This document shows, piece after piece, positions 1 through 64,000 of a DNA stretch of 64,000 nt (positions are counted from its first letter, which is position 1; every line of letters begins with the position of its first letter). Source of the stretch: an uncultured Hyphomonadaceae bacterium (GTDB taxonomy: Bacteria > Pseudomonadota > Alphaproteobacteria > Caulobacterales > Hyphomonadaceae). The notes beneath the pieces were generated by a model. That model worked only from the letters and a program-made list of their open reading frames with translations, was not told the DNA's origin and did not search any database. The stretch is taken from assembly GCA_938084575.1 (NCBI GenBank), contig CALKFG010000007.1:62001-126000 (forward strand). The letters run 5' to 3'. The position numbers and the translations under genes are program-made.

Positions 1-150
1 GTAGATTTAGACACGACGAAACTGGAACTGGTCTTGCAAGTTGTCTTCCACAAATCCCCCTTTGGGACACCGCATCGGTCGGGGCAGGAAGCTGATCTGT
101 GTTTTGCTGGGGGGGAGGATCAAAACTGAGATAGGAACTAGGACACCAAA

Positions 151-846
151 ATGGGTTTTCGGTCTGCCGACGATGCGCAAGGATTTTCAAAGTTTGTCCC
201 TGTCACAGAGCCTGTGGCAGGGGTGGGAACGAAATGGCAAAGGGCCATAAAGCGCACACTTGACCTTTTGGGCGCGGGTGGACTTCTGGTCTTTACACTC
301 CCGCTGGTCCTGCTGGCCAGTCTTCTGGTCTGGCTCCAGGATGGCCAAAACCCCCTGTTCTGCCAGAAACGCATTGGCCGCGGCGGACGCCGCTTCAAGG
401 TGTTCAAATTGCGGACCATGGTACCGGACGCCCAGTCAAAACTGCTGGACCTGCTCGATACCTACCCGTCTTTCCGCGAGGAATGGACTGCAACCCAGAA
501 ACTTGCGCAGGACCCAAGGATCACGGCGCTGGGCTGGTTCCTGCGACGGTCCTCGATTGATGAACTGCCTCAGCTCCTTAACGTTTTGCGGGGTGAAATG
601 TCTCTGGTCGGTCCCCGCCCGATCGTTCAGAGCGAGATTGAGCGCTATGGCCGGGCCTATCCGACTTATTGCAGCGTGATGCCGGGCCTGACAGGCGCCT
701 GGCAAGTCCACGGCCGCAGCGACACCAGCTATGCCGAGCGGGTCGCGATCGATGTCGCTTATGCAAACCGCTGGTCCGTCAAAGGCGACATTGGCATTCT
801 CCTGCGGACCATACCGGCCGTCTTTCTGCGTCGCGGCGCGCACTAG
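151..846 (+). CDS. Undecaprenyl-phosphate sugar phosphotransferase (ExoY/WbaP-type bacterial sugar transferase)
   Basis: This 231-residue protein should start a polysaccharide repeat unit by moving a sugar-1-phosphate onto undecaprenyl phosphate at the inner membrane. One membrane segment lies near residues 35-57. It is followed by the family signatures: KRIGRGGRRF and the FKLRTM element, DELPQLLNVLRGEMSLVGPRP in the middle, and GLTGAWQVHGR towards the end. It lacks the long multi-TM N-terminus of WbaP, so it is the short ExoY-like form. The ATG at 151 has a purine-rich stretch (aggaactagg) upstream. Its 3' end overlaps the convergent glycosyltransferase by 4 bp. The sugar specificity cannot be read from the sequence. 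Confidence 0.9.
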   Translation: MGFRSADDAQGFSKFVPVTEPVAGVGTKWQRAIKRTLDLLGAGGLLVFTLPLVLLASLLVWLQDGQNPLFCQKRIGRGGRRFKVFKLRTMVPDAQSKLLDLLDTYPSFREEWTATQKLAQDPRITALGWFLRRSSIDELPQLLNVLRGEMSLVGPRPIVQSEIERYGRAYPTYCSVMPGLTGAWQVHGRSDTSYAERVAIDVAYANRWSVKGDIGILLRTIPAVFLRRGAH

Positions 847-1808
847 GGCGGCTGTCCGACGTCCGGCCGGGACCGGCCGCGCAGCCTGCCGAAAACGACC
901 CTGAATGTCTCGGTCGGGGCGGCCAGAAATACGCCGACAGCGCGCAAGGCCGCGCCGTCCCGCCGGGCGCCCATCAGCTCCCAATTGACCCATTCCCGTC
1001 GTGATACAGCCAGAAAACCCCGCAAGGCCCGGCGCACCGCAGCTGACAGATCCGTTCGGGCCAGGAACACCTTATGCGCCGCGATCAGGCGGCGATGGTC
1101 TGCGCCGTGCTGGCGCCGGGAGGCCGAACCCGGACGCTGGACCAGATAATACCCCAGTGCATCGACCAGAACCCCGTGACCGCCATCAAGCAGAATACGC
1201 GTATAGAGCTCGTAATCTTCTCCGAACCGCAGCGCATCACGATAGGGGCGCGCCGGCTCTGCCAGCACACGACGGTCGATCAGAGGCTTGAGATAGCCGA
1301 GCTCTGAGCGCGCCTGATCGACCTGATAACATCGGCGAATGAACATCTCCGGCGTCAGACGGAGACGGCCCGGGGTTTTGCCGGGCCAGAGCAACCGCTC
1401 ACAGGTCTCGGGGCGGGCTTCGTCACTGAGCATGAGATTGTCCGCAACAAGGACCGCACCCGTCTCCTCGGCGACCCTAATAAGCGCCACCAGACGGCCT
1501 GGCGCCATGATGTCATCGCTGTCCAGCGGCGTAAACCAGGCCGCATTGCTGCGCTCCAGCGCCAGGTTCCGGGCCCTTGATGGCCCACCATTCTGCGGTG
1601 CCTGCAGGACCTGAACGTGGTCGAGTTCTGAGGCGACCCTCTGGGCCAGCCGGTAACTGTCATCCACCGAGCCATCATCGACGACAAGCACGTCACGCGT
1701 GAAGCCTGGCGGCATATCGCAGGCATGCGCACTGCGAATGGCCCGCTCAATCCGTTCGGCATCATTGAACAGGGGAATGACAATGGCGAGTTTTTTAGGG
1801 TCCAGCAT
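843..1808 (-). CDS. Family 2 glycosyltransferase
   Basis: This is a 321-residue GT-A fold glycosyltransferase, probably adding one sugar to a lipid-linked polysaccharide intermediate at the cytoplasmic face of the membrane. The N-terminus (LAIVIPLFNDAERIERAIRS) and the nucleotide-sugar binding motif VVDDGSVDDS are typical of GT2. So are the GGPSRARNLALE segment and the metal-binding PLDSDD motif near residue 98. The acceptor is unknown. It is convergent with the sugar transferase (4 bp overlap) and divergent from a second GT2 gene about 100 bp away. The C-terminal third is Arg-rich and not diagnostic. Confidence 0.85.
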   Translation of the reverse strand: MLDPKKLAIVIPLFNDAERIERAIRSAHACDMPPGFTRDVLVVDDGSVDDSYRLAQRVASELDHVQVLQAPQNGGPSRARNLALERSNAAWFTPLDSDDIMAPGRLVALIRVAEETGAVLVADNLMLSDEARPETCERLLWPGKTPGRLRLTPEMFIRRCYQVDQARSELGYLKPLIDRRVLAEPARPYRDALRFGEDYELYTRILLDGGHGVLVDALGYYLVQRPGSASRRQHGADHRRLIAAHKVFLARTDLSAAVRRALRGFLAVSRREWVNWELMGARRDGAALRAVGVFLAAPTETFRVVFGRLRGRSRPDVGQPP

Positions 1809-1907
1809 AGTCAGGCTCTCGGCAGGTCGGTCCCGCCGGTCTAGGGTGCAATTGGTAAGAGTCTCTCGGGCGGCCGAAGCCGGCCGGGAGCGGCGAAGGG
1901 ATACATC

Positions 1908-2858
1908 ATGTCAGGGATCATCGATATCTCCGTCATCATTCCGGCTTTTCAGGCCGAGGCGACCCTGACCGCCACCTTACAGTCTTGCCGGACCCAGACC
2001 CTGTCAACGATCGAGGTGATCATCGTGGACGATGCCTCGCCCCGTTCTCTGGGCGACATGGTCACAACCGCCACAGAAGGCGACCCACGCTTTCACTTTC
2101 ACCGGCTGCGCCGGAATCAGGGACCGGCCGGGGCACGCAATGCCGGCATGACGCACGCCCGGGGCACCTTCATCGCTGTGCTCGATGCAGATGACATGAT
2201 GGCACCCGGACGCCTCGAGCACCTTCACCAGCTGGCCGTGCAGACCGGGGCTGATATTGTTGCAGACAATTTGATCAGCCTGTCGGAACATCCTGATGGC
2301 TGGACCGGGGCCGCATTCCTGGCCCTCGACCCGGAGGGCCCGCCGCGCGAGGTCAGGCTGGCTGACCTGATGGAGTCCGGCCATCGGGGCGTTTTCACCC
2401 AGTCACTCGGCTATCTCAAGCCGGTCTTTCGAAGAGCCTTCCTCGACCGGCACAGCCTGTCCTACGAGACCGGGCTGCGCAACAGCGAGGACTATGTCTT
2501 TCTGGCCGAGGCACTGGTACGGAACGCCAAACTGGTTCTGAGCCCACGGCCCCTATATTATTACCGCCGACATGCGGCGTCATTGTCGCATCGGATTCAC
2601 CCGGTTGACGCGCAGCGCGCGGCCGATGCAGAGCACGCCTTTCGCAGCCGCCACCGGGGCCATTTGTCGGCCCGGGAACTGGCCGCCTCTCGCCGACGGC
2701 AGGTCGCTATGCGCGATATGGCACGGTTCGAGACCCTGATCATGCACGTCCGGTCCCGGGCTGTCCTGAACCTGTTCTGGACCCTGCTTCGGTATCCTGA
2801 GTCCTGTGTCGCCCATCTCCGCCGGATCGCAGGCATCCTCGCCCGGCGTTTGCGCTGA
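1908..2858 (+). CDS. Family 2 glycosyltransferase
   Basis: This 316-residue GT2 enzyme resembles the neighbouring divergent one in its signature blocks: ISVIIPAFQAEATL at the N-terminus, VIIVDDASPRS, GPAGARNAGM and VLDADDMMAPGRL. The two probably arose by duplication and act in the same polysaccharide pathway, but on different linkages. The shared MMAPGRL and IVADNL/LVADNL stretches support that. A C-terminal basic, weakly hydrophobic tail (about residues 280-316) may attach to the membrane. ATG 1908 begins the conserved domain at once, so the start is well supported. Confidence 0.85.
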   Translation: MSGIIDISVIIPAFQAEATLTATLQSCRTQTLSTIEVIIVDDASPRSLGDMVTTATEGDPRFHFHRLRRNQGPAGARNAGMTHARGTFIAVLDADDMMAPGRLEHLHQLAVQTGADIVADNLISLSEHPDGWTGAAFLALDPEGPPREVRLADLMESGHRGVFTQSLGYLKPVFRRAFLDRHSLSYETGLRNSEDYVFLAEALVRNAKLVLSPRPLYYYRRHAASLSHRIHPVDAQRAADAEHAFRSRHRGHLSARELAASRRRQVAMRDMARFETLIMHVRSRAVLNLFWTLLRYPESCVAHLRRIAGILARRLR

Positions 2859-2864
2859 GCCGGC

Positions 2865-3041
2865 TCAGAAAAATGCGCGGACGGCGTAGACGATGCCCGT
2901 CCAGCAGGACGCGCTCAAACCGACAATCAGGAACAGCCGTATCGCGGGTGGCCAGCGCTTAACTGCCTGCACGTGCACCTGTGGCGGACCTGCCGGTGTC
3001 ACCGACGGCGGCGGTAAGGTATTTTGCTGCCAATGCTCCAT
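2865..3041 (-). CDS. Small single-pass membrane protein, unknown function
   Basis: This 58-codon ORF lies in the gap between the GT2 gene and the Wzc-like gene. It encodes a Pro/Gln-rich N-terminal half followed by a Lys-Arg-Trp stop-transfer-like junction and one hydrophobic segment (about residues 35-56, including LFLIVGLSASCWTGIVYAV). That arrangement, rather than random translation, is why I list it. It follows the Wzc-like gene on the same strand by about 90 bp, so it may be co-transcribed. There is no strong Shine-Dalgarno sequence. I do not recognise a family. It could be an assembly or localisation partner of the polysaccharide machinery. Confidence 0.45.
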   Translation of the reverse strand: MEHWQQNTLPPPSVTPAGPPQVHVQAVKRWPPAIRLFLIVGLSASCWTGIVYAVRAFF

Positions 3042-3134
3042 CGCCGCACTCAGGACCTGACTTCCTTAAAAAGAGATTAAGTTCACCCCCGTCAGACTGA
3101 CGTGACTCGACCGCCTGGTCCAGAACATCAGGAC

Positions 3135-5657
3135 TCAGTCCCCGGATATTTTCTTTGCCGATGGGCGCGGCGTCATCCGTTTTACCGGCGCCGTGGCCTT
3201 AACCGTCCGGGCGGCCGGCACGCCCGCATCATTGGCCGAAGGCTCACCTTCCGGGGCCCCTGAGTCCTGAACCGGCGCACCCGGGATTTTGGCTGCTGCA
3301 GCCGGCTTGGCTCCGGCCCCTGAGACCGCAGGGCGCCGCCGGCGTTCAGGCGGGAGGGTCGGGATATCCGGTCGCGGGGCCTTGCCGCGGAACAGGCGCT
3401 TCCAAAAGCCCGGATCGCTGGCGTAATAGTTGCGGTAGGCCCGGTAATTCGCGGCGGGATCATAGCCATAGCGCCGGTTGGTCGTGTCCACCATATTCAG
3501 GGTGGCGCCCAGCAGGTCGGCCCCGAAGGCCTCCAGAATCTTGAGAGATTTCTTCACCGATGTCCGGTTGGAATGACGCCAGCGCACAACCAGAAGCGTC
3601 TTGTCCGACTTGCCGGCAATCACGCGGGCTTCCGCCATCAGCAGCAGGGGCCCGGTATCGATGATGATCAGGTCGAACCGCTTGCGCAGCTTCTCCAGCA
3701 GGCGGTCAAAGGCCAGGGTCCCGAAAACATCGTGAGGCGCGTGCCCGGTCCGGTTCAGGGGCAGGATGGTCAGGCTGGTTTCGGTATCCTTGCACAGGGC
3801 TTTGGCCAGGCTGCCCTTGCCGAACAGATGTTCAATCAGTCCGATCTCGGGGGTCAGGTCGAATGCCTCGGTCAGCTGCCGGCGACGGAAGTCCCCGTCA
3901 ATGACCAGTGTCCTCGTGCCGCTCATGGCCGACATGCGCGCAATGGCGACGCTGAGGCTGGTCTTGCCCTCATCGGCCAGAGACGAGGTCAGCGTCACCA
4001 CCCGGGATCCCCGATCAATGTCGGAAAAGGCTATAGCCGCACGAAGGTAGCGGACACTCTCGGCAAAGCTCGACAGCGGATTGTTGACCAGAAAATTGCC
4101 CGGCTGGCGATCCGGGGACTTCAGCAGCGGCAGGGACTTGATCAGGGGCACGGAGCCAATCACCGGCAGGCCGAGACGCTTTTCCAGATCGTCGGTATGG
4201 GTCACCTTGCCGTCAAAAATCTCTGCCATCACGGCAGCGCCAATGCCAAGCCCCAGACCGAGGACAAGGCCGAGCACCAGATTGATCAGCGTTTTGGGGG
4301 AACTCGGCCGGTTGGGAACCGCGGCCAGCGCCATAATGCGCGCATCCGGCCGGACAAGGTCGTTCTGCTCGCGGGTCTCTTTGAGCCGGTTGACGAACTC
4401 CGCATAGATGTCGCGGCTGGCCTCGGCTTCGCGTTCAAGCTCACGCAGGCGCACGAGCGAGGTATTGTTGCGGATCAGTTCCGCGCGATCGCGGCGGATC
4501 CGGGCATCAAGATCGTCGATCCGGTCCTGAGCCACCGCCACCTCTGCCTCGAGACTGGCGGTAATCCGCCGGACCTCGGCTTCGATCTGTCGCTCGATAT
4601 CGGCGGCCTGGCTGTTGGCAGCGACGAGATCGGGGTGCCGTGGCAGCAGGGTCGCCTCAAGCTCGGCGACGCGCCGCAGGAGCTCGGATCTCTGATTCTT
4701 CAATGCCGTCACGACCGGGGAGTCGAGAACTTCGGCGATCGTATCGACACCGGCCCCGCTGGCCAGCTGCCGCCGCATGCTGTCATAACGGGCCCGGACC
4801 CGGTCAAGGTCGGCCGACAGCCCGATTTTCTGCTGCTGCAGGGTCTGGATGCTGGTTTCGGTCAGCGTCGTGCCCTGCGCGGCCAGAAGCCCGGATGCCG
4901 TGCGGTAGCTTTCCACCTCGGCCTCTTTCTCACTGACCTCCTGGCGCAGCGCCTCGACCCGGTCGCCAAGCCAGGCCGTCGCCGTGCGGGTTGCATCGAG
5001 CCGGGCCTCGAGCTGATCGACCCGGTATTGCTCGGCAACCGCATTGGCCAGCCGGGCTGCGGTTTCCGGCGACTCGCTGGTGACGGTTATCTCGATCAGA
5101 TAGGTGGTGCCGAGACGGGAAACCGACAGCTTGCCGGCCAGCAGTCCGATCATGATGTCCTCAAGCCGCCGGGCATCCTGCTCGGGCGTTGACGCCACCG
5201 CAGCGGCCGGCTGACGCGGCGGGGCGGAGATCCAGGCCTTGACCCGGTCCAGAATGCCGGGCGGCTGGGGATCCAGAAAGGGATTAAACTCCGGATCCTC
5301 GGCCAGCCCCTCGGCAGTCACCACCCGGCGCAGCAGGCCGGGCGAGGCAATCACCTCGACTTCCGTATCCATGATCGCGGTGCTGATGGAGATGCCGCTA
5401 TACACGCTGCCCAGATCAATGACATTGGCCTGATTGGTATCGACAATCACGGTTGCGGTGGCCCGGTAAAGCGGCGTCTGGCCAAGGGTGTAATGCGCGG
5501 CGATGAGGAAAACTGCCGCAACGATGACGCCAATCAGCCAGATCCGGCGCAGAAGCAGCCCGACCAGAGACGGAATATCCATCCGCACCGGACCGCGATA
5601 ATTGTCCGGCTCGCGCAGCGCCTGGTCCGGCAATTCGATGCTAAGGATTTTTGTCAC
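3135..5657 (-). CDS. Polysaccharide copolymerase / BY-type tyrosine autokinase (Wzc/GumC-like)
   Basis: This 840-residue inner-membrane protein would control chain length and export of the polysaccharide. An N-terminal membrane segment (about residues 38-58) is followed by a long periplasmic coiled-coil Wzz domain and a second membrane segment (about 455-480) preceded by the Pro-rich NRPSSPKT motif. The cytoplasmic kinase domain has Walker A (SLADEGKTS, near 555), Walker A' (VIDGDFRRR) and Walker B (LIIIDTGPLL). A tyrosine cluster at about 729-745 (RRYGYD, YRAYRNYY) is the expected autophosphorylation site. Unusually for the family, about 80 Pro/Ala/Lys-rich residues follow it. It lies 71 bp downstream of the outer-membrane barrel gene, probably in one operon. 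Confidence 0.92.
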   Translation of the reverse strand: MTKILSIELPDQALREPDNYRGPVRMDIPSLVGLLLRRIWLIGVIVAAVFLIAAHYTLGQTPLYRATATVIVDTNQANVIDLGSVYSGISISTAIMDTEVEVIASPGLLRRVVTAEGLAEDPEFNPFLDPQPPGILDRVKAWISAPPRQPAAAVASTPEQDARRLEDIMIGLLAGKLSVSRLGTTYLIEITVTSESPETAARLANAVAEQYRVDQLEARLDATRTATAWLGDRVEALRQEVSEKEAEVESYRTASGLLAAQGTTLTETSIQTLQQQKIGLSADLDRVRARYDSMRRQLASGAGVDTIAEVLDSPVVTALKNQRSELLRRVAELEATLLPRHPDLVAANSQAADIERQIEAEVRRITASLEAEVAVAQDRIDDLDARIRRDRAELIRNNTSLVRLRELEREAEASRDIYAEFVNRLKETREQNDLVRPDARIMALAAVPNRPSSPKTLINLVLGLVLGLGLGIGAAVMAEIFDGKVTHTDDLEKRLGLPVIGSVPLIKSLPLLKSPDRQPGNFLVNNPLSSFAESVRYLRAAIAFSDIDRGSRVVTLTSSLADEGKTSLSVAIARMSAMSGTRTLVIDGDFRRRQLTEAFDLTPEIGLIEHLFGKGSLAKALCKDTETSLTILPLNRTGHAPHDVFGTLAFDRLLEKLRKRFDLIIIDTGPLLLMAEARVIAGKSDKTLLVVRWRHSNRTSVKKSLKILEAFGADLLGATLNMVDTTNRRYGYDPAANYRAYRNYYASDPGFWKRLFRGKAPRPDIPTLPPERRRRPAVSGAGAKPAAAAKIPGAPVQDSGAPEGEPSANDAGVPAARTVKATAPVKRMTPRPSAKKISGD

Positions 5658-5728
5658 AGCGAAACATCATACTTTCTAAAATTACGTCCGGATCACGCCG
5701 CACGCTGGCCCCGCCGGACCCGTCCCGC

Positions 5729-7009
5729 TCAGGGATAGAGCCGCAGCGATACACCGATAATGGTATTGTCATAGGTCCGGCCGGTCGCCGCTGCCGTCCC
5801 GCTGACATCCCGGGAGACATGACGGACGAAGCCATCCAGATGCATGTGACGGTTCAGCTTGTACAGGGTCAGAAAACCGAACTCCGACACCTCGTCCTGG
5901 CGGTCAATATCATCATAATCCTCATTCAGCAGGCGTCCCGACAGGCGCAGCAGGATGTTGCGGCGCAATTCGTGATCCAGCTCGAGGCCAAAGGAGGTCT
6001 GGACAGCAGACGCGCTTTCCCGCAGGCCGAGATCAACAGTTCGGCGTCCTGCAGACACCGTAACATTGGTCAGCTGGCTGGCAAACCAGGTCACGCGACC
6101 ATCGACCGACAGGCCATCCTTATCGGCAAAGAAGGCATCTTTTTGCCGGTCATTGAACAGGCCGACGCCGACCTGCCCCCGCAGCAGCGCCTGAGTTTCG
6201 AAATCCACCCCGGCCGACAGGATGTAGCCGTCACTGTCACGATTGCGCGCCACGCCGTCTATCACGACCTCGTCATCATAATCCGCCTGATAGGCAACCG
6301 CCTGGCCGAAAACGGCCACATTGGGGGTGACACCATAGTCCAGGCGTCCCCGGAGACGGGTATAGGTCCGGTCGCGAAAATCCTGATCGACTTTGGTCGA
6401 TGAGCCCAGCAGCTCGGCATCCTTATAATCTTCCTGCAGCAGGCCAATACCCGCCACCGCCCGTATGCGGCCGGTCTGGTAGTGCGCGTCGACACCGGTA
6501 TCGAGCCGCTCAAGCTCGATCGGTTTCTTGGTCCCGAAGGAGGCGACATAATCCTGACGACTCTCTGACAGCCAGCCATATGAGGCGCGCGGCGCAATCC
6601 AGGCCTTCCCCGTGGCATCGATGCGCCCTTCCGCGCCGATCAAGCTGGATGAATTCGACGTCCCCTGATTGTCCAGATACTCATTGCGGTAAGAGCTCGC
6701 GAACAGGGACACGCGGTTGCGGCTCCAGTCCGAGTCCGCCCGCACTTTCGCGCCAAGCCGCACAATGACGTCGGAAACCTCATCCTGCGAGGACGCGAAC
6801 GCATTCGAGACGCTCATCACGCCAAGCTCGGCCTCGGGCCGCAACAGAAAAGACCCGGCCCGTTTCGCGACCGGATCGTAATCGGGCTGGGCGCGGTCAG
6901 CGACCGCTTCATACTTGTCCCGGCTGAAATAATCCTGCTGCGCCTGCGCCGACGCGGCCGCAAGACAGGCAAGGGCTGAAAGACAAATCAGGCGTGAAAC
7001 ATGTGTCAT
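5729..7009 (-). CDS. Outer-membrane beta-barrel protein of the polysaccharide locus
   Basis: This 426-residue protein has a clear Sec signal peptide (residues 1 to about 24, ending ASAQAQQ). Alternating hydrophobic/aromatic strands follow, ending with a C-terminal ISLRLYP-like strand with a penultimate aromatic residue, as in outer-membrane barrels. It resembles the barrel proteins often encoded with Wzc-type copolymerases (VpsM/EpsL-like group) and may be the secretion pore or a partner of it. No Wza-type lipoprotein is seen nearby. The gene precedes the copolymerase on the same strand and is divergent from the GT4 gene. Substrate and exact family are unproven. Confidence 0.75.
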   Translation of the reverse strand: MTHVSRLICLSALACLAAASAQAQQDYFSRDKYEAVADRAQPDYDPVAKRAGSFLLRPEAELGVMSVSNAFASSQDEVSDVIVRLGAKVRADSDWSRNRVSLFASSYRNEYLDNQGTSNSSSLIGAEGRIDATGKAWIAPRASYGWLSESRQDYVASFGTKKPIELERLDTGVDAHYQTGRIRAVAGIGLLQEDYKDAELLGSSTKVDQDFRDRTYTRLRGRLDYGVTPNVAVFGQAVAYQADYDDEVVIDGVARNRDSDGYILSAGVDFETQALLRGQVGVGLFNDRQKDAFFADKDGLSVDGRVTWFASQLTNVTVSAGRRTVDLGLRESASAVQTSFGLELDHELRRNILLRLSGRLLNEDYDDIDRQDEVSEFGFLTLYKLNRHMHLDGFVRHVSRDVSGTAAATGRTYDNTIIGVSLRLYP

Positions 7010-7125
7010 TTTGCACCTTCAAAGACTAAAAGACCCGAATGGGCCAGCTTGTTGGATCGATATGCAACACCCATACCACAGATTGGCCTCCAGAACTGTG
7101 ACCCCAATGCCGCGCACACCGGTCA

Positions 7126-7145
7126 TTTTTGGCCGCCGCCAAAAA
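7126..7145. repeat. Perfect inverted repeat in divergent promoter region
   Basis: TTTTTGGC-CGCC-GCCAAAAA is a perfect 8-bp inverted repeat with a 4-bp loop, about 117 bp upstream of the barrel gene and about 107 bp upstream of the GT4 start. Its position between two divergent genes suits an operator. It could also form a short hairpin. No known regulator is assigned. The rest of the 7010-7251 interval shows nothing I can name. Confidence 0.4.
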
Positions 7146-7251
7146 CCGCCAGACCGCGCGCTGATGCAGATACAGGCAAGGCGGCGAAAACGCTGTCCTT
7201 TCCCTGAGGGGAGAGTTGATCTCGCGCCGGCAACGACTAGTCAGGCGGATC

Positions 7252-8553
7252 ATGGCGTTTCATCCTTCTCCCACGGACAGCGTCCCGTCGCCCACGCCCG
7301 CCCGCACCGCGGACCGGCCGCTGAGGATCGCGATCCTGTCCTATCGGTCTGACCCGCGTGTCGGCGGACAGGGCGTCTATGTGGATTATCTGTCGCAGGC
7401 GCTGGTCGCCTGCGGGCACCAGGTGACGGTGATTTCCGGCCCGCCCTATCCGGACCTGACGCCAGGGGTCGACTGTGTCCGCCTGCCCTCCCTCGACCTC
7501 TATGCCCAGCCCCATAAGGGGCATTACGCCCTGCGGCCGCATCATCTTCTGAGCCCGACCGACACGTATGAATATTTCGGCCATTTGTCCGGAAAATTTG
7601 TCGAACCCTACACCTTCGGCCAGCGCGCCGGGCGCTGGCTGCGGCGCCATGGCAAGGCATTTGATGTGCTGCTTGACAATCAGGGCCTGTCACAGGGCGT
7701 CCTGCGGGCCAGCCGGGCCTGCACGCTGCCTCTGGTCACCATGATCCATCACCCGATCACTGAGGATCGGCGCCTCGCCCTCGCGGCCGCACCAGACACG
7801 CTGCACCGCCTGCTGGTGCGGCGCTGGTATGCCTTTCACCACATGCAGCTTCGGGTCGCCCGAAAAGCCGGCCCCATCGTGTCGCCGTCCGAGAGTGCGC
7901 GGCGGCATATTGCCGGCGCATTCAACCTGCCGCTCGATCGCATCACCGCCATTCCGCTGGGCGTTGACCGGGCCGCCTTTCGGCCCGCACCGGGCCTCGC
8001 CCGGGACTCGCGGCGGATCATCACGACGGCGAGCGCGGACGTTCCGCTCAAAGGCCTGCGGTTTTTGATCGACGCCTTTGCCCGCCTGCTGGACGAATTT
8101 GCCGATGCGGAGCTGACCGTGATCGGTACGTTGCGGGAGGGTGCCACAGCAGACCGGATCCGGGCGCTTGGCCTGGGCGACCGGATCCGGTTCCGGTCCG
8201 GCCTCAGCCGCGCTGAGCTGGCCCGCGAGTTTCAGACGGCATCGCTGCTGGTCTCACCATCCCTGTATGAGGGCTTCGGCCTGCCCGCCGCCGAGGCAAT
8301 GAGCTGTGGCACCCCGGTCATCGTGACCGATGGCGGGGCCTTGCCGGAAGTCGCCGGGTCCGCCGGCCTTGTGGTCCCCCGCGGCGCACCCGACGCCCTG
8401 GCCGATGCAATTGCCGGCCTGCTGCGCGATGAAACACGGCGCCAGGCCGTCGGTGAGGCCTGCCTCGCCCGGGCAGAGATGCATTTTGACTGGTCTCGGA
8501 TCGCCCCGCGCTATCAGGCCCTGTTTGAAGACGTGATCGCGGCCTCATGCTGA
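7252..8553 (+). CDS. Family 4 glycosyltransferase
   Basis: This is a 433-residue GT-B glycosyltransferase. The N-terminal Rossmann domain begins with LRIAILSYRSDPRVGGQGVYVDYL. The C-terminal donor-binding domain contains the GT4 signature: LVSPSLYEGFGLPAAEAMSCGTPV and the EGFGLP/E pair around residue 335. I chose ATG 7252; an in-frame TTG at 7216 would add 12 residues. It overlaps the next methyltransferase gene by 7 bp and begins a four-gene glycosyltransferase-methyltransferase-cyclase-like set. The product may be a glycosylated lipid or terpenoid rather than bulk polysaccharide, but that is inference. Confidence 0.85.
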   Translation: MAFHPSPTDSVPSPTPARTADRPLRIAILSYRSDPRVGGQGVYVDYLSQALVACGHQVTVISGPPYPDLTPGVDCVRLPSLDLYAQPHKGHYALRPHHLLSPTDTYEYFGHLSGKFVEPYTFGQRAGRWLRRHGKAFDVLLDNQGLSQGVLRASRACTLPLVTMIHHPITEDRRLALAAAPDTLHRLLVRRWYAFHHMQLRVARKAGPIVSPSESARRHIAGAFNLPLDRITAIPLGVDRAAFRPAPGLARDSRRIITTASADVPLKGLRFLIDAFARLLDEFADAELTVIGTLREGATADRIRALGLGDRIRFRSGLSRAELAREFQTASLLVSPSLYEGFGLPAAEAMSCGTPVIVTDGGALPEVAGSAGLVVPRGAPDALADAIAGLLRDETRRQAVGEACLARAEMHFDWSRIAPRYQALFEDVIAASC

Positions 8554-9275
8554 CGGTACGATTCAACAGGCTCGGCCTTAAGCGCGGCGACTGGGTGCTG
8601 GACCTTGGCTGTGGGACCGGGCGTCACGTGCATGGCCTGCACATGCTGGGCGAGGTCAATGCGGTCGGGGTCGACCTCGACACCGAGGCGCTGGAAGAAG
8701 CCAGGACGGGCCTTCTGAGCTTGCCCCAAGGGCCGGCTGAAGGCGGCCTGATCACCCGTTTCGACCGCGCGGATGCCTTGCAGCTTCCCTATGCCGACGA
8801 CGCCTTCGACGCGGTGATCTGTTCCGAAGTGCTCGAACATATCGGACCGTATGATCAGGTTCTTGCCGAGATCCGCCGGGTCCTGAAACCGACGGGCCGC
8901 CTGTGCGTCAGCGTGCCCCGTGCCTGGCCGGAGCGCCTCTGCTGGCGTCTGGCCCCGCCGCCGCACGGCTATGCCCATGAACCGGGCGGGCATATTCGGA
9001 TATTCGATCGGATCGATCTAAAAATTTCAATATCAAACAAGGGGTTTAACTATGCCGGCCGCCATTATGCCCATGCCCTCCACAGCCCGTACTGGTGGCT
9101 GAAATGCCTGTTCTGGTCGCGCCGGGATGACCATCCCCTGATCCGCGCCTACCATCGTGTCCTGGTCTGGGACCTGATGAAACGGCCCCGGATCACCCGC
9201 CTGCTGGATGCCCTGCTCAATCCGGTCATGGGGAAGAGCCTCGTGATGTATTTCGGACCCGAGACCCGATCATGA
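8547..9275 (+). CDS. Class I SAM-dependent methyltransferase
   Basis: This is a 242-residue Rossmann-fold methyltransferase (Methyltransf_11 type). Motif I is VLDLGCGTGRHVHG near residues 16-29, the acidic loop is GVDLDTEAL, and motif IV is FDAVICSEVLEHI. The gene starts inside the end of the GT4 gene (7 bp overlap) and overlaps the next gene by 4 bp, so the three are translationally coupled. The methyl acceptor is not evident. Comparable GT / methyltransferase / cyclase-like / methyltransferase sets occur in other bacteria, but their product is not established to my knowledge. Confidence 0.82.
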   Translation: MLTVRFNRLGLKRGDWVLDLGCGTGRHVHGLHMLGEVNAVGVDLDTEALEEARTGLLSLPQGPAEGGLITRFDRADALQLPYADDAFDAVICSEVLEHIGPYDQVLAEIRRVLKPTGRLCVSVPRAWPERLCWRLAPPPHGYAHEPGGHIRIFDRIDLKISISNKGFNYAGRHYAHALHSPYWWLKCLFWSRRDDHPLIRAYHRVLVWDLMKRPRITRLLDALLNPVMGKSLVMYFGPETRS

Positions 9276-10411
9276 CCGAGGCCACGACCGCTTTGTCAAA
9301 GACCGATTTTCGGTCTGGCCTGTCAGGCGCCTGCGACCGTATCCTGGCCCTCCAGCTTGCCAATGGCGCCATACCCTGGTTCGAGCATGGCCCCTGGGAC
9401 CCCTGGAATCATGTCGAATGCGCCATGGCCCTGTCGGTCATGGGAGAAAAACGAGCGGCCGAGGCAGCCTATCGGTTTCTTCATGACCGCCAGAAGCCGG
9501 ACGGCTCCTGGCTCGCCGACTATGGCAACGCTTTGCCCATGGCCGACCGTCTGCACATCGCCCGGGCGCCCGCACCGCAGTGTCACGACAGCAATTTTTC
9601 GGCCTATTGTGCCCTTGGGGTGCTGCACCATGCCCTCCGTTTCCACGATCGGGATTTTGCCTGCGATCACTGGCCCATGATCCAAAAGGCCATGCACTTT
9701 GTGCTCAGCCTGCAGAGCCCTCATGGCGACATTTCCTGGTCGTCCGAAGGGGCCGCAGACCCGACCAGCGATGATGCGCTGATCGCGGGCAACGCCTCGA
9801 TCTATAAGAGCCTGAGTGCTGCAGTCTGCCTTGCAGACTGGCTCGGTCAGCCGGCCGACGCCTGGCGCAGCAGCCGGCAAGCCCTGAAAAACGCGCTCTG
9901 CCATCAGCCCGACCGGTTCGACCGCCAGGGCAAGGACCGGTCCGCCTTCGCCATGGACTGGTATTATCCGGTCCTGAACGGGCTGCTGACGGGCGCCGCT
10001 GCCCGCCAGCGCCTGAGCGACGGGTGGTCCCGCTATGTCTCTGATGGGCGGGGCTGCCACTGTGTCGCCGATCAGCCCTGGGTCACTGTCGCCGAGACCT
10101 GCGAGCTGAGCATGTCCATGGCCGCAGCGGGTCTACGCCATCAGGCTGTCCAGATGTTTGAGAGACTGGCCCGATACAGCGATGCCGGGGGAGTCTACTG
10201 GATGGGCTGGCAATATGACGAGCGGATCCTCTGGCCGGTGGAACAGCCCGGCTGGACCCAGGCCGCCGCCATACTGGCCGCCGATGTGCTGTATGGATCA
10301 GCCGTGACAAGCGATCTTCTGATCGCTCAGGACGGGGATATCCGTCGCAAGACCCTGAGGCTGGCCACGGCCTCCAGCTCCTCGAACCCGCCCGACCGAA
10401 GCGCCAGCTGA
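9272..10411 (+). CDS. Prenyltransferase/squalene-oxidase-repeat (alpha-alpha toroid) protein
   Basis: This 379-residue protein contains repeated QxxDGSW/W-type elements (LQLANGAIPWF, RQKPDGSWLADYG, LQSPHGDISW) typical of the alpha/alpha-toroid fold of terpenoid cyclases and prenyltransferase beta subunits. No DxDD or DxDDTA cyclase acid motif is obvious, so catalysis as a cyclase is uncertain. It is coupled to the upstream methyltransferase by an ATGA overlap. Its last 85 bp overlap the convergent methyltransferase gene, an unusually long convergent overlap. It may act on, or simply bind, an isoprenoid-linked substrate of the adjacent glycosyltransferase. Confidence 0.65.
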   Translation: MTEATTALSKTDFRSGLSGACDRILALQLANGAIPWFEHGPWDPWNHVECAMALSVMGEKRAAEAAYRFLHDRQKPDGSWLADYGNALPMADRLHIARAPAPQCHDSNFSAYCALGVLHHALRFHDRDFACDHWPMIQKAMHFVLSLQSPHGDISWSSEGAADPTSDDALIAGNASIYKSLSAAVCLADWLGQPADAWRSSRQALKNALCHQPDRFDRQGKDRSAFAMDWYYPVLNGLLTGAAARQRLSDGWSRYVSDGRGCHCVADQPWVTVAETCELSMSMAAAGLRHQAVQMFERLARYSDAGGVYWMGWQYDERILWPVEQPGWTQAAAILAADVLYGSAVTSDLLIAQDGDIRRKTLRLATASSSSNPPDRSAS

Positions 10412-10947
10412 TATATCTCGAAGGGGGGGCGGCCACCGTCTGCGGGGTCGGGAAAGACATCGTGAATGGCCAGAAGGCCTTCCAGCGCCAGGTGCGGGAC
10501 CCATCCGCGATAGTCATTCAGCGCATGTTCCATTGTGTGACCGCCATCAATGAACAGGAAGCTCAGCGGCGTCTGCCAGGCCTTTGACACCACATTGGAG
10601 GGGCCGATCACGGGGATGACGGTCTCTTCCAGTTGCGCCAGGCGCAGCGTCCGGCGCAGGCTTGGCAGGCTGTCGAGGGCGCCAGCCTCCGCATCCCAGA
10701 GATCCGGGTCATGCCAGTCCCAACCGGGCTGGTTTTCTTCTGACCCCCGGTGATGATCAACCGCGAATAAGACACTGCCAGAGTCTCTGCAGGCGGTGCC
10801 GATATACAGCGCCGACTTGCCGCAATAGGTGCCAATTTCGGCGCAGGCTCCCCGCTGAGCGGCGCGGCGCGCATGCCGGTACAGGCAAGCGCCTTCATCC
10901 TCCCGCAGGAAGCCTTTCACGCAACTGGGGTCGATGGGCAGATCCAT
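10327..10947 (-). CDS. Class I SAM-dependent methyltransferase (Methyltransf_24-like)
   Basis: This is a 206-residue protein. The motif GACAEIGTYCGKSALYIG is the SAM-binding motif I variant seen in Methyltransf_24 and cephalosporin-hydroxylase-like proteins. VLFAVDHHRG and FLFIDGGHTMEHALND supply the acidic loop and the putative metal-binding residues, and LLAIHDVFPDP follows. It is encoded on the opposite strand to the GT4 set, with its 3' end inside the cyclase-like gene. It probably belongs functionally to the same pathway. The substrate is unknown. Confidence 0.75.
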   Translation of the reverse strand: MDLPIDPSCVKGFLREDEGACLYRHARRAAQRGACAEIGTYCGKSALYIGTACRDSGSVLFAVDHHRGSEENQPGWDWHDPDLWDAEAGALDSLPSLRRTLRLAQLEETVIPVIGPSNVVSKAWQTPLSFLFIDGGHTMEHALNDYRGWVPHLALEGLLAIHDVFPDPADGGRPPFEIYQLALRSGGFEELEAVASLRVLRRISPS

Positions 10948-11087
10948 TTCAACATCCTTTCTCTCGGACGACCGATGTCGCTGGCCCGGCCAGGGGATGG
11001 CCCGCGCGCCGATCCCGGCCCGCAGGTCTCCGGTCTGGTCGGGCTCAGGCCAGGCCGGCCCGGTCTGGGGCGCCGTGGGCCCGCCGG

Positions 11088-11717
11088 CTAGGCGACAAGG
11101 GTCGCCTCGGTTGCCGACCGGATGTCAGCCTCGGAAACGCCCGGCGCGATCTCGACAATCTTCAGCCCGCCGGCGACGACATCAAACACGCCCAGATCGG
11201 TGATGATGCGGTCAATCACGGCCTTACCGGTCAGCGGCAGACGACAGGTTTTGAGCAGTTTCGGATCGCCGGATCGCGACGTGTGATCGGTGATCACGAT
11301 ACAGCGCTTGACCCCGGCCACGAGGTCCATGGCGCCGCCCATCCCCTTCACCATCTTTCCCGGGATCATCCAATTGGCCAGATCACCGGTTTCAGACACT
11401 TCCATCGCCCCGAGTATGGACAGGTCAATATGCCCGCCACGGATCATGGCAAAACTGGTCGCGCTGTCGAAGAAACTCGACCGTGGCAGCGTGGTAATGG
11501 TCTGCTTGCCGGCATTGATCAGGTCCGGGTCGACCTCGTTTTCCTGAGGGAACGGCCCCATGCCAAGCATGCCATTCTCGCTTTGCAGCGTCACGTCGAC
11601 CCCGTCGGGAATGTGATTGGCGACGCGCGTGGGAATTCCGATTCCAAGGTTCACATAGAACCCGTCTTCAAGTTCCTGGGCGGCGCGTCTGGCCATGTCA
11701 TCTCTGGTCCAGGGCAT
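11088..11717 (-). CDS. 3-oxoacid CoA-transferase subunit B
   Basis: This 209-residue beta subunit moves CoA between a donor acyl-CoA (usually succinyl-CoA) and a 3-oxoacid such as acetoacetate. The N-terminal [11 protein letters not shown] and the [10 protein letters not shown] motif carry the expected catalytic glutamate (SENG). The conserved [14 protein letters not shown] and [10 protein letters not shown] blocks follow. It overlaps the A-subunit gene by 1 bp (TGATG), which implies coupled translation in one heteromeric enzyme. Whether the substrate is acetoacetate, adipate or another oxoacid cannot be decided from the sequence. Confidence 0.9.
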
Positions 11718-12418
11718 CAGGCCGGCTCCGCTGTGGTTCTCTGTTCAATACGCTTTTCATGCGGCCCCTGCAGGAGACGCTGAACATAAATGCCCGGCGT
11801 ATGGATGTGGTCAGGGTCGAGCGCGCCGGTCGGGACGATCCGGTCGACTTCGGCAATGGTCACCCTGCCGGCGGTCGCCATGACCGGATTAAAATTCCGC
11901 GCCGTCTTATTATAAATCAAATTGCCCTGATGGTCCCCAACATCGGCCTTGACGATTGCAAGGTCGGCCACCAGGCCCGTTTCGAGAATATAGGTCTCTC
12001 CATTGAAGACCTTTTGGTCCTTGCCGTCGGCAATCACCGTTCCGACACCCGTCTTGGTGTAAAAACCGGGAATGCCGGCCCCACCTGCGCGACATCGTTC
12101 CGCCAGCGTTCCTTGCGGATTGAACTCTAATTCCAGTTCGCCTGACAGGTATTGCCGCTCAAATTCCTTGTTCTCGCCGACATAGGAACTGACCATTTTC
12201 CGGATCTGGCGGTTCTCAAGCAGCAGGCCCAGACCAAAACCATCAACACCGGCATTGTTCGATATGACCGTGAGATCCTTGACCCCCAGTTCCCGCAGGG
12301 CGGCAATGCAGAGCTCTGGAATACCGCATAATCCAAAGCCACCGGACATCACCGTCATGCCATCGAATGCCACATCTTCCAGCGCCATTAGTGCACTGTC
12401 ACAGATTTTACCAAGCAT
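11717..12418 (-). CDS. 3-oxoacid CoA-transferase subunit A
   Basis: This 233-residue alpha subunit has the [10 protein letters not shown] motif near residue 25, and the [14 protein letters not shown] and [16 protein letters not shown] stretches that mark family I CoA-transferase A subunits. It lies directly upstream of subunit B. The 203 bp between it and the divergent crotonase gene is the likely promoter region for both directions, although I see no clear operator there. Together with the adjacent crotonase and acyl-CoA dehydrogenase it suggests a small fatty or keto acid degradation block at the edge of the PGC. Confidence 0.9.
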
Positions 12419-12621
12419 GGGGCGTGACTCTCATTCTCCAGACCGCGTTTCTACCCGTCTGGTTTTCGCTGGCAACCCCCGCAAGCGCCTGGTTCCGCCG
12501 GGCCCAGAGACGTCCGGCCCGCGCTTACCAAGCCCGAGACCTCCCCCCGTCCAGGCGGGAGAGAGGCTGGACGGGTTTGGTCGTCTGCGTCATAGACGAA
12601 GCGCGCAAGAGGAGTAGAAGC

Positions 12622-13425
12622 ATGAGTGACCGCATCCGAGTTGAGATCCATCAGGGCGTCGCCGATGTGCGTCTTGTGCGGTCCGACAAAATGAATGCCC
12701 TCGACAATGCGATGTTCGAAGCTCTGATCGATACCGCCAAAACCCTTGAGGACACGCCCGAGGTGCGCTGCGTTGTCCTGTCCGGAGAAGGTCGGGCCTT
12801 TTGTGCCGGGCTCGACATGCAAAGCTTCGGCGCCATGGCCAGTGGTGCAGGAAACGGTGTTGGCCGGGTCCCTCTCGCCCATCGGACACATGGGCTTACA
12901 AACCGCCCGCAGCAAGCCGTCTGGGGCTGGCGCTCATTGCGGGTCCCTGTCATCGCCGCCGTGCACGGCGTGGCACTGGGCGGCGGCTTTCAGGTCATGC
13001 TGGGAGCAGACATCCGCATTACGCATCCTGACACCAAACTCTCAATCCTCGAAGTGAAATGGGGGCTGGTCCCGGACATGGGATCCACAGCGATCATGCG
13101 CAATCTTGCCCGCGACGACGTCGTGCGGGAATTGACCTATACAGGCCGGATATTTTCAGGTCGCGAGGCGCTTGATCTCGGGTTCGCAACCCGGGTCTCA
13201 GAGACTCCCCTTGAGGATGCCCTCTCGCTGGCCAGAGACATTGCCGGGCGCAGCCCGGATGCCGTGCAGGCCGCCAAACGGTTGTATAATGGCGTGACCG
13301 ATCAAGACACAGCCGGCGCCCTGCTGGCCGAATCTGAAATTCAGGACGGGCTGATTGGCCGCCCCAACCAGATTGAAGCGATTATGGCGGGCATGGAAAA
13401 CCGCCTGGGTCATTTTGTTGATTAA
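12622..13425 (+). CDS. Crotonase / enoyl-CoA hydratase family protein
   Basis: This 267-residue crotonase-fold enzyme carries the oxyanion-hole segments VVLSGEGRAFCAGLDM and AAVHGVALGGGFQVMLGADIRI. The start is ATG 12622, preceded by a good Shine-Dalgarno (aagaggag); the reading frame is open further upstream but that part is non-coding. The usual paired catalytic glutamates of classical enoyl-CoA hydratase are not certain, so isomerase or hydrolase activity is possible. It is 12 bp upstream of the acyl-CoA dehydrogenase gene, so the two are surely co-transcribed and probably work in beta-oxidation. Confidence 0.85.
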   Translation: MSDRIRVEIHQGVADVRLVRSDKMNALDNAMFEALIDTAKTLEDTPEVRCVVLSGEGRAFCAGLDMQSFGAMASGAGNGVGRVPLAHRTHGLTNRPQQAVWGWRSLRVPVIAAVHGVALGGGFQVMLGADIRITHPDTKLSILEVKWGLVPDMGSTAIMRNLARDDVVRELTYTGRIFSGREALDLGFATRVSETPLEDALSLARDIAGRSPDAVQAAKRLYNGVTDQDTAGALLAESEIQDGLIGRPNQIEAIMAGMENRLGHFVD

Positions 13426-13437
13426 AGGGCCGAGATC

Positions 13438-15207
13438 ATGACCTATACGGCACCCGTCGAAGACATCGCCTTTATCCTTGAGGACGTTGTGCAGATCGGC
13501 CAGCTTTCCGGCAGCACAGCTTTTCCCGACTATGATCCGGACCTGTTGATGCCGGTACTGGAAGAAGCCGGAAAGCTTGCCCAGAATATTCTTGCCCCCC
13601 TAAATGCCCTGGGCGATGCAACAGGCTGTAGCCTTACCCCTAATGGCGTTATCTCTGCCCCCGGGTTCAGAGATGCCTATCAGGCCTTTCGTGAGGGGGG
13701 ATGGATGGGCCTTTCTGTGCCATCCGAATTTGGTGGCCAGGGATTGCCCAGAAGCCTTGCGCTTGGGGTCATGGAACTCATGCATGGCGCAAACATGGCC
13801 TTTGCCCTCTGCCCGATGCTGAGCTTCGGCGCGATTGAAGCCCTGCTGGCTCATGGCACAGAGGACCAGAAACAAACTTATCTGCCGAAGCTTGTTAGTG
13901 GCGAATGGACCGGCACCATGAACCTGACCGAACCACAGGCAGGATCGGATGTCGGGGCTTTAAAGACCCGCGCGACCCCAGACCCCGACGGCTCGTTCCG
14001 TCTTACGGGACAGAAAATCTATATCACCTGGGGCGATCACGATCTTACCGATAACATCATCCACCTGGTCCTGGCACGCCTGCCCGACGCACCGCCGGGC
14101 TCGGCGGGCATTTCTCTTTTTCTCTGCCCGAAATTCCTGCCGGGCCCAGACGGAGACGCAGGGGAACGAAATTCGGTGAACTGTATCGGCCTCGAGAACA
14201 AGCTTGGTATTCACGCCAGTCCAACTTGCGTCATGGACTATGATGGCGCCCAGGCATGGCTTCTTGGACAGCCCAATCGCGGGCTCGCCGCCATGTTCAC
14301 TATGATGAACTCGGCCCGGCTCAATGTCGGGCTCGAGGGCGTCGGCGTTGGCGAAGCCGCCTGCCAGGCCGCCTTTGCTTATGCCCAGGACCGCAAACAA
14401 GGCAGGGTAGAGGGCGTCAATGGGCCCGCCCCTATTCTGCATCATGCTGATGTCCGGCGCACACTGATGACCATGCGGGCGAAAGTTCAGGCGGCGCGGG
14501 CGATTTGTCTGGCCTGCGGAATGGCCGCCGACAGGGCTCTGGCTGCTGAAACAGCTGAAGACCGCGAGGCTGCGCGCTTACGCGAGGAATTGCTGACTCC
14601 AATTGCGAAAGCCTGGTCAACCGATATCGGTGTCGAAACGGCCAGTCTGGGCGTCCAGATTCATGGTGGCATGGGCTTCATGAACGAAACTCTGGCCGCT
14701 CAACTTTACAGGGATTCCCGGATTGCCCCGATTTATGAGGGCACGAACGGGATTCAGGCAATCGACCTGGCCGGCCGGAAACTGGCAATGAAGGATGGGG
14801 CCGCAATCAGCACGATGCTGGATGATATTCGCGGAGTAATCCGCCAGGCCCGAGAAACCAATGACCCTCAGCTGGTACAGATTGCAACACGCCTCGATGA
14901 CGCCACGCACGCCCTGCGCGACTGCACCGACTGGATGCGGGCGGCTATGCAGGAAGATCGGGAAACGGCTTTGGCCAGCGCGACAGCGTATCTCCGTCTT
15001 GCCGGCGATGTCATCGGTGGACACTATCTGGCCATCTCGGCCCTGAGGGGCCGACACCTTGAGGGCACCCGGCGTGGTCGCACTCTGGCGCTGGCAGGCT
15101 TTTATGCTGAAACCTGCCTTGCAGAAGCGCCTGGCCGCGTCGCCGGTATTAAACAGGGTGGCGCCGCCGCTCTGCGCGAAAGCGAAGCGGTTTTCGGCCT
15201 GACCTGA
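13438..15207 (+). CDS. Acyl-CoA dehydrogenase, large (about 590-residue) C-terminally extended type
   Basis: This 589-residue flavoprotein forms the C2-C3 double bond of an acyl-CoA. It has MNLTEPQAGSDVGALKT and GQKIYITWGDHDLTDN in the middle domain and GMGFMNETLAAQLYRDSRI followed by IYEGTNGIQAIDLAGRKL near residue 430. The C-terminal extension of more than 120 residues puts it in the DmdC-like subgroup rather than the 380-residue short-chain enzymes. It follows the crotonase gene. It is convergent with hemA across 86 bp with no strong terminator. Confidence 0.88.
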   Translation: MTYTAPVEDIAFILEDVVQIGQLSGSTAFPDYDPDLLMPVLEEAGKLAQNILAPLNALGDATGCSLTPNGVISAPGFRDAYQAFREGGWMGLSVPSEFGGQGLPRSLALGVMELMHGANMAFALCPMLSFGAIEALLAHGTEDQKQTYLPKLVSGEWTGTMNLTEPQAGSDVGALKTRATPDPDGSFRLTGQKIYITWGDHDLTDNIIHLVLARLPDAPPGSAGISLFLCPKFLPGPDGDAGERNSVNCIGLENKLGIHASPTCVMDYDGAQAWLLGQPNRGLAAMFTMMNSARLNVGLEGVGVGEAACQAAFAYAQDRKQGRVEGVNGPAPILHHADVRRTLMTMRAKVQAARAICLACGMAADRALAAETAEDREAARLREELLTPIAKAWSTDIGVETASLGVQIHGGMGFMNETLAAQLYRDSRIAPIYEGTNGIQAIDLAGRKLAMKDGAAISTMLDDIRGVIRQARETNDPQLVQIATRLDDATHALRDCTDWMRAAMQEDRETALASATAYLRLAGDVIGGHYLAISALRGRHLEGTRRGRTLALAGFYAETCLAEAPGRVAGIKQGGAAALRESEAVFGLT

Positions 15208-15293
15208 GCCTGATCACAATCAGTACCGCTCTATCCAGACCAGCGTGCTGAACCGGACCACTTCGCACCCGCCTACAGGACCCTTACCGGGTT

Positions 15294-16514
15294 TCAGGCG
15301 GCGTCAGACACACGGGACAAGGCACACTGTGACCAGATCTCTGAGAGCGCCTCAACAAGATGCTCTATATCGGCATCACTGTGAACGGGTGAGGGCGTGA
15401 TCCTCAGGCGCTCCGTTCCCTTGGGCACAGTTGGATAATTGATCGGCTGAACATAGATGCCATGGGTTTCCATCAGCCAGTCACTGATACGTTTGCAATG
15501 AATTGGATTACCGACCATCACCGGCACGATATGACTGGGATTTTCGAGCGTTGGGATCCCGATTGCCCGAAGCCGGTGACGGACCTTTTGAACGCGATCT
15601 TTCTGCTGGTCCCGTTCAATCTGGCTCTCTTTGAGATGGCGAATACTGGCGCGGGCCCCTGCCGCAACAGCCGGCGGCAAAGCCGTCGTGAAAATAAATC
15701 CTGAAGCAAAACTGCGGATAAAGTCACACAAGGCCTCTGAGGCCGCAATATAACCGCCAACGACTCCAAAGGCTTTCGCCAGCGTCCCCTCAATGACGGT
15801 CAGGCGGTCCATCAACCCTTCGCGTTCGGCGACACCGCCCCCGCGAGCCCCGTAAAGACCAACACCGTGGACTTCATCCAGATATGTCATCGCACCATAT
15901 TTGTCGGCAACATCGCAAATCTCTTTAATCGGTGCGATATCGCCATCCATGGAATAAACGCTCTCAAAGGCGATCAGCTTTGGTACGTCAGGGTCAAGAG
16001 CACTAAGCTGGCGCTCAAGATCCGCCACATCATTATGCTTGAACACCTTGCAGGTCGCGCGCGAATGCCGGATCCCCTCAATCATGGACGCGTGGTTCAA
16101 AGCGTCCGACAGGACAACACAATTGGGCAGGCGGGACGCCAGTGTGCTGAGACCCGCCCAATTCGACACATAACCAGAGGTGAAGAGCAGCGCCGCTTCC
16201 TTGCCGTGCAGGTCCGCCAATTCCTGCTCTAAGAGCACATGGTAATGATTGGTCCCGGAAATGTTGCGTGTCCCACCGGCACCTGCGCCACATTTTTCGA
16301 GCGCTTCATGCATGGCAGCCAGGACCTTAGGATGCTGCCCCATGCCCAAATAATCATTAGAGCACCAGACCGTAACATCTTTCTGTCCGGTGGCGCCATG
16401 ATAGGAGGCTGCCGGGAAAGTCCCGGACTTGCGCTCGAGATCGGCAAAAACCCTGTAATTGCCTTCGTCTTTCAACGCGGCGAGCTCCTGCTTGAAGAAT
16501 GCCTGATAATCCAT
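15294..16514 (-). CDS. hemA: 5-aminolevulinate synthase
   Basis: This is a 406-residue PLP enzyme. It condenses glycine and succinyl-CoA to 5-aminolevulinate, the first step of alphaproteobacterial (C4-pathway) tetrapyrrole synthesis. It begins [11 protein letters not shown]. It contains [41 protein letters not shown], and the PLP-lysine segment [15 protein letters not shown]. It is the last gene of the long bchF-to-hemA run, 1 bp after puhE. This links precursor supply to pigment and reaction-centre genes, as in other proteobacterial PGCs. Confidence 0.96.
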
Positions 16515-16515
16515 G

Positions 16516-17319
16516 TCAGCCCCTCCAGTTTCTGGTTTTTGGTTTTACGCCAAGGTTCTGACGCGCTGGTTTAATTGCCCATTCCCAGAATAAGGGATCA
16601 GGCATTGGTAAGACGAGTGCCCAGTGCTCAAGCACGGCAAGCGTCGTGATGGCGGCCAGCAAAAGCAGGCCTGCTGAATGGAAGGACCCAGGCTCAAAGC
16701 CCACGGCTTGCCAGAAAAGCACCGCGGCAACCGCTGTCACACCGATAATAGCCAGCCGGAAAACGCTTCCCGGGGGCTGACGGCTGAAATAGGTCGAGAG
16801 GTAGTTCAGACGCTCCGGAAGAAATTTGTCGACGATATTGGGCGCCCCGGTGAAGACGACCAGCTTTGAGCTCAGCCGCATGCCCCATAGAAGCATGAAC
16901 GTCCAGGCTGCGTACTGATTGGCGGCATCCCAGCTCAGCACCAGGATCAAACCCGCGTGCATAGCAATCCCTAGTTCATGGTGCAGCACCACGCCGGCGG
17001 CGGCAAGAAAGCGGCGCCCCGGCGGAAGCCCATGCGGACAGGCCCGCTTTGATGGCCCGGTAATATAACCGAGTAAAAACATGACCTCATGCCACGCCCA
17101 GAGCATTATTCCACATGCAAAACCGGCATAAGCTGCCATGACACCGGTCTGGTCACGTAAACTGAGCAGCCCCATCGTCGCGCCGATCAGGATCGCCGTC
17201 GCGCCCAAAGCCGTCCATTTATGAGTCCGCGCCGACCGCCCGATAAGCCACAATATGGCCCCGGTACTGAGCCACCAGATCAAGGCAGCAAAGAGAATTG
17301 GCTGAACGACAGTGACCAT
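16516..17319 (-). CDS. puhE: Photosynthetic complex assembly protein PuhE
   Basis: This is a 267-residue polytopic membrane protein (about seven hydrophobic segments) of the PuhE / DUF3623 family, found next to acsF in PGCs and needed for normal reaction-centre and BChl accumulation. The motifs [19 protein letters not shown] and a His-rich [12 protein letters not shown] segment are visible. I chose ATG 17319; the frame is open upstream, but those codons run back into acsF. The gene sits 8 bp after acsF and 1 bp before hemA. Its biochemical role is unknown. Confidence 0.9.
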
Positions 17320-17327
17320 GGTTGCAC

Positions 17328-18422
17328 CTACCAAACCGGCTGCAACCGGGTTGTTTCCGGCAGGGTATTCTTGCGAGTGGGCAGGAAGAACAGACCGACA
17401 AAGGTCACCGCAACCCTCAGGCTCAGAGCCTTGCGCTTGATCCAGCCCCAAGCACCGGTGCCCTGAAGGTCATCAATCCGATCAGACAGGTGCCTCAGGC
17501 GTTCCAATTTGTCGAAGAATTTCGGATTTTCCAGATCAATTTCGACCGGAAAAACCTGCCGGGCAATCTCGTTACATGTCTGGAAGACCTCAAAATCATA
17601 CGCCGTAGGATCGACGCCGAGCGCAGCATGAAAAGCCGGGCGTTTATGATCGCGGATGTACATGGTGGCATAAACCGCCAGCAGGAAAAAGCGGATCCAG
17701 AGCTTGTTACCCCCCTTCAGAAGATGCGGATTGGCACGGAGAATCATGGCGAAAGCCTCACCATGACGGAACTCATCATTGCACCATTTTTCGAACCATT
17801 TGAAGATTGGATGGAACCGGAATTCAGGATGCTTTTCAAGTTGCCGGAAAATCGTGATGTAGCGCGCATATCCGATCTTCTCGGACAGATAGACGCTGTA
17901 GAAAATATATTTCGGTTTGAAGAAGGTGTATTTCTTGGTCCGAGTCAGGAAGCCGAGATCAACCCCGATTCCGAAATCCTTAAGCACAAAATTGATAAAC
18001 CCGGCATGGCGGGCCTCGTCCCGGCTCATCAGCTTGAACAATTGCTTCATATCCGGATTTTCAACCTGACGGACGATTTCACGGTACAGAATGCACCCTG
18101 AAAACTCTGATGTCAGGGAGCTGACGAGAAAATCGACGAACTCGGTCCGGAGCTCGGGCGACAGCGTCCCGAGAATATTGTCAAACTCATCAGTGCGCTT
18201 GAAGTGGCCCTTATTCGGATCGGACTCCATTTCCGCGATCAGGGCATCCCATTCGCCCCGGATGGCAGAAATATCAATCTTGTCCATCTCCTCGAAATCC
18301 GTGGTGTAAAAGCGCGGACTGAGCATCGTCTCTTCCAGAGCCGACGCATTGGTGTCGAATGCGGATTCTTCCGAGGCGATATAATCGCTGATCTGCTCAG
18401 CCCCAAGTGTAGCGGTTGTCAT
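17328..18422 (-). CDS. acsF: Mg-protoporphyrin IX monomethyl ester oxidative cyclase (aerobic, AcsF)
   Basis: This 364-residue diiron enzyme forms the isocyclic ring E using O2. The iron-binding carboxylate/histidine motifs are visible: [21 protein letters not shown] (ExxH) and [14 protein letters not shown] (ExxH). It starts at ATG 18422, 2 bp after the preceding 104-residue ORF. No oxygen-independent BchE is present in this window, so ring-E closure here should need oxygen. That fits an aerobic or facultatively aerobic phototroph. Confidence 0.96.
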
Positions 18423-18424
18423 GG

Positions 18425-18739
18425 TTAAAGCCTTCCTTCACTGAAGCTGACTTCATAGAGCTCGGTCAGATTGAACATGGCCTGCAGGCGCACCCAGGCG
18501 CGCTCAAACCGGTTGGCGCGCGTAACGGTCGCCTCACGACGGACAACAAGTCCCTGGCCAAAGGGCACGCTAAGCGGAGCGCCATGGACCAGGACTTTGT
18601 CCCCGATGCCCGGCTCAATTCCGTGATCAAGCTCAACATGGGCCTCAAGAGACTCATAAGTGTGCTCAACCCGGATCGTGCAGGGAATGGTGAAGCGGGT
18701 TGCTTTTTCAAAGTGCGTCTTTGTTTTGACGTGTATCAT
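18425..18739 (-). CDS. Conserved PGC protein of unknown function between puhC and acsF
   Basis: This soluble 104-residue protein is predicted to be mostly beta-strand in the middle ([41 protein letters not shown] is split by short loops), with a helical C-terminus ([22 protein letters not shown]). It is coupled to puhC by an ATGA overlap and lies 2 bp before acsF. Small ORFs occupy this slot in other proteobacterial PGCs. No enzymatic motif is seen. The AcsF neighbourhood suggests a role with the cyclase, but that is inference. Confidence 0.8.
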
Positions 18740-19224
18740 ACAGTTTCCCCCGCGATCGGAAGCAAAGCTTCGAACTCACCTTTATTCGCGTCACCAAAGG
18801 CCTCAAGCGCGAGCCGTTTACCGGTACTCGGATCCTCGAGGAGAAGGCGACCACGATCGGTTCGAATGAGGTTGAAGGGCGGCGCCGCACTGATCCCCAT
18901 TTCGCGCCGGTCATAGGCCAACGCGCGAACCGCCGTGCGCACAAAGCCGCCGGCACCGGGCGCCCAGATTCGAATGACTTCGCCTGTGCCGAAATCAGAT
19001 GCAATCACAGCACCATCGTCCCGGTCGCTAAATGTCAGCACCAGCGAGTCGGTTGCTGTGCCCCCAAGGTCGCGGCTCGCCCCAATGCCTGTCAGGGTTA
19101 CAAAACCCGTTGCAAGAACGGCAAAGACCACCAGCAAACCACATGCCATCAGCAAAGGCTTTGGCGGGCGTTCATCGTGATGATGGCCCTGCTGGGCAGC
19201 AGATGAAGCGGCAGGTCTCGACAT
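18736..19224 (-). CDS. puhC: Photosynthetic complex assembly protein PuhC
   Basis: This is a 162-residue protein with a short cytoplasmic His-rich N-terminus, one membrane helix (about residues 24-46) and a periplasmic domain of about 110 residues containing SLVLTFSDRDDGAVIASDFGTGE. PuhC promotes assembly or reorganisation of the RC-LH1 core. A clear AGGAG Shine-Dalgarno lies before ATG 19224. Its stop overlaps the next ORF (ATGA). It is 12 bp downstream of puhB. Confidence 0.92.
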   Translation of the reverse strand: MSRPAASSAAQQGHHHDERPPKPLLMACGLLVVFAVLATGFVTLTGIGASRDLGGTATDSLVLTFSDRDDGAVIASDFGTGEVIRIWAPGAGGFVRTAVRALAYDRREMGISAAPPFNLIRTDRGRLLLEDPSTGKRLALEAFGDANKGEFEALLPIAGETV

Positions 19225-19236
19225 TTGTCTTTCTCC

Positions 19237-19926
19237 TCAGGTCCCCATCGCCAGGCCAGCGGACCCCGTCTGCGTGACCTTCTGTTCCGCCGGTTCTGAC
19301 TGGCCAGGCGCCGGCACCCTAACAGCTTCAGGCGCGGAGGCATGAATAGTTTTCGCCAGCAGGCCAGCAACATGCCTGGGCTCGGGAAGGGCCCGCAGCA
19401 TGGGCTCGACTCGAAAGAACCTGAAGGGCCGCGCATGCGGCCAAAGGTTTAGAAAGCTCACCTTTCCGCCTGCAAGACGCAGGGCAATGTCGCCGGTCCC
19501 TGTCCCGTTCAGATTCAACCCGGCCGATTCAATCTGGCCAAAGGGCAGATTAATATATTTCCGGATCGCCACGCCGTACCTCAGCACGACCCGATGGGTG
19601 GTGAGCGTATAGAGTGTTGATCGGACCATCAGCACAGCTAAGCCGTACAGCAAAGCAAAGGCGGCTAAACAAATCAGACCCGCACTCAGAACCGCGCCAG
19701 TGAGAACGCCGACCTCGGCGCCCTCCCGAAGGAGGCCAGCGACGCGGTATCCTGTAGCCACGACGAAATACAAACCGATGAGCCGGAGATGAAAGACATT
19801 CAGTGCAAAGCTCATAGCGCGGGGCTGACCCTGCCAGACAATGGCTTCCCCCTCGGGCAGGGCTGCAGGCAAACCCGGAACGGGCTCACCTGCGGTCTCA
19901 TCTTCCTCGTCATGGAACACTCTCAC
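19237..19926 (-). CDS. puhB: Photosynthetic complex assembly protein PuhB
   Basis: This is a 229-residue membrane protein with a PH-like domain (bPH2) that assists reaction-centre assembly. It has hydrophobic helices near residues 40-60 and 70-100 and the YTLTTHRVVLRYGVAIRKYINLPFGQIESAGL segment typical of bacterial PH domains. It uses a GTG start overlapping the puhA stop (GTGA). The C-terminal 35 residues are low-complexity Ala/Pro/Gln. Confidence 0.93.
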   Translation of the reverse strand: MRVFHDEEDETAGEPVPGLPAALPEGEAIVWQGQPRAMSFALNVFHLRLIGLYFVVATGYRVAGLLREGAEVGVLTGAVLSAGLICLAAFALLYGLAVLMVRSTLYTLTTHRVVLRYGVAIRKYINLPFGQIESAGLNLNGTGTGDIALRLAGGKVSFLNLWPHARPFRFFRVEPMLRALPEPRHVAGLLAKTIHASAPEAVRVPAPGQSEPAEQKVTQTGSAGLAMGT

Positions 19927-20708
19927 AGCAGCGGTTCCGCTCTTTTTGGCGTCGCATAGAGCTTGCCTGCGCCGTAATAGGCAGAAATCATGTCCTCCTC
20001 CAAACGGGTCACCTGATCGGGGGATTTGGTTTTGGGAACATGCCGGAACTGTGCACCCAGAATGGCATCCACTGTGACACGTTGACGGGCCTTGGAAAGG
20101 ACACAGAAGGGAACGGGGACCAGCACACGTGATGATGTGCCATCATTATCCACGTCCACCTCAAAATAGCGGATAACCGCCTCTGACCGGTCAACCCAGA
20201 GGTCAACAACGGTGCCACCAACGACGCCGTCAGCCCCAACAACCGGGTGTCCGCGGGGATCGAAATCCTGCGGTGGGACCGTGTAGCCCGCGTTCAGCCG
20301 GAACGGGGTAATCCGATCGCGTCCATCATCGGTCAGATCGGTCACGTCATCCCGCTCGGCGAAAGAGCCCGGGCCCACACCGGCCAGCATTGGGTTGCCG
20401 GTGGGTTCAAAGGGCGAGCCGGCCCAGGGAGCTGTCCGCTTCAGCGCATGATCCCGTTTGTCCGCCGGACCATAGGAGAAGGACTTTGTACCGCGCCCAT
20501 GAGGCAGCTTGAACTCTTTTTTCGGGGGAAAAAAGAACATGCCGGGCTTCTCTGTCCGACCGGACATATCATCCTCGGAGGGATACCCCTCGCGGGCGGA
20601 TTCACGCTGCAGATAGAAAATCAATGCGAGAAAAAGAATTGTAAATGCCCAGAGGCAGACATCGACCAGATCGACGCCTTTCACAAACTCTCCGTTAAAA
20701 ATAAACAT
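19923..20708 (-). CDS. puhA: Photosynthetic reaction centre H subunit
   Basis: This 261-residue H subunit caps the reaction centre on the cytoplasmic side. One N-terminal membrane helix (about residues 12-34) is followed by the RESAREGYPSEDD stretch. The soluble PRC-barrel domain contains VVGGTVVDLWVDRSEAVIRYFEVD. It has a strong AAGGAG Shine-Dalgarno before ATG 20708. It lies 21 bp after lhaA and overlaps puhB by 4 bp. Confidence 0.97.
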   Translation of the reverse strand: MFIFNGEFVKGVDLVDVCLWAFTILFLALIFYLQRESAREGYPSEDDMSGRTEKPGMFFFPPKKEFKLPHGRGTKSFSYGPADKRDHALKRTAPWAGSPFEPTGNPMLAGVGPGSFAERDDVTDLTDDGRDRITPFRLNAGYTVPPQDFDPRGHPVVGADGVVGGTVVDLWVDRSEAVIRYFEVDVDNDGTSSRVLVPVPFCVLSKARQRVTVDAILGAQFRHVPKTKSPDQVTRLEEDMISAYYGAGKLYATPKRAEPLL

Positions 20709-20729
20709 GCTTTGCGCTCCTTTTCGGAA

Positions 20730-22163
20730 TCAGCCTGGATAGGCAGCCAGACCGAACCTTTCTCTTGCTTGGGTGGGTGTTTGACTGGCGTGTTGGGCGA
20801 GCGGCCCAATCGCCAGTATCGCTGCGAAGAGCAGCAGAATTTCGAGATGATATACGACGCCATAGGCAGCCGAGGGGTGGTTCATTGCAGGTCCCAGGGC
20901 CCCTTGCGAAATCAGCATTTGAACCAGGTCACGAACAGCGCCGCCGAGCGCGATGGCAATGCCGGCCGCCGTCGCCTGGACAGCCCCCCAGGCGCCAAGC
21001 GCGATTCCGCTGTCACTTCCGCGGGCGAGGTCCATTGCGGCCGTCAGCGTTCCGACAGAATACAGGCCTCCCCCGAAGCCAATCAACGCCACTCCGATGC
21101 AGAACAAAACAGTGGAGCCAAGCGGGGCAGCAAAAATGACCGCCGCAAAGGCGATAATTCCTGCAACGGCGCCAAAACCTGCCAGTCTGTGGGGCTCTCC
21201 GCCGCGACTCAATGCCCGTGCACACCAGCCAAAACCAAGCAGGGACCCTGCGGCAAAAAGTGCTGTTAGCAAGGTGGTGTGAGACACACTCAGCCCCAAG
21301 ACTTCGCCCCCATAGGGCTCCAGCAGGGCTTCCTGCATTGAAAAGGCTGCCGCCCCAAGGCCAACGGCGACAAGAAGACGAACCGAGCGCCCCTGACCAA
21401 CCAGACCCTGCCAGGCATCCGAGAAGCTCTGCTGCGGCCGGTCGGGCACGGTGTGGGCGGGATTGCGAGTTTCCTGTTTCCAAAGAGCGATCAGGTTTAA
21501 AACAATGGTGACAAAGGCCGCTCCCTGTATGACCTGTACGAGCCTGTGATGGCTGTAGTCACTCAACAGAACGCCAAAAATAAGGGCACTGACACCCATA
21601 CCAACCAGCAACAGCGTGTAGAGGAGTGCAACAACACGGGGCCGGGTGTCTTCCGGTGCGAGGTCTGTCGCCAAAGCCAGCCCGGCTGTCTGCGTTGTAT
21701 GAAGCCCAGCACCCACAAGCAGGAAAGCTAGCGCAGCGCTCGCAGGGCCCAGCCAATCCGGCGCATGACTGCTGCCGCTGAGAAGAATGAGCGAAAAAGG
21801 CATGATGCCCAAGCCGCCAAATTGCAGGACCGATCCGAACCAGATAAATGGCACCCGCCGCCAGCCCAAGGCCGATGTGTGCGTATCGGACCGATGACCG
21901 ATCAGGGCGCGGAAGGGTGCGAACACCAGCGGCGCACCGATCATTAGCGCCACCAGCCAAGCCGGCACACCCAGCTCGACGATCATGACCCGGTTGATCG
22001 TGCCCGTTAGCAGCACAAGCGCCATACCTACACTGACCTGGAACAACGATAATCTCAGCAGCCGACCAAGCGGCAGATCATCACTGGCAACATCCGCAAA
22101 AGGCAGAAACCGTGTTCCCACACGCTGCCAGAATGTCACTTTGTCAGAGACGGGGCGGCTCAT
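20730..22163 (-). CDS. lhaA: LH1 assembly protein LhaA (BCD/PucC-family MFS protein)
   Basis: This 477-residue protein has twelve predicted membrane segments. It belongs to the bacteriochlorophyll-delivery (PucC) family of the major facilitator superfamily, which assembles light-harvesting complex 1. Family landmarks include GTINRVMIVELGVPAWLVALM and FRALIGHRSDTH near the N-terminus. ATG 22163 is chosen because it overlaps the bchM stop (ATGA) and has a very strong AGGAGGTGAT Shine-Dalgarno. The frame is open upstream into bchM but that part is not coding. Confidence 0.94.
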   Translation of the reverse strand: MSRPVSDKVTFWQRVGTRFLPFADVASDDLPLGRLLRLSLFQVSVGMALVLLTGTINRVMIVELGVPAWLVALMIGAPLVFAPFRALIGHRSDTHTSALGWRRVPFIWFGSVLQFGGLGIMPFSLILLSGSSHAPDWLGPASAALAFLLVGAGLHTTQTAGLALATDLAPEDTRPRVVALLYTLLLVGMGVSALIFGVLLSDYSHHRLVQVIQGAAFVTIVLNLIALWKQETRNPAHTVPDRPQQSFSDAWQGLVGQGRSVRLLVAVGLGAAAFSMQEALLEPYGGEVLGLSVSHTTLLTALFAAGSLLGFGWCARALSRGGEPHRLAGFGAVAGIIAFAAVIFAAPLGSTVLFCIGVALIGFGGGLYSVGTLTAAMDLARGSDSGIALGAWGAVQATAAGIAIALGGAVRDLVQMLISQGALGPAMNHPSAAYGVVYHLEILLLFAAILAIGPLAQHASQTPTQARERFGLAAYPG

Positions 22164-22857
22164 TCGGAGATCACCTCCTGAGCCTGCGAAATGTAAAAAC
22201 TGGAATTGATCCTGTGTGTCCGGCTGCGCTTGTGGGTGGGCGCAAGACACGCATCCAGGCGCCGGGCAAGGTTGGCCTCAGAAATGGGTTCAATCGCCGG
22301 CGAACGGTCTGATTTCGGGAACAACTTCCCAACCGCATGCATCGTCGCCAGAAGCGGGGTCCGCGGCGCAAAGGTGAAAAGCAAGGAGTCGTTGGCTCTT
22401 TCCGCCAGCCTTTCGAGACAGGCCTGAAGGTCGTCGGCGCGATAGTGTATCAGGCTGTCCATTGCGACAATATGATCGAACTGTCCCAATGCGGCATCGG
22501 TCATATCCCCGACCTTGAACTCAACCTGGCCGCGATAGTCTGCACCGTCCTGTCGCTCCATCGCCAAATTGACCAGCGTTTCAGCCAGATCGATCGCGAC
22601 AACATCAGCACCACGGCGGGCAAGCTCAAGAGCCAGCTGGCCTGCACCGCACCCCGCATCAAGAATCCGCCGCCCTGTGAGGTCTTGCGGCAACCATGAC
22701 AACAGGGTCTCCCGCATGGCATCACGCCCGGCCCGCACGGTCGCCCGGATACCAGAGACCGGCTTTTCCGACGTCAGTTTGGCCCAGGCATCGGCAGCTG
22801 TATGGTCAAAATAGACTTCCAGCTCGCCGCGACGGGAGGTGTAACTGGCAGTGTGCA

Positions 22858-22858
<1 letters not shown>
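22160..22858 (-). CDS. bchM: Mg-protoporphyrin IX O-methyltransferase
   Basis: This 232-residue SAM-dependent enzyme methylates the C13 propionate of Mg-protoporphyrin IX. Motif I is ILDAGCGAGQLALELARRG near residues 65-83, then VVAIDLAETLV and FDHIVAMDSLIHY. The ATG at 22858 shares one base with the bchL stop (TGATG); a TTG one codon upstream is the alternative. Its stop overlaps lhaA by 4 bp. Confidence 0.95.
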
Positions 22859-27509
<4,651 letters not shown>

Positions 27510-27520
<11 letters not shown>

Positions 27521-29035
27521 ACTCTGCCTTTGCATCGTAAAGCGTTTCCAAGGAAATTTCAGCGAGGTCCCGGTCGCGAGCAAAACGCTCCGTATTCCGA
27601 CGGGCTTTGCCACGAACGAAAAATGGAATCTTACGTAACTCTTTTTCAGCGTCAGGCAGCCAATGCAGGGTCAGGTCGGAAATGTCCTCATCCACGGGCT
27701 CGGCCGCACCATGCCCCCCCAGATGCGATGGCCCAGCGGAATCGCTGAACTCAAAATCTTCCCGGAACATGCCCAGCAAATGCTCTTCCAGCCCCATGAC
27801 CAGAGGATGGACCCAGGTGTCAAAAAGAACATTGGCACCCTCGAACCCCATTTGCGGCGCATACCGCGCCGGAAAATCCTGAACATGGACGGGCGCTGAA
27901 ATCACAGCGCAGGACAGGTTGAGACGCTTGGCAATATGACGCTCCATTTGCGTCCCAAGAACCAGTTCCGGCTGAAGCTCGGAAATGCGCTGCTCGACCT
28001 CGAGGTAATCATCGGTGATCAGTGGCTCGACCCCATAACGGGCAGCCGCCGCACGAACATCCCGAGCGAACTCGCGATTGTAACACCCAAGCCCAACGAC
28101 CTCGAACCCAAACTCCTCAGATGCCACTCTCGCCGCAGCAATGGCGTGTGTCGCATCCCCGAATATGAAGACCCGCTTCCCGGTCAGATAGTTGCTATCC
28201 ACGGATCGGGACCACCACGGAAAATTAGATTGAAACACATCATCATCGACCGGACCGCGCCCGCAAATTTCCTGGACCTCAGCGATAAAATCACGCGTTG
28301 CGCCAATTCCGATGGGAATGGTTCGGGTCCAGGGTTGATCGAATGTCTTCTCAAGCCACCGTGCCGCCGGCTCGGCGATCTCTGGATACAGCACAACATT
28401 GAAATCAGCAGCACCGAGCCGCTTAATGTCCTCCGGACCTGCCTCCAGAGGTGCAATCACATTGACACGAATACCAAGGGCCTGAAGCAGACCGGCAATC
28501 TCTTTGACATCATCACGGTGACGGAAACCAAGCGCGGTTGGGCCAAGAATGTTGCAGCTGCGATCATCCAGTCGGGTTCCGCGACGACGCTCTACTGGCG
28601 CCGCCAGTGTCCGCACGATCTGGTAGAAAGTTTCGGCCGCGCCCCAATTTTCCTTGCGCTGATAAGACGGCAGCTCAAGAGGTATGACAGGCACAGGAAA
28701 CTTCATCGCCTTGGCCAGGCCCGCAGGATCATCTTGTATCAGTTCCGCCGTACAAGACGCCCCCACCAGCATAGCCTCGGGCTGATATCGGTCATATGCG
28801 TCCTGGGCGGCGCGCTTGAAAATTTCCGCCGTATCAGAACCAAGATCCCGCGCCTCAAATGTGGTGTAAGTCACGGGCGGCCGCTTATTGCGACGTTCAA
28901 TCATCGTGAACAGCAAGTCGGCATAAGTATCGCCTTGTGGTGCGTGCAGAACATAGTGCACACCCTTCATCGCTGTCGCCACGCGCATGGCGCCCACATG
29001 CGGCGGCCCCTCATATGTCCAGACGGTTAGCTTCA

Positions 29036-29036
<1 letters not shown>
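27510..29036 (-). CDS. bchB: Light-independent protochlorophyllide reductase subunit B
   Basis: This 508-residue NifK-like subunit forms the catalytic heterotetramer with BchN. It begins [20 protein letters not shown], as expected. It contains the cluster-region [16 protein letters not shown], and a C-terminal [21 protein letters not shown] module typical of BchB. It overlaps bchN by 1 bp (TGATG) and bchH by 11 bp, so expression is tightly coupled. This dark-operative enzyme is oxygen-sensitive, unlike the aerobic cyclase encoded in the same run. Confidence 0.97.
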
Positions 29037-30325
<1,289 letters not shown>

Positions 30326-30814
30326 TCAGGCCACCTCCAGCGCCGGCGCGCCAATCGGCGCAATACGTGCAAGCCGCAGCTTCCACACGAATTGGACCGC
30401 ATTGATCAGATAAACCGCATAGGCCGCCAAAGCGACCGCCAACTGGACGTCCGGCGGGGCAAACTGGCCGATAAGCAAAACCAGATAAGCGGTATGCAAG
30501 GCAATGACCGCCATGGAGACGACATCTTCCCAGAAAAATGCCGGCGCGAACAGGTGTTGACCGAAAACGACCTTTTCCCAGATCGCGCCCGTCACCATGA
30601 TGAGATAAAGAACCAAGGTTTTGAGGACAATCGACGCCGTAGCAAGCCCGAGGCCCTCCCCGGTCGCCAGGTACCGCAAAACCAGACCGAGGCTAATCAG
30701 AAAAACAACGAACTGGATCGGCGCCAGAACCGCCTGGACCATTGTCCAAGGCGACCTGTCACGACGAGCCCTTTGCTCTGCCGTGTAAAGGGATCTGTGT
30801 TGTCTGGCTGCCAT
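30326..30814 (-). CDS. bchF: 3-vinyl bacteriochlorophyllide hydratase
   Basis: This 162-residue membrane protein hydrates the C3 vinyl group on the way to BChl a. It has four hydrophobic segments. The family stretches TMVQAVLAPIQFVVFLISLGLVLRY, GAIWEKVVFGQHLFAPAFFWED and LINAVQFVWKLRLARI are present. I prefer ATG 30814, with GAAGGG about 13 bp upstream; an in-frame GTG at 30829 is possible. It is the first gene of the long leftward run and the nearest gene to the PpsR-like site at 30873-30890. Confidence 0.94.
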   Translation of the reverse strand: MAARQHRSLYTAEQRARRDRSPWTMVQAVLAPIQFVVFLISLGLVLRYLATGEGLGLATASIVLKTLVLYLIMVTGAIWEKVVFGQHLFAPAFFWEDVVSMAVIALHTAYLVLLIGQFAPPDVQLAVALAAYAVYLINAVQFVWKLRLARIAPIGAPALEVA

Positions 30815-31233
30815 GCCCGTCTGCCCCACCCTTCGAATTCCTTGAGAGACGGTATCAAGCAGTCCGCCAAACTGTCAATCCATCTTTACGTCTACTTTTC
30901 TTGACGCGCGCTCGTTTTTGGTGCGCACCGGGCCTTTAAAAAAATAACTTGCCGAGTTGTTTTTATCGGTATTCTATAATTCTTATCCGGGACGACTGGT
31001 TAAGACTCCGAGGCGGCACGCCAAGACGGCTTGCACGCTATGGTTGAGACCTGCGCGACCTGGATCAAACAAAAAGCTTTGGGGGAAGCCGTGTTAGATA
31101 TCCATAAATCGAAGGACGCTCCGGTCCTGCTGCGGCTGCGCAATCTCTGCGCGGTTCTGGATGCGGGCTAACCGCGCATGAGCCTTTGCCCCCCTGCCGC
31201 GACCGAACCGGGACAGGTTCAGAAGGAGGGAAC
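30815..31233. promoter_or_regulatory. Divergent control region between bchF and ppaA/aerR
   Basis: This gene-free interval of 419 bp separates the two divergent halves of the PGC. It holds one imperfect PpsR site on the bchF side, a perfect 10-bp palindrome GGTGCGCACC at 30920-30929, and an AT-rich stretch with a perfect TATAAT at 30975-30980. The best -35 candidate for that -10 is TTGCCG at 30949-30954, but the spacing of 20 bp is too long for a standard promoter. A 43-codon ORF (31040-31171) lies inside but has no supporting features. Confidence 0.55.
30873..30890. promoter_or_regulatory. PpsR/CrtJ-type palindrome upstream of bchF (imperfect)
   Basis: TGTCAATCCATCTTTACG matches TGT-N12-ACA with one mismatch in the last half-site. 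On the minus strand it supplies a TTGACA -35-like hexamer pointing at bchF. Repressor binding here would control the whole bchF-to-hemA run. No second site at 8-bp spacing is seen. Confidence 0.55.
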
Positions 31234-32133
31234 ATGACAGACCTCAGAACGGGCAATGACGCAAACAGCGAAGCCCCTTACAGCGACGAGGCGAATGGCG
31301 CATCGGACCATGACACCTGGACCAAACCTATGTTTCAAGGTGGCCCGGAGGGTTTTCCGTCAAGCCTAGACAGCTTGCTTCGCGCCATTGAGGACCAAAT
31401 CCTGCCCCGGTTGTCAGCAAGCGAGGCACCCAACCTTAAGCCTTCTGGGGAAACGCCCTCCGCCGATGCCCTGACACAGGAAAACCGCGATGCCTTTTTG
31501 TCGGAATTGCAAGATGGCAGTATGGAGTCGGCCTGCAGGCTGGTCGACGAGCATCTGAGTCGCGGTATTTCCCAAGAGGTTATCTTTCTCGATCTTCTGG
31601 CTGAAAGCGCCCGACGTCTAGGAGCGCTTTGGGAAGAGGATCTGTGCGATTTCAGCGATGTTACCATCGGGCTTTTCAAGCTGCACGAAATCCTGCGCAA
31701 GTATAGCGAGGATGATGCCATGCCAGCCCGGCAACCCAATCTCTGGGCGCCTCACATCCTGCTTGCCAATGCCGATGGCGACCAGCACATGTTCGGCCTG
31801 GTCATGGTCGCGGAATTCTTCCGCCGGGACCGCTGGCGCGTGGCTTGCGAGCCTGGGGCAGACGCAAGAGCCGTGAATGACATGGTTAGAACAACTCATT
31901 TCGACATTGTCGGCCTGTCGGCCGCCTCAACAGTTCAGACGAAGCGGTTAAAGCAACAAATCACACAGCTGCGCAAAGCGTCCTGTAATCCTGACCTGCA
32001 GGTCATGGTCGGCGGCCCAGTTTTTCAGCAGGACACAGATATGGTCGGCAAAATTGGTGCTGACCTATATGCGGAGGATGCAAGTGCGGCCCCAAATATG
32101 GGCAGACGCCTACTGGCGAAAGTCACGTCCTAA
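31234..32133 (+). CDS. ppaA: Cobalamin-binding light-responsive antirepressor AerR/PpaA
   Basis: This 299-residue cytoplasmic regulator combines an N-terminal helical region with a C-terminal B12-binding Rossmann domain. The DxHxxG cobalamin motif (DQHMFG) places the cobalt-ligand histidine at about residue 185. It is followed by FDIVGLSAASTVQ and VMVGGPVF. AerR/PpaA homologues bind photolysed adenosyl- or hydroxocobalamin and modulate PpsR/CrtJ. ATG 31234 has a strong AAGGAGG Shine-Dalgarno. The frame is open to 31186, but those codons are not convincing. ppsR follows 39 bp downstream. Confidence 0.92.
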   Translation: MTDLRTGNDANSEAPYSDEANGASDHDTWTKPMFQGGPEGFPSSLDSLLRAIEDQILPRLSASEAPNLKPSGETPSADALTQENRDAFLSELQDGSMESACRLVDEHLSRGISQEVIFLDLLAESARRLGALWEEDLCDFSDVTIGLFKLHEILRKYSEDDAMPARQPNLWAPHILLANADGDQHMFGLVMVAEFFRRDRWRVACEPGADARAVNDMVRTTHFDIVGLSAASTVQTKRLKQQITQLRKASCNPDLQVMVGGPVFQQDTDMVGKIGADLYAEDASAAPNMGRRLLAKVTS

Positions 32134-32172
32134 CGCTAGATGGTCGGGATGAATACCTGATCGGAAAAGAGA

Positions 32173-33594
32173 ATGGACGATTCGAAGCACTCTAAGGACT
32201 TGGCGCACGGCTTCCAGCAGGCAGACAAAATTCTTGCCACGCTGGACCCACGGACGCTCGCCACCACTCTTGAGCAAGCCGCGGATATCACGCTGATCAT
32301 CGAAGATGGAATTATTAAAGACATCGCAATTCCGGATACCAACCTGCAGCAGGAAGGTTTTGCAACAAGCTGGCCCGGCAAGTCGTGGATCAGGACGGTC
32401 ACCGTCGAAAGCCGCCCTAAAATAGAAGACCTGCTGTCCGCCTCCGCCAATCGGAACAGTGTAACAGAGCGGCAAGTCAACCATATGTCGACCTCTGCCC
32501 AGGATGTGCCGATCAAATATAAGACCGTGCAAACAGATCAGCCCAACCGCATTATTGCCTTAGGCCGAAACCTCCGGTCGCTGTCAGCCCTGCAGCAACG
32601 CCTTGTCCGAACCCATCAAGACCTGGAGCGCGATTATGCCCGACTGCGCGCAACCGAAACCCGCTACAGAGTGCTGCTGGACACGATCACAGAACCAATC
32701 CTGATTATAGATGCCGATACGATGTCGATTAAGGACGTCAATGCGCCGGCGATCCGGCTGGTTGGGCGGGTTCGCGATGAAATTATAAGCCAGTCTATCC
32801 GGGATTTTTTCAGACAAGACCAGTCGGGACGTCTCGAACGCCTCACTGCCCGCGCCATCTCCGATGGAAACGCTGCATCAGACCCGATTGCGCTCATGGA
32901 CGGACAGACTGTTAAGCTGTTCGCATCCGCCTTTCATCAGGGCGTCGGCCCCCAGATCATGGTCAGGCTTCAGGCAGAAACTGCTGCGCAGCCGGCTGAA
33001 AAGGGCGGCGACGCAATGCTCAACGCACTTCAGGATCTGCCAGACGCCCTCGTTGTCACCAGCCCGGACCTGCGAATTCTTACGGCCAATCGCGCCTTTT
33101 TGGACAATGTCCAGATCACCGGGGCTGCCCAGATACGCGGCGCCTCTCTGGGTGACTTTCTGGGCCGCTCCCAGACCGATCTTAACGTACTGATTTCAAA
33201 TCTTAAAACAGGTGGATTTGTCCGAAATTTCGCAACCAGCCTGACTGACCGTTTTGGTGCGGAAGACCAGGTCGAAGTCTCCGCCATAGAGACAAGCCAA
33301 TCGGGCCAGCCGGTTTTCGGCTTCTCCATCCGGAACGTCGCTCGTCGTCTGCCATCGGATCCCGGAATCAGTGAAAGACTGCCCAGTACGGCCGACCAGC
33401 TCACCAATCTGGTTGGACGCGTGCCGCTCAAAGATATCGTCAAGGAAGCGACCGTACTGATCGAACGTCTTTGCATCGAGGCCGCCCTGAACCTTACCGG
33501 GGACAATAGAGCATCTGCCGCTGAAATTCTTGGCCTCAGTCGTCAAGGGCTTTATTCAAAATTGAGCCGTTTCGGGGACACTGACGATGCCTGA
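32173..33594 (+). CDS. ppsR: Transcriptional repressor of photosynthesis genes PpsR/CrtJ
   Basis: This 473-residue regulator has an N-terminal PAS-like domain, a coiled Q-linker helix (about 135-160, LVRTHQDLERDYARLRATE), two PAS domains (about 160-270 and 285-395) and a C-terminal Fis-type helix-turn-helix ending NRASAAEILGLSRQGLYSKL. I see only one cysteine in the whole protein, about residue 434 (ERLCIEAAL) beside the HTH. This corresponds to Cys424 of the Rhodobacter sphaeroides protein; the partner of its internal disulfide (Cys251 there) is absent. It should bind the TGT-N12-ACA sites described in this window. Confidence 0.95.
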   Translation: MDDSKHSKDLAHGFQQADKILATLDPRTLATTLEQAADITLIIEDGIIKDIAIPDTNLQQEGFATSWPGKSWIRTVTVESRPKIEDLLSASANRNSVTERQVNHMSTSAQDVPIKYKTVQTDQPNRIIALGRNLRSLSALQQRLVRTHQDLERDYARLRATETRYRVLLDTITEPILIIDADTMSIKDVNAPAIRLVGRVRDEIISQSIRDFFRQDQSGRLERLTARAISDGNAASDPIALMDGQTVKLFASAFHQGVGPQIMVRLQAETAAQPAEKGGDAMLNALQDLPDALVVTSPDLRILTANRAFLDNVQITGAAQIRGASLGDFLGRSQTDLNVLISNLKTGGFVRNFATSLTDRFGAEDQVEVSAIETSQSGQPVFGFSIRNVARRLPSDPGISERLPSTADQLTNLVGRVPLKDIVKEATVLIERLCIEAALNLTGDNRASAAEILGLSRQGLYSKLSRFGDTDDA

Positions 33595-33658
33595 TGTCGA
33601 GGGACGCAAATCGTAAAGTTTGGTTGACGGTAACAGGTGTCAATACTAGCCTGCGGCG

Positions 33659-34576
33659 GTGACACAATCGACCTCCTCCCTCCGCATCAGCGCACCACCG
33701 CACCCCCTCGCAGTTCTGGAACTCCTTAAGCCCGTCACCTGGTTTGCCGCGATGTGGGCCTTTATGTGTGGCGTGGTTTCAACTGGCGCGCCGGTCCTTG
33801 ACCGACTGCCCCAGCTTTTCCTGGGAATTCTCTTGGCTGGCCCTCTGGTCTGCGCCTCGAGCCAGGCCGTCAATGACTGGTTCGACCGTCATGTGGACGC
33901 CATAAATCAGCCGGACCGGCCAATTCCATCTGGCCGGATCGGTGGGCGCTGGGGCCTCTGGATTGCACTGGTCTGGTCTGGCTTGTCGCTTCTTCTGGGC
34001 GCAAGTCTGGGTGTCTGGGCTTTCGGGGCAACTGTTCTGGGGGTGGCGTTGGCATGGGCTTACAGTGCGCCGCCACTACGGCTCAAATTGAATGGCTGGT
34101 GGGGCAATGCCGCGGTTGGGTTTTCCTATGAGGGCATTGCCTGGTTCACAGGTGCGGCCGTCATTCTGGGGGGGCTGCCTGGCCCTGCCATCATATTTCT
34201 GGCCACGGCCTACTCGATCGGCGCTCATGGCATCATGACGTTGAATGACTTCAAGGCAATTGAAGGTGACCGGGCCATGGGCGTGCGCTCTCTTCCCGTC
34301 CAGCTCGGGCCGGACCGGGCTGCAAAATTTGCCTGCGTGGTTATGGCCACTGCACAGCTGGCCGTTATCGCCGCCCTCGTCGCCCTTGAACGCCCGGTTC
34401 ATGCCGCAATTGTTCTGGGCCTGCTGATCGCCCAGATTTTCCTGATGCGGATCATGCTGCGCGACCCACGCGGCAAGGCTCCCTGGTATAATGCAACAGG
34501 CACAACCCTTTACGTTCTGGGGATGCTGGCGGCTGCCCTTGCCGTCGCCCCTCTGTCTGGGGGACTGCATGGCTGA
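33659..34576 (+). CDS. bchG: Bacteriochlorophyll synthase (geranylgeranyl transferase)
   Basis: This 305-residue UbiA-family membrane enzyme esterifies bacteriochlorophyllide a with geranylgeranyl diphosphate. The first Asp-rich motif is NDWFDRHVDAINQPDRPIPSG near residues 75-95 and the second is NDFKAIEGDRAMGVRSLP. Eight or nine membrane segments are expected. The only plausible start is GTG 33659. There is no clear Shine-Dalgarno, so a leaderless or coupled start is possible. It overlaps the next gene by 8 bp. Confidence 0.95.
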   Translation: MTQSTSSLRISAPPHPLAVLELLKPVTWFAAMWAFMCGVVSTGAPVLDRLPQLFLGILLAGPLVCASSQAVNDWFDRHVDAINQPDRPIPSGRIGGRWGLWIALVWSGLSLLLGASLGVWAFGATVLGVALAWAYSAPPLRLKLNGWWGNAAVGFSYEGIAWFTGAAVILGGLPGPAIIFLATAYSIGAHGIMTLNDFKAIEGDRAMGVRSLPVQLGPDRAAKFACVVMATAQLAVIAALVALERPVHAAIVLGLLIAQIFLMRIMLRDPRGKAPWYNATGTTLYVLGMLAAALAVAPLSGGLHG

Positions 34577-35921
34577 AGCGACTAAATCCAGACCGTTCGG
34601 CTGGCTCGGAGTCATCCGGCTGGGGCTGGTTCAGGCGGCGCTGGGCGCAATCATCATCCTGACCACATCCACGCTCAATCGTGTGATGGTCGTCGAGCTC
34701 GGACTTGCGGCAGCTCTGCCAGGAGCCCTGGTCGGTTGGCATTATGCGGTCCAAATGTCCCGCCCACGCTGGGGCTTTGGCGCGGATTTGGGCGGGTCGA
34801 GAGCCCCCTGGATCCTCGGTGGGATGCTGGTCCTCGCACTTGGCGCAACCGGAGCCTCGGCCGCGACCCTGCTGCTTGCGGAGCATTTCCTTGTCGGCGT
34901 GGCCGGGTCGGTTCTGGCTTTTTTCTTTATTGGCATCGGGGTCGGCGCTGCAGGCACCAATCTTCTCGCTCTGCTCGCCAGTCGAACCGAACCCAGTCGC
35001 AAGGCCGCAGCCGCAGCGATCGTATGGATCATGATGATCTTTGGCTTTGTGCTGACAGCCGGCCTGGCAGGCCATTTTCTGGACCCCTTTTCTCTTCATC
35101 GCCTGATTCTGGTCACGGCCGCGGTTTGTGTAATCGCACTTCTCCTTGCCACGGGGGCACTCTGGGGACTGGAACGCGGTCAAATACGGCCCGGGCCGGG
35201 ACCCGCGCAGGCGTCAGACGCGCCCGCTTTCAAGGCCGCCCTGAAGGACATCTGGGCAGAGCCCCAGGCCCGCCGGTTCACCGTCTTCGTGTTCGTTTCT
35301 ATGCTGGCCTATAGCGCTCAGGATTTGATCCTTGAGCCTTTTGCCGGTCTCATACATGGCTACACGCCGGGCGAGTCCACACAGCTTGCAGGTCTCCAGA
35401 ATGCCGGAACCTTGATCGGCATGATCGCGACGGCCATCATTGGCACGACCATCGGCAAGTCGCGGGCCGGATTCATGCGCCTCTGGACCATTGCCGGCTG
35501 CATCGCCTCATCGATCGCCCTCGCTGCGCTGGCCCTTGGTGCAACGATCGGCGCTACATGGCCGATACAGGCCAATGTCTTCGGTCTTGGACTGGCAAAT
35601 GGGGCCTTCGCGGTCGCCGCCATTGGATCCATGATGACGCTGGCAAGCGCCGGCGCGCCCTCCAGAGAGGGCATAAAAATGGGTCTTTGGGGCGCGTCCC
35701 AGGCCGTTGCCTTCGGATTGGGCGGCTTCATTGGCGCCGCCTCCATCGATATCACGCGCCAGATCCTCGCTGAGACAGGAACCGCCTTTGCCCTCGTTTT
35801 TGGCACTGAGGGTGCCCTATTCCTGGTCGCAGCCATTCTCGCTGCTCGGGTCGGGACAACCGATCAGGATGACCGAACGCTGCCCGCTTTCCCGACCGGC
35901 GATATGCTGCCCGCAGACTAA
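34569..35921 (+). CDS. bch2: BCD/PucC-family MFS protein between bchG and bchP (bch2 / orf428 type)
   Basis: This 450-residue protein with twelve predicted membrane segments is homologous to LhaA (compare TSTLNRVMVVELGLAAALPG with the matching stretch of LhaA). The bchG-bch2-bchP order is typical of proteobacterial PGCs. The role is thought to be bacteriochlorophyll handling or delivery. ATG 34569 lies inside the end of bchG (8 bp overlap). The family shows the conserved GASQAVAFGLGGFIGAASIDI block near the C-terminus. Confidence 0.9.
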   Translation: MAEATKSRPFGWLGVIRLGLVQAALGAIIILTTSTLNRVMVVELGLAAALPGALVGWHYAVQMSRPRWGFGADLGGSRAPWILGGMLVLALGATGASAATLLLAEHFLVGVAGSVLAFFFIGIGVGAAGTNLLALLASRTEPSRKAAAAAIVWIMMIFGFVLTAGLAGHFLDPFSLHRLILVTAAVCVIALLLATGALWGLERGQIRPGPGPAQASDAPAFKAALKDIWAEPQARRFTVFVFVSMLAYSAQDLILEPFAGLIHGYTPGESTQLAGLQNAGTLIGMIATAIIGTTIGKSRAGFMRLWTIAGCIASSIALAALALGATIGATWPIQANVFGLGLANGAFAVAAIGSMMTLASAGAPSREGIKMGLWGASQAVAFGLGGFIGAASIDITRQILAETGTAFALVFGTEGALFLVAAILAARVGTTDQDDRTLPAFPTGDMLPAD

Positions 35922-35934
35922 AGGAAGAAGATCG

Positions 35935-37170
35935 ATGACTGCCAACCCGACAGAACCTGCTCACACGTTTGACACCGTCGTCGTCGGCGGCGGCCCCGCC
36001 GGCGCCACCGCCGCCTGGGACCTGGCACGCGAAGGCTATTCCGTTTTGCTGCTGGATCGCCCTGGTCGAATCAAACCCTGCGGCGGGGCCATACCACCAA
36101 GACTGATCCAGGACTTCGACATTCCCATAAGCCTTGTTGTTGCCCAGGCACAGGAAGCGCGCATGATCTCGCCCAAGGGTCACAAAGTTGACATGCCCGT
36201 ACATGGCGGAAAAGTCGGCATGGTCGACCGCGAGCATTTTGATGAGTGGTTGCGAGACCGGGCCGAACAGTCGGGTGCCAGTCGACGCGATGGCCGCTTT
36301 ATCAACTTCAGCCGCGATACAGACGGGACGGCGCTGATCACCTACCAGCCGGATGGCGGTGATAAGGATGCGTCTCCCGTTCAAGTGCGCGCCCGGACCG
36401 TTATCGGAGCGGACGGTGCCCGCTCCCAGGTTGCCCTCCAGGCCATTCCCAAAGGCGGCGGCATGCCAAAATCTGTGTTCGCTTATCATGAGATTATTCG
36501 CTCGCCGGCACCGTCCGAAAATTTCGATCCAGCCCGGTGCGACATCTATTATCAGGGGCATCTCTCGCCCGATTTCTATGCCTGGATTTTCCCACATGGC
36601 GACACAACCAGCGTAGGTGTCGGAAGTGCGCATAAGGGCTTTTCGCTGCGCCAGGCTGTGTCAACGCTACGCCAAGCCACAGGGCTGGAGACCGCCGGCC
36701 TCGTCCGCAAAGAGGGCGCGCCCATTCCTCTCAAGCCTCGCAAGCGGTGGGACAACGGGCGAGACGTTATCTTGGCCGGCGATGCCGCAGGGTGTGTTGC
36801 ACCCGCCTCCGGCGAAGGGATTTACTATGCCATGCTCGGCGGCCGAGAAGCCGCAATCTCTATTCACGAGCTGCTCTCGACAGGAGATGTCAAAGCCCTG
36901 GCCCGAACCCGCGCACGCTATATGAAGGAACATGGCAAGGTTTTTCTCATTCTTGGGATCATGCAGCATTTCTGGTACCGAAATGACAAACGGCGCGAGG
37001 GCTTCGTCGCCATGTGCAAAGACAAGGACGTTCAGCGCCTGACCTGGGACGCCTATCTCAATAAGCGGCTGGGCAAACCGGATCATCTTGCCCATGCAAG
37101 AATCTTCTTCAAAGATTTGGGACATTTGCTGGGACTGGTCAGGACCCCGCGTCGCGAACCGGCGGATTGA
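35935..37170 (+). CDS. bchP: Geranylgeranyl-bacteriochlorophyll reductase
   Basis: This 411-residue FAD enzyme reduces the geranylgeranyl tail of BChl to phytyl. The dinucleotide motif VVVGGGPAGATAAWDLAREG lies at about residues 15-34. PCGGAIPPRLI, GADGARSQVA and VILAGDAAGCVAPASGEGIYYA follow. ATG 35935 has a good AAGGAAG Shine-Dalgarno; upstream open frame overlaps bch2 and is not coding. It ends the ppaA-to-bchP rightward run apart from two small ORFs. Confidence 0.95.
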   Translation: MTANPTEPAHTFDTVVVGGGPAGATAAWDLAREGYSVLLLDRPGRIKPCGGAIPPRLIQDFDIPISLVVAQAQEARMISPKGHKVDMPVHGGKVGMVDREHFDEWLRDRAEQSGASRRDGRFINFSRDTDGTALITYQPDGGDKDASPVQVRARTVIGADGARSQVALQAIPKGGGMPKSVFAYHEIIRSPAPSENFDPARCDIYYQGHLSPDFYAWIFPHGDTTSVGVGSAHKGFSLRQAVSTLRQATGLETAGLVRKEGAPIPLKPRKRWDNGRDVILAGDAAGCVAPASGEGIYYAMLGGREAAISIHELLSTGDVKALARTRARYMKEHGKVFLILGIMQHFWYRNDKRREGFVAMCKDKDVQRLTWDAYLNKRLGKPDHLAHARIFFKDLGHLLGLVRTPRREPAD

Positions 37171-37176
37171 TACCCG

Positions 37177-37299
37177 ATGACCTTGTCCGTGTCTCCGGTC
37201 AATTCATCTGCGCCTGTTCAGACCGACCTGTATCCCATACCATGCGGCCTGAGAGAGCAGGTGCTTCGTGTCCTTCAGGACGTCGCCGCAACGTCCTGA
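37177..37299 (+). CDS. Possible 40-residue small protein after bchP
   Basis: An ATG 6 bp after the bchP stop opens 41 codons encoding a Ser/Val-rich start and an amphipathic helix-like end (LREQVLRVLQDVAA). Tight spacing to bchP is the main support. No family is recognised and there is no clear Shine-Dalgarno. It may be a coupled small protein, or chance. Confidence 0.3.
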   Translation: MTLSVSPVNSSAPVQTDLYPIPCGLREQVLRVLQDVAATS

Positions 37300-37329
37300 G
37301 CCTCCGCGCAGCACGTTCAGGAAAAGCCA

Positions 37330-37608
37330 TTGTTGAACTTGATCACACCGCAGACCCTTAATGTCGCATTCGCGATGATTGCCGGGGAAGCCCTGTTCGG
37401 CACCTGGCTTCTGAACCGGTTTCGAAGACCGCAGTTGATCCTGCCGCTTCTTCTGTTCCTGATCAGTGGCGCCCTGCTGATGCTAGGGTTGCGGCTGGCC
37501 CTCGCGACTCCCGATTCTGCCCAGCTGATCGGGCTGTGCTTAACCGGGGCTCTGATCACACATATTGCCTGCCTAGCGGCCCTGTGGCAGGCACTGAAAT
37601 CGGATTGA
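37330..37608 (+). CDS. Small three-helix membrane protein between bchP and the puf terminator
   Basis: This ORF encodes 92 residues with three hydrophobic stretches (about 12-29, 36-58 and 63-88), beginning with two consecutive TTG codons after an aggaaaag Shine-Dalgarno-like stretch. The first ATG is at codon 16. It reads into the bidirectional terminator at 37616-37643, as a last operon gene would. I do not recognise a family. The location suggests a membrane role linked to photosynthesis, but this is inference. Confidence 0.55.
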   Translation: MLNLITPQTLNVAFAMIAGEALFGTWLLNRFRRPQLILPLLLFLISGALLMLGLRLALATPDSAQLIGLCLTGALITHIACLAALWQALKSD

Positions 37609-37615
37609 AACAGAA

Positions 37616-37643
37616 AAGGCCGGACCCTCTGGATCCGGCCTTT
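37616..37643. terminator. Bidirectional intrinsic terminator between bchP-side ORF and pufM
   Basis: A perfect 9-bp stem (AAGGCCGGA / TCCGGCCTT) encloses a 9-base loop. T-rich tracts follow in both directions, TTTATC on the plus strand and TTTTCTG on the minus strand. It lies 8 bp after the plus-strand ORF and 20 bp after the pufM stop. It therefore ends both convergent operons, which shows that no pufC or pufX follows pufM here. Confidence 0.88.
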
Positions 37644-37663
37644 ATCAACAGTCGTCGCAAAGC

Positions 37664-38587
37664 CTAGAAGCTTGCAAAACCATTATCCAGCCCCCAGAGG
37701 AACCAGTTATCAACAACGGTTCCCGTGAGGAGAATACCGATTCCGCCTGTGATCGGACAGAGGATGGCAAACCACCAGGCCCATCTGTGAATCGATTCCA
37801 TTGAGGCATTGAATCCCATGGTCCAGCGCCAGAACAGGGCTGCTCGCTCTGATGCAGTTCCGCGATCATAAATCTGCTCAATCTCACGCTCGCCACCATA
37901 GCGCCCAACTGCGAGAATGGTTGCCCCGTGCATGGCAAACAGAAGGGCAGATCCGTACAGGAAGACAATCGAAAGCATATGAAACGGATTGTAGAACAGG
38001 TTCCCATACATCAGAGAGAAATTGTTGGTCCAATCGAGATGCGTAAAGATGCCAAAGGGCACCGCTTCACTCCAACTCCCCATCATAACCGGCCGAATGA
38101 AACCGCAGACAAGGTACAACCAGATTGCGGCGGCAAACGCCCAGCAGATGTGCGTCCCGAGACCCAGCGCAATGGCCCGGCGATAAGATCTCACCCACCA
38201 TAATAGGATGGATGCGGTCAAGAAGAAGCCAGCCAGTAGCCACCAGCCGCCCTCCGCAAGGGGCACAAAAAAGTTGAGGCCATGTTCAGGCCCGGGAGGG
38301 TTCAGAGTCAGCCAGGGCAAGGTCCCGACAAATTCGATCGGGTTCCAATTTACGCTTGCCATCATATTGAGACCGATGATCTCAATCGCGAAGAAACCGC
38401 AAATCAGAGATGCGATGCCTGTCCAGCCGAGATAAACCGGACCAACCTGCGCGTCACCCAACCGGCCAAACAAATGACTGAAGGTCGTAATCTGAAACCG
38501 GTCATCATTGTCCGGGCCCAGGGGCACACCATGATCAACATGGCCCCGCACCTGAATTTGCGTAAAGATGTTTTGATAATCAGCCAT
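37664..38587 (-). CDS. pufM: Photosynthetic reaction centre M subunit
   Basis: This is a 307-residue five-helix subunit. The BChl and iron ligands align with the Rhodobacter sphaeroides protein: [10 protein letters not shown] (accessory BChl His182), NLFYNPFH (special-pair His202), FAMHGATI (His219) and SIHRWAWW (His266). ATG 38587 shares one base with the pufL stop (TAATG). It begins [15 protein letters not shown], as in other M subunits. It is the last gene of the puf operon. Confidence 0.98.
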
Positions 38588-39423
38588 TAGACATCTCCCA
38601 AGTGCCAGATCGGCAAGTTTTTCCAACCATCCCACCATGTGATCCAGGACCCATCATAAAAAGGTCCGCTGATCACAATGCAGACGGCGCTCCAGAAGGC
38701 AGCTGACAGAGCAAGGAATAGGCCCAGCCGGTGAATCCCCAGCGTGCCGATAGAATATCCGATAAAGTCCCGGAAAAAGGCGTTTTCATGTTCCGGTGTC
38801 TTTACCTCCTTACCCTTGCCCGGATTTGTCGCAGACAAGACCAGGCCACCATGCATGGCCAGGGCCAGCGTCGTGGTGAAGAAGAATGTAATGGCGACCA
38901 TATGCGCCGGATTGTAATGAAAATTGCCGTACATATAGCCGGTATTAGAGACCCAGTCCAAATGGCTCATAATGCCGTAGGGAAAGCCGTGTCCCCACGC
39001 GCCCATCAGGACGGGCCGGATCACGACCAGCGTGACATAGGCCAGAACGGCAAAGGAAAACGCGACCGGAACATGGTAACCCATGCCAAGCTTCCGCGAT
39101 ATTTCAACTTCGCGCAGGATCCAGGACCCAAATGCGCCGATGGCACAGAACGTTATAATCTGCCAAAGGCCACCCTCCATCATGGGCGCAAGCGCGAGGC
39201 CATAACTCACATCCGGGGGATTAATGCTTATCAACCAAGGGTTCCATGTGTCTCCTTGGGATGCTCCAAAAAAGATCAGAGCGGTGCCCAGTGCGGCAAA
39301 GAAAGCGGTCGTTACGCCGAAAAATCCGACATAGAACGGCCCGACCCAGAAATCGAACAAGTCACCGCCGACCAGAGTGCCGCCCCTAATACGGTACTTT
39401 CTCTCATAGTTTAGTAACGCCAT
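38587..39423 (-). CDS. pufL: Photosynthetic reaction centre L subunit
   Basis: This is a 278-residue five-helix subunit starting [29 protein letters not shown]. It has the ligand segments [35 protein letters not shown] and [12 protein letters not shown] 39423 matches the conserved N-terminus. An in-frame extension upstream is not supported. It follows pufA after a 142-bp spacer that contains a strong hairpin. Confidence 0.98.
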
Positions 39424-39515
39424 CTCAGTGCGCCTTCTCCTGTTGGCCAGACGCTCGCGCAAATCGAGAGTGATTTGGGGCGAGCCAGCCGGATTCTATT
39501 GCGAGGGTTGGCGAC

Positions 39516-39543
39516 CGGCGCAGCCGGATTCCCGGATGCGCCG
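39516..39543 (-). promoter_or_regulatory. RNA hairpin between pufA and pufL
   Basis: CGGCGCA and TGCGCCG form a 7-bp outer stem. Inside it a second CCGG/CCGG stem encloses a GAAT loop, with one opposed T/C mismatch. No U-run follows. In other purple bacteria a hairpin at this place protects the pufBA mRNA segment, raising LH1 subunit levels over L and M. The same role is likely here. Confidence 0.7.
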
Positions 39544-39565
39544 ACCGCCTGCTGTCGATAGACCC

Positions 39566-39754
39566 TTAGGCGGTTCGAACGTCGACAGTCACAGCCGGAA
39601 TGGCAGCTGCTGCTACCGCTTCGTCCATTTCAAACCAGTTATACTCATCCGTACTCAAAAGAATGAAGTGGATAAGCAGAGCAAGTGTGAAAAGGAATGC
39701 TGTGAGCGCAACGAGAATCCGCCGCGGATCAAAGATCATCCATAGTCTCCACAT
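39566..39754 (-). CDS. pufA: Light-harvesting 1 alpha polypeptide
   Basis: This is a 62-residue single-helix antenna protein. It begins [20 protein letters not shown]. The BChl-ligating histidine is His29 ([10 protein letters not shown]) and an aromatic cluster (EYNWF) follows the helix. The C-terminal Ala/Val-rich tail is about 20 residues. An AGGAG Shine-Dalgarno lies 9 bp before the ATG. It follows pufB by 28 bp. Confidence 0.96.
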
Positions 39755-39782
39755 AATGGGAGCTCCTTTTTTCTCGTTACCG

Positions 39783-39947
39783 TTAGGAAATTACGCCCAG
39801 CCAGGGTTTGTGATAGAACACCAGCATGTGCGCGATAAAAGCCCAGAACATGAAGAGAAAGAAACTCTTCATGAACAGCCCGTGAAAGGCTCGGGCCTCG
39901 GTCGCTGTCAGTCCTGACAGTGACTCAGACCTATCTGTGGTCTCCAT
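39783..39947 (-). CDS. pufB: Light-harvesting 1 beta polypeptide
   Basis: This is a 54-residue single-helix antenna protein with the conserved [38 protein letters not shown] core. His40 is the B870 ligand and His22 is the cytoplasmic conserved histidine. ATG 39947 (METTDR) sits 8 bp from an AAAGGAG Shine-Dalgarno; ATG 39953 is too close to it. The N-terminus is Ser/Thr-rich. Confidence 0.95.
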
Positions 39948-40053
39948 GGTCATTTCTCCTTTATTCTGACCACCAAGTTTAGCCGCACATTTCGCCCTGC
40001 GACCCGGGCATTTTGACACCGAAACCGGCGCCAAATTCGGTTAACTCCCCCAT

Positions 40054-40281
40054 TCACCTTCCGGCAAAAACCCAGGGCAGGGCGCTCTGCCCCATTTCCC
40101 AGGCCTCGCGAAAAACAGACGGGCGGCGATAGCGAACGCCGTGATATTTCGGGCTCCCCGGGGCAAGCCGAAGCGCACAGGCCGCCAACAGAAGCATGGG
40201 GTAGGCGATTGCGAGATACAGTGTGTACTCCGACTGCTGACCGCCATGGCCACGCCGTTTGCGCAAAGCAATATTCGACAT
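40054..40281 (-). CDS. pufQ: PufQ, bacteriochlorophyll biosynthesis-associated protein
   Basis: This is a 75-residue protein with one membrane helix (about 20-42, after EYTLYLAIAYPML) and the C-terminal REAWEMGQSALPWVF signature of PufQ. An AGGAGG Shine-Dalgarno lies 9 bp before ATG 40281. It lies between bchZ and pufB, the standard place. PufQ is thought to help deliver or regulate BChl for the puf proteins. Its exact mechanism is unknown. Confidence 0.9.
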   Translation of the reverse strand: MSNIALRKRRGHGGQQSEYTLYLAIAYPMLLLAACALRLAPGSPKYHGVRYRRPSVFREAWEMGQSALPWVFAGR

Positions 40282-40343
40282 CTCAAGTCTCCTCCTCATT
40301 TTTGTATCAGTTCTCCCGGCAGACGCGGGTCGGCTTATGATCG

Positions 40344-41798
40344 TCATCCGACTTGTCCCTTCGTCTGCTGGAACCCGGCTTCAACATGCGCCGCCGTTAC
40401 GGTTTCGGCACCGGATTCCTGGGCCAGCCGCTCGGCACGATCCCGCAGGCGCTTGGCCGCGGAAATCCGTGTCAGGACTGGAAATTGTTCGACATATGTA
40501 TCGAGTGCTTCAAACGCCGCAGTTTCCCAGGGCGGCGCCTGCTGCCGTCGTGTCGGGGTCGCCTCGACCCGGTCCAGATCGTCGCCGAGCGGCAGGATAT
40601 GGAACAGCGCATCGAACAGCGCATTGCAATATTCCTGTACAATATAGGTGGCCCCGCCATACCCCATAAACGGAGTCCCGGTATGCCTCCGGATGACAGC
40701 GCCGGGGAAGCTAGCCGGAATGTAAGCGGAACGCGCGTCGGCTTCCTGCATATACATGCGCTCATTAAAGCTTCCGAACACGACGAAAGGACATTTCGTC
40801 CTGATGTCTTTCCGAACCGCATCATTATCCGGCTTGCGACCCGCCGTGCGGGCATAGGAGAAGGCGCAGGGCAGACCAAGGTCATTTTCAAGGAAATTTC
40901 GAATCCCGCGCGCATAGGTCTCGTTGGCCACGATCCCGAAATCCGCCGTGCCGAAGAAGTCCTGAGTGACCGAGCGCCACAAATCCCAGACCGGTTTGAT
41001 CGTGGTGTGCTTTTCCTGCTCGATGAATGGCTCCGGATCCAGTCCGGTGAGCTCACCAAGCTTGCGCAGAAATTTGGTCGTCGAATGCAGCCCGATCGGC
41101 GCCTGCAGATACGGCGTTCCAAGCGCCTCACACAAGGACCGGCCAAACTCGCGATACATGCAGATATTGACATCCGCATCGATCAGACGACGGGTCTCGG
41201 AAATATGGCTGCCGAGAGGGAAAACCAAGTTGATCTCGGCGCCGATCCCTTCGACCAGACGCCGAATTTCAGCCAGATCCGAGGGCATGTTGAACATGCC
41301 ATAAGACGGGCCGAGAATATTCACCAGCGGCTTGGCATCCACGGGCCGCTTGCGGGGCTTGGGATCCCGCCCTTTTGTCTGGGCATATTCGGTCCACAGC
41401 CAAAGCAGGGCCCGGTCGGCACTCTGCCACTGGTCCTCATCAATGGTCCGCGGCAGGAAACGGACGATGTTTGAGCCCTGCGGCGTCACGCCCCCGCCGA
41501 TCATTTCGGCGATTGAGCCGGTCACCACGACCGCGGGCAATTCCGGATCGAGCACGCTGCGGGCCCGCTTCATGGCGGCCTCGGTTCCGTGCTGGCCAAG
41601 TTCTTCTTCACCCAGGCCTGTCACGACAATCGGCAGTTCGTGCGGCGGCAGTGCGTCAGTATAGTGCAGGACAGACGTGACCGGCAGGTTCTCGCACCCG
41701 ACAGGCCCGTCAATCACGACCTGCAAGCCCTTCACAGCCGTGAAGACATAGACAGAGCCCCAATAGCCCCCGGCGCGATCATGATCCTGGATCAGCAT
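40344..41798 (-). CDS. bchZ: Chlorophyllide a reductase subunit Z
   Basis: This 484-residue NifK-like subunit forms with BchY the catalytic part of chlorophyllide a oxidoreductase, which reduces the C7-C8 bond. It starts [24 protein letters not shown], and contains [26 protein letters not shown] and [14 protein letters not shown]. It overlaps bchY by 7 bp. 62 bp separates it from pufQ. Confidence 0.96.
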
Positions 41799-43399
41799 CC
41801 GACCGGCTCCTCGAGATTAGAGTCCCGCTTGCTCTGAATGGCCAGCTTTCGGCGCTGCTTGGCGCGGAAGTCGTCATGTGTGTCAGGGGTATCTTCCCAG
41901 ATTCCAGCCCGGTCACCGGTGCCAACATCTTCAAAGAAAGCCGACATCTGGTCGAAGCGCGACTTGTTCTCAATCGCGGCGTTGACGACCTGAGCGAGGG
42001 CGCCCGCACCCGCCGGCCCCATAAGCGGCCGCGCCGAGATCAGATTGGTGAAATAAAGCCCCGGGGTCGAGGCTTCCTTGGCCGCCTGAACGACCGGCGT
42101 GGTGCCAATGGCCAGGTCCGGCTCAAACGCTTTGAAAGCCGCCAGATCGTCTTCCAGCGACGCCCGATACTTGACGTGAATGCCCTTCGACTCCAGCCAG
42201 TCGCGGTCACCCTCAGACCAGCGTGACCGCGCGCACGCCGTGCCGACATATCGCACGTCTGCGCCGCTCTCAACCAGCAGGCGGGCCACCAGAAGCTCTG
42301 AGCCCTCATAGCCCGACAGGGTAATCCGACCCTTGATCGGATTGGCGGCAAGCGCCGCCTTGATCGCCTTGGCCAGGTCGCCCGTGGTCGCGTCGATTTT
42401 CTTCTGCGACACGCCAACGGTGGACCCGATCGCCTGAAGCCAGGACACGGTCCCATCCAGCCCGACCGGCGCTGACCCGACAATCGGGCGCCCGGCGGCT
42501 TCAAATTCCCTGATCGAGGCCGTGTAGAAAGGATGTACCGCCCCAACGACGGCGCCATCGAGCGCCGTATAAAGCTCTCGCCATTCGCGCGTCGGCACCG
42601 TTGCCCCAACATCCAGACCCAGCGGGTCGAGCATCCGGCCGATCACCACCGGATCCGCCGGGAACATTTCCCCCAGAAGGGTGACCATGGGCCGCTCGGA
42701 TACAGCCCCTGACATACGGGGAACAGGACCAGCCGTGATTTCCTCGCGGGCATATTTCAGCATCGCTCCCGCGAGGATATCCTTGGCCTCAGCATGAGTC
42801 GGCACCCCAAATCCGGGCACATCAATTCCCACGATCCGGACGCCGTTTATCGCCTTAGGCAAAAGCCGCAGGGGCACGCCAGATGCCGTTGGCACGCACA
42901 GATTGGTGACAATGATGGCGTCATAACGCTCCGGGTCGGCCGACACTTCGACCGCCGCCTTGATGTCTTCGAACAGCTTGCCAGTCACAAGCGTTTCAGA
43001 ATTGAAGGGCACATAGCCGACGCTGCGCTTGGCGCCGTAAAAATGAGACGTGAAGCTGAGGCCATAGACGCAACAGGCCGATCCGGACAGGATCGTGGCC
43101 GTCCGCTTCATCCGCAAGCCAACCCGCAGCGACCCGAAGGCCGGGCACATGCTCTGTGGCTGGTCATGCGGACCCTGCGGGTAATCCTTGGCATAGCGAT
43201 CAAGCAGTTCGCTTTGACCCGCCGACTCTGCCGCAGCCCGCATCGTCTCTGCCCCGGCATGACAGCCCATACCATCGTCGGCGACGGCCTCGGCTGGAAG
43301 CGCGACACCGGTCTCAACCGCAACAGATCCGGCATCATCATACACCGTTTCGGTGCTGTCGGTGGTATCGAGGAGCGTATGGCGGGGTGCGTCGGTCAA
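41792..43399 (-). CDS. bchY: Chlorophyllide a reductase subunit Y
   Basis: This NifD-like subunit contains [33 protein letters not shown] and [17 protein letters not shown]. The start is uncertain. A TTG at 43399, 1 bp after the bchX stop, gives 535 residues. The first ATG (43270, MGCHAGAE) gives 492, close to short BchY proteins. I list the TTG because of the coupled position and because the intervening codons look coding. Cysteines in MCPAFG and ACCVYG are the likely cluster ligands. Confidence 0.93.
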
Positions 43400-43400
43400 A

Positions 43401-44417
43401 TCAGATCTCTTCGTAAACAACTTCCAGAGAGGTCTTTTCGACCGCGTCCTTGCCGCACATATCGGCGATCGTAGCGGGCTCCAGGGTGACACCCGCCCCC
43501 GTTTCTGAAGCCGCAAACAGGCCCAGCAATTCATCTTGCGACAAGGGCGTAGGATGAACCGGCGGCGCCTTGGCGACATTCTCGCCCAGCATCTCAAAAA
43601 GCGGCGCCCACTGATTTCCAGGCCGGCCCACAATCTGATAGTTTGCGCTTTTGCGACGGATGTCCTCGTCTGCGGGGATGGCCGAAAGCACAGGGATACC
43701 GACACGCTCTGCAAAGGCCGCAGCCTCGCCGGTCCCGTCATCCTTGTTGATGACCATGCCGGCCACGCCAACATTGCCACCCAGTTTACGGAAATATTCG
43801 ACCGCAGAGCAGACATTGTTGGCGACATAAAGCGACTGCAGGTCATTCGAGCCAACGACGATCACCTTCTGGCACATGTCCCGGGCAATCGGCAGGCCGA
43901 ATCCGCCACAGACGACATCGCCGAGGAAATCGAGCAGGACATAGTCAAAGTCCCAGTCGTGAAAGCCCAGCTTTTCCAGCAACTCAAAGCCATGGATGAT
44001 GCCGCGGCCACCACATCCGCGCCCCACTTCCGGGCCGCCCAGCTCCATCGCATAAACGCCATCGCGCTTGAAGCAGACGTCGCCAATCTCGACTTCCTCG
44101 CCGGATTCCTTCTTGCGGGACGACGTTTCAATAATGGTTGGGCATGCCCGCCCGTGAAACAGCAGAGAGGTTGTATCGCTCTTCGGGTCACACCCGATCA
44201 GCAGGACCTTCTTGCCCTGCTGAGCCATCATGTAGCTGAGATTGGCCAGCGTGAAGCTCTTGCCAATGCCGCCCTTGCCATAAATGGCGATGATCTGCGT
44301 TTCCTTTGCAGGCGGCGCGGTGACCACCGGATCCGGCTCGATTCGGGCCTCCTCGCGAAGCGCCTCCATCATATCATTGCCGGATTGACGATGGTTCAGA
44401 CCAATCAGTTCGGTCAT
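43401..44417 (-). CDS. bchX: Chlorophyllide a reductase iron protein BchX
   Basis: This is a 338-residue NifH-like ATPase that feeds electrons to BchY-BchZ. Walker A is [16 protein letters not shown] near residues 45-60. The 4Fe-4S cysteines lie in GGPEVGRGCGGRGI and [19 protein letters not shown] 44417 overlaps the bchC stop (ATGA). It has the longer BchX-type N-terminus compared with BchL. Confidence 0.97.
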   Translation of the reverse strand: MTELIGLNHRQSGNDMMEALREEARIEPDPVVTAPPAKETQIIAIYGKGGIGKSFTLANLSYMMAQQGKKVLLIGCDPKSDTTSLLFHGRACPTIIETSSRKKESGEEVEIGDVCFKRDGVYAMELGGPEVGRGCGGRGIIHGFELLEKLGFHDWDFDYVLLDFLGDVVCGGFGLPIARDMCQKVIVVGSNDLQSLYVANNVCSAVEYFRKLGGNVGVAGMVINKDDGTGEAAAFAERVGIPVLSAIPADEDIRRKSANYQIVGRPGNQWAPLFEMLGENVAKAPPVHPTPLSQDELLGLFAASETGAGVTLEPATIADMCGKDAVEKTSLEVVYEEI

Positions 44418-45427
44418 GAGATATGCCTCCAATCGAGTATCATTTTCAGGCAGGACGGGTCTGCAAACGCGACCTGATAGGCCTTTGCGGCCTCACTTGC
44501 GGGCTGACTATGCGTCACCAGGCCATCGAGACGCAGCACGCCGCCTGAAATCAGACGCAGCACCGACTCAAGGTCCTCCGGCGCCCACTCCGCCGCAATT
44601 CTCAGCCGGACTTCTTTCATGAAGGCCGCTGGAAAGGCAAAATCAGGGCGCCCCATATAGAAGCCAGCCATCACGATTTCACCCTTGGGCGCCAGTCGGG
44701 CAATCAGGGAGTCGAGGATCCCGGAATCACCGCTCACATCACAGATCACACCATAGTCCCGGCGGCCATCTGACTCCGGCGTACAGACCGGATAATCCTC
44801 TTCGGTGAGACGGTCGGCGTTGATTTCCCAGACCGTTGGCATACCGCCCATGGCCCGTGTCAGCCGCGCCATCAGGCGCCCAAGGACGCCATGCCCGACA
44901 ATCAGTTCCGGCAAAGCCGCCGCGTCGATGGCGTGATACGCCGTCGCTGCAAGCGCCAGCAGGACCGCATCAGACGGCCTGTCCAGATCGACGGGCACAA
45001 CCTTTTCTGCCGCAACGACAAGATGCGACGCGGATGCGCCGAACAGGCCTGCCGCACCCTTAAAACCTCGGCTGCCAGGGACGAAAACACGTCTGCCAAT
45101 AAGGTCGGGGCGGGCCTCGGCCACGACAACGCGTCCGACCGCCTCATACCCGGGAACCAGAGGATAGCTCAGCCCCGGAAAAGCCGGCATCTCCCCGGCC
45201 CAGAGCAGCCGCTCCGTTCCGGTGCTGACCCCCGACCACTCAACGGCGACGACAACATCTTCGGGACCCGGGGTCGAAAGACCCAATGTCCGCACCTGCA
45301 GGTTGTTCGCGCCGAGAAACACCACCGCATTGCTTGTGTCCGGAATCGCAGTGCGGCCCTGTCCAGACAGCGCCTTTGATCCATCACTATGCCGAGTCAT
45401 AGGGGCTGGCATCACAGCAGAATTCAT
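44414..45427 (-). CDS. bchC: 3-hydroxyethyl bacteriochlorophyllide a dehydrogenase
   Basis: This zinc-type alcohol dehydrogenase-fold enzyme oxidises the C3 hydroxyethyl to the acetyl group. Conserved sequence begins at SNAVVFLGANNLQVRTLGL and includes FPGLSYPLVPGYEAVGRVV. The start is ambiguous: ATG 45427 gives 337 residues, but predicted transcription begins at about 45428, so ATG 45412 or 45400 could be used instead. It is the first bch gene of the bchCXYZ-puf run and sits directly behind a dense set of operators. Confidence 0.93.
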   Translation of the reverse strand: MNSAVMPAPMTRHSDGSKALSGQGRTAIPDTSNAVVFLGANNLQVRTLGLSTPGPEDVVVAVEWSGVSTGTERLLWAGEMPAFPGLSYPLVPGYEAVGRVVVAEARPDLIGRRVFVPGSRGFKGAAGLFGASASHLVVAAEKVVPVDLDRPSDAVLLALAATAYHAIDAAALPELIVGHGVLGRLMARLTRAMGGMPTVWEINADRLTEEDYPVCTPESDGRRDYGVICDVSGDSGILDSLIARLAPKGEIVMAGFYMGRPDFAFPAAFMKEVRLRIAAEWAPEDLESVLRLISGGVLRLDGLVTHSQPASEAAKAYQVAFADPSCLKMILDWRHIS

Positions 45428-45430
45428 ACC

Positions 45431-45448
45431 TGTCACTGTAGCTTTACA
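45431..45448. promoter_or_regulatory. PpsR/CrtJ site 1 at bchC promoter (perfect TGT-N12-ACA)
   Basis: TGTCACTGTAGCTTTACA is a perfect match to the palindrome bound by PpsR/CrtJ. It overlaps the predicted bchC -10 element. Eight bp separate it from site 2, the spacing known for cooperative binding at bchC in Rhodobacter. Confidence 0.85.
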
Positions 45449-45462
45449 TTAATTACTGTCAA
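45435..45462 (-). promoter_or_regulatory. Predicted sigma70-type bchC promoter
   Basis: On the minus strand TTGACA (45462-45457) and TACAGT (45440-45435) are separated by 16 bp, a near-consensus promoter. Transcription would begin at about 45428. Both hexamers lie within the two PpsR palindromes, so repressor binding would block polymerase. Confidence 0.65.
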
Positions 45463-45474
45463 TCTTGAATTACT
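45457..45474. promoter_or_regulatory. PpsR/CrtJ site 2 at bchC promoter
   Basis: TGTCAATCTTGAATTACT matches TGT-N12-ACA with one mismatch. It covers the -35 hexamer and is 8 bp from site 1. Confidence 0.75.
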
Positions 45475-45475
45475 C

Positions 45476-45489
45476 TTGATTTCAATCAA
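45476..45489. promoter_or_regulatory. FNR/FnrL-type box upstream of bchC
   Basis: TTGATTTCAATCAA is a perfect TTGAT-N4-ATCAA box. It is centred about 54 bp upstream of the predicted bchC transcript start and lies between the crtF stop and the PpsR pair. It suggests oxygen-dependent activation or repression of bchCXYZ-puf. The six-base stem with no U-run makes a crtF terminator unlikely. Confidence 0.75.
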
Positions 45490-45496
45490 GCCGAGA

Positions 45497-46645
45497 TCAC
45501 CGGGCTTGCAGCACGCGCGTGAGGAGTGGCTGGCGGGTGGGTCTTTCCCGCACATGGGCAAAGCCAGCCTCGTTGAGAAGGGTGGTGAGCTCGCCCCGGC
45601 TGCGTGGACGACCACTGGCCATCGCCCACAGGTATATGCCGAAATAGGCATCCCCCATCGCCTCTGCGCCGGGCGTAAGGGCCATGGGCTCGGCAATGAT
45701 GAGACGGCCGGACTTCGGCAGCGCGTCACGCACTGCGCGCAGCAGAATCCGGACCTGGTCATCATCATGATCGTGAAGGATCCGGACCAGCGTTATGGCA
45801 TCCGCGCCGGCCGGCAGGCAGTCTTTGAACATGTCGCGTCCGGCATAATGGATTTGACGGCCGGCCAGAGCTGCAGACAGCCGGGCCTCGGCCAGCGGCA
45901 CGACACCGGGCAGGTCACACAGGGTCAGTGAGAGCTTTGGATAGGCCTTGCCAGCCTCTTCGAGGAAGGCCCCAGCCCCACCGCCAACATCCATCAAATG
46001 CCGGGTGCCCCGAAAACTGCAGGCATGCAGGATTTCGGCAGCGACGAAAGCCTGGGTCTGCGCCATGAGGTCAGAATAGGCCGACACCGAATCCGTCGTG
46101 ACATCCCCCGGATGCTCCTGGCCGGCATAGGCCCAATAGCGGGCCAGCTGGGTCTGGGTGCTGCGCTGCCGGAGGGCCTCAACAGGCTCAACCAGATCCT
46201 GATACAGCAGCTTGTGATGGCGAATCATACTGAAGACGCCGGGATTGCCCAGCAAGGCCGCACCGGTTTCTCCAAGACCGTAACCCGGCCCCCGTCGCGC
46301 CAGCAGATCGAGTGCTGCGGCCGCCCGCAGCAGGCGCTCGGCCCCCATCACTGGCAGCCCCGTCTGGTCGGCAATATGCTGAACCGACTGCGGCCCGTGG
46401 CGAAGCCGCTCCAGCAGGTCGAGCTCGACGCAGGCCTGCAGCACCTGCGAATACACAAAACCGGCGCAAAGGTCGAAGGCCTGAGCCGCCTTGCGCCGGG
46501 CAAGCCGGCCAATCAGCGGCAGGCCAGCGGCCCGGACCTGAAAGCGCGGGTCCGCAATGCGGCGGTCCCGCCACGTCAGGAAGACTTCGCGCCAGCTCAA
46601 TTTGGTCCAGGCATGGTGACAGGCCTCAGGCGGGACTCGGCACAA
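45497..46645 (-). CDS. crtF: Demethylspheroidene/hydroxy-carotenoid O-methyltransferase
   Basis: This is a 382-residue SAM-dependent enzyme of the acetylserotonin O-methyltransferase type. It methylates the C1 hydroxyl of acyclic carotenoids. Motif I is HLMDVGGGAGAFLEE near residue 219, with TLVRILHDHDDDQVRILL following; the histidine there is the usual catalytic base. The start codon appears to be TTG 46645, overlapping crtE by 20 bp, with no good Shine-Dalgarno. A TTG at 46600 is the alternative. With crtC and crtD it points to spirilloxanthin-type products. Confidence 0.92.
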   Translation of the reverse strand: MCRVPPEACHHAWTKLSWREVFLTWRDRRIADPRFQVRAAGLPLIGRLARRKAAQAFDLCAGFVYSQVLQACVELDLLERLRHGPQSVQHIADQTGLPVMGAERLLRAAAALDLLARRGPGYGLGETGAALLGNPGVFSMIRHHKLLYQDLVEPVEALRQRSTQTQLARYWAYAGQEHPGDVTTDSVSAYSDLMAQTQAFVAAEILHACSFRGTRHLMDVGGGAGAFLEEAGKAYPKLSLTLCDLPGVVPLAEARLSAALAGRQIHYAGRDMFKDCLPAGADAITLVRILHDHDDDQVRILLRAVRDALPKSGRLIIAEPMALTPGAEAMGDAYFGIYLWAMASGRPRSRGELTTLLNEAGFAHVRERPTRQPLLTRVLQAR

Positions 46646-47498
46646 GCGTTGGCGGCATCAGCCGCGCTGCCTGCGCATAGACCAGATTACGCAGCAGACC
46701 GCTGCCCCGGCAATCCGGCACGGACTCGGCCGCCTGCTCAATCAAGCTGGTCAACCGCCCGACGGCGCCTTCAAGTCCAAGCAGGGTCACGGCGTTTGGA
46801 CGCCCATGCGCCGCATCCTGATTGCTGGGCTTGCCGAGGCTTTCCGCCTCCATCACCGCGTCACGCAGATCGTCAGCGACCTGATAAGCCTCTCCAAGGC
46901 GGGTGCCCAGAGCGCGCCACACGCCCGAATCAGCCCCGACAGAGGCAGCCCCGGCAGCCGCAGCGGCGACAAAGAGCGCCCCCGTCTTGGCCCGGTGATA
47001 CGCCGCAAGATCCAGCTCGGCTTCGCTCTCCCAGGCCTGGCCCGCAATGATTCCATGCGGGGTTCCCACCGCCTCGGTGATAATATCCAGCAAAACCGGC
47101 AAGACGTGCGGCCGGTCCTTTGATTCCCGCCTCAGGGTTTCAAACGCCGCAATGATCAGCGCGTCACCGGCCAGTACGGCGAGCGGCTCGCCAAAGCTGC
47201 GATGGACCGAGGGTTTGCCCCGACGCCGGTCTGCATCGTCGAAACAGGGCAAGTCGTCATGAACCAGCGAGGCACAATGCAGCAATTCGATCGCCGCACC
47301 TGCACCCGCGGCGCACTGCAGATTATCGGCCTCGCTGCAGGCATACGCAACGGCCAGAGCGAGCTGCGGGCGAACCCGCGCACCGCCGGGAAACACCGCA
47401 TGCCGTATGGCCGCACCCAGCCTGGGCGGGGCACCTCGTGACTCCGACGCGGTTACAGCGCGCTCCAGAGCCCACTCAATGAGCGCATCGGTATCCAT
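46626..47498 (-). CDS. crtE: Geranylgeranyl diphosphate synthase
   Basis: This 290-residue trans-prenyltransferase makes C20-PP for both carotenoids and the BChl tail. The first Asp-rich motif is LVHDDLPCFDDADRRRG near residues 75-90. The second is ADDLRD, slightly altered from the usual DDxxD but with its aspartates retained. ATG 47498 is preceded by a strong GGGGGAG Shine-Dalgarno. It is divergent from crtC across a short promoter region with PpsR-type sites. Confidence 0.94.
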   Translation of the reverse strand: MDTDALIEWALERAVTASESRGAPPRLGAAIRHAVFPGGARVRPQLALAVAYACSEADNLQCAAGAGAAIELLHCASLVHDDLPCFDDADRRRGKPSVHRSFGEPLAVLAGDALIIAAFETLRRESKDRPHVLPVLLDIITEAVGTPHGIIAGQAWESEAELDLAAYHRAKTGALFVAAAAAGAASVGADSGVWRALGTRLGEAYQVADDLRDAVMEAESLGKPSNQDAAHGRPNAVTLLGLEGAVGRLTSLIEQAAESVPDCRGSGLLRNLVYAQAARLMPPTLVPSPA

Positions 47499-47514
47499 GT
47501 TTCTCCCCCTTTTT

Positions 47515-47558
47515 TGTCACCCTATCTGGTCGTTTTTAATTGTCAATTTTTGTTGACG
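47515..47558. promoter_or_regulatory. PpsR/CrtJ operator pair and crtE promoter in the crtE-crtC divergent region
   Basis: TGTCAATTTTTGTTGACG (47541-47558) is nearly palindromic and misses TGT-N12-ACA by one base. A degenerate site, TGTCACCCTATCTGGTCG (47515-47532), lies exactly 8 bp away. On the minus strand TTGACA (47546-47541), a 16-bp spacer and TAGGGT (47524-47519) form the crtE promoter, covered by both sites. TTGACG on the plus strand could be the crtC -35 hexamer. Confidence 0.72.
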
Positions 47559-47567
47559 CTTGCGATC

Positions 47568-48599
47568 ATGGCGGCCAACACTGCCCCGATGGGACTGGCC
47601 TCGCCTCTGTCTGCCCGGAAACCGGACCTCAGCCGGTTCGATCGGGATGTGCCGGCCGGGGGATATGCCTGGTGGTATTTCGACGCCATGTCGGATGACG
47701 GCGCTTATGGCTTCACCGTAATCGCTTTTATCGGAAGCGTCTTTTCTCCCTATTATGCCTGGTCGGGCCGCGGCCGTCCGCGAAATCACTGTGCCCTCAA
47801 TATCGCCCTGTACGGGCCGGACCGGACACGCTGGGCCATGACGGAACGCGGCGCCCGCGACCTGCACACCACGCCGGACCTCTTCCGGGTCGGACCCAGC
47901 GAGATCCAGCGCGGCAAGGATTTCATCGAGATCCGGATAAAGGAACGGGCCGTCCCCCTGCCGCGGCGGGTAGAAGGGACCATCCGCCTGTCGCTCGATA
48001 CGCTGCATGACACGATTTTCGACATAGCCGGCAATGGCCGCCATGACTGGCAGCCCATCGCCCCCTCGGCCCGTGTCGAGGTGGCGCTCGGCGCTCCGGA
48101 TCTGAACTGGACCGGGACGGCCTATTTCGATCACAATCGGGGCCAGGTGCCGCTCGAAGATGACTTTGCCTACTGGGACTGGGCCCGCGGCGATCTGAGC
48201 AGTGGCGACACGGTGATTTTCTACAATACCGACCTGCGCGATGGTCGCCGTCTGCGCCTGTCGCGCCTGTTTCGGGCCGACGGCTCGAGCCTGACCATTC
48301 CCGACCCTCCCGAAACCGATCTCAGCCGGTCTGCCATATTTCGCATCAGGCGGCGCACCGCGGCGGATCCCGGGCACCGTGCTGTCGTGGTCAGGACCCT
48401 GGAGGACACCCCCTTCTATGCGCGCTCCCTCATCAACAGCCACGCCAGGGGTGAGGCGGTCAGGCTGATGCATGAATCCTATGTCGGCGGCCGGTTTCGG
48501 TCCCCCATTACCAAGCTGATGCTGCCCTTCAGAATGCCGCGACGGGCCGCGCGCCGCAGCCGCGTCGACAGCGGGACATCACCCGGTCTGCGCGGGTGA
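47568..48599 (+). CDS. crtC: Acyclic carotenoid 1,2-hydratase
   Basis: This 343-residue enzyme adds water across the terminal C1-C2 double bond of neurosporene or lycopene-type carotenoids. Family blocks include VPAGGYAWWYFDAMSDDGAYGFTVIAFIGSVFSPYY near the N-terminus, LNWTGTAYFDHNRGQVPLE and DFAYWDWARG. ATG 47568 is listed. If the divergent -35 at 47553-47558 is used, translation could start at ATG 47589 instead. The 3' end overlaps a convergent small gene by 21 bp. Confidence 0.93.
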   Translation: MAANTAPMGLASPLSARKPDLSRFDRDVPAGGYAWWYFDAMSDDGAYGFTVIAFIGSVFSPYYAWSGRGRPRNHCALNIALYGPDRTRWAMTERGARDLHTTPDLFRVGPSEIQRGKDFIEIRIKERAVPLPRRVEGTIRLSLDTLHDTIFDIAGNGRHDWQPIAPSARVEVALGAPDLNWTGTAYFDHNRGQVPLEDDFAYWDWARGDLSSGDTVIFYNTDLRDGRRLRLSRLFRADGSSLTIPDPPETDLSRSAIFRIRRRTAADPGHRAVVVRTLEDTPFYARSLINSHARGEAVRLMHESYVGGRFRSPITKLMLPFRMPRRAARRSRVDSGTSPGLRG

Positions 48600-48773
48600 G
48601 TCCGAGCGCCTGACCTCAGCCCCCGCCTCAGCCTCAGCCTCAGCCTCAGCCTTCGCTCTGGCCTCTGCGTCGGCCTGCTTGACCGCCTGATCGGTTTTGT
48701 AAATTTCCCAGGCCAGGAAGGCGAAGACCACGCCCCAGAAGCCGACAAGTTCGATCAGGAAGAGCGTGCTCAT
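48579..48773 (-). CDS. Small membrane protein with Ala/Glu repeat, downstream of crtB
   Basis: This 64-residue protein has an N-terminal membrane helix (about residues 3-24, LFLIELVGFWGVVFAFLAWEIY). A charged helical tail dominated by Ala-Glu repeats follows (residues about 38-52). A good AAGGAG Shine-Dalgarno precedes ATG 48773. It lies 32 bp after the crtB stop on the same strand and overlaps crtC at the 3' end. I do not recognise a family. Architecture and position suggest a membrane accessory of carotenoid synthesis, unproven. Confidence 0.6.
   Translation of the reverse strand: MSTLFLIELVGFWGVVFAFLAWEIYKTDQAVKQADAEARAKAEAEAEAEAGAEVRRSDSPAQTG
48625..48648. repeat. Hexanucleotide tandem repeat (GCCTCA x4)
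   Basis: Four perfect copies of GCCTCA, with a further partial copy, encode the Ala-Glu repeat of the small protein on the minus strand. Copy number could vary by slippage without shifting the frame, changing the tail length by two residues per unit. Confidence 0.8.
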
Positions 48774-48805
48774 TGGCCCGGCTCCTTCACCGGTCAGGGA
48801 CAGGA

Positions 48806-49855
48806 TCAGACAGACGAGCGGGTATTGACGTAGCGGTCGCGGGCTTCAAGGCGGCCGATCAGGTCGATCACCCAGGCCGACTTGCTGGGCGCGTCCTCCA
48901 GAGCCAGGCGCGGCTTGGCGGTGGCCTCAACTGCCTCAATCAGAAAATTCACTTCCGGGTGAGCCGGCGTATCCAGCGCATCTATTATCCGGCTGCTGCG
49001 AAACTGCGCCACGCCCAGCAAGGCGAGTTTACGCCGCGACGAAACAACCGCCCGCCGGGTGACCGAATCAAAGCCATTCCGCGCAATCTCAGCCCCAATG
49101 CGCTTGTAGATATGTGCCGCGGCAAGGATTGCCGACTGGCAGGATGCCGGAAGATAGACGGCGCCGGCCATGCCGCGCTCATAAAAGTCATCTGCCGCCC
49201 GCAAAAGGTCCCGGGTCAAGGCGGCGATGCCGGGGGTGGCTTCCGGTCTCCGCAACGGATTGTCCCCGGACGCATCAATCCAGTCTGTCGGCATGTAAAG
49301 TCGCCCTGCCCGCGCATCTTCGCCGATATCGCGCGCAATATTTGTCAGCTGCATCGCAATGCCGAGATCACAGGCGCGCGCCAGCGCCGGGCGCTCGCGG
49401 ACCCCCATAACAAGGGCCATCATTAGGCCAACCGTGCTGGCAACCCGCACCGCATATCCGATCAGTGCGTCCAGATCCGCATACTGACGGCCCTCAATGT
49501 CCCACTGATACCCCTCCAGAAGAGCCTCCGGAATGTCCCTGGGAATGCCATAGGTGTGCACGACCCAGGCAAAGGCCCGGTCAACCGGCCGGGATTCAGG
49601 CGTGTTCTTGTAAACCTTGTCGAGCCGGTCGCGCAGCTGTTGCAGCGCCTTCGCCTGATCATCGCCGAGATCGACAGCATCGTCGGACACCCGGCAGAAG
49701 GCATACAGCGCAAAGGCCGCATTGCGGACTTGTCGCGGCAAAAGCCAGGACGCCGCATAGAAGCTGCGCGACCCAATACGGATTGTTTCACGGCACGCCT
49801 TGAGGTCCTCCTCAAGCGACTGTCCATAAAATCCAACACTATTAACTGTCCACAT
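48806..49855 (-). CDS. crtB: Phytoene synthase
   Basis: This 349-residue enzyme joins two geranylgeranyl diphosphates to phytoene. Asp-rich motifs are DDAVDLGDD near residue 58 and the second cluster MQLTNIARDIGEDARAGRLYMP. ATG 49855 is the only in-frame ATG near the conserved start (LKACRETIRIGSRSFYAASWLLP), so the first 20 or so residues are extra. No strong Shine-Dalgarno is seen. Two perfect PpsR-type palindromes cover codons 1-12 and the region just upstream, so expression is probably repressed by PpsR. Confidence 0.94.
   Translation of the reverse strand: MWTVNSVGFYGQSLEEDLKACRETIRIGSRSFYAASWLLPRQVRNAAFALYAFCRVSDDAVDLGDDQAKALQQLRDRLDKVYKNTPESRPVDRAFAWVVHTYGIPRDIPEALLEGYQWDIEGRQYADLDALIGYAVRVASTVGLMMALVMGVRERPALARACDLGIAMQLTNIARDIGEDARAGRLYMPTDWIDASGDNPLRRPEATPGIAALTRDLLRAADDFYERGMAGAVYLPASCQSAILAAAHIYKRIGAEIARNGFDSVTRRAVVSSRRKLALLGVAQFRSSRIIDALDTPAHPEVNFLIEAVEATAKPRLALEDAPSKSAWVIDLIGRLEARDRYVNTRSSV
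49821..49838. promoter_or_regulatory. PpsR/CrtJ site inside the 5' end of crtB (perfect TGT-N12-ACA)
   Basis: TGTCCATAAAATCCAACA is a perfect palindrome match within crtB codons 6-12. It is 8 bp (49839-49846) from the second site. Confidence 0.75.
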
Positions 49856-49864
49856 AAGATGACA
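49847..49864. promoter_or_regulatory. PpsR/CrtJ site over the crtB start codon (perfect TGT-N12-ACA)
   Basis: TGTCCACATAAGATGACA is a second perfect match and spans the crtB ATG. The 8-bp separation copies the bchC arrangement. A weak crtB promoter upstream (TTGCAC ... TAGAGT on the minus strand) would place transcript initiation within the site. It could also affect the divergent ATP-grasp gene about 105 bp away. Confidence 0.75.
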
Positions 49865-49968
49865 TACTCTAGGAAGGACTGCGGAAGTGCAAGGAGTTTC
49901 TGAATGGGGGACATCCGGACCAGGCGGGTGACAGGGACCCAAGGGGTGCCTGTCGCGGGAGGCCGTGC

Positions 49969-51156
49969 ATGAATATCCTGCTCACACTTGGCCGGCTTGC
50001 CAAGGGGCTTGAGCTCGCCCGAAGCCTCTGGCAGGCGGGCCACAGGGTTATCGTCGCGGACCCGTTTCAAATGCACCTCAGCCGGCCCTCCCGGGCGGTC
50101 CGCAAGTCGTATCGGGTCACCGCTCCAAGCCAAAGCGCTGACCAGTATCTTGATGATCTTGCGGAAATCGTCGCGCGCGAGGCCATAGATCTGGTCATCC
50201 CCGTCTCGGAAGAGGCGCTCTTCACGTCGCGTCTTGGGCCACGCCTGCCCAAGGGTACGGCGCTTTTTGGACCCGGTTTCAACCAGATGTCTGTCCTGCA
50301 CGATAAGCTCAGTTTTGCCGACATCTGTCGCTCACGGGGCCTACCCGCTCCCGAAACCCATGCGGCAAACACCGCGGCTGGCCGGCAGCTGGCCGCACGA
50401 AGCGACTATGTCGTCAAGCCGATACATGGCTGTTCCGGCATCGGCCTGCGGCTGAGGCACAAGGGCGACCCGCTGACGCCCTCCGACCAGACTGCGGACA
50501 ATCTCGTCCAGCAGCGCCTTTATGGCCGGCAGATTTCCAGCTTCAGCATCACCCGGAACGGTCAGGTCCTGGCAACCGCACTGTATCAGGGCGACGTCTA
50601 TCTCGGGACCGTCTCCGTTCGGTTCAAACGGGTGGACGATCAACCCCGGATCGAAGACTGGATTCGTACTTTTGTCGCGACCGAACAGTATAGCGGCTTC
50701 ATCTCATTTGACTTTTTTGTCACCGCGGATGGCACGCCCTTTGCGATCGAATGCAACCCACGCCTGACCAGCGGCATTCATCTGATCCACCGCCAGACCC
50801 TGGCCGCGCTGATCGCTGGCACGCCGGTGTCATCCCCGGTTTTCAAGACCCGCCGGGTCTTCCAGGACGCACATGCGACCCTGACCGTCGCCTGCGGCGC
50901 CATCCTGCGGCCCGGGGACTATTTCAGAACGCTCGCCAAGGTCCTGACAACCAAGGATGTGATGTTCGACTGGCGCGACCCCGCGCCCTTTTTCCTGATG
51001 ACTCCCATGTCCTGGGATACGCTGCGCCAGGCACTGTTTGACGGTGTGCCGCTAACCGATGCCGCCACACGCGATATTCTCTGGAGCGGCGATCGACCGG
51101 CCACGCCACCGACAGGCAGGGAGGTCAGGCTCGATGACGCCGTACACGGACACTGA
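49969..51156 (+). CDS. ATP-grasp domain ligase embedded in the carotenoid genes
   Basis: This 395-residue protein has an N-terminal Rossmann-like preATP-grasp domain (MNILLTLGRLAKGLELARSLWQAGH). The ATP-grasp fold follows, with YVVKPIHGCSGIGLRL (nucleotide-binding lysine/loop, about residues 145-160) and the metal-binding FAIECNPRLTSGIHLI near 260. Such enzymes activate a carboxylate as acyl phosphate and join it to an amine, thiol or hydroxyl. The gene is divergent from crtB and overlaps the P450 gene by 32 bp at its 3' end. ATP-grasp enzymes are not standard PGC members. The substrate is unknown; a carotenoid acid is one possibility. Confidence 0.8.
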   Translation: MNILLTLGRLAKGLELARSLWQAGHRVIVADPFQMHLSRPSRAVRKSYRVTAPSQSADQYLDDLAEIVAREAIDLVIPVSEEALFTSRLGPRLPKGTALFGPGFNQMSVLHDKLSFADICRSRGLPAPETHAANTAAGRQLAARSDYVVKPIHGCSGIGLRLRHKGDPLTPSDQTADNLVQQRLYGRQISSFSITRNGQVLATALYQGDVYLGTVSVRFKRVDDQPRIEDWIRTFVATEQYSGFISFDFFVTADGTPFAIECNPRLTSGIHLIHRQTLAALIAGTPVSSPVFKTRRVFQDAHATLTVACGAILRPGDYFRTLAKVLTTKDVMFDWRDPAPFFLMTPMSWDTLRQALFDGVPLTDAATRDILWSGDRPATPPTGREVRLDDAVHGH

Positions 51157-52528
51157 TCTCGCTGGCCGGGCGCGTGGTCAGACGGGCGACCGGGCGGACA
51201 GCCTCGGTGCTCACGACCTCAAAATCATAATCCCTCACCAGGCTGGCAATGATCAGCGCCGCCTCGACCGTGGCAAAGCCTGCACCGATGCATGTGTGGG
51301 GGCCCTGACCGAAGGGAATATAGGTGCCGGGTTCAACGTCCCGCTCCCGCCCCCCCAGGAAGCGCTCAGGATCAAACCGGTCGGGCTCGGGCCAGTGGCG
51401 CTCATGGCGATGAAGCGTCCACGGCGCGATCATCACCAGCGCACCGCGACGCAGTTTGCGTCGTCCCAGAGCCACGGGTTGGTCGGCAACGCGCGGCATA
51501 AATGTGATCGGTGGATACAGACGCAGCACTTCCTTAAAGAAGCTCCGGACAAAGGGAAGATTGCGCACATCATCCATACCCAGAGGCCCGTCGCCGGCGC
51601 GCTCGCGCACCTCGGCGCGCACGCGCGAACAAATCTCAGGCCGGACGGCCAGGATATAGAAGGCCCATGTCAGGGCACTTGCACTGGTCTCATGACCCGC
51701 GAGAAAGAACACCCCCAGCTGATCGATCAGTTCATCGCGCGTGAAGGCCGCCCCCGTATCGCTGTCCCGGGCGGCAATCACGGCGCTCGCAATGTCGTTA
51801 AACTGACCCGTCTCATCGTTCAGATGGGTGTCGGTCAGGTCCCCCAGGTGCTGGCGAATCCGGGCACAGGCGGCCAGAACATGGTCGTCCTGGCGCACCG
51901 CCGTCCAGGCCGGGTCGATGATCAGACGCCAGATCTGCACCTGGGCCACATCCCGCTCAAAAATGACGAAATCGTCGAACACATCTTTGGCAACGCCCGT
52001 ATCGAGCGATGTCGAAAACACCGTCCGGCAAATGACATCCGCGGTGAGGTGGCTCATGGCGAGGTCAAGCGAAAACGGCGTCTCCTGCCGGGCCATCCGG
52101 TCAAGCCAGGCCAGACGGTCCTGAACAGCCGCGTGCATGGACTCAAAGGCAAGGCTCAGGCGCATATGCGAAAACGCCGGATCGATCATCGCCCGCTGAC
52201 GCCGCCAGGTTGCGCCATCGGTCACGAAAATGGACCCGCCAATCAGCGGTTCCAGCGCATTGACCATGAGGTCGCTCTTGGGGAAGGTCGTCCCGTCATC
52301 CGACAAGACCTGCCGGACCAGAGCTGGATCATTGAGCAGGAAAATCGAGCGCCGGGAATAGCCGAGCGTGCCGATATCCATGCGAAACGCATTGCCGGGC
52401 AGCAAGCTCAGCAGATCCCCATCCCCCTGGCGCAGTGTTCGCGCCAGCGCCGCAACAGACCACAATTTCGAGGGACGCGGCGGAACAAAAGGTTCGCTCA
52501 AAGCACTCATATGGTGTTCGTCCCCCAT
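51125..52528 (-). CDS. Cytochrome P450
   Basis: This is a 467-residue soluble-type P450. The I-helix oxygen motif is FFLAGHETSAS near residue 272, the K-helix ExxR is KEVLRLYPP, the PERF-like segment is DPERFLGG, and the heme loop is FGQGPHTCIG with the proximal Cys at about 413. It has no N-terminal membrane anchor. ATG 52510 (MSALSEP) is an alternative start. It lies between crtB and crtD with an ATP-grasp gene beside it. Some bacterial P450s, such as Thermus CYP175A1, hydroxylate carotenoids, so a pigment substrate is likely but not shown. It diverges from the next gene by only 35 bp. Confidence 0.88.
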   Translation of the reverse strand: MGDEHHMSALSEPFVPPRPSKLWSVAALARTLRQGDGDLLSLLPGNAFRMDIGTLGYSRRSIFLLNDPALVRQVLSDDGTTFPKSDLMVNALEPLIGGSIFVTDGATWRRQRAMIDPAFSHMRLSLAFESMHAAVQDRLAWLDRMARQETPFSLDLAMSHLTADVICRTVFSTSLDTGVAKDVFDDFVIFERDVAQVQIWRLIIDPAWTAVRQDDHVLAACARIRQHLGDLTDTHLNDETGQFNDIASAVIAARDSDTGAAFTRDELIDQLGVFFLAGHETSASALTWAFYILAVRPEICSRVRAEVRERAGDGPLGMDDVRNLPFVRSFFKEVLRLYPPITFMPRVADQPVALGRRKLRRGALVMIAPWTLHRHERHWPEPDRFDPERFLGGRERDVEPGTYIPFGQGPHTCIGAGFATVEAALIIASLVRDYDFEVVSTEAVRPVARLTTRPASEISVRVRRHRA

Positions 52529-52563
52529 CCACCCTGTTTCCTCAAACCCCTGTTAGCATAGTC

Positions 52564-53313
52564 ATGTCTTACCTGCATCTTTTTGAACTCCTCATCATTC
52601 TCCATATCAGTTTTGGCGCCCCCGGCCTGATCAGTTTCTGGATCCCCGTGCTGAGCCGAAAGGGATCAAAGCTCCACACGGCCTGGGGTCGGGCTTTCGT
52701 GATCATGATGCTGATTACCGCCAGCTGCGCGGTGGGCATGGCGACCATGTCGATCATCGACCCGGTCGCAAGCCACCCCAAGCTAAGCGATCATGGCAGC
52801 TTCTCGGATCCGGTCCTGATCCGGGGTATTTTTGGCTGGATGATGCTGTACCTGGCCGTGCTCACCCTCAACCTGACCTGGTATGGCTGGCTGTGCATCC
52901 GCAATCGGGGGCGCCATGCCCAAAACCGGGCCTGGCACAATATGCTTCTACAGGGGCTTCTGCTGATCGCCTCCGCGAATTGCGCCTGGCAGGGCTTTGT
53001 CATCGGCCAGACAATGATGATCGGCATGTCGATTGTGGGCTTTGCCACCGTTGGAACAAATCTCTGGTTCATGCTGAACCCGGCCCCCGCCGCGCTCGAC
53101 TGGCTCACAGAGCATATCAAGGCGCTCGTCGGGACGGGAATCTCTGTCTATACGGCCTTTTTTGCATTCGGCGCCGTCCGCCTGGTGCCTGAACTGGCGC
53201 TCGCGCCGGCACTCTGGGCCATTCCCCTAGTCACTGGCCTGGCCCTGATCCTCTATCATCAGCGCAAGGTTCGCAGGCCCGCAGGCCGCAGCAAACCGGT
53301 GCCCACGACATGA
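52564..53313 (+). CDS. Polytopic membrane protein coupled to crtD
   Basis: This 249-residue protein has about seven hydrophobic segments: an N-terminal pair with LHISFGAPGLISFWIPVLSRKGSKLH, then segments near 40-60, 85-105, 130-150, 155-170, 190-215 and 220-240. The first segment contains a His, and HTAWGR follows, in the style of DUF2306/heme-binding-like membrane proteins, although I cannot assign the family. ATG 53310 of crtD overlaps its stop (ATGA), so the two are translated together. It may help the desaturase at the membrane or be a separate oxidoreductase. Confidence 0.72.
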   Translation: MSYLHLFELLIILHISFGAPGLISFWIPVLSRKGSKLHTAWGRAFVIMMLITASCAVGMATMSIIDPVASHPKLSDHGSFSDPVLIRGIFGWMMLYLAVLTLNLTWYGWLCIRNRGRHAQNRAWHNMLLQGLLLIASANCAWQGFVIGQTMMIGMSIVGFATVGTNLWFMLNPAPAALDWLTEHIKALVGTGISVYTAFFAFGAVRLVPELALAPALWAIPLVTGLALILYHQRKVRRPAGRSKPVPTT

Positions 53314-54791
53314 GCCGTACCCGGCGCATTCTTGTTATTGGCGCCGGCGCGGGCGGGCTCGCGGCCGCCATGGACCTGTCTGCCGCGGGCGCGGCGGTCA
53401 CCGTGATCGACCGGGCAGAGGAGGTTGGCGGCAAAATGCGCCAGCTGCCCGTCAATGGCCGGGGCATTGATGCCGGGCCCACCGTTTTCACCATGCGGTG
53501 GGTCTTCGAGGACCTGTTCAGCCGCGCCGGCGCCAGCCTGTCGTCTGAACTGACGCTGACCGGTGCAGAGCGTCTCGCCCGCCACGCCTGGCTTGATGGC
53601 AGCCAACTCGATCTCTGGGCCGACATCGACCAGTCCGCCAGCGCCATAGAGGCCTTTTCGGACACCCGGAATGCCGACGGCTACAGGGCATTTTGCGATG
53701 ACAGCCGCGACATTTTCCAAACGCTTCGCGCCCCCTTCATGGCCGCCCAGAAACCCAGCCCCCTCGGCCTCAGCCGCGGAATCGGGCTTCACCGCCTCGA
53801 CAAGCTGTGGCGCACCCGGCCCTTTGACCGATATGGATCCAGGCTGAAACGATATTTCAGCGATCCACGCCTGCAGCAGCTCTTCGGACGCTATGCCACC
53901 TATATCGGCTCGTCTCCCTATCTCACGCCCGCCACACTGATGCTGATTGCGCATGTGGAACAGGATGGAGTCTGGCTTGTTGAGGGCGGCATGCGGGCGG
54001 TTGCCCGCGCCATGCAAACGGTCGCCGCACGTCAGGGCACCAGCTTTCGCCTTGGCACCGGCGCCCGGTCGATCGACATTGCCGGCGGACACGTGGCCGG
54101 CGTGACGCTGGAGACCGGCGAATATCTGCCAGCTGATGCCGTCGTGTTCAATGGCGATCAGTCGGCGCTGGCCTCGGGCGTTCTCGGGCCAGCTGTCGTT
54201 TCGGCCGGAAAGCGGACCGCCCCGGCGGCCAGATCCCTGTCTGCCCTGACATGGTGTATGACCGCCAAAACCTCGGGCTTCGACCTCGACTATCACACGG
54301 TTTTCTTCTCCGACGCCTATCAGGCCGAGTTCAGAACGATTTTCGATGACCGGCGCCTGCCGGCCCAACCGACCATTTATATCTGTGCGCAGGATCGCGT
54401 CGGGCCGGACCGGCCGACCGACCGCGAGCGCCTCCTGATCCTGATCAATGCGCCGGCCGATGGCGACCGCGCCTCGATGGGCGACGACCAGCTGGTCAGA
54501 CTACGGGCGCAAACCGAGGACTATCTTGCGTGTTTTGGACTCACCCTTGAAGCAGATGCGCCCGCACTCGCAACGCAGCCGAGCGGGTTCCATGATCTGT
54601 TTCCCGGCACCGGCGGCGCCCTGTATGGACGCGCCAATCACAGCCCGTTTGCGACTTTTGCGCGGCAGGGTGCGCGAAGCGCGGTCAAGGGACTCTATCT
54701 CGCCGGGGGGTCCGTCCACCCCGGCGCCGGCGTCCCGATGGCGACCCTGTCCGGGTGCCTCGCTGCGGAAGCGGTTTTGACGGCGCGCTAG
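53310..54791 (+). CDS. crtD: Hydroxycarotenoid 3,4-desaturase
   Basis: This is a 493-residue FAD desaturase of the CrtI family. The dinucleotide motif ILVIGAGAGGLAAAMDLSAAGAAVTVIDRAEEVGGKM is at the N-terminus. The C-terminal family signature is LYLAGGSVHPGAGVPMATLSGCLAAE. I assign CrtD rather than CrtI because the divergent gene next door is the closer CrtI match and because crtC/crtF are present. It is convergent with crtI (4 bp overlap). Confidence 0.9.
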   Translation: MSRTRRILVIGAGAGGLAAAMDLSAAGAAVTVIDRAEEVGGKMRQLPVNGRGIDAGPTVFTMRWVFEDLFSRAGASLSSELTLTGAERLARHAWLDGSQLDLWADIDQSASAIEAFSDTRNADGYRAFCDDSRDIFQTLRAPFMAAQKPSPLGLSRGIGLHRLDKLWRTRPFDRYGSRLKRYFSDPRLQQLFGRYATYIGSSPYLTPATLMLIAHVEQDGVWLVEGGMRAVARAMQTVAARQGTSFRLGTGARSIDIAGGHVAGVTLETGEYLPADAVVFNGDQSALASGVLGPAVVSAGKRTAPAARSLSALTWCMTAKTSGFDLDYHTVFFSDAYQAEFRTIFDDRRLPAQPTIYICAQDRVGPDRPTDRERLLILINAPADGDRASMGDDQLVRLRAQTEDYLACFGLTLEADAPALATQPSGFHDLFPGTGGALYGRANHSPFATFARQGARSAVKGLYLAGGSVHPGAGVPMATLSGCLAAEAVLTAR

Positions 54792-56341
54792 ACCGCCGCC
54801 GTCTTGGGGGCGGGTAGCGTCTGGGTGGCATCCGGGATCAGGTCAGCGACAACCTTGGCCGACATCAGGACACTGGGAACACCGGCGCCCGGATGCGTTC
54901 CGGCCCCCACCATGTACAGGCCCTCAACTTCCTCGCTGCGATTATGCGGCCTGAACCAGGCGCTCTGGAACAGCTTCGGCTGCATGCCGAAAGCGGCGCC
55001 CTGATAAGAGCCATACCGCTCGAGAAAGTCCTGCGGCGTCAGGTAATGCGACGAGACAATGTGATCCGACAGTCCGGGCAGCACGGTCTCTTCAAGCCGC
55101 TTCTGGATCTCCTGCCGGTAGGGCTCTGCAAAACTGTCCCAGTCGGTTCCCGAGGCCAGATTGGGCACCGGGCTGAGCACATAAAATGTATCACAGCCCT
55201 CCGGGGCTAGCGTGTTGTCATGCGCGGTTGGCCGGTGAAGATAGAGGCTAAAATCATCCGCCACTTTCTGGCGCACGAAAATATCGTCCAGCAAGCCCTT
55301 ATAGCGTGGACCAAGGACGATGGAGTGATGCCCGACATCGTCATATGTCCGGTTGGTCCCGAAATACCAGACAAACAGGCTCATGGAGTAATCCGCCCCG
55401 GCAATCTTGCGATCAGTCCATCTCTTGCGCTTCCGCTTGCCGAGGAATTTGCCATAGGTCGTGGCCGGATCGACGTTGGAAACCACCAGGTCCGCCGCCA
55501 GGGTCTCACCCGACTCCAGGGCGACGCCCCGGACCCGGTCGCCATCGGTCAGGATCGTCTCAACCGGGCTGTTGCAGAGCAGCCGGCCCCCATTGCGCTC
55601 CAGCAGGCTGACCAGCCCCTGAATCAGCGCCCCGGTCCCGCCAATCGCGTAATGCACCCCAAAGGTGCGCTCCAGGTGTGCGATCAGGCAGTAAAAGGAT
55701 GTCGTAGAGAACGGATTTCCACCGATGAAAAGCGGGTGAAAGCTGAACGCGATGCGCAGCTTGGGGCTTTTGAAATACTGGCTGACCTTCTGATAAACCG
55801 ACCAGTAGCCCCCCAGCTTGATCAGGTCAGTCATGTTTGCCAGCGTGAAGGTGAGGCTGTGAAAGGGCTGGCCGGCCAGCTTGTCAAAGGCGACATCGTA
55901 AATTTCTTTGCTCATGTCGAGATACCGGTCGAACCCTGCGACATCCCCCGGCGCAACCCGGGCGACTTCCGCGCGCATCTGATCATGGTCCCCCGTGCAG
56001 GTGAACACATCCCCGTCATCGAAACGGATCTTATAGAACGGATCACACGGCTTCAGCGTGACGTCATCTTCAAGGCGCCCGCCGCCAGCCTGCCAGACTT
56101 CCTCGAAAATATGAGGCGCCGTGATCAGGGTCGGACCCGCATCGAACACGAAGCCATCCTTATTATAAGTATAGGCCCGGCCACCCGGGCCGTCGAGTTT
56201 CTCAACCACCGTAACCTGATAGCCTTTGCCGCTCAGCCGGACAGCCGCCGCGAGGCCACCGAAACCACTTCCGATCACAATGGCCCTGGGCCGCGACGTC
56301 TCATGCACCGCGTCAGAGCGGGGATCTGTTTTTGTCAACAT
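54788..56341 (-). CDS. crtI: Phytoene desaturase
   Basis: This 517-residue FAD enzyme desaturates phytoene to neurosporene/lycopene. Its N-terminal motif is AIVIGSGFGGLAAAVRLSGKGYQVTVVEKLDGPGGRAY. It has FYLIAHLERTFGVHYAIGGTGAL-type central blocks, and the C-terminal YMVGAGTHPGAGVPSVLMSAKV signature. It lies 91 bp after bchO on the same strand. That gap contains AGACA/TGTCT repeats of unknown meaning. Confidence 0.95.
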   Translation of the reverse strand: MLTKTDPRSDAVHETSRPRAIVIGSGFGGLAAAVRLSGKGYQVTVVEKLDGPGGRAYTYNKDGFVFDAGPTLITAPHIFEEVWQAGGGRLEDDVTLKPCDPFYKIRFDDGDVFTCTGDHDQMRAEVARVAPGDVAGFDRYLDMSKEIYDVAFDKLAGQPFHSLTFTLANMTDLIKLGGYWSVYQKVSQYFKSPKLRIAFSFHPLFIGGNPFSTTSFYCLIAHLERTFGVHYAIGGTGALIQGLVSLLERNGGRLLCNSPVETILTDGDRVRGVALESGETLAADLVVSNVDPATTYGKFLGKRKRKRWTDRKIAGADYSMSLFVWYFGTNRTYDDVGHHSIVLGPRYKGLLDDIFVRQKVADDFSLYLHRPTAHDNTLAPEGCDTFYVLSPVPNLASGTDWDSFAEPYRQEIQKRLEETVLPGLSDHIVSSHYLTPQDFLERYGSYQGAAFGMQPKLFQSAWFRPHNRSEEVEGLYMVGAGTHPGAGVPSVLMSAKVVADLIPDATQTLPAPKTAAV

Positions 56342-56432
56342 GGTTAGACAATGTCTTCTGTCTTATGGGTTTACGCAAGAGTTGCTGCCGATTTATTTGC
56401 CGCCGCCTGACCGACGGCACCCGGACCACCGG

Positions 56433-57299
56433 CTAGGCCGCCAGGGCTGCCACGATCAGGTCCGCGATATTTTGCGGATCCTCTTCATGGGCCAGATGCC
56501 CCAGGCCCTGCAGGGTCGTCTTTTGCGCCTGGCGCAGACGCTGGGCCGCGGCCTCGGCCTGTGCCGGCGGGACAGCCCGATCACCTGTTGCAACGAAAAG
56601 ATGCACCGGGATATCAACCCGGCCCAGGCGGGACGCAAAATGCGACAAGTCCCAGTTTGCCATCATGGCCAAGGCCCCGGCAATGTGCCGCGGCGACCTG
56701 AGCAGGACGGCGTACAGATCGACATACAGCTCGGGGGCATAGGATCCGGTCTGCTCGATCAGGCGCCTCACGCGGGACCGGTCCCGCGCGGCCCAGGCCA
56801 GTGCATGGGCCGAAACAGGATTGAAGTGAATCATCTTAGCCAGAAGCGGAAACATCACGCTGGCAGCCCCTTCAAATGGCACCAGAGCCCCGTTCAGGCT
56901 GATCACCGACCCGGGGTGGGCCCGGCCATCCAGCACCATTTGCAGGGCCACCGCCGCGCCCGCGGAATGCCCGACAAGACAGACCGGCGCCACTTGCAGG
57001 ACGTCCATCAGCGCCCCCACAGCCGCCGCCATCCCGGCCAGGTCCGATGCGCCCCTGTGCCGTGACCGGGTGAAGCCATGCCCCGGCAGATCGACCGCAA
57101 TGACCTCAAACCTCCGTGCCAGCTTCGGCATAAGACCCGCCCAGCTGTGAGTCGACGCCGCTGTGCCATGCAGAAGCAATAGGGCTGGCCCCTGCCCCAT
57201 ACGCTGAACGTGCCAGACCGTCGCCCCCGCAGAAACAAACCGGCTATGGTCCCGATTGGGCCAGTACCGGCCGTCTTTTTCCCATTCCAGACCATCCAT
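56433..57299 (-). CDS. bchO: BchO, alpha/beta-hydrolase-fold protein of Mg-chelatase clusters
   Basis: This 288-residue protein begins with the BchO-typical WPNRDHSRFVSAGATVWHVQRMGQGPALLLLHGTAASTHSW. It has nucleophile elbow GHSAGAA and a late HLAHEEDP histidine. It is required in some purple bacteria for BChl synthesis, with unknown chemistry. In most PGCs it directly follows bchI-bchD. Here about 4.3 kb of plus-strand genes for a molybdenum hydroxylase and a methyltransferase separate it from bchD. Confidence 0.92.
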   Translation of the reverse strand: MDGLEWEKDGRYWPNRDHSRFVSAGATVWHVQRMGQGPALLLLHGTAASTHSWAGLMPKLARRFEVIAVDLPGHGFTRSRHRGASDLAGMAAAVGALMDVLQVAPVCLVGHSAGAAVALQMVLDGRAHPGSVISLNGALVPFEGAASVMFPLLAKMIHFNPVSAHALAWAARDRSRVRRLIEQTGSYAPELYVDLYAVLLRSPRHIAGALAMMANWDLSHFASRLGRVDIPVHLFVATGDRAVPPAQAEAAAQRLRQAQKTTLQGLGHLAHEEDPQNIADLIVAALAA

Positions 57300-57317
57300 A
57301 AACCATCCATATATTTT

Positions 57318-57347
57318 GACAGTTTGCGCTGTCTACTGTTGAAGACG
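57318..57347. promoter_or_regulatory. Inverted repeat and PpsR-like site between bchO and the methyltransferase gene
   Basis: A perfect GACAG-N6-CTGTC inverted repeat (57318-57333) overlaps TGTCTACTGTTGAAGACG (57330-57347), which misses TGT-N12-ACA by one base. TTGACA at 57316-57321 could be a plus-strand -35, but the -10 is poor. This would place the inserted genes under the same control as the pigment genes. Confidence 0.45.
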
Positions 57348-57349
57348 TT

Positions 57350-57964
57350 ATGGATGATTTTTCACTTCAAACGCTGCGATACGGCCTGGCGGTGATCCTG
57401 CTGGTCCTCCTGCCCGTTGTCTGTGCCTTCTGGTTCGTCATACACGGCGCCATCGGGTTCTGGAAAACCCGGCCGGCCTGGATGGCTTACTGGGCCGCCC
57501 TGATTGTCATTCTGGCCACGCTGGGCCTGATCTGGGCCATGCTCCCAATGCTGCTTGGCGCTGATCTTGGCAGTTTTCCTGGTCTCACAGGCGCCGGCGC
57601 CGCGATCTATCTGACAAGCTGGGCCCTGTCACGCAGCATCCGGAAGCATCTGACTTTCAGGACCTTTGCCGGCCTGCCGGAAGTGCGCAATGAAACCACC
57701 ACCCTGATCGAGACCGGCCCTTTTTCAGTGGTGCGCCATCCGCGCTATTTCATGATCCTTGTCGGCGTTCTCGGCTGGAGCCTCGCCGCCAATTATATCG
57801 GCGGCTATGTCGTGTCGGTGGTTTTTGCGTTCTGCCTGCTGCTGATTATCCGGATTGAAGAACGTGAACTTTGTGCGCGGTTCGGCGACGCTTACCGGGC
57901 CTATCAGGCGCGCGTTCCAGCCCTTCTGCCGGCGCCCAGGAATCTGGGGAAGCTGTTTGTCTAG
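57350..57964 (+). CDS. ICMT/PEMT-family membrane methyltransferase
   Basis: This is a 204-residue protein with four or five membrane segments. The C-terminal SAM-binding region is typical of isoprenylcysteine carboxyl- and phospholipid methyltransferases: [22 protein letters not shown], then [28 protein letters not shown]. Members methylate carboxylates or amines of lipophilic substrates. It is the first plus-strand gene of the insert and overlaps the molybdenum hydroxylase start by 8 bp. A lipophilic carboxylate made by the P450/Mo-enzyme pair would be a consistent substrate, but this is inference. Confidence 0.78.
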
Positions 57965-60845
57965 CGACACTGCCTCGCCCGCGCTGAGCGATTCGACCGA
58001 GACCGCAGAGCCGACTGTCAGCTTTGACGTCAATGGACGGGCTGTCGCGGTCACGGCCAGGGCGGATGAAGCCCTGGTCGTCACCCTGCGCGAACGGCTC
58101 GGACTCACCGGCACCCATGTCGGGTGTGACACCGGTCAGTGCGGCGCCTGTACGGTCCACCTCAATGGCCGCTCCGTGAAGGCCTGCACTCTCCTGACTC
58201 ATCAGGTCGACGGCGCACACATCACCACGATTGAGGGCGTCGCAAGTGGCGAAACCTTACATCCCGTCCAGCAGGCCTTTCAGGATACGCATGCCCTGCA
58301 ATGTGGTTTCTGCACCCCCGGCATGGTGATGCAGACGCTGGACCTGCTGGACCAGACACCCCATCCCAGCGAGGCAGAAATCCGGGACGCGCTGAAAGGA
58401 AACTACTGTCGCTGCACCGGATATCAGAACATCGTCCGGGCTATTCAGCTGGCCGCCAGTGGCAGCCAGCCCCGGCCACCGGCCTCCAAGATCGACAGTG
58501 CAATAGGCGCCTCGCCGCCGCGCCGCGAAGACCGGCGATTCCTGATGGGGCGGGGGCGCTACACAGCCGATATCACCCTTCCCGGGCAGGCCCATGCGGT
58601 GTTTGTCCGGTCGACGGAGGCGCACGCCATCCTGGAACGGGTCGACACCCGCCAGGCCGCGGCGCAGACCGGGGTGATCGCGGTTCTGACCGGCGACGAC
58701 ATCGATGCTGACGAGATTGCGGGCCTCACCTGTTCGTGGCAAATTCTGTCCCGGGACGGCTCCCCCATGAAGGCCGTCCGCCGGGCCCTTCTGGCACGGG
58801 ACCGGGTCCGCTTTGTCGGCGAGGCCGTTGCCGTCATCATCGCAGACACCCGACAGGCCGCGCAGGCCGCATCGAAACTCGTCGAGATTGTCTATTGCAA
58901 GCAGGCTGTCCTGACAGACCCCTGCAGCGCCGTGGGTGGACCGGTCCTGCATGCCGAGGCACCGGACAATCGCTGTTATTCCTGGGCGTTTGGCGACGAG
59001 GCCACGATCGACACCATCATTGCCGGGGCGGCGCATGTCACCGAAGTGTTCCTGGTCAACAACCGGGTGATCCCCAATGCCCTCGAACCCCGGGCCGCCA
59101 ATGCCAGTTATGATCCTGGCAGTGATAAACACCTGCTCTACACCACCAGCCAGAACCCGCATATGGCCCGCAAGACAATTGCGGAAACACTGGGCCTCGA
59201 CTCAGAGACCAATCTGCATGTGATCTCGCCCGATGTCGGCGGAGGCTTCGGGTCCAAGATCTTTATCTATCCCGAAGAATGCGTCTGTCTCTGGGCCGCC
59301 AAAAGACTTGGCGTACCCGTCAAATGGGTGGCGACGCGGACAGAGAGCTTCCTGACCGATGCGCATGGCCGCGACCATCACACAAAGGCCCGCCTGGCCC
59401 TCGACGACGCTGGCCATTTTCTCGCGCTGAAGGTCGAGAATATTGCCAATCTGGGCGCTTATCTGTCGAGTTTTGCGACCTTCGTCCCAAGCTTTCTGTA
59501 TGCGACCATGCTGGCGGGGCCGTATCTCACCAAGGCCGTGTATTGCGGTGTCGATGCCGTATTCACGAACACCGCACCGGTTGATGCCTATCGCGGTGCG
59601 GGTCGTCCGGAAGCGACCTATCTGATTGAAACGATTATTGACGAAGCGGCTCGTCAGACGGGCATGGACCCCGTTGAGCTGCGTCGCCGCAACCTGATAC
59701 CGGCGGAAGACTTCCCCTATATGACGCCGGTCGGCCTGCAATATGATGTCGGCGACTATGGGCGCCATCTTGATGCGGCACTTCTGAAAGCAGACTATGA
59801 CGGGTTTGAGCGCCGCCGCACGGATGCCCGCAAGCGGGACAGGCTTCGCGGCTTCGGCGTGTCCTGCTATGTGGAAGCCTGTGGCATCGCGCCCTCCTAT
59901 CTTGCCGGGGCACTCGGCACCAATGTCGGTCTCTGGGAAGCCGCAACCCTGCGCTTTTCACGAGACGGCCATTTGCAGGTTCTGACGGGATCTCATAGCC
60001 ATGGCCAGGGGCATGAAACCAGCTTTGCCCAGCTTGCGGCGGAGACACTCGGACTCGACATCCACCATATCTCCATCATCCATGGGGACACGGAACGCTC
60101 CCCCATGGGGGTCGGCACATTCGGCTCCCGCTCGCTGGTTGTCGGCGGGTCGGCTGTGGTGCGCGCCGCCGAGAAAGTTATCGAAAAAGGCAGGCACATC
60201 GCCGCGCACCTCCTGCACGGCCCGGTGGCGGACATCGACTTTGCTGGCGGCATCTTCACACAGGCGGAGACGGGGAAAACGCTGTCCATTCAGGCCATCA
60301 TCCAGGCGGCTTATGGCGCCCAGAACCTGCCGGAAGGCCTCAGCCCGGGGCTCGAGGAAACCGTGCTTTACGACCCGGTGAATTTCACCTTTCCCTCAGG
60401 AACGCATGTCTGCGAAGTGGAAATCGACCCCGCGACCGGTGCCCTGGAGCTTATCCAGTTCGTGGCGATCGATGATTTTGGCCGGCAGGTTCATCCCGCC
60501 ATTGTCGAAGGCCAGGTCCATGGTGGGGTCGCGCAGGGACTGGGCCAGGCGCTGCTGGAGGCCGCGCTGTATGACCCCGAGACCGGGGCCCTGACCAGCG
60601 CGTCCTTTCAAAGCTATGCCTTTCCGAAGGCAACCCAGCTGATCAATATCGATACCGGCGCGACCGAAACGCTCTGCCCACATACCCCTACGGGCGCCAA
60701 AGGGGCAGGAGAGGCCGGCGCCATTGCCGCCCCTCCGGCGATCATGAACGCCATTGCCGATGCCCTTGGAACACGGCTGGAAATGCCCGCCACGCAGGAG
60801 CGGATCTGGGCGGCCTGCCAGACAGCGCCCAGGGCGCCGTCATGA
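57957..60845 (+). CDS. Fused 2Fe-2S / molybdopterin hydroxylase (xanthine oxidase family)
   Basis: This is a 962-residue fusion. Residues about 20-160 carry two 2Fe-2S domains: Cys57, 62, 65, 77 ([10 protein letters not shown]) and Cys116, 119, 151, 153 (CGFC, CRC). The rest is the molybdopterin domain, with [25 protein letters not shown] and the catalytic-Glu motif KGAGEAG near the C-terminus. The active-site loop reads [11 protein letters not shown], that is CoxL form-II-like, not the AYRCSFR of true CO dehydrogenase. The start is TTG 57957, with a GGGGAAG Shine-Dalgarno and overlapping the methyltransferase stop. It is coupled to an FAD subunit by an ATGA overlap. The substrate is unknown; an aldehyde of a lipophilic pigment is possible. 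Confidence 0.88.
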
Positions 60846-61597
60846 CCTCACATTTCCACCGCCCCGCCACGCTTGACGGCGCCGTCCGGCTGTTACAGGA
60901 GCGCGCGCCCAGCCTGGCCATTGCCGGCGGGCAGTCCGTTCTGCCCGATTTACATCGCACCGGGCCGGCGGCGACCCACCTCATCGCAATCGATCAGATC
61001 GGGGCGCTGCACGGAATCGAGGCTGACGACACCCACCTGCATCTTGGGGGCGCAGAGACCCACCACCTGATCGGACACAGCGATCTGGTGCGCGCCACAC
61101 TTCCGGCCCTGGCTGAGCTCGCCCTGATGATCGGAGATCCACAAATCCGCCATCGGGGCACCATTGCCGGGGCTCTGGTGGCGAAACCGCAGGATACAGA
61201 CTATGTCGCAGCGCTTCTGGCGCTCGACGGCCACATCAGAACCACCCGGCGCAGCCTCAACATCGCTGACCTGACGAATGTGCCGGCGAAGGCTTGCCTG
61301 CTGCCGGATGAATTGATCATCTCCATTTCGGTCCGGCGCCCCGAGGCTGCCCTGTACCAAAAACACGCCCATCCTGCAGCGGGCTATGCCGCGCTCGGCC
61401 TGTTTTGTGCCCGCAGTCCGGATCAAACGCACTGTCTGGCCCTGATCGCTCAGGGCCGGTCGCCCTGCCGCGTCGACCTTCCGGCCGGACAGCCTCTGGC
61501 AGAAGCCGGACCTGATCTTGTCACCCATGCCGGGCTCACCCCCTTCGAGGCGGCCCTTCTTGCGCACTTCATCGGGCACGCCGACACAGCGCTTTAA
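60842..61597 (+). CDS. FAD-binding subunit of the molybdenum hydroxylase (CoxM-like)
   Basis: This is a 251-residue subunit that passes electrons from the iron-sulphur domains to FAD. The first FAD motif is [15 protein letters not shown] near residues 26-40. The second, normally TIGGN, reads [15 protein letters not shown], so two conserved residues are changed. The protein is also shorter than usual (about 280-300). It starts inside the end of the large fused gene (ATGA) and overlaps the convergent bchD by 4 bp. Confidence 0.85.
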
Positions 61598-63360
61598 CGG
61601 CGCAGGAACTGACCTACCGTGGAGGAGACCGACGCACTGTCGGCATAGGGCAGAAGCTGATAGGCCGCCCCCAGCTCATCTGCAATCGCCATGGCCTTGG
61701 CGCCAGGTCGACGGGCCGTATCAAGAAACAGGCTGGGAAACCCAACGGCCCGAATCTGCCTTGCCAGTGCCCGGGCATCTTCATCCGCCCGGTCCCGGCC
61801 CGCCTCACCATCAAGCGCGATATTCGCCTTACCGTCCGACAGGAACACCAGATAGGGCGTCCGGCCCCGGCGACGCTCGGTCAGAGCAAGCCGCAAGGCC
61901 GCCGCCGCACCGGCCGCAAAGGGCGTGCCGCCGCCACCGGGCAGCCGGGCCAGAGAGCGTCGCACCCGGACCAGCGACCGTGTCGGCGGCAATAGCAGCT
62001 CGGCGGTCTCTTTTCGAAAGGCGATAAGCGCCACCTGATCCCGCCGGGTATAACAATCCGACAACAATAATTCGACCGCGCCCTTCGCTTCCGCCATACG
62101 GTTCATGGCGAGAGAGCCGGAAGCATCAACGACGAAAATCACAACGGTCGGAAGATGTATGCGCGTCCGGCGCAGGCGAAAATCCTCGGCCCGCAGCCGC
62201 ATGCGGTCGGCATCCGCCTGACGCCCTCGCACGTGCTGCCAGGGGGCCGCTGCCCGCAGCGTCGCGAGAAGATCCAGCCGGCCATCGCGACGCGGATCAC
62301 CGCCCCGTGTGCCGACCGGACGCCCCCGGTCGCGGGACTCTCTCAGCTCTCCCGAGCGCCCGCCGGATGTCCCCGGGGCCATGCCTCTCCGGCGCTGTTT
62401 CGATGTCTGTCCAAGCAGGCGCAGAGTGTAGGACAGTTTGACAGCCTCGATCAGCTGGTCTTCCAGTTCCGCCGACTCCTTGCGGCTCTCGCCGCGCCCG
62501 TCATCCATGTCGGTTTCGGGCGGCGGCGGCGCCACCTCACTCTCAGCCAGCTCGGGCGTCATGACCATAAGCGGGCCAAGCACCAGGCGGCAGGCCAGCT
62601 CGGCATGCCTGGGGAGGACGTCCTCACACCCATCCAGTGCAGCCAGTGCCCGGGTCGCGCGCAGGCAGAACTGCAACGTCCTGAGACCGGGCACGCCCAG
62701 CCGGATCGCCGCGGCATCAATAGAGCGGCCCATCTCGTCGGGAACGACCAGGCGGGACAAGCGGCCCCGGGCCGCCTCAATCACCTTATAATCGAGGACG
62801 GGGAGGTCTGCATCGCGGATCGAGACCCCGTCCAGGCTGACCTGGAAAGCCACTCGCTCAAGCAGGAATTGCGGGGGCGCGACCATGTCCTCGCTGCTCT
62901 CATCCAGCAGCACAAGAGCAAACTGTCCGGCCTCCCGGCGGGACATCCCATGCCGCTCTATGCTGACTTCGCCGCGGTCCAGCGCGGCGGCAAGATGGGC
63001 GGCAATCGGGCGCGGCAAGCGTTCCGCCATGCGCGCAACAAGCAAACCGCCATGGGCCCGGCCCAGCAGGCCGGCTTCTGCCACCGGCCGCCCGGCAGCC
63101 AGCGTCGCCGGCAGGTCAAGACCGCCGAGAACCCGGTCTTCCGAGGCCCCGGGTGGCAACTGGACAATGGGACCGTCGGTCGCGAACCGCCGCTCGATCC
63201 GGGTCAGCCAGACTTCCCGGACAGGTCCGGCCGCGGCATGCAGAGAGATGCCTTTCAGGCCCTTAGGATCGACCGCCAGGAGGGCCGAGGCAAGGTCTGC
63301 CTCCTGCCAGAGGCTCTGGCCCACTTTCTGTGCCGGAAGGAGATCAGCCCCCTCGGTCAA
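61594..63360 (-). CDS. bchD: Magnesium chelatase subunit D
   Basis: This is a 588-residue subunit. An AAA-like N-terminal half is followed by a Pro/acidic linker ([14 protein letters not shown] near residue 280) and a C-terminal von Willebrand A domain with the MIDAS motif [10 protein letters not shown]. It works with BchI and BchH to insert Mg2+. It overlaps bchI by 4 bp and is convergent with the Mo-hydroxylase FAD gene by 4 bp. Confidence 0.95.
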
Positions 63361-64000
63361 TCGCCAAACACCTCACTCAGCGTTCGGGCGACCCTGACAG
63401 ATGCATCGGTCTCATCAAGCGGATCTTTGCGCAATCTGTGACGCAGGGCTGAGGGCGCCACGGCGCGCAGGGTTTTCATCGACACTTGGTCATGCCCCTC
63501 ATAGGCAGCGAGCGCCCGTGCTGAGCGCATAAGTGTCAGCTCTCCCCGCAGACCGTCTGATCCCAGAGCAACGCAGAGTTCCACCGCTTTGGCCAGCACC
63601 GGGTCCGGCAGCACGACGCCATCAAGTCGGTCACGTGCGGTCTGAATCTTTCGTCGAACCGCCCCGTCGGCCCGTTTCCATCTCGCCACAAAGGCCTCCG
63701 GATCCTGCTCATAGGCCTCCCGGCGGCGAACCACCTCCATACGCTCGTCGATATCCGTTGGCGTGCGCACATCCACCGAGATGCCAAACCGGTCCAGCAG
63801 CTGCGGGCGCAGCTCACCTTCCTCAGGATTGCCGCTGCCGACCAGGACGAAGCGGGCCGGATGCCGGACACTCAACCCTTCCCGCTCGACCACATTCTCG
63901 CCAGATGCGGCAACATCAAGCAACACGTCGACCAGGTGATCTTCGAGCAGGTTTACTTCATCAATATACAAAAACCCTCTGTGGGCCCGTGCCAGAAGGC
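63357..64000 (-). CDS. bchI: Magnesium chelatase subunit I (5' part beyond window)
   Basis: This is the C-terminal part of the AAA+ ATPase of Mg-chelatase, about 214 residues, truncated by the right edge of the window. The visible portion contains Walker [42 protein letters not shown], the sensor region [26 protein letters not shown] and the arginine-rich C-terminal lid. Its stop overlaps bchD by 4 bp. The first 130 or so residues lie outside the window. Confidence 0.95.

Follow-up and report, generated by a model that had tools for sequence, protein, structure and literature searches.

The window, a 64,000-nucleotide stretch of DNA from an uncultured Hyphomonadaceae bacterium, carries three overlapping same-strand genes between bchO and bchD. 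The first (57350-57964, + strand, ATG start) encodes an ICMT/PEMT-like integral membrane methyltransferase; the second (57957-60845, + strand, TTG start) encodes a xanthine oxidase family hydroxylase in which 2Fe-2S and molybdopterin parts of the CoxS-CoxL type are fused; and the third (60842-61597, + strand, ATG start) encodes a FAD subunit. With the TTG start, the hydroxylase gene overlaps the methyltransferase gene by 8 bp, although its true start is uncertain because the listed open reading frame begins at 57855. The FAD-subunit gene overlaps the hydroxylase gene by 4 bp. An earlier note on this DNA had described the three genes as one operon, and the open reading frame calls, with their overlaps of 4 to 8 bp, bear this out. 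On the left, the divergent bchO (56433-57299, - strand; TIGR03056, 303.8 bits against a cut-off of 172.55) is separated from the methyltransferase gene by 50 bp. On the right, the stop of the convergent bchD (61594-63360, - strand; NF009943, 604.5 bits against a cut-off of 571) overlaps the end of the FAD-subunit gene by 4 bp, and bchI follows next on the - strand. The coordinates and the BchO and BchD profile scores confirm that bchI-bchD-bchO is interrupted in this genome. That a tight bchI-bchD-bchO is otherwise the usual order also held, as bchD lies next to bchO in six of the eight loci from other genera with bchO in view; the module is present in none of these eight. The bchIDO genes are listed as one of four conserved regions in the available text of PMC3176799. 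An Rfam search returned no match.

Domain architecture of the module enzymes

The MoCoBD_1, MoCoBD_2, Ald_Xan_dh_C, Fer2, and Fer2_2 domains of the hydroxylase all score above the Pfam gathering thresholds, which places the protein in the xanthine oxidase family. Enzymes of this family convert aldehydes to carboxylic acids using oxygen derived from water. Eight cysteines (C57, C62, C65, C77, C116, C119, C151, and C153), which we take to be the Fe-S cluster ligands, and E919 within GAGEAG, presumably the catalytic glutamate, are invariant in all three hydroxylases of the genus. A MoaA C-terminal domain (molybdenum cofactor gene moaA) was found in all three genomes with the module. When Foldseek matches were ranked by full-length cover, the best were 1dgj and 1sij (TMq, 0.83 to 0.84), structures of the Desulfovibrio aldehyde oxidoreductase MOP, in which the Fe-S domains likewise precede the Mo domain in one chain. 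However, the hydroxylase is only 26% identical to MOP, and in the module a separate FAD subunit follows it, whereas MOP has no FAD subunit. The glyceraldehyde dehydrogenase equivalog cut-off was missed (NF041018; 614.3 versus 790). With form II-like CoxS-CoxL-CoxM systems the module shares its domains, cluster cysteines, catalytic-type glutamate, FAD_binding_5 partner, and fold, but it differs from them in its fused Fe-S and Mo parts, the methyltransferase in the operon, the divergent FAD subunit, and a pigment-type upstream site.

The Fe-S/Mo fusion is unique to the three genus copies within our sample, with none of 109 hydroxylase relatives being fused. The Mo frame is shorter than 880 codons in 101 of these relatives, and the remaining eight, with a longer Mo frame, all lack the Fe-S cysteine C116. 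Among 38 relatives inspected one by one, a separate Mo gene (781 to 809 codons) was present in every case and a separate Fe-S gene (152 to 200 codons) in 37. The idea that fusion is common among relatives was rejected after stop counts in full-length matches and a frame check indicated separate genes. The three genus hydroxylases form one clade with a long stem (SH-aLRT, 100), in which long branches meet; relaxed constraint can be another cause of the long stem.

The methyltransferase matches the Pfam families PEMT (42; gathering, 25) and ICMT (28.2; gathering, 24), its best solved relative is an ICMT (4a2n; E value, 3.4e-5), and it shares with the ICMT/PEMT family the C-terminal stretches RHPRY and EE..L..RFGD.Y. 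ICMT is a carboxyl methyltransferase. In contrast to ICMT itself, the module protein falls far below the equivalog cut-off (NF040696, isopcys_mtase; 49.5 versus 160), and no prenylated protein substrate is implied. The FAD subunit has FAD_binding_5 above gathering and no match to CO_deh_flav_C, for which the match of one relative is also below the cut-off. Its identity of 56% to the G024 copy and 35% to the G003 copy indicates fast divergence.

Distribution, position, and selection

A hydroxylase orthologue (E ≤ 1e-100; 61 genomes searched, 29 of them from the genus) was found in 3 of the 29 genus genomes, the same three that carry pufM, namely, the window genome (G000), G003, and G024. The methyltransferase is confined to the same three among 398 genomes of the order (E ≤ 1e-20), and across 385 genomes of the class (E ≤ 1e-12) one weak match was seen besides its own genome. 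In neither set did the hydroxylase and the methyltransferase occur as a pair beyond the genus. The module is therefore not a feature of one genome, which the earlier note had named as a finding that would count against its proposal. On the other hand, the bchD-hydroxylase-methyltransferase-bchO order, whose recurrence in several lineages that note would have taken as support for a photosynthesis role, is seen complete only in the window genome: in G003 bchI-bchD-bchO is intact and the module is found some 4.5 kb away on the outer side of bchI, and in G024 the order agrees with that of the window genome over the reach of its contigs. The hydroxylase is missing (E ≤ 1e-150) from 55 of the order's 58 phototrophs, and so no core step needs it.

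Between the window genome and G024, dN/dS is 0.108 for the hydroxylase, 0.119 for the methyltransferase (133 codons), 0.227 for the FAD subunit, and 0.084 for part of bchD. The hydroxylase and the methyltransferase are under purifying selection. Around the best 80 relative loci listed (48 to 55% identical; flanks of up to 10 kb, many shorter), the puf, bch, and crt proteins of the window gave only paralogue-level matches (26 to 39%), and the methyltransferase gave no match; as the list ends with these 80, absence from it carries little weight. A plasmid search returned 150 records for the hydroxylase, all below 60%, and five weak records for the methyltransferase, while a search of viral contigs yielded nothing useful.

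An operator-like site upstream of the module

An operator-like site, TTTTGACAGTTTGCGCTGTCTACT, precedes the methyltransferase gene at 57314-57337 (no strand assigned). Its ACA-N8-TGT core is that of PpsR/CrtJ-type sites arranged in tandem, and the site is conserved in G003 at L006:19329-19352. In both genomes, TTGACAG-N6-CTGTC stands 16 to 17 nt upstream of the methyltransferase ATG. Paired TGT-N12-ACA palindromes spaced by N8 are among the known arrangements for PpsR/CrtJ, as given in the available portions of PMC4452267 and PMC5362033. The ACA-N8-TGT junction of such tandem sites, our marker for a PpsR/CrtJ-type site, is thus present upstream of the module. The outer half-sites are degenerate, with no complete TGT-N12-ACA read by eye in either G000 or G003, and plain TGT-N12-ACA is not enriched in the window (8 versus 6.44).

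In 29 bchC, crtB, crtI, and bchG promoters of other genera, ACA-N8-TGT was the top palindromic dyad (13 promoters versus 0.8 expected), occurring before six bchC, four crtB, three bchG, and no crtI genes. A first promoter model was not accepted as proof, having been trained on sites of the same genus that were chosen with the same pattern, and the analysis was redone with other genera, using a position weight matrix (PWM) built from 15 of their pigment-promoter sites alone. With this matrix the module site ranked 3rd of 63,977 positions in the window (score, 18.54) and 4th of 159,816 in G003 (15.34), among the bchC, bchG, crtB, and crtI promoters. Scores of at least 15.3 were reached at none of 187,938 same-genus positions outside the photosynthesis gene cluster (PGC) and at 5 of 1,503,224 positions in the best 80 relative loci listed. 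Positions outside the PGC in G003 (L046) scored 14.91 and 14.75, near the 15.34 of the module and the 14.94 of crtI, and the crtB site in the window (12.66) lies barely above the next match (12.64).

Of 108 hydroxylase relatives, only 2 have a similar site in the 300 bp before the Fe-S gene (median best score, 2.3), and the site does not come along with the enzyme. Among the five high-scoring foreign positions, however, two are located immediately before a relative's own hydroxylase genes (L053 and L108; 0.15% in random windows), so the palindrome may have some link to the enzyme itself. A candidate regulator, ppsR, lies at 32173-33594 (+ strand; TIGR02040, 391.7 bits, above the cut-off), and a gene with a B12-binding domain at 31186-32133 resembles AerR/PpaA by position and domain. 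Judged from sequence, the module is likely pigment-linked and probably controlled by PpsR. The link to photosynthesis raised earlier is supported by the shared presence with pufM and by a pigment-type upstream site in G000 and G003, two species whose modules occupy different genomic positions.

A candidate pathway and its alternatives

The earlier note suggested that the hydroxylase may act on a pigment aldehyde, and a CYP97-like cytochrome P450 in the same cluster is a candidate source of such an aldehyde. This CYP97/LUT5-like protein (51125-52528, - strand; Pfam p450, 245.9 bits), proposed to supply the oxidized carotenoid, has LUTEIN DEFICIENT 5 as its best PDB match (6j94; E value, 1.3e-50). 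Copies occur in G003 (84% identity) and G024 (88%), with none in the rest of the 29 genus genomes (E ≤ 1e-30). The P450 is also common without the module: across the order, 30 of the 58 phototrophs carry it at no less than 56% identity. An ATP-grasp protein (49969-51156, + strand; PRK06849, 263.5 bits, below the cut-off of 406; ATP-grasp_3 above gathering) and a polytopic membrane protein (52435-53313, + strand), supported by alignment and an all-helical model (pLDDT, 79.6), complete a triad that recurred in all 11 P450-centred loci of other genera. A fold search with the membrane protein gave no match at E ≤ 0.001. Plasmids yielded 81 records for the P450, all below 60%, and none for the membrane protein.

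We suggest the following route. The crtE-B-I-C-D-F genes assigned here would yield an acyclic C40 carotenoid, in which the P450 may oxidize a methyl or methylene carbon, giving an alcohol or an aldehyde. By family chemistry, the hydroxylase with its FAD subunit could then convert the aldehyde to a carboxylic acid, and the membrane methyltransferase could cap the carboxylate as a methyl ester. PpsR, or another factor recognizing such a site, is predicted to bind the observed one and to tune the operon together with bchC, crtI, crtB, and bchG. It is likely that the module serves the pigments or the photosystem in some way. Whether its substrate is a carotenoid is evenly balanced, and a carotenoic acid methyl ester is proposed as the product only tentatively. 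As a whole, we favor, with slightly less than even confidence, an accessory module that belongs to one phototrophic genus, is co-regulated with the pigment genes, and modifies pigment through a carotenoid acid and its methyl ester. Since the module lies in a photosynthesis cluster and carries a pigment-like site, an unusual carotenoid is predicted probably to be made.

Bacteriorubixanthinal carries an aldehyde. It is named as a pigment of Erythrobacter species in the accessible part of PMC6627997, and the available text of PMC8342508 describes gemmatoxanthin as a linear C40 pigment whose groups include a methoxy, a 19'-aldehyde, and a 16-carboxyl and states that no enzyme had been identified for carotenoid oxidation at C-19 or C-20. 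Likewise, the genes and enzymes leading to rhodopinal are called unknown in the available part of PMC10604819. As far as these sources extend, the three compounds are known from pigment chemistry, and gemmatoxanthin offers a precedent for the proposed chemistry. A bolder version, which is rather doubtful, is that the P450 triad is the missing maker of such carotenals and that the PpsR-controlled hydroxylase, oxidizing a P450-made carotenal to an acid that the ICMT-like enzyme caps as an ester, performs the first molybdenum-dependent step of carotenoid biosynthesis, which would yield a new class of carotenoid in the photosystem. CruH and similar enzymes also oxidize carotenoid methyl groups to carboxyl groups; the module enzyme has the domain content of a Mo hydroxylase. 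If the proposal is true, a molybdenum enzyme would be placed in photosynthetic pigment synthesis, testable genes would be named for carotenoid aldehydes and acids, and the genus would have added an accessory enzyme while keeping a pigment-type regulatory site even outside the bch genes.

Alternatively, the hydroxylase might oxidize aldehydes from light-broken carotenoids, lipids, or phytyl/geranylgeranyl chains, with no new pigment being made. Coexpression with the photosystem would follow because the aldehydes arise from light breakage, and the aldehyde oxidoreductase-like architecture and the pigment-type site fit such photo-oxidative clean-up equally well; the overlapping carboxyl-type methyltransferase gene and the specialized fused clade are left unexplained, however, and we consider it unlikely. 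It is quite unlikely that an ordinary form II CoxL-like catabolic operon, perhaps with its own operator, landed in the cluster with no tie to pigments. The relatives outside the genus do lie away from photosynthesis genes in the best 80 loci listed, and 2 of 108 relatives have a similar palindrome, but the presence shared with pufM at two positions, the pigment-type site at both of these and its absence from 106 of 108 relatives, and purifying selection all argue against hitch-hiking. A step that alters a bacteriochlorophyll intermediate at a side chain or ester would suit the location within bchI-D-O in the window genome and a site of the bchC/bchG type. Such a step is nevertheless improbable, given that most bacteriochlorophyll a genes are assigned here without the module (in a scan for genes other than bchF and the 8-vinyl reductase), that the G003 module is not between bch genes, and that 55 of the 58 phototrophs manage without the hydroxylase; we know of no bacteriochlorophyll-modifying role for a xanthine oxidase family enzyme. 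Supplementary CO oxidation for mixotrophic energy gain is scarcely credible: CoxL (8uem) is the best solved match of the hydroxylase, but form I aerobic CO dehydrogenase was rejected on its profile score (TIGR02416; 548.4 bits versus a cut-off of 991.15) and on an active-site stretch, DAYRGAGR, that differs from the form I signature AYXCSFR, and the methyltransferase would have no obvious place.

Among the titles and abstract openings listed, none describes such a module with a Mo hydroxylase or P450 in a photosynthesis gene cluster. A figure key in the available part of PMC3338782, for a PGC region of Citromicrobium and its counterpart without a PGC, lists "aldehyde oxidase and xanthine dehydrogenase" and a cytochrome P450.

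The hydroxylase module between bchO and bchD

As the earlier note had described, bchO (56433-57299) and bchD (61594-63360), both on the minus strand, are split by a plus-strand module of three overlapping genes (57350-61597). An ICMT/PEMT-like methyltransferase (57350-57964) overlaps a fused 2Fe-2S/molybdopterin hydroxylase (57957-60845) by 8 bp, which in turn overlaps an FAD subunit (60842-61597) by 4 bp. None of the three proteins reached an NCBIfam cut-off, the closest profiles being glyceraldehyde dehydrogenase alpha (614.3 versus 790), CO dehydrogenase (548.4 versus 991.15), and ICMT (49.5 versus 160). Pfam backs all three names at the level of the family; judged from these profiles, the families are established and no specific substrate is indicated. 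Among the best 50 Foldseek matches to an AlphaFold2 model of the hydroxylase (pLDDT, 86.8), CoxL chains ranked top by E-value and single-chain aldehyde oxidoreductases by full-length TM-score. No CO_deh_flav_C domain was detectable in the FAD subunit. This subunit reads TIAG, and its counterpart in G003, another genome of the genus, reads TIGG.

A tree built from 112 Mo domains placed the genus's three copies in one clade (SH-aLRT, 100) on a long stem, where treekit warned that long branches meet. The Fe-S/Mo fusion was found in none of 109 relatives; among those inspected singly, the Mo gene was separate in 38/38 and the Fe-S gene in 37/38. Between the window's genome (G000) and G024, the third genome carrying the module, dN/dS was 0.108 for the hydroxylase, 0.119 for the methyltransferase (133 codons), and 0.227, about twice these values, for the FAD subunit; other genes of the cluster gave 0.045 (P450), 0.070 (crtI), 0.032 (bchZ), 0.084 (part of bchD), and 0.060 (bchG), all rough values because dS was 1.25 to 1.96.

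Distribution and genomic position

Within the genus, pufM is present in 3 of 29 genomes, and the same three carry the P450 of the photosynthesis gene cluster (PGC; E ≤ 1e-30) and the hydroxylase (80% and 58% identity for the other two copies). By simple combinatorics, random placing would pick the same three among 29 once in 3654; shared descent may explain the co-occurrence. Across the order, pufM was found in 58 of 398 genomes and the methyltransferase in 3 of 398 (E ≤ 1e-20), while the hydroxylase occurred in 3 of the 58 pufM genomes and was absent from every other-genus phototroph searched (E ≤ 1e-150). In the order search, one genome (G654) had a pair of pufM-like genes, which share 75% and 60% identity with the pufM of the window.

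In 385 genomes of the class, the best hydroxylases outside the genus were 56 to 57% identical, among the matches listed. The methyltransferase was found in none of 29 class loci with flanks of about 1.5 kb and in none of the best 80 loci with hydroxylase relatives, with flanks of up to 10 kb. One further weak match in the class (39% over half its length) adjoins a release-factor-like gene, named by eye. At nine of the best 80 loci (L053, L065, L067, L097, L109, L110, L112, L118, and L122; 8/9 Rhizobiaceae), a CoxSL-like hydroxylase lies no more than a few kilobases from a hemA-like (5-aminolevulinate synthase) gene, which is 63 to 75% identical to the window's hemA-like gene.

In G003, bchO-bchD-bchI is uninterrupted and the module lies ~4.5 kb beyond bchI, after cytochrome c, idi, hydroxyisobutyrate dehydrogenase-like, and aldehyde dehydrogenase-like genes and before lipB (neighbors named by eye, the cytochrome excepted). 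lipB retains at least its next right-hand neighbor in six other genomes of the genus (G000, G008, G016, G024, G025, and G028), and the module was not found beside it in these. In G024, the hydroxylase and FAD genes adjoin bchD, as in G000; because contigs end within the methyltransferase and within bchO, a methyltransferase-bchO join as in G000 is likely rather than directly seen.

An operator-like site upstream of the methyltransferase

The 50-bp gap before the methyltransferase contains the palindrome TTGACAGTTTGCGCTGTC (57316-57333), and G003 has TTGACAGCACAGACTGTC; the distances to the start of the methyltransferase are almost equal in the two genomes, at 16 and 17 nt. In G003, bchO is not a neighbor of the module, so the site there cannot belong to bchO. 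The site was spotted first; dyads marking pigment promoters were then sought without this genus, in the sequences upstream of bchC, crtB, crtI, and bchG (29 regions). ACA-N8-TGT was the top palindromic dyad (13 observed, 0.8 expected; z, 14.5) and TGT-N12-ACA the fourth (12 observed, 1.5 expected), with expectations from mononucleotide shuffles and promoters that are related and hence not independent.

A motif model was built from 15 sites in 6 bchC, 4 crtB, and 3 bchG promoters and none of crtI, its matches being assigned to genes by position. In the window it scored bchC 23.46, bchG 19.66, the module 18.54, crtI 15.14, crtB 12.66, and the next match 12.64. In G003 the order was bchG 23.35, bchC 20.65, crtB 15.97, the module 15.34, and crtI 14.94, directly followed by two non-PGC positions (14.91 and 14.75). 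A score of 15.3 was reached by none of 187,938 positions lying outside the PGC in the genus and by 5 of 1,503,224 positions in the best 80 loci, two of the five directly upstream of the relatives' own hydroxylase genes. That the site is a general trait of the enzyme's own operon was rejected, as only 2 of 108 relatives reached 15.3 in the 300 bp preceding the Fe-S gene (3 of 108 reached 12; median, 2.3). Random windows of these loci reached 15.3 in 0.15% of cases, which leaves a slight excess upstream of the relatives' genes. GACA-N8-TGTC-like palindromes lie at L053:9944 and L108:9860 in two relatives' loci, 25 and 82 nt before the projected Fe-S gene start.

The earlier note had suggested a possible pigment substrate and named recurrence of the gene order in several lineages as support for a photosynthesis role. 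Such recurrence was not found; within one genus, co-occurrence and the shared regulatory site leave the pigment link better supported than it was from sequence alone. For PpsR, tandem TGT-N12-ACA sites separated by an 8-bp gap are described (PMC4452267), and the positions given for tandem CrtJ sites at bchC leave 8 bp (PMC5362033). The window encodes ppsR, and we infer that PpsR would bind the module's site, in which the outer half-sites are degenerate.

The P450 genes and a proposed carotenoid route

The window's best profile matches identify acsF, puhA, puhB, puhE, bchHBNLMXYZCGPDIO, pufLM, ppsR, and crtBCDEI, with crtB, crtC, crtE, and the partial bchI scoring under equivalog cut-offs; an O-methyltransferase occupies the crtF position. 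The crtB and crtD genes are separated by genes for an ATP-grasp protein, a CYP97-like P450, and a polytopic membrane protein (49969-53313). Among solved structures, the P450 matched LUTEIN DEFICIENT 5 chains best (E, 1.3e-50), followed by a putative P450 and, lower, by animal P450s and carotene epsilon-monooxygenase (E, 1.4e-32). Plant P450s of this kind (LUTEIN DEFICIENT 5 and carotene epsilon-monooxygenase) hydroxylate carotenoids. The three genes are contiguous in 11/11 P450-centered loci of other genera, and 30 of the order's 58 phototrophs carry the P450 at ≥56% identity. This triad within PGCs is a candidate for carotenoid aldehyde formation, and it works without the module in other-genus phototrophs, since none of those searched has the hydroxylase.

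Because a Mo enzyme of the aldehyde-oxidizing type adjoins a carboxyl-type methyltransferase, a route from aldehyde to acid to methyl ester is suggested, in which the hydroxylase would form the acid and the methyltransferase its ester. The aldehyde would plausibly be a carotenal produced by the P450. The photosystem carotenoid gemmatoxanthin carries both a carboxyl group and an aldehyde within its chain (PMC8342508).

In G003, the ATP-grasp/P450/membrane protein/crtD/crtI block is on a different contig from the PGC (locus L134, G003:C6:293000-312999), and operator-like sites precede crtI and the ATP-grasp gene there.
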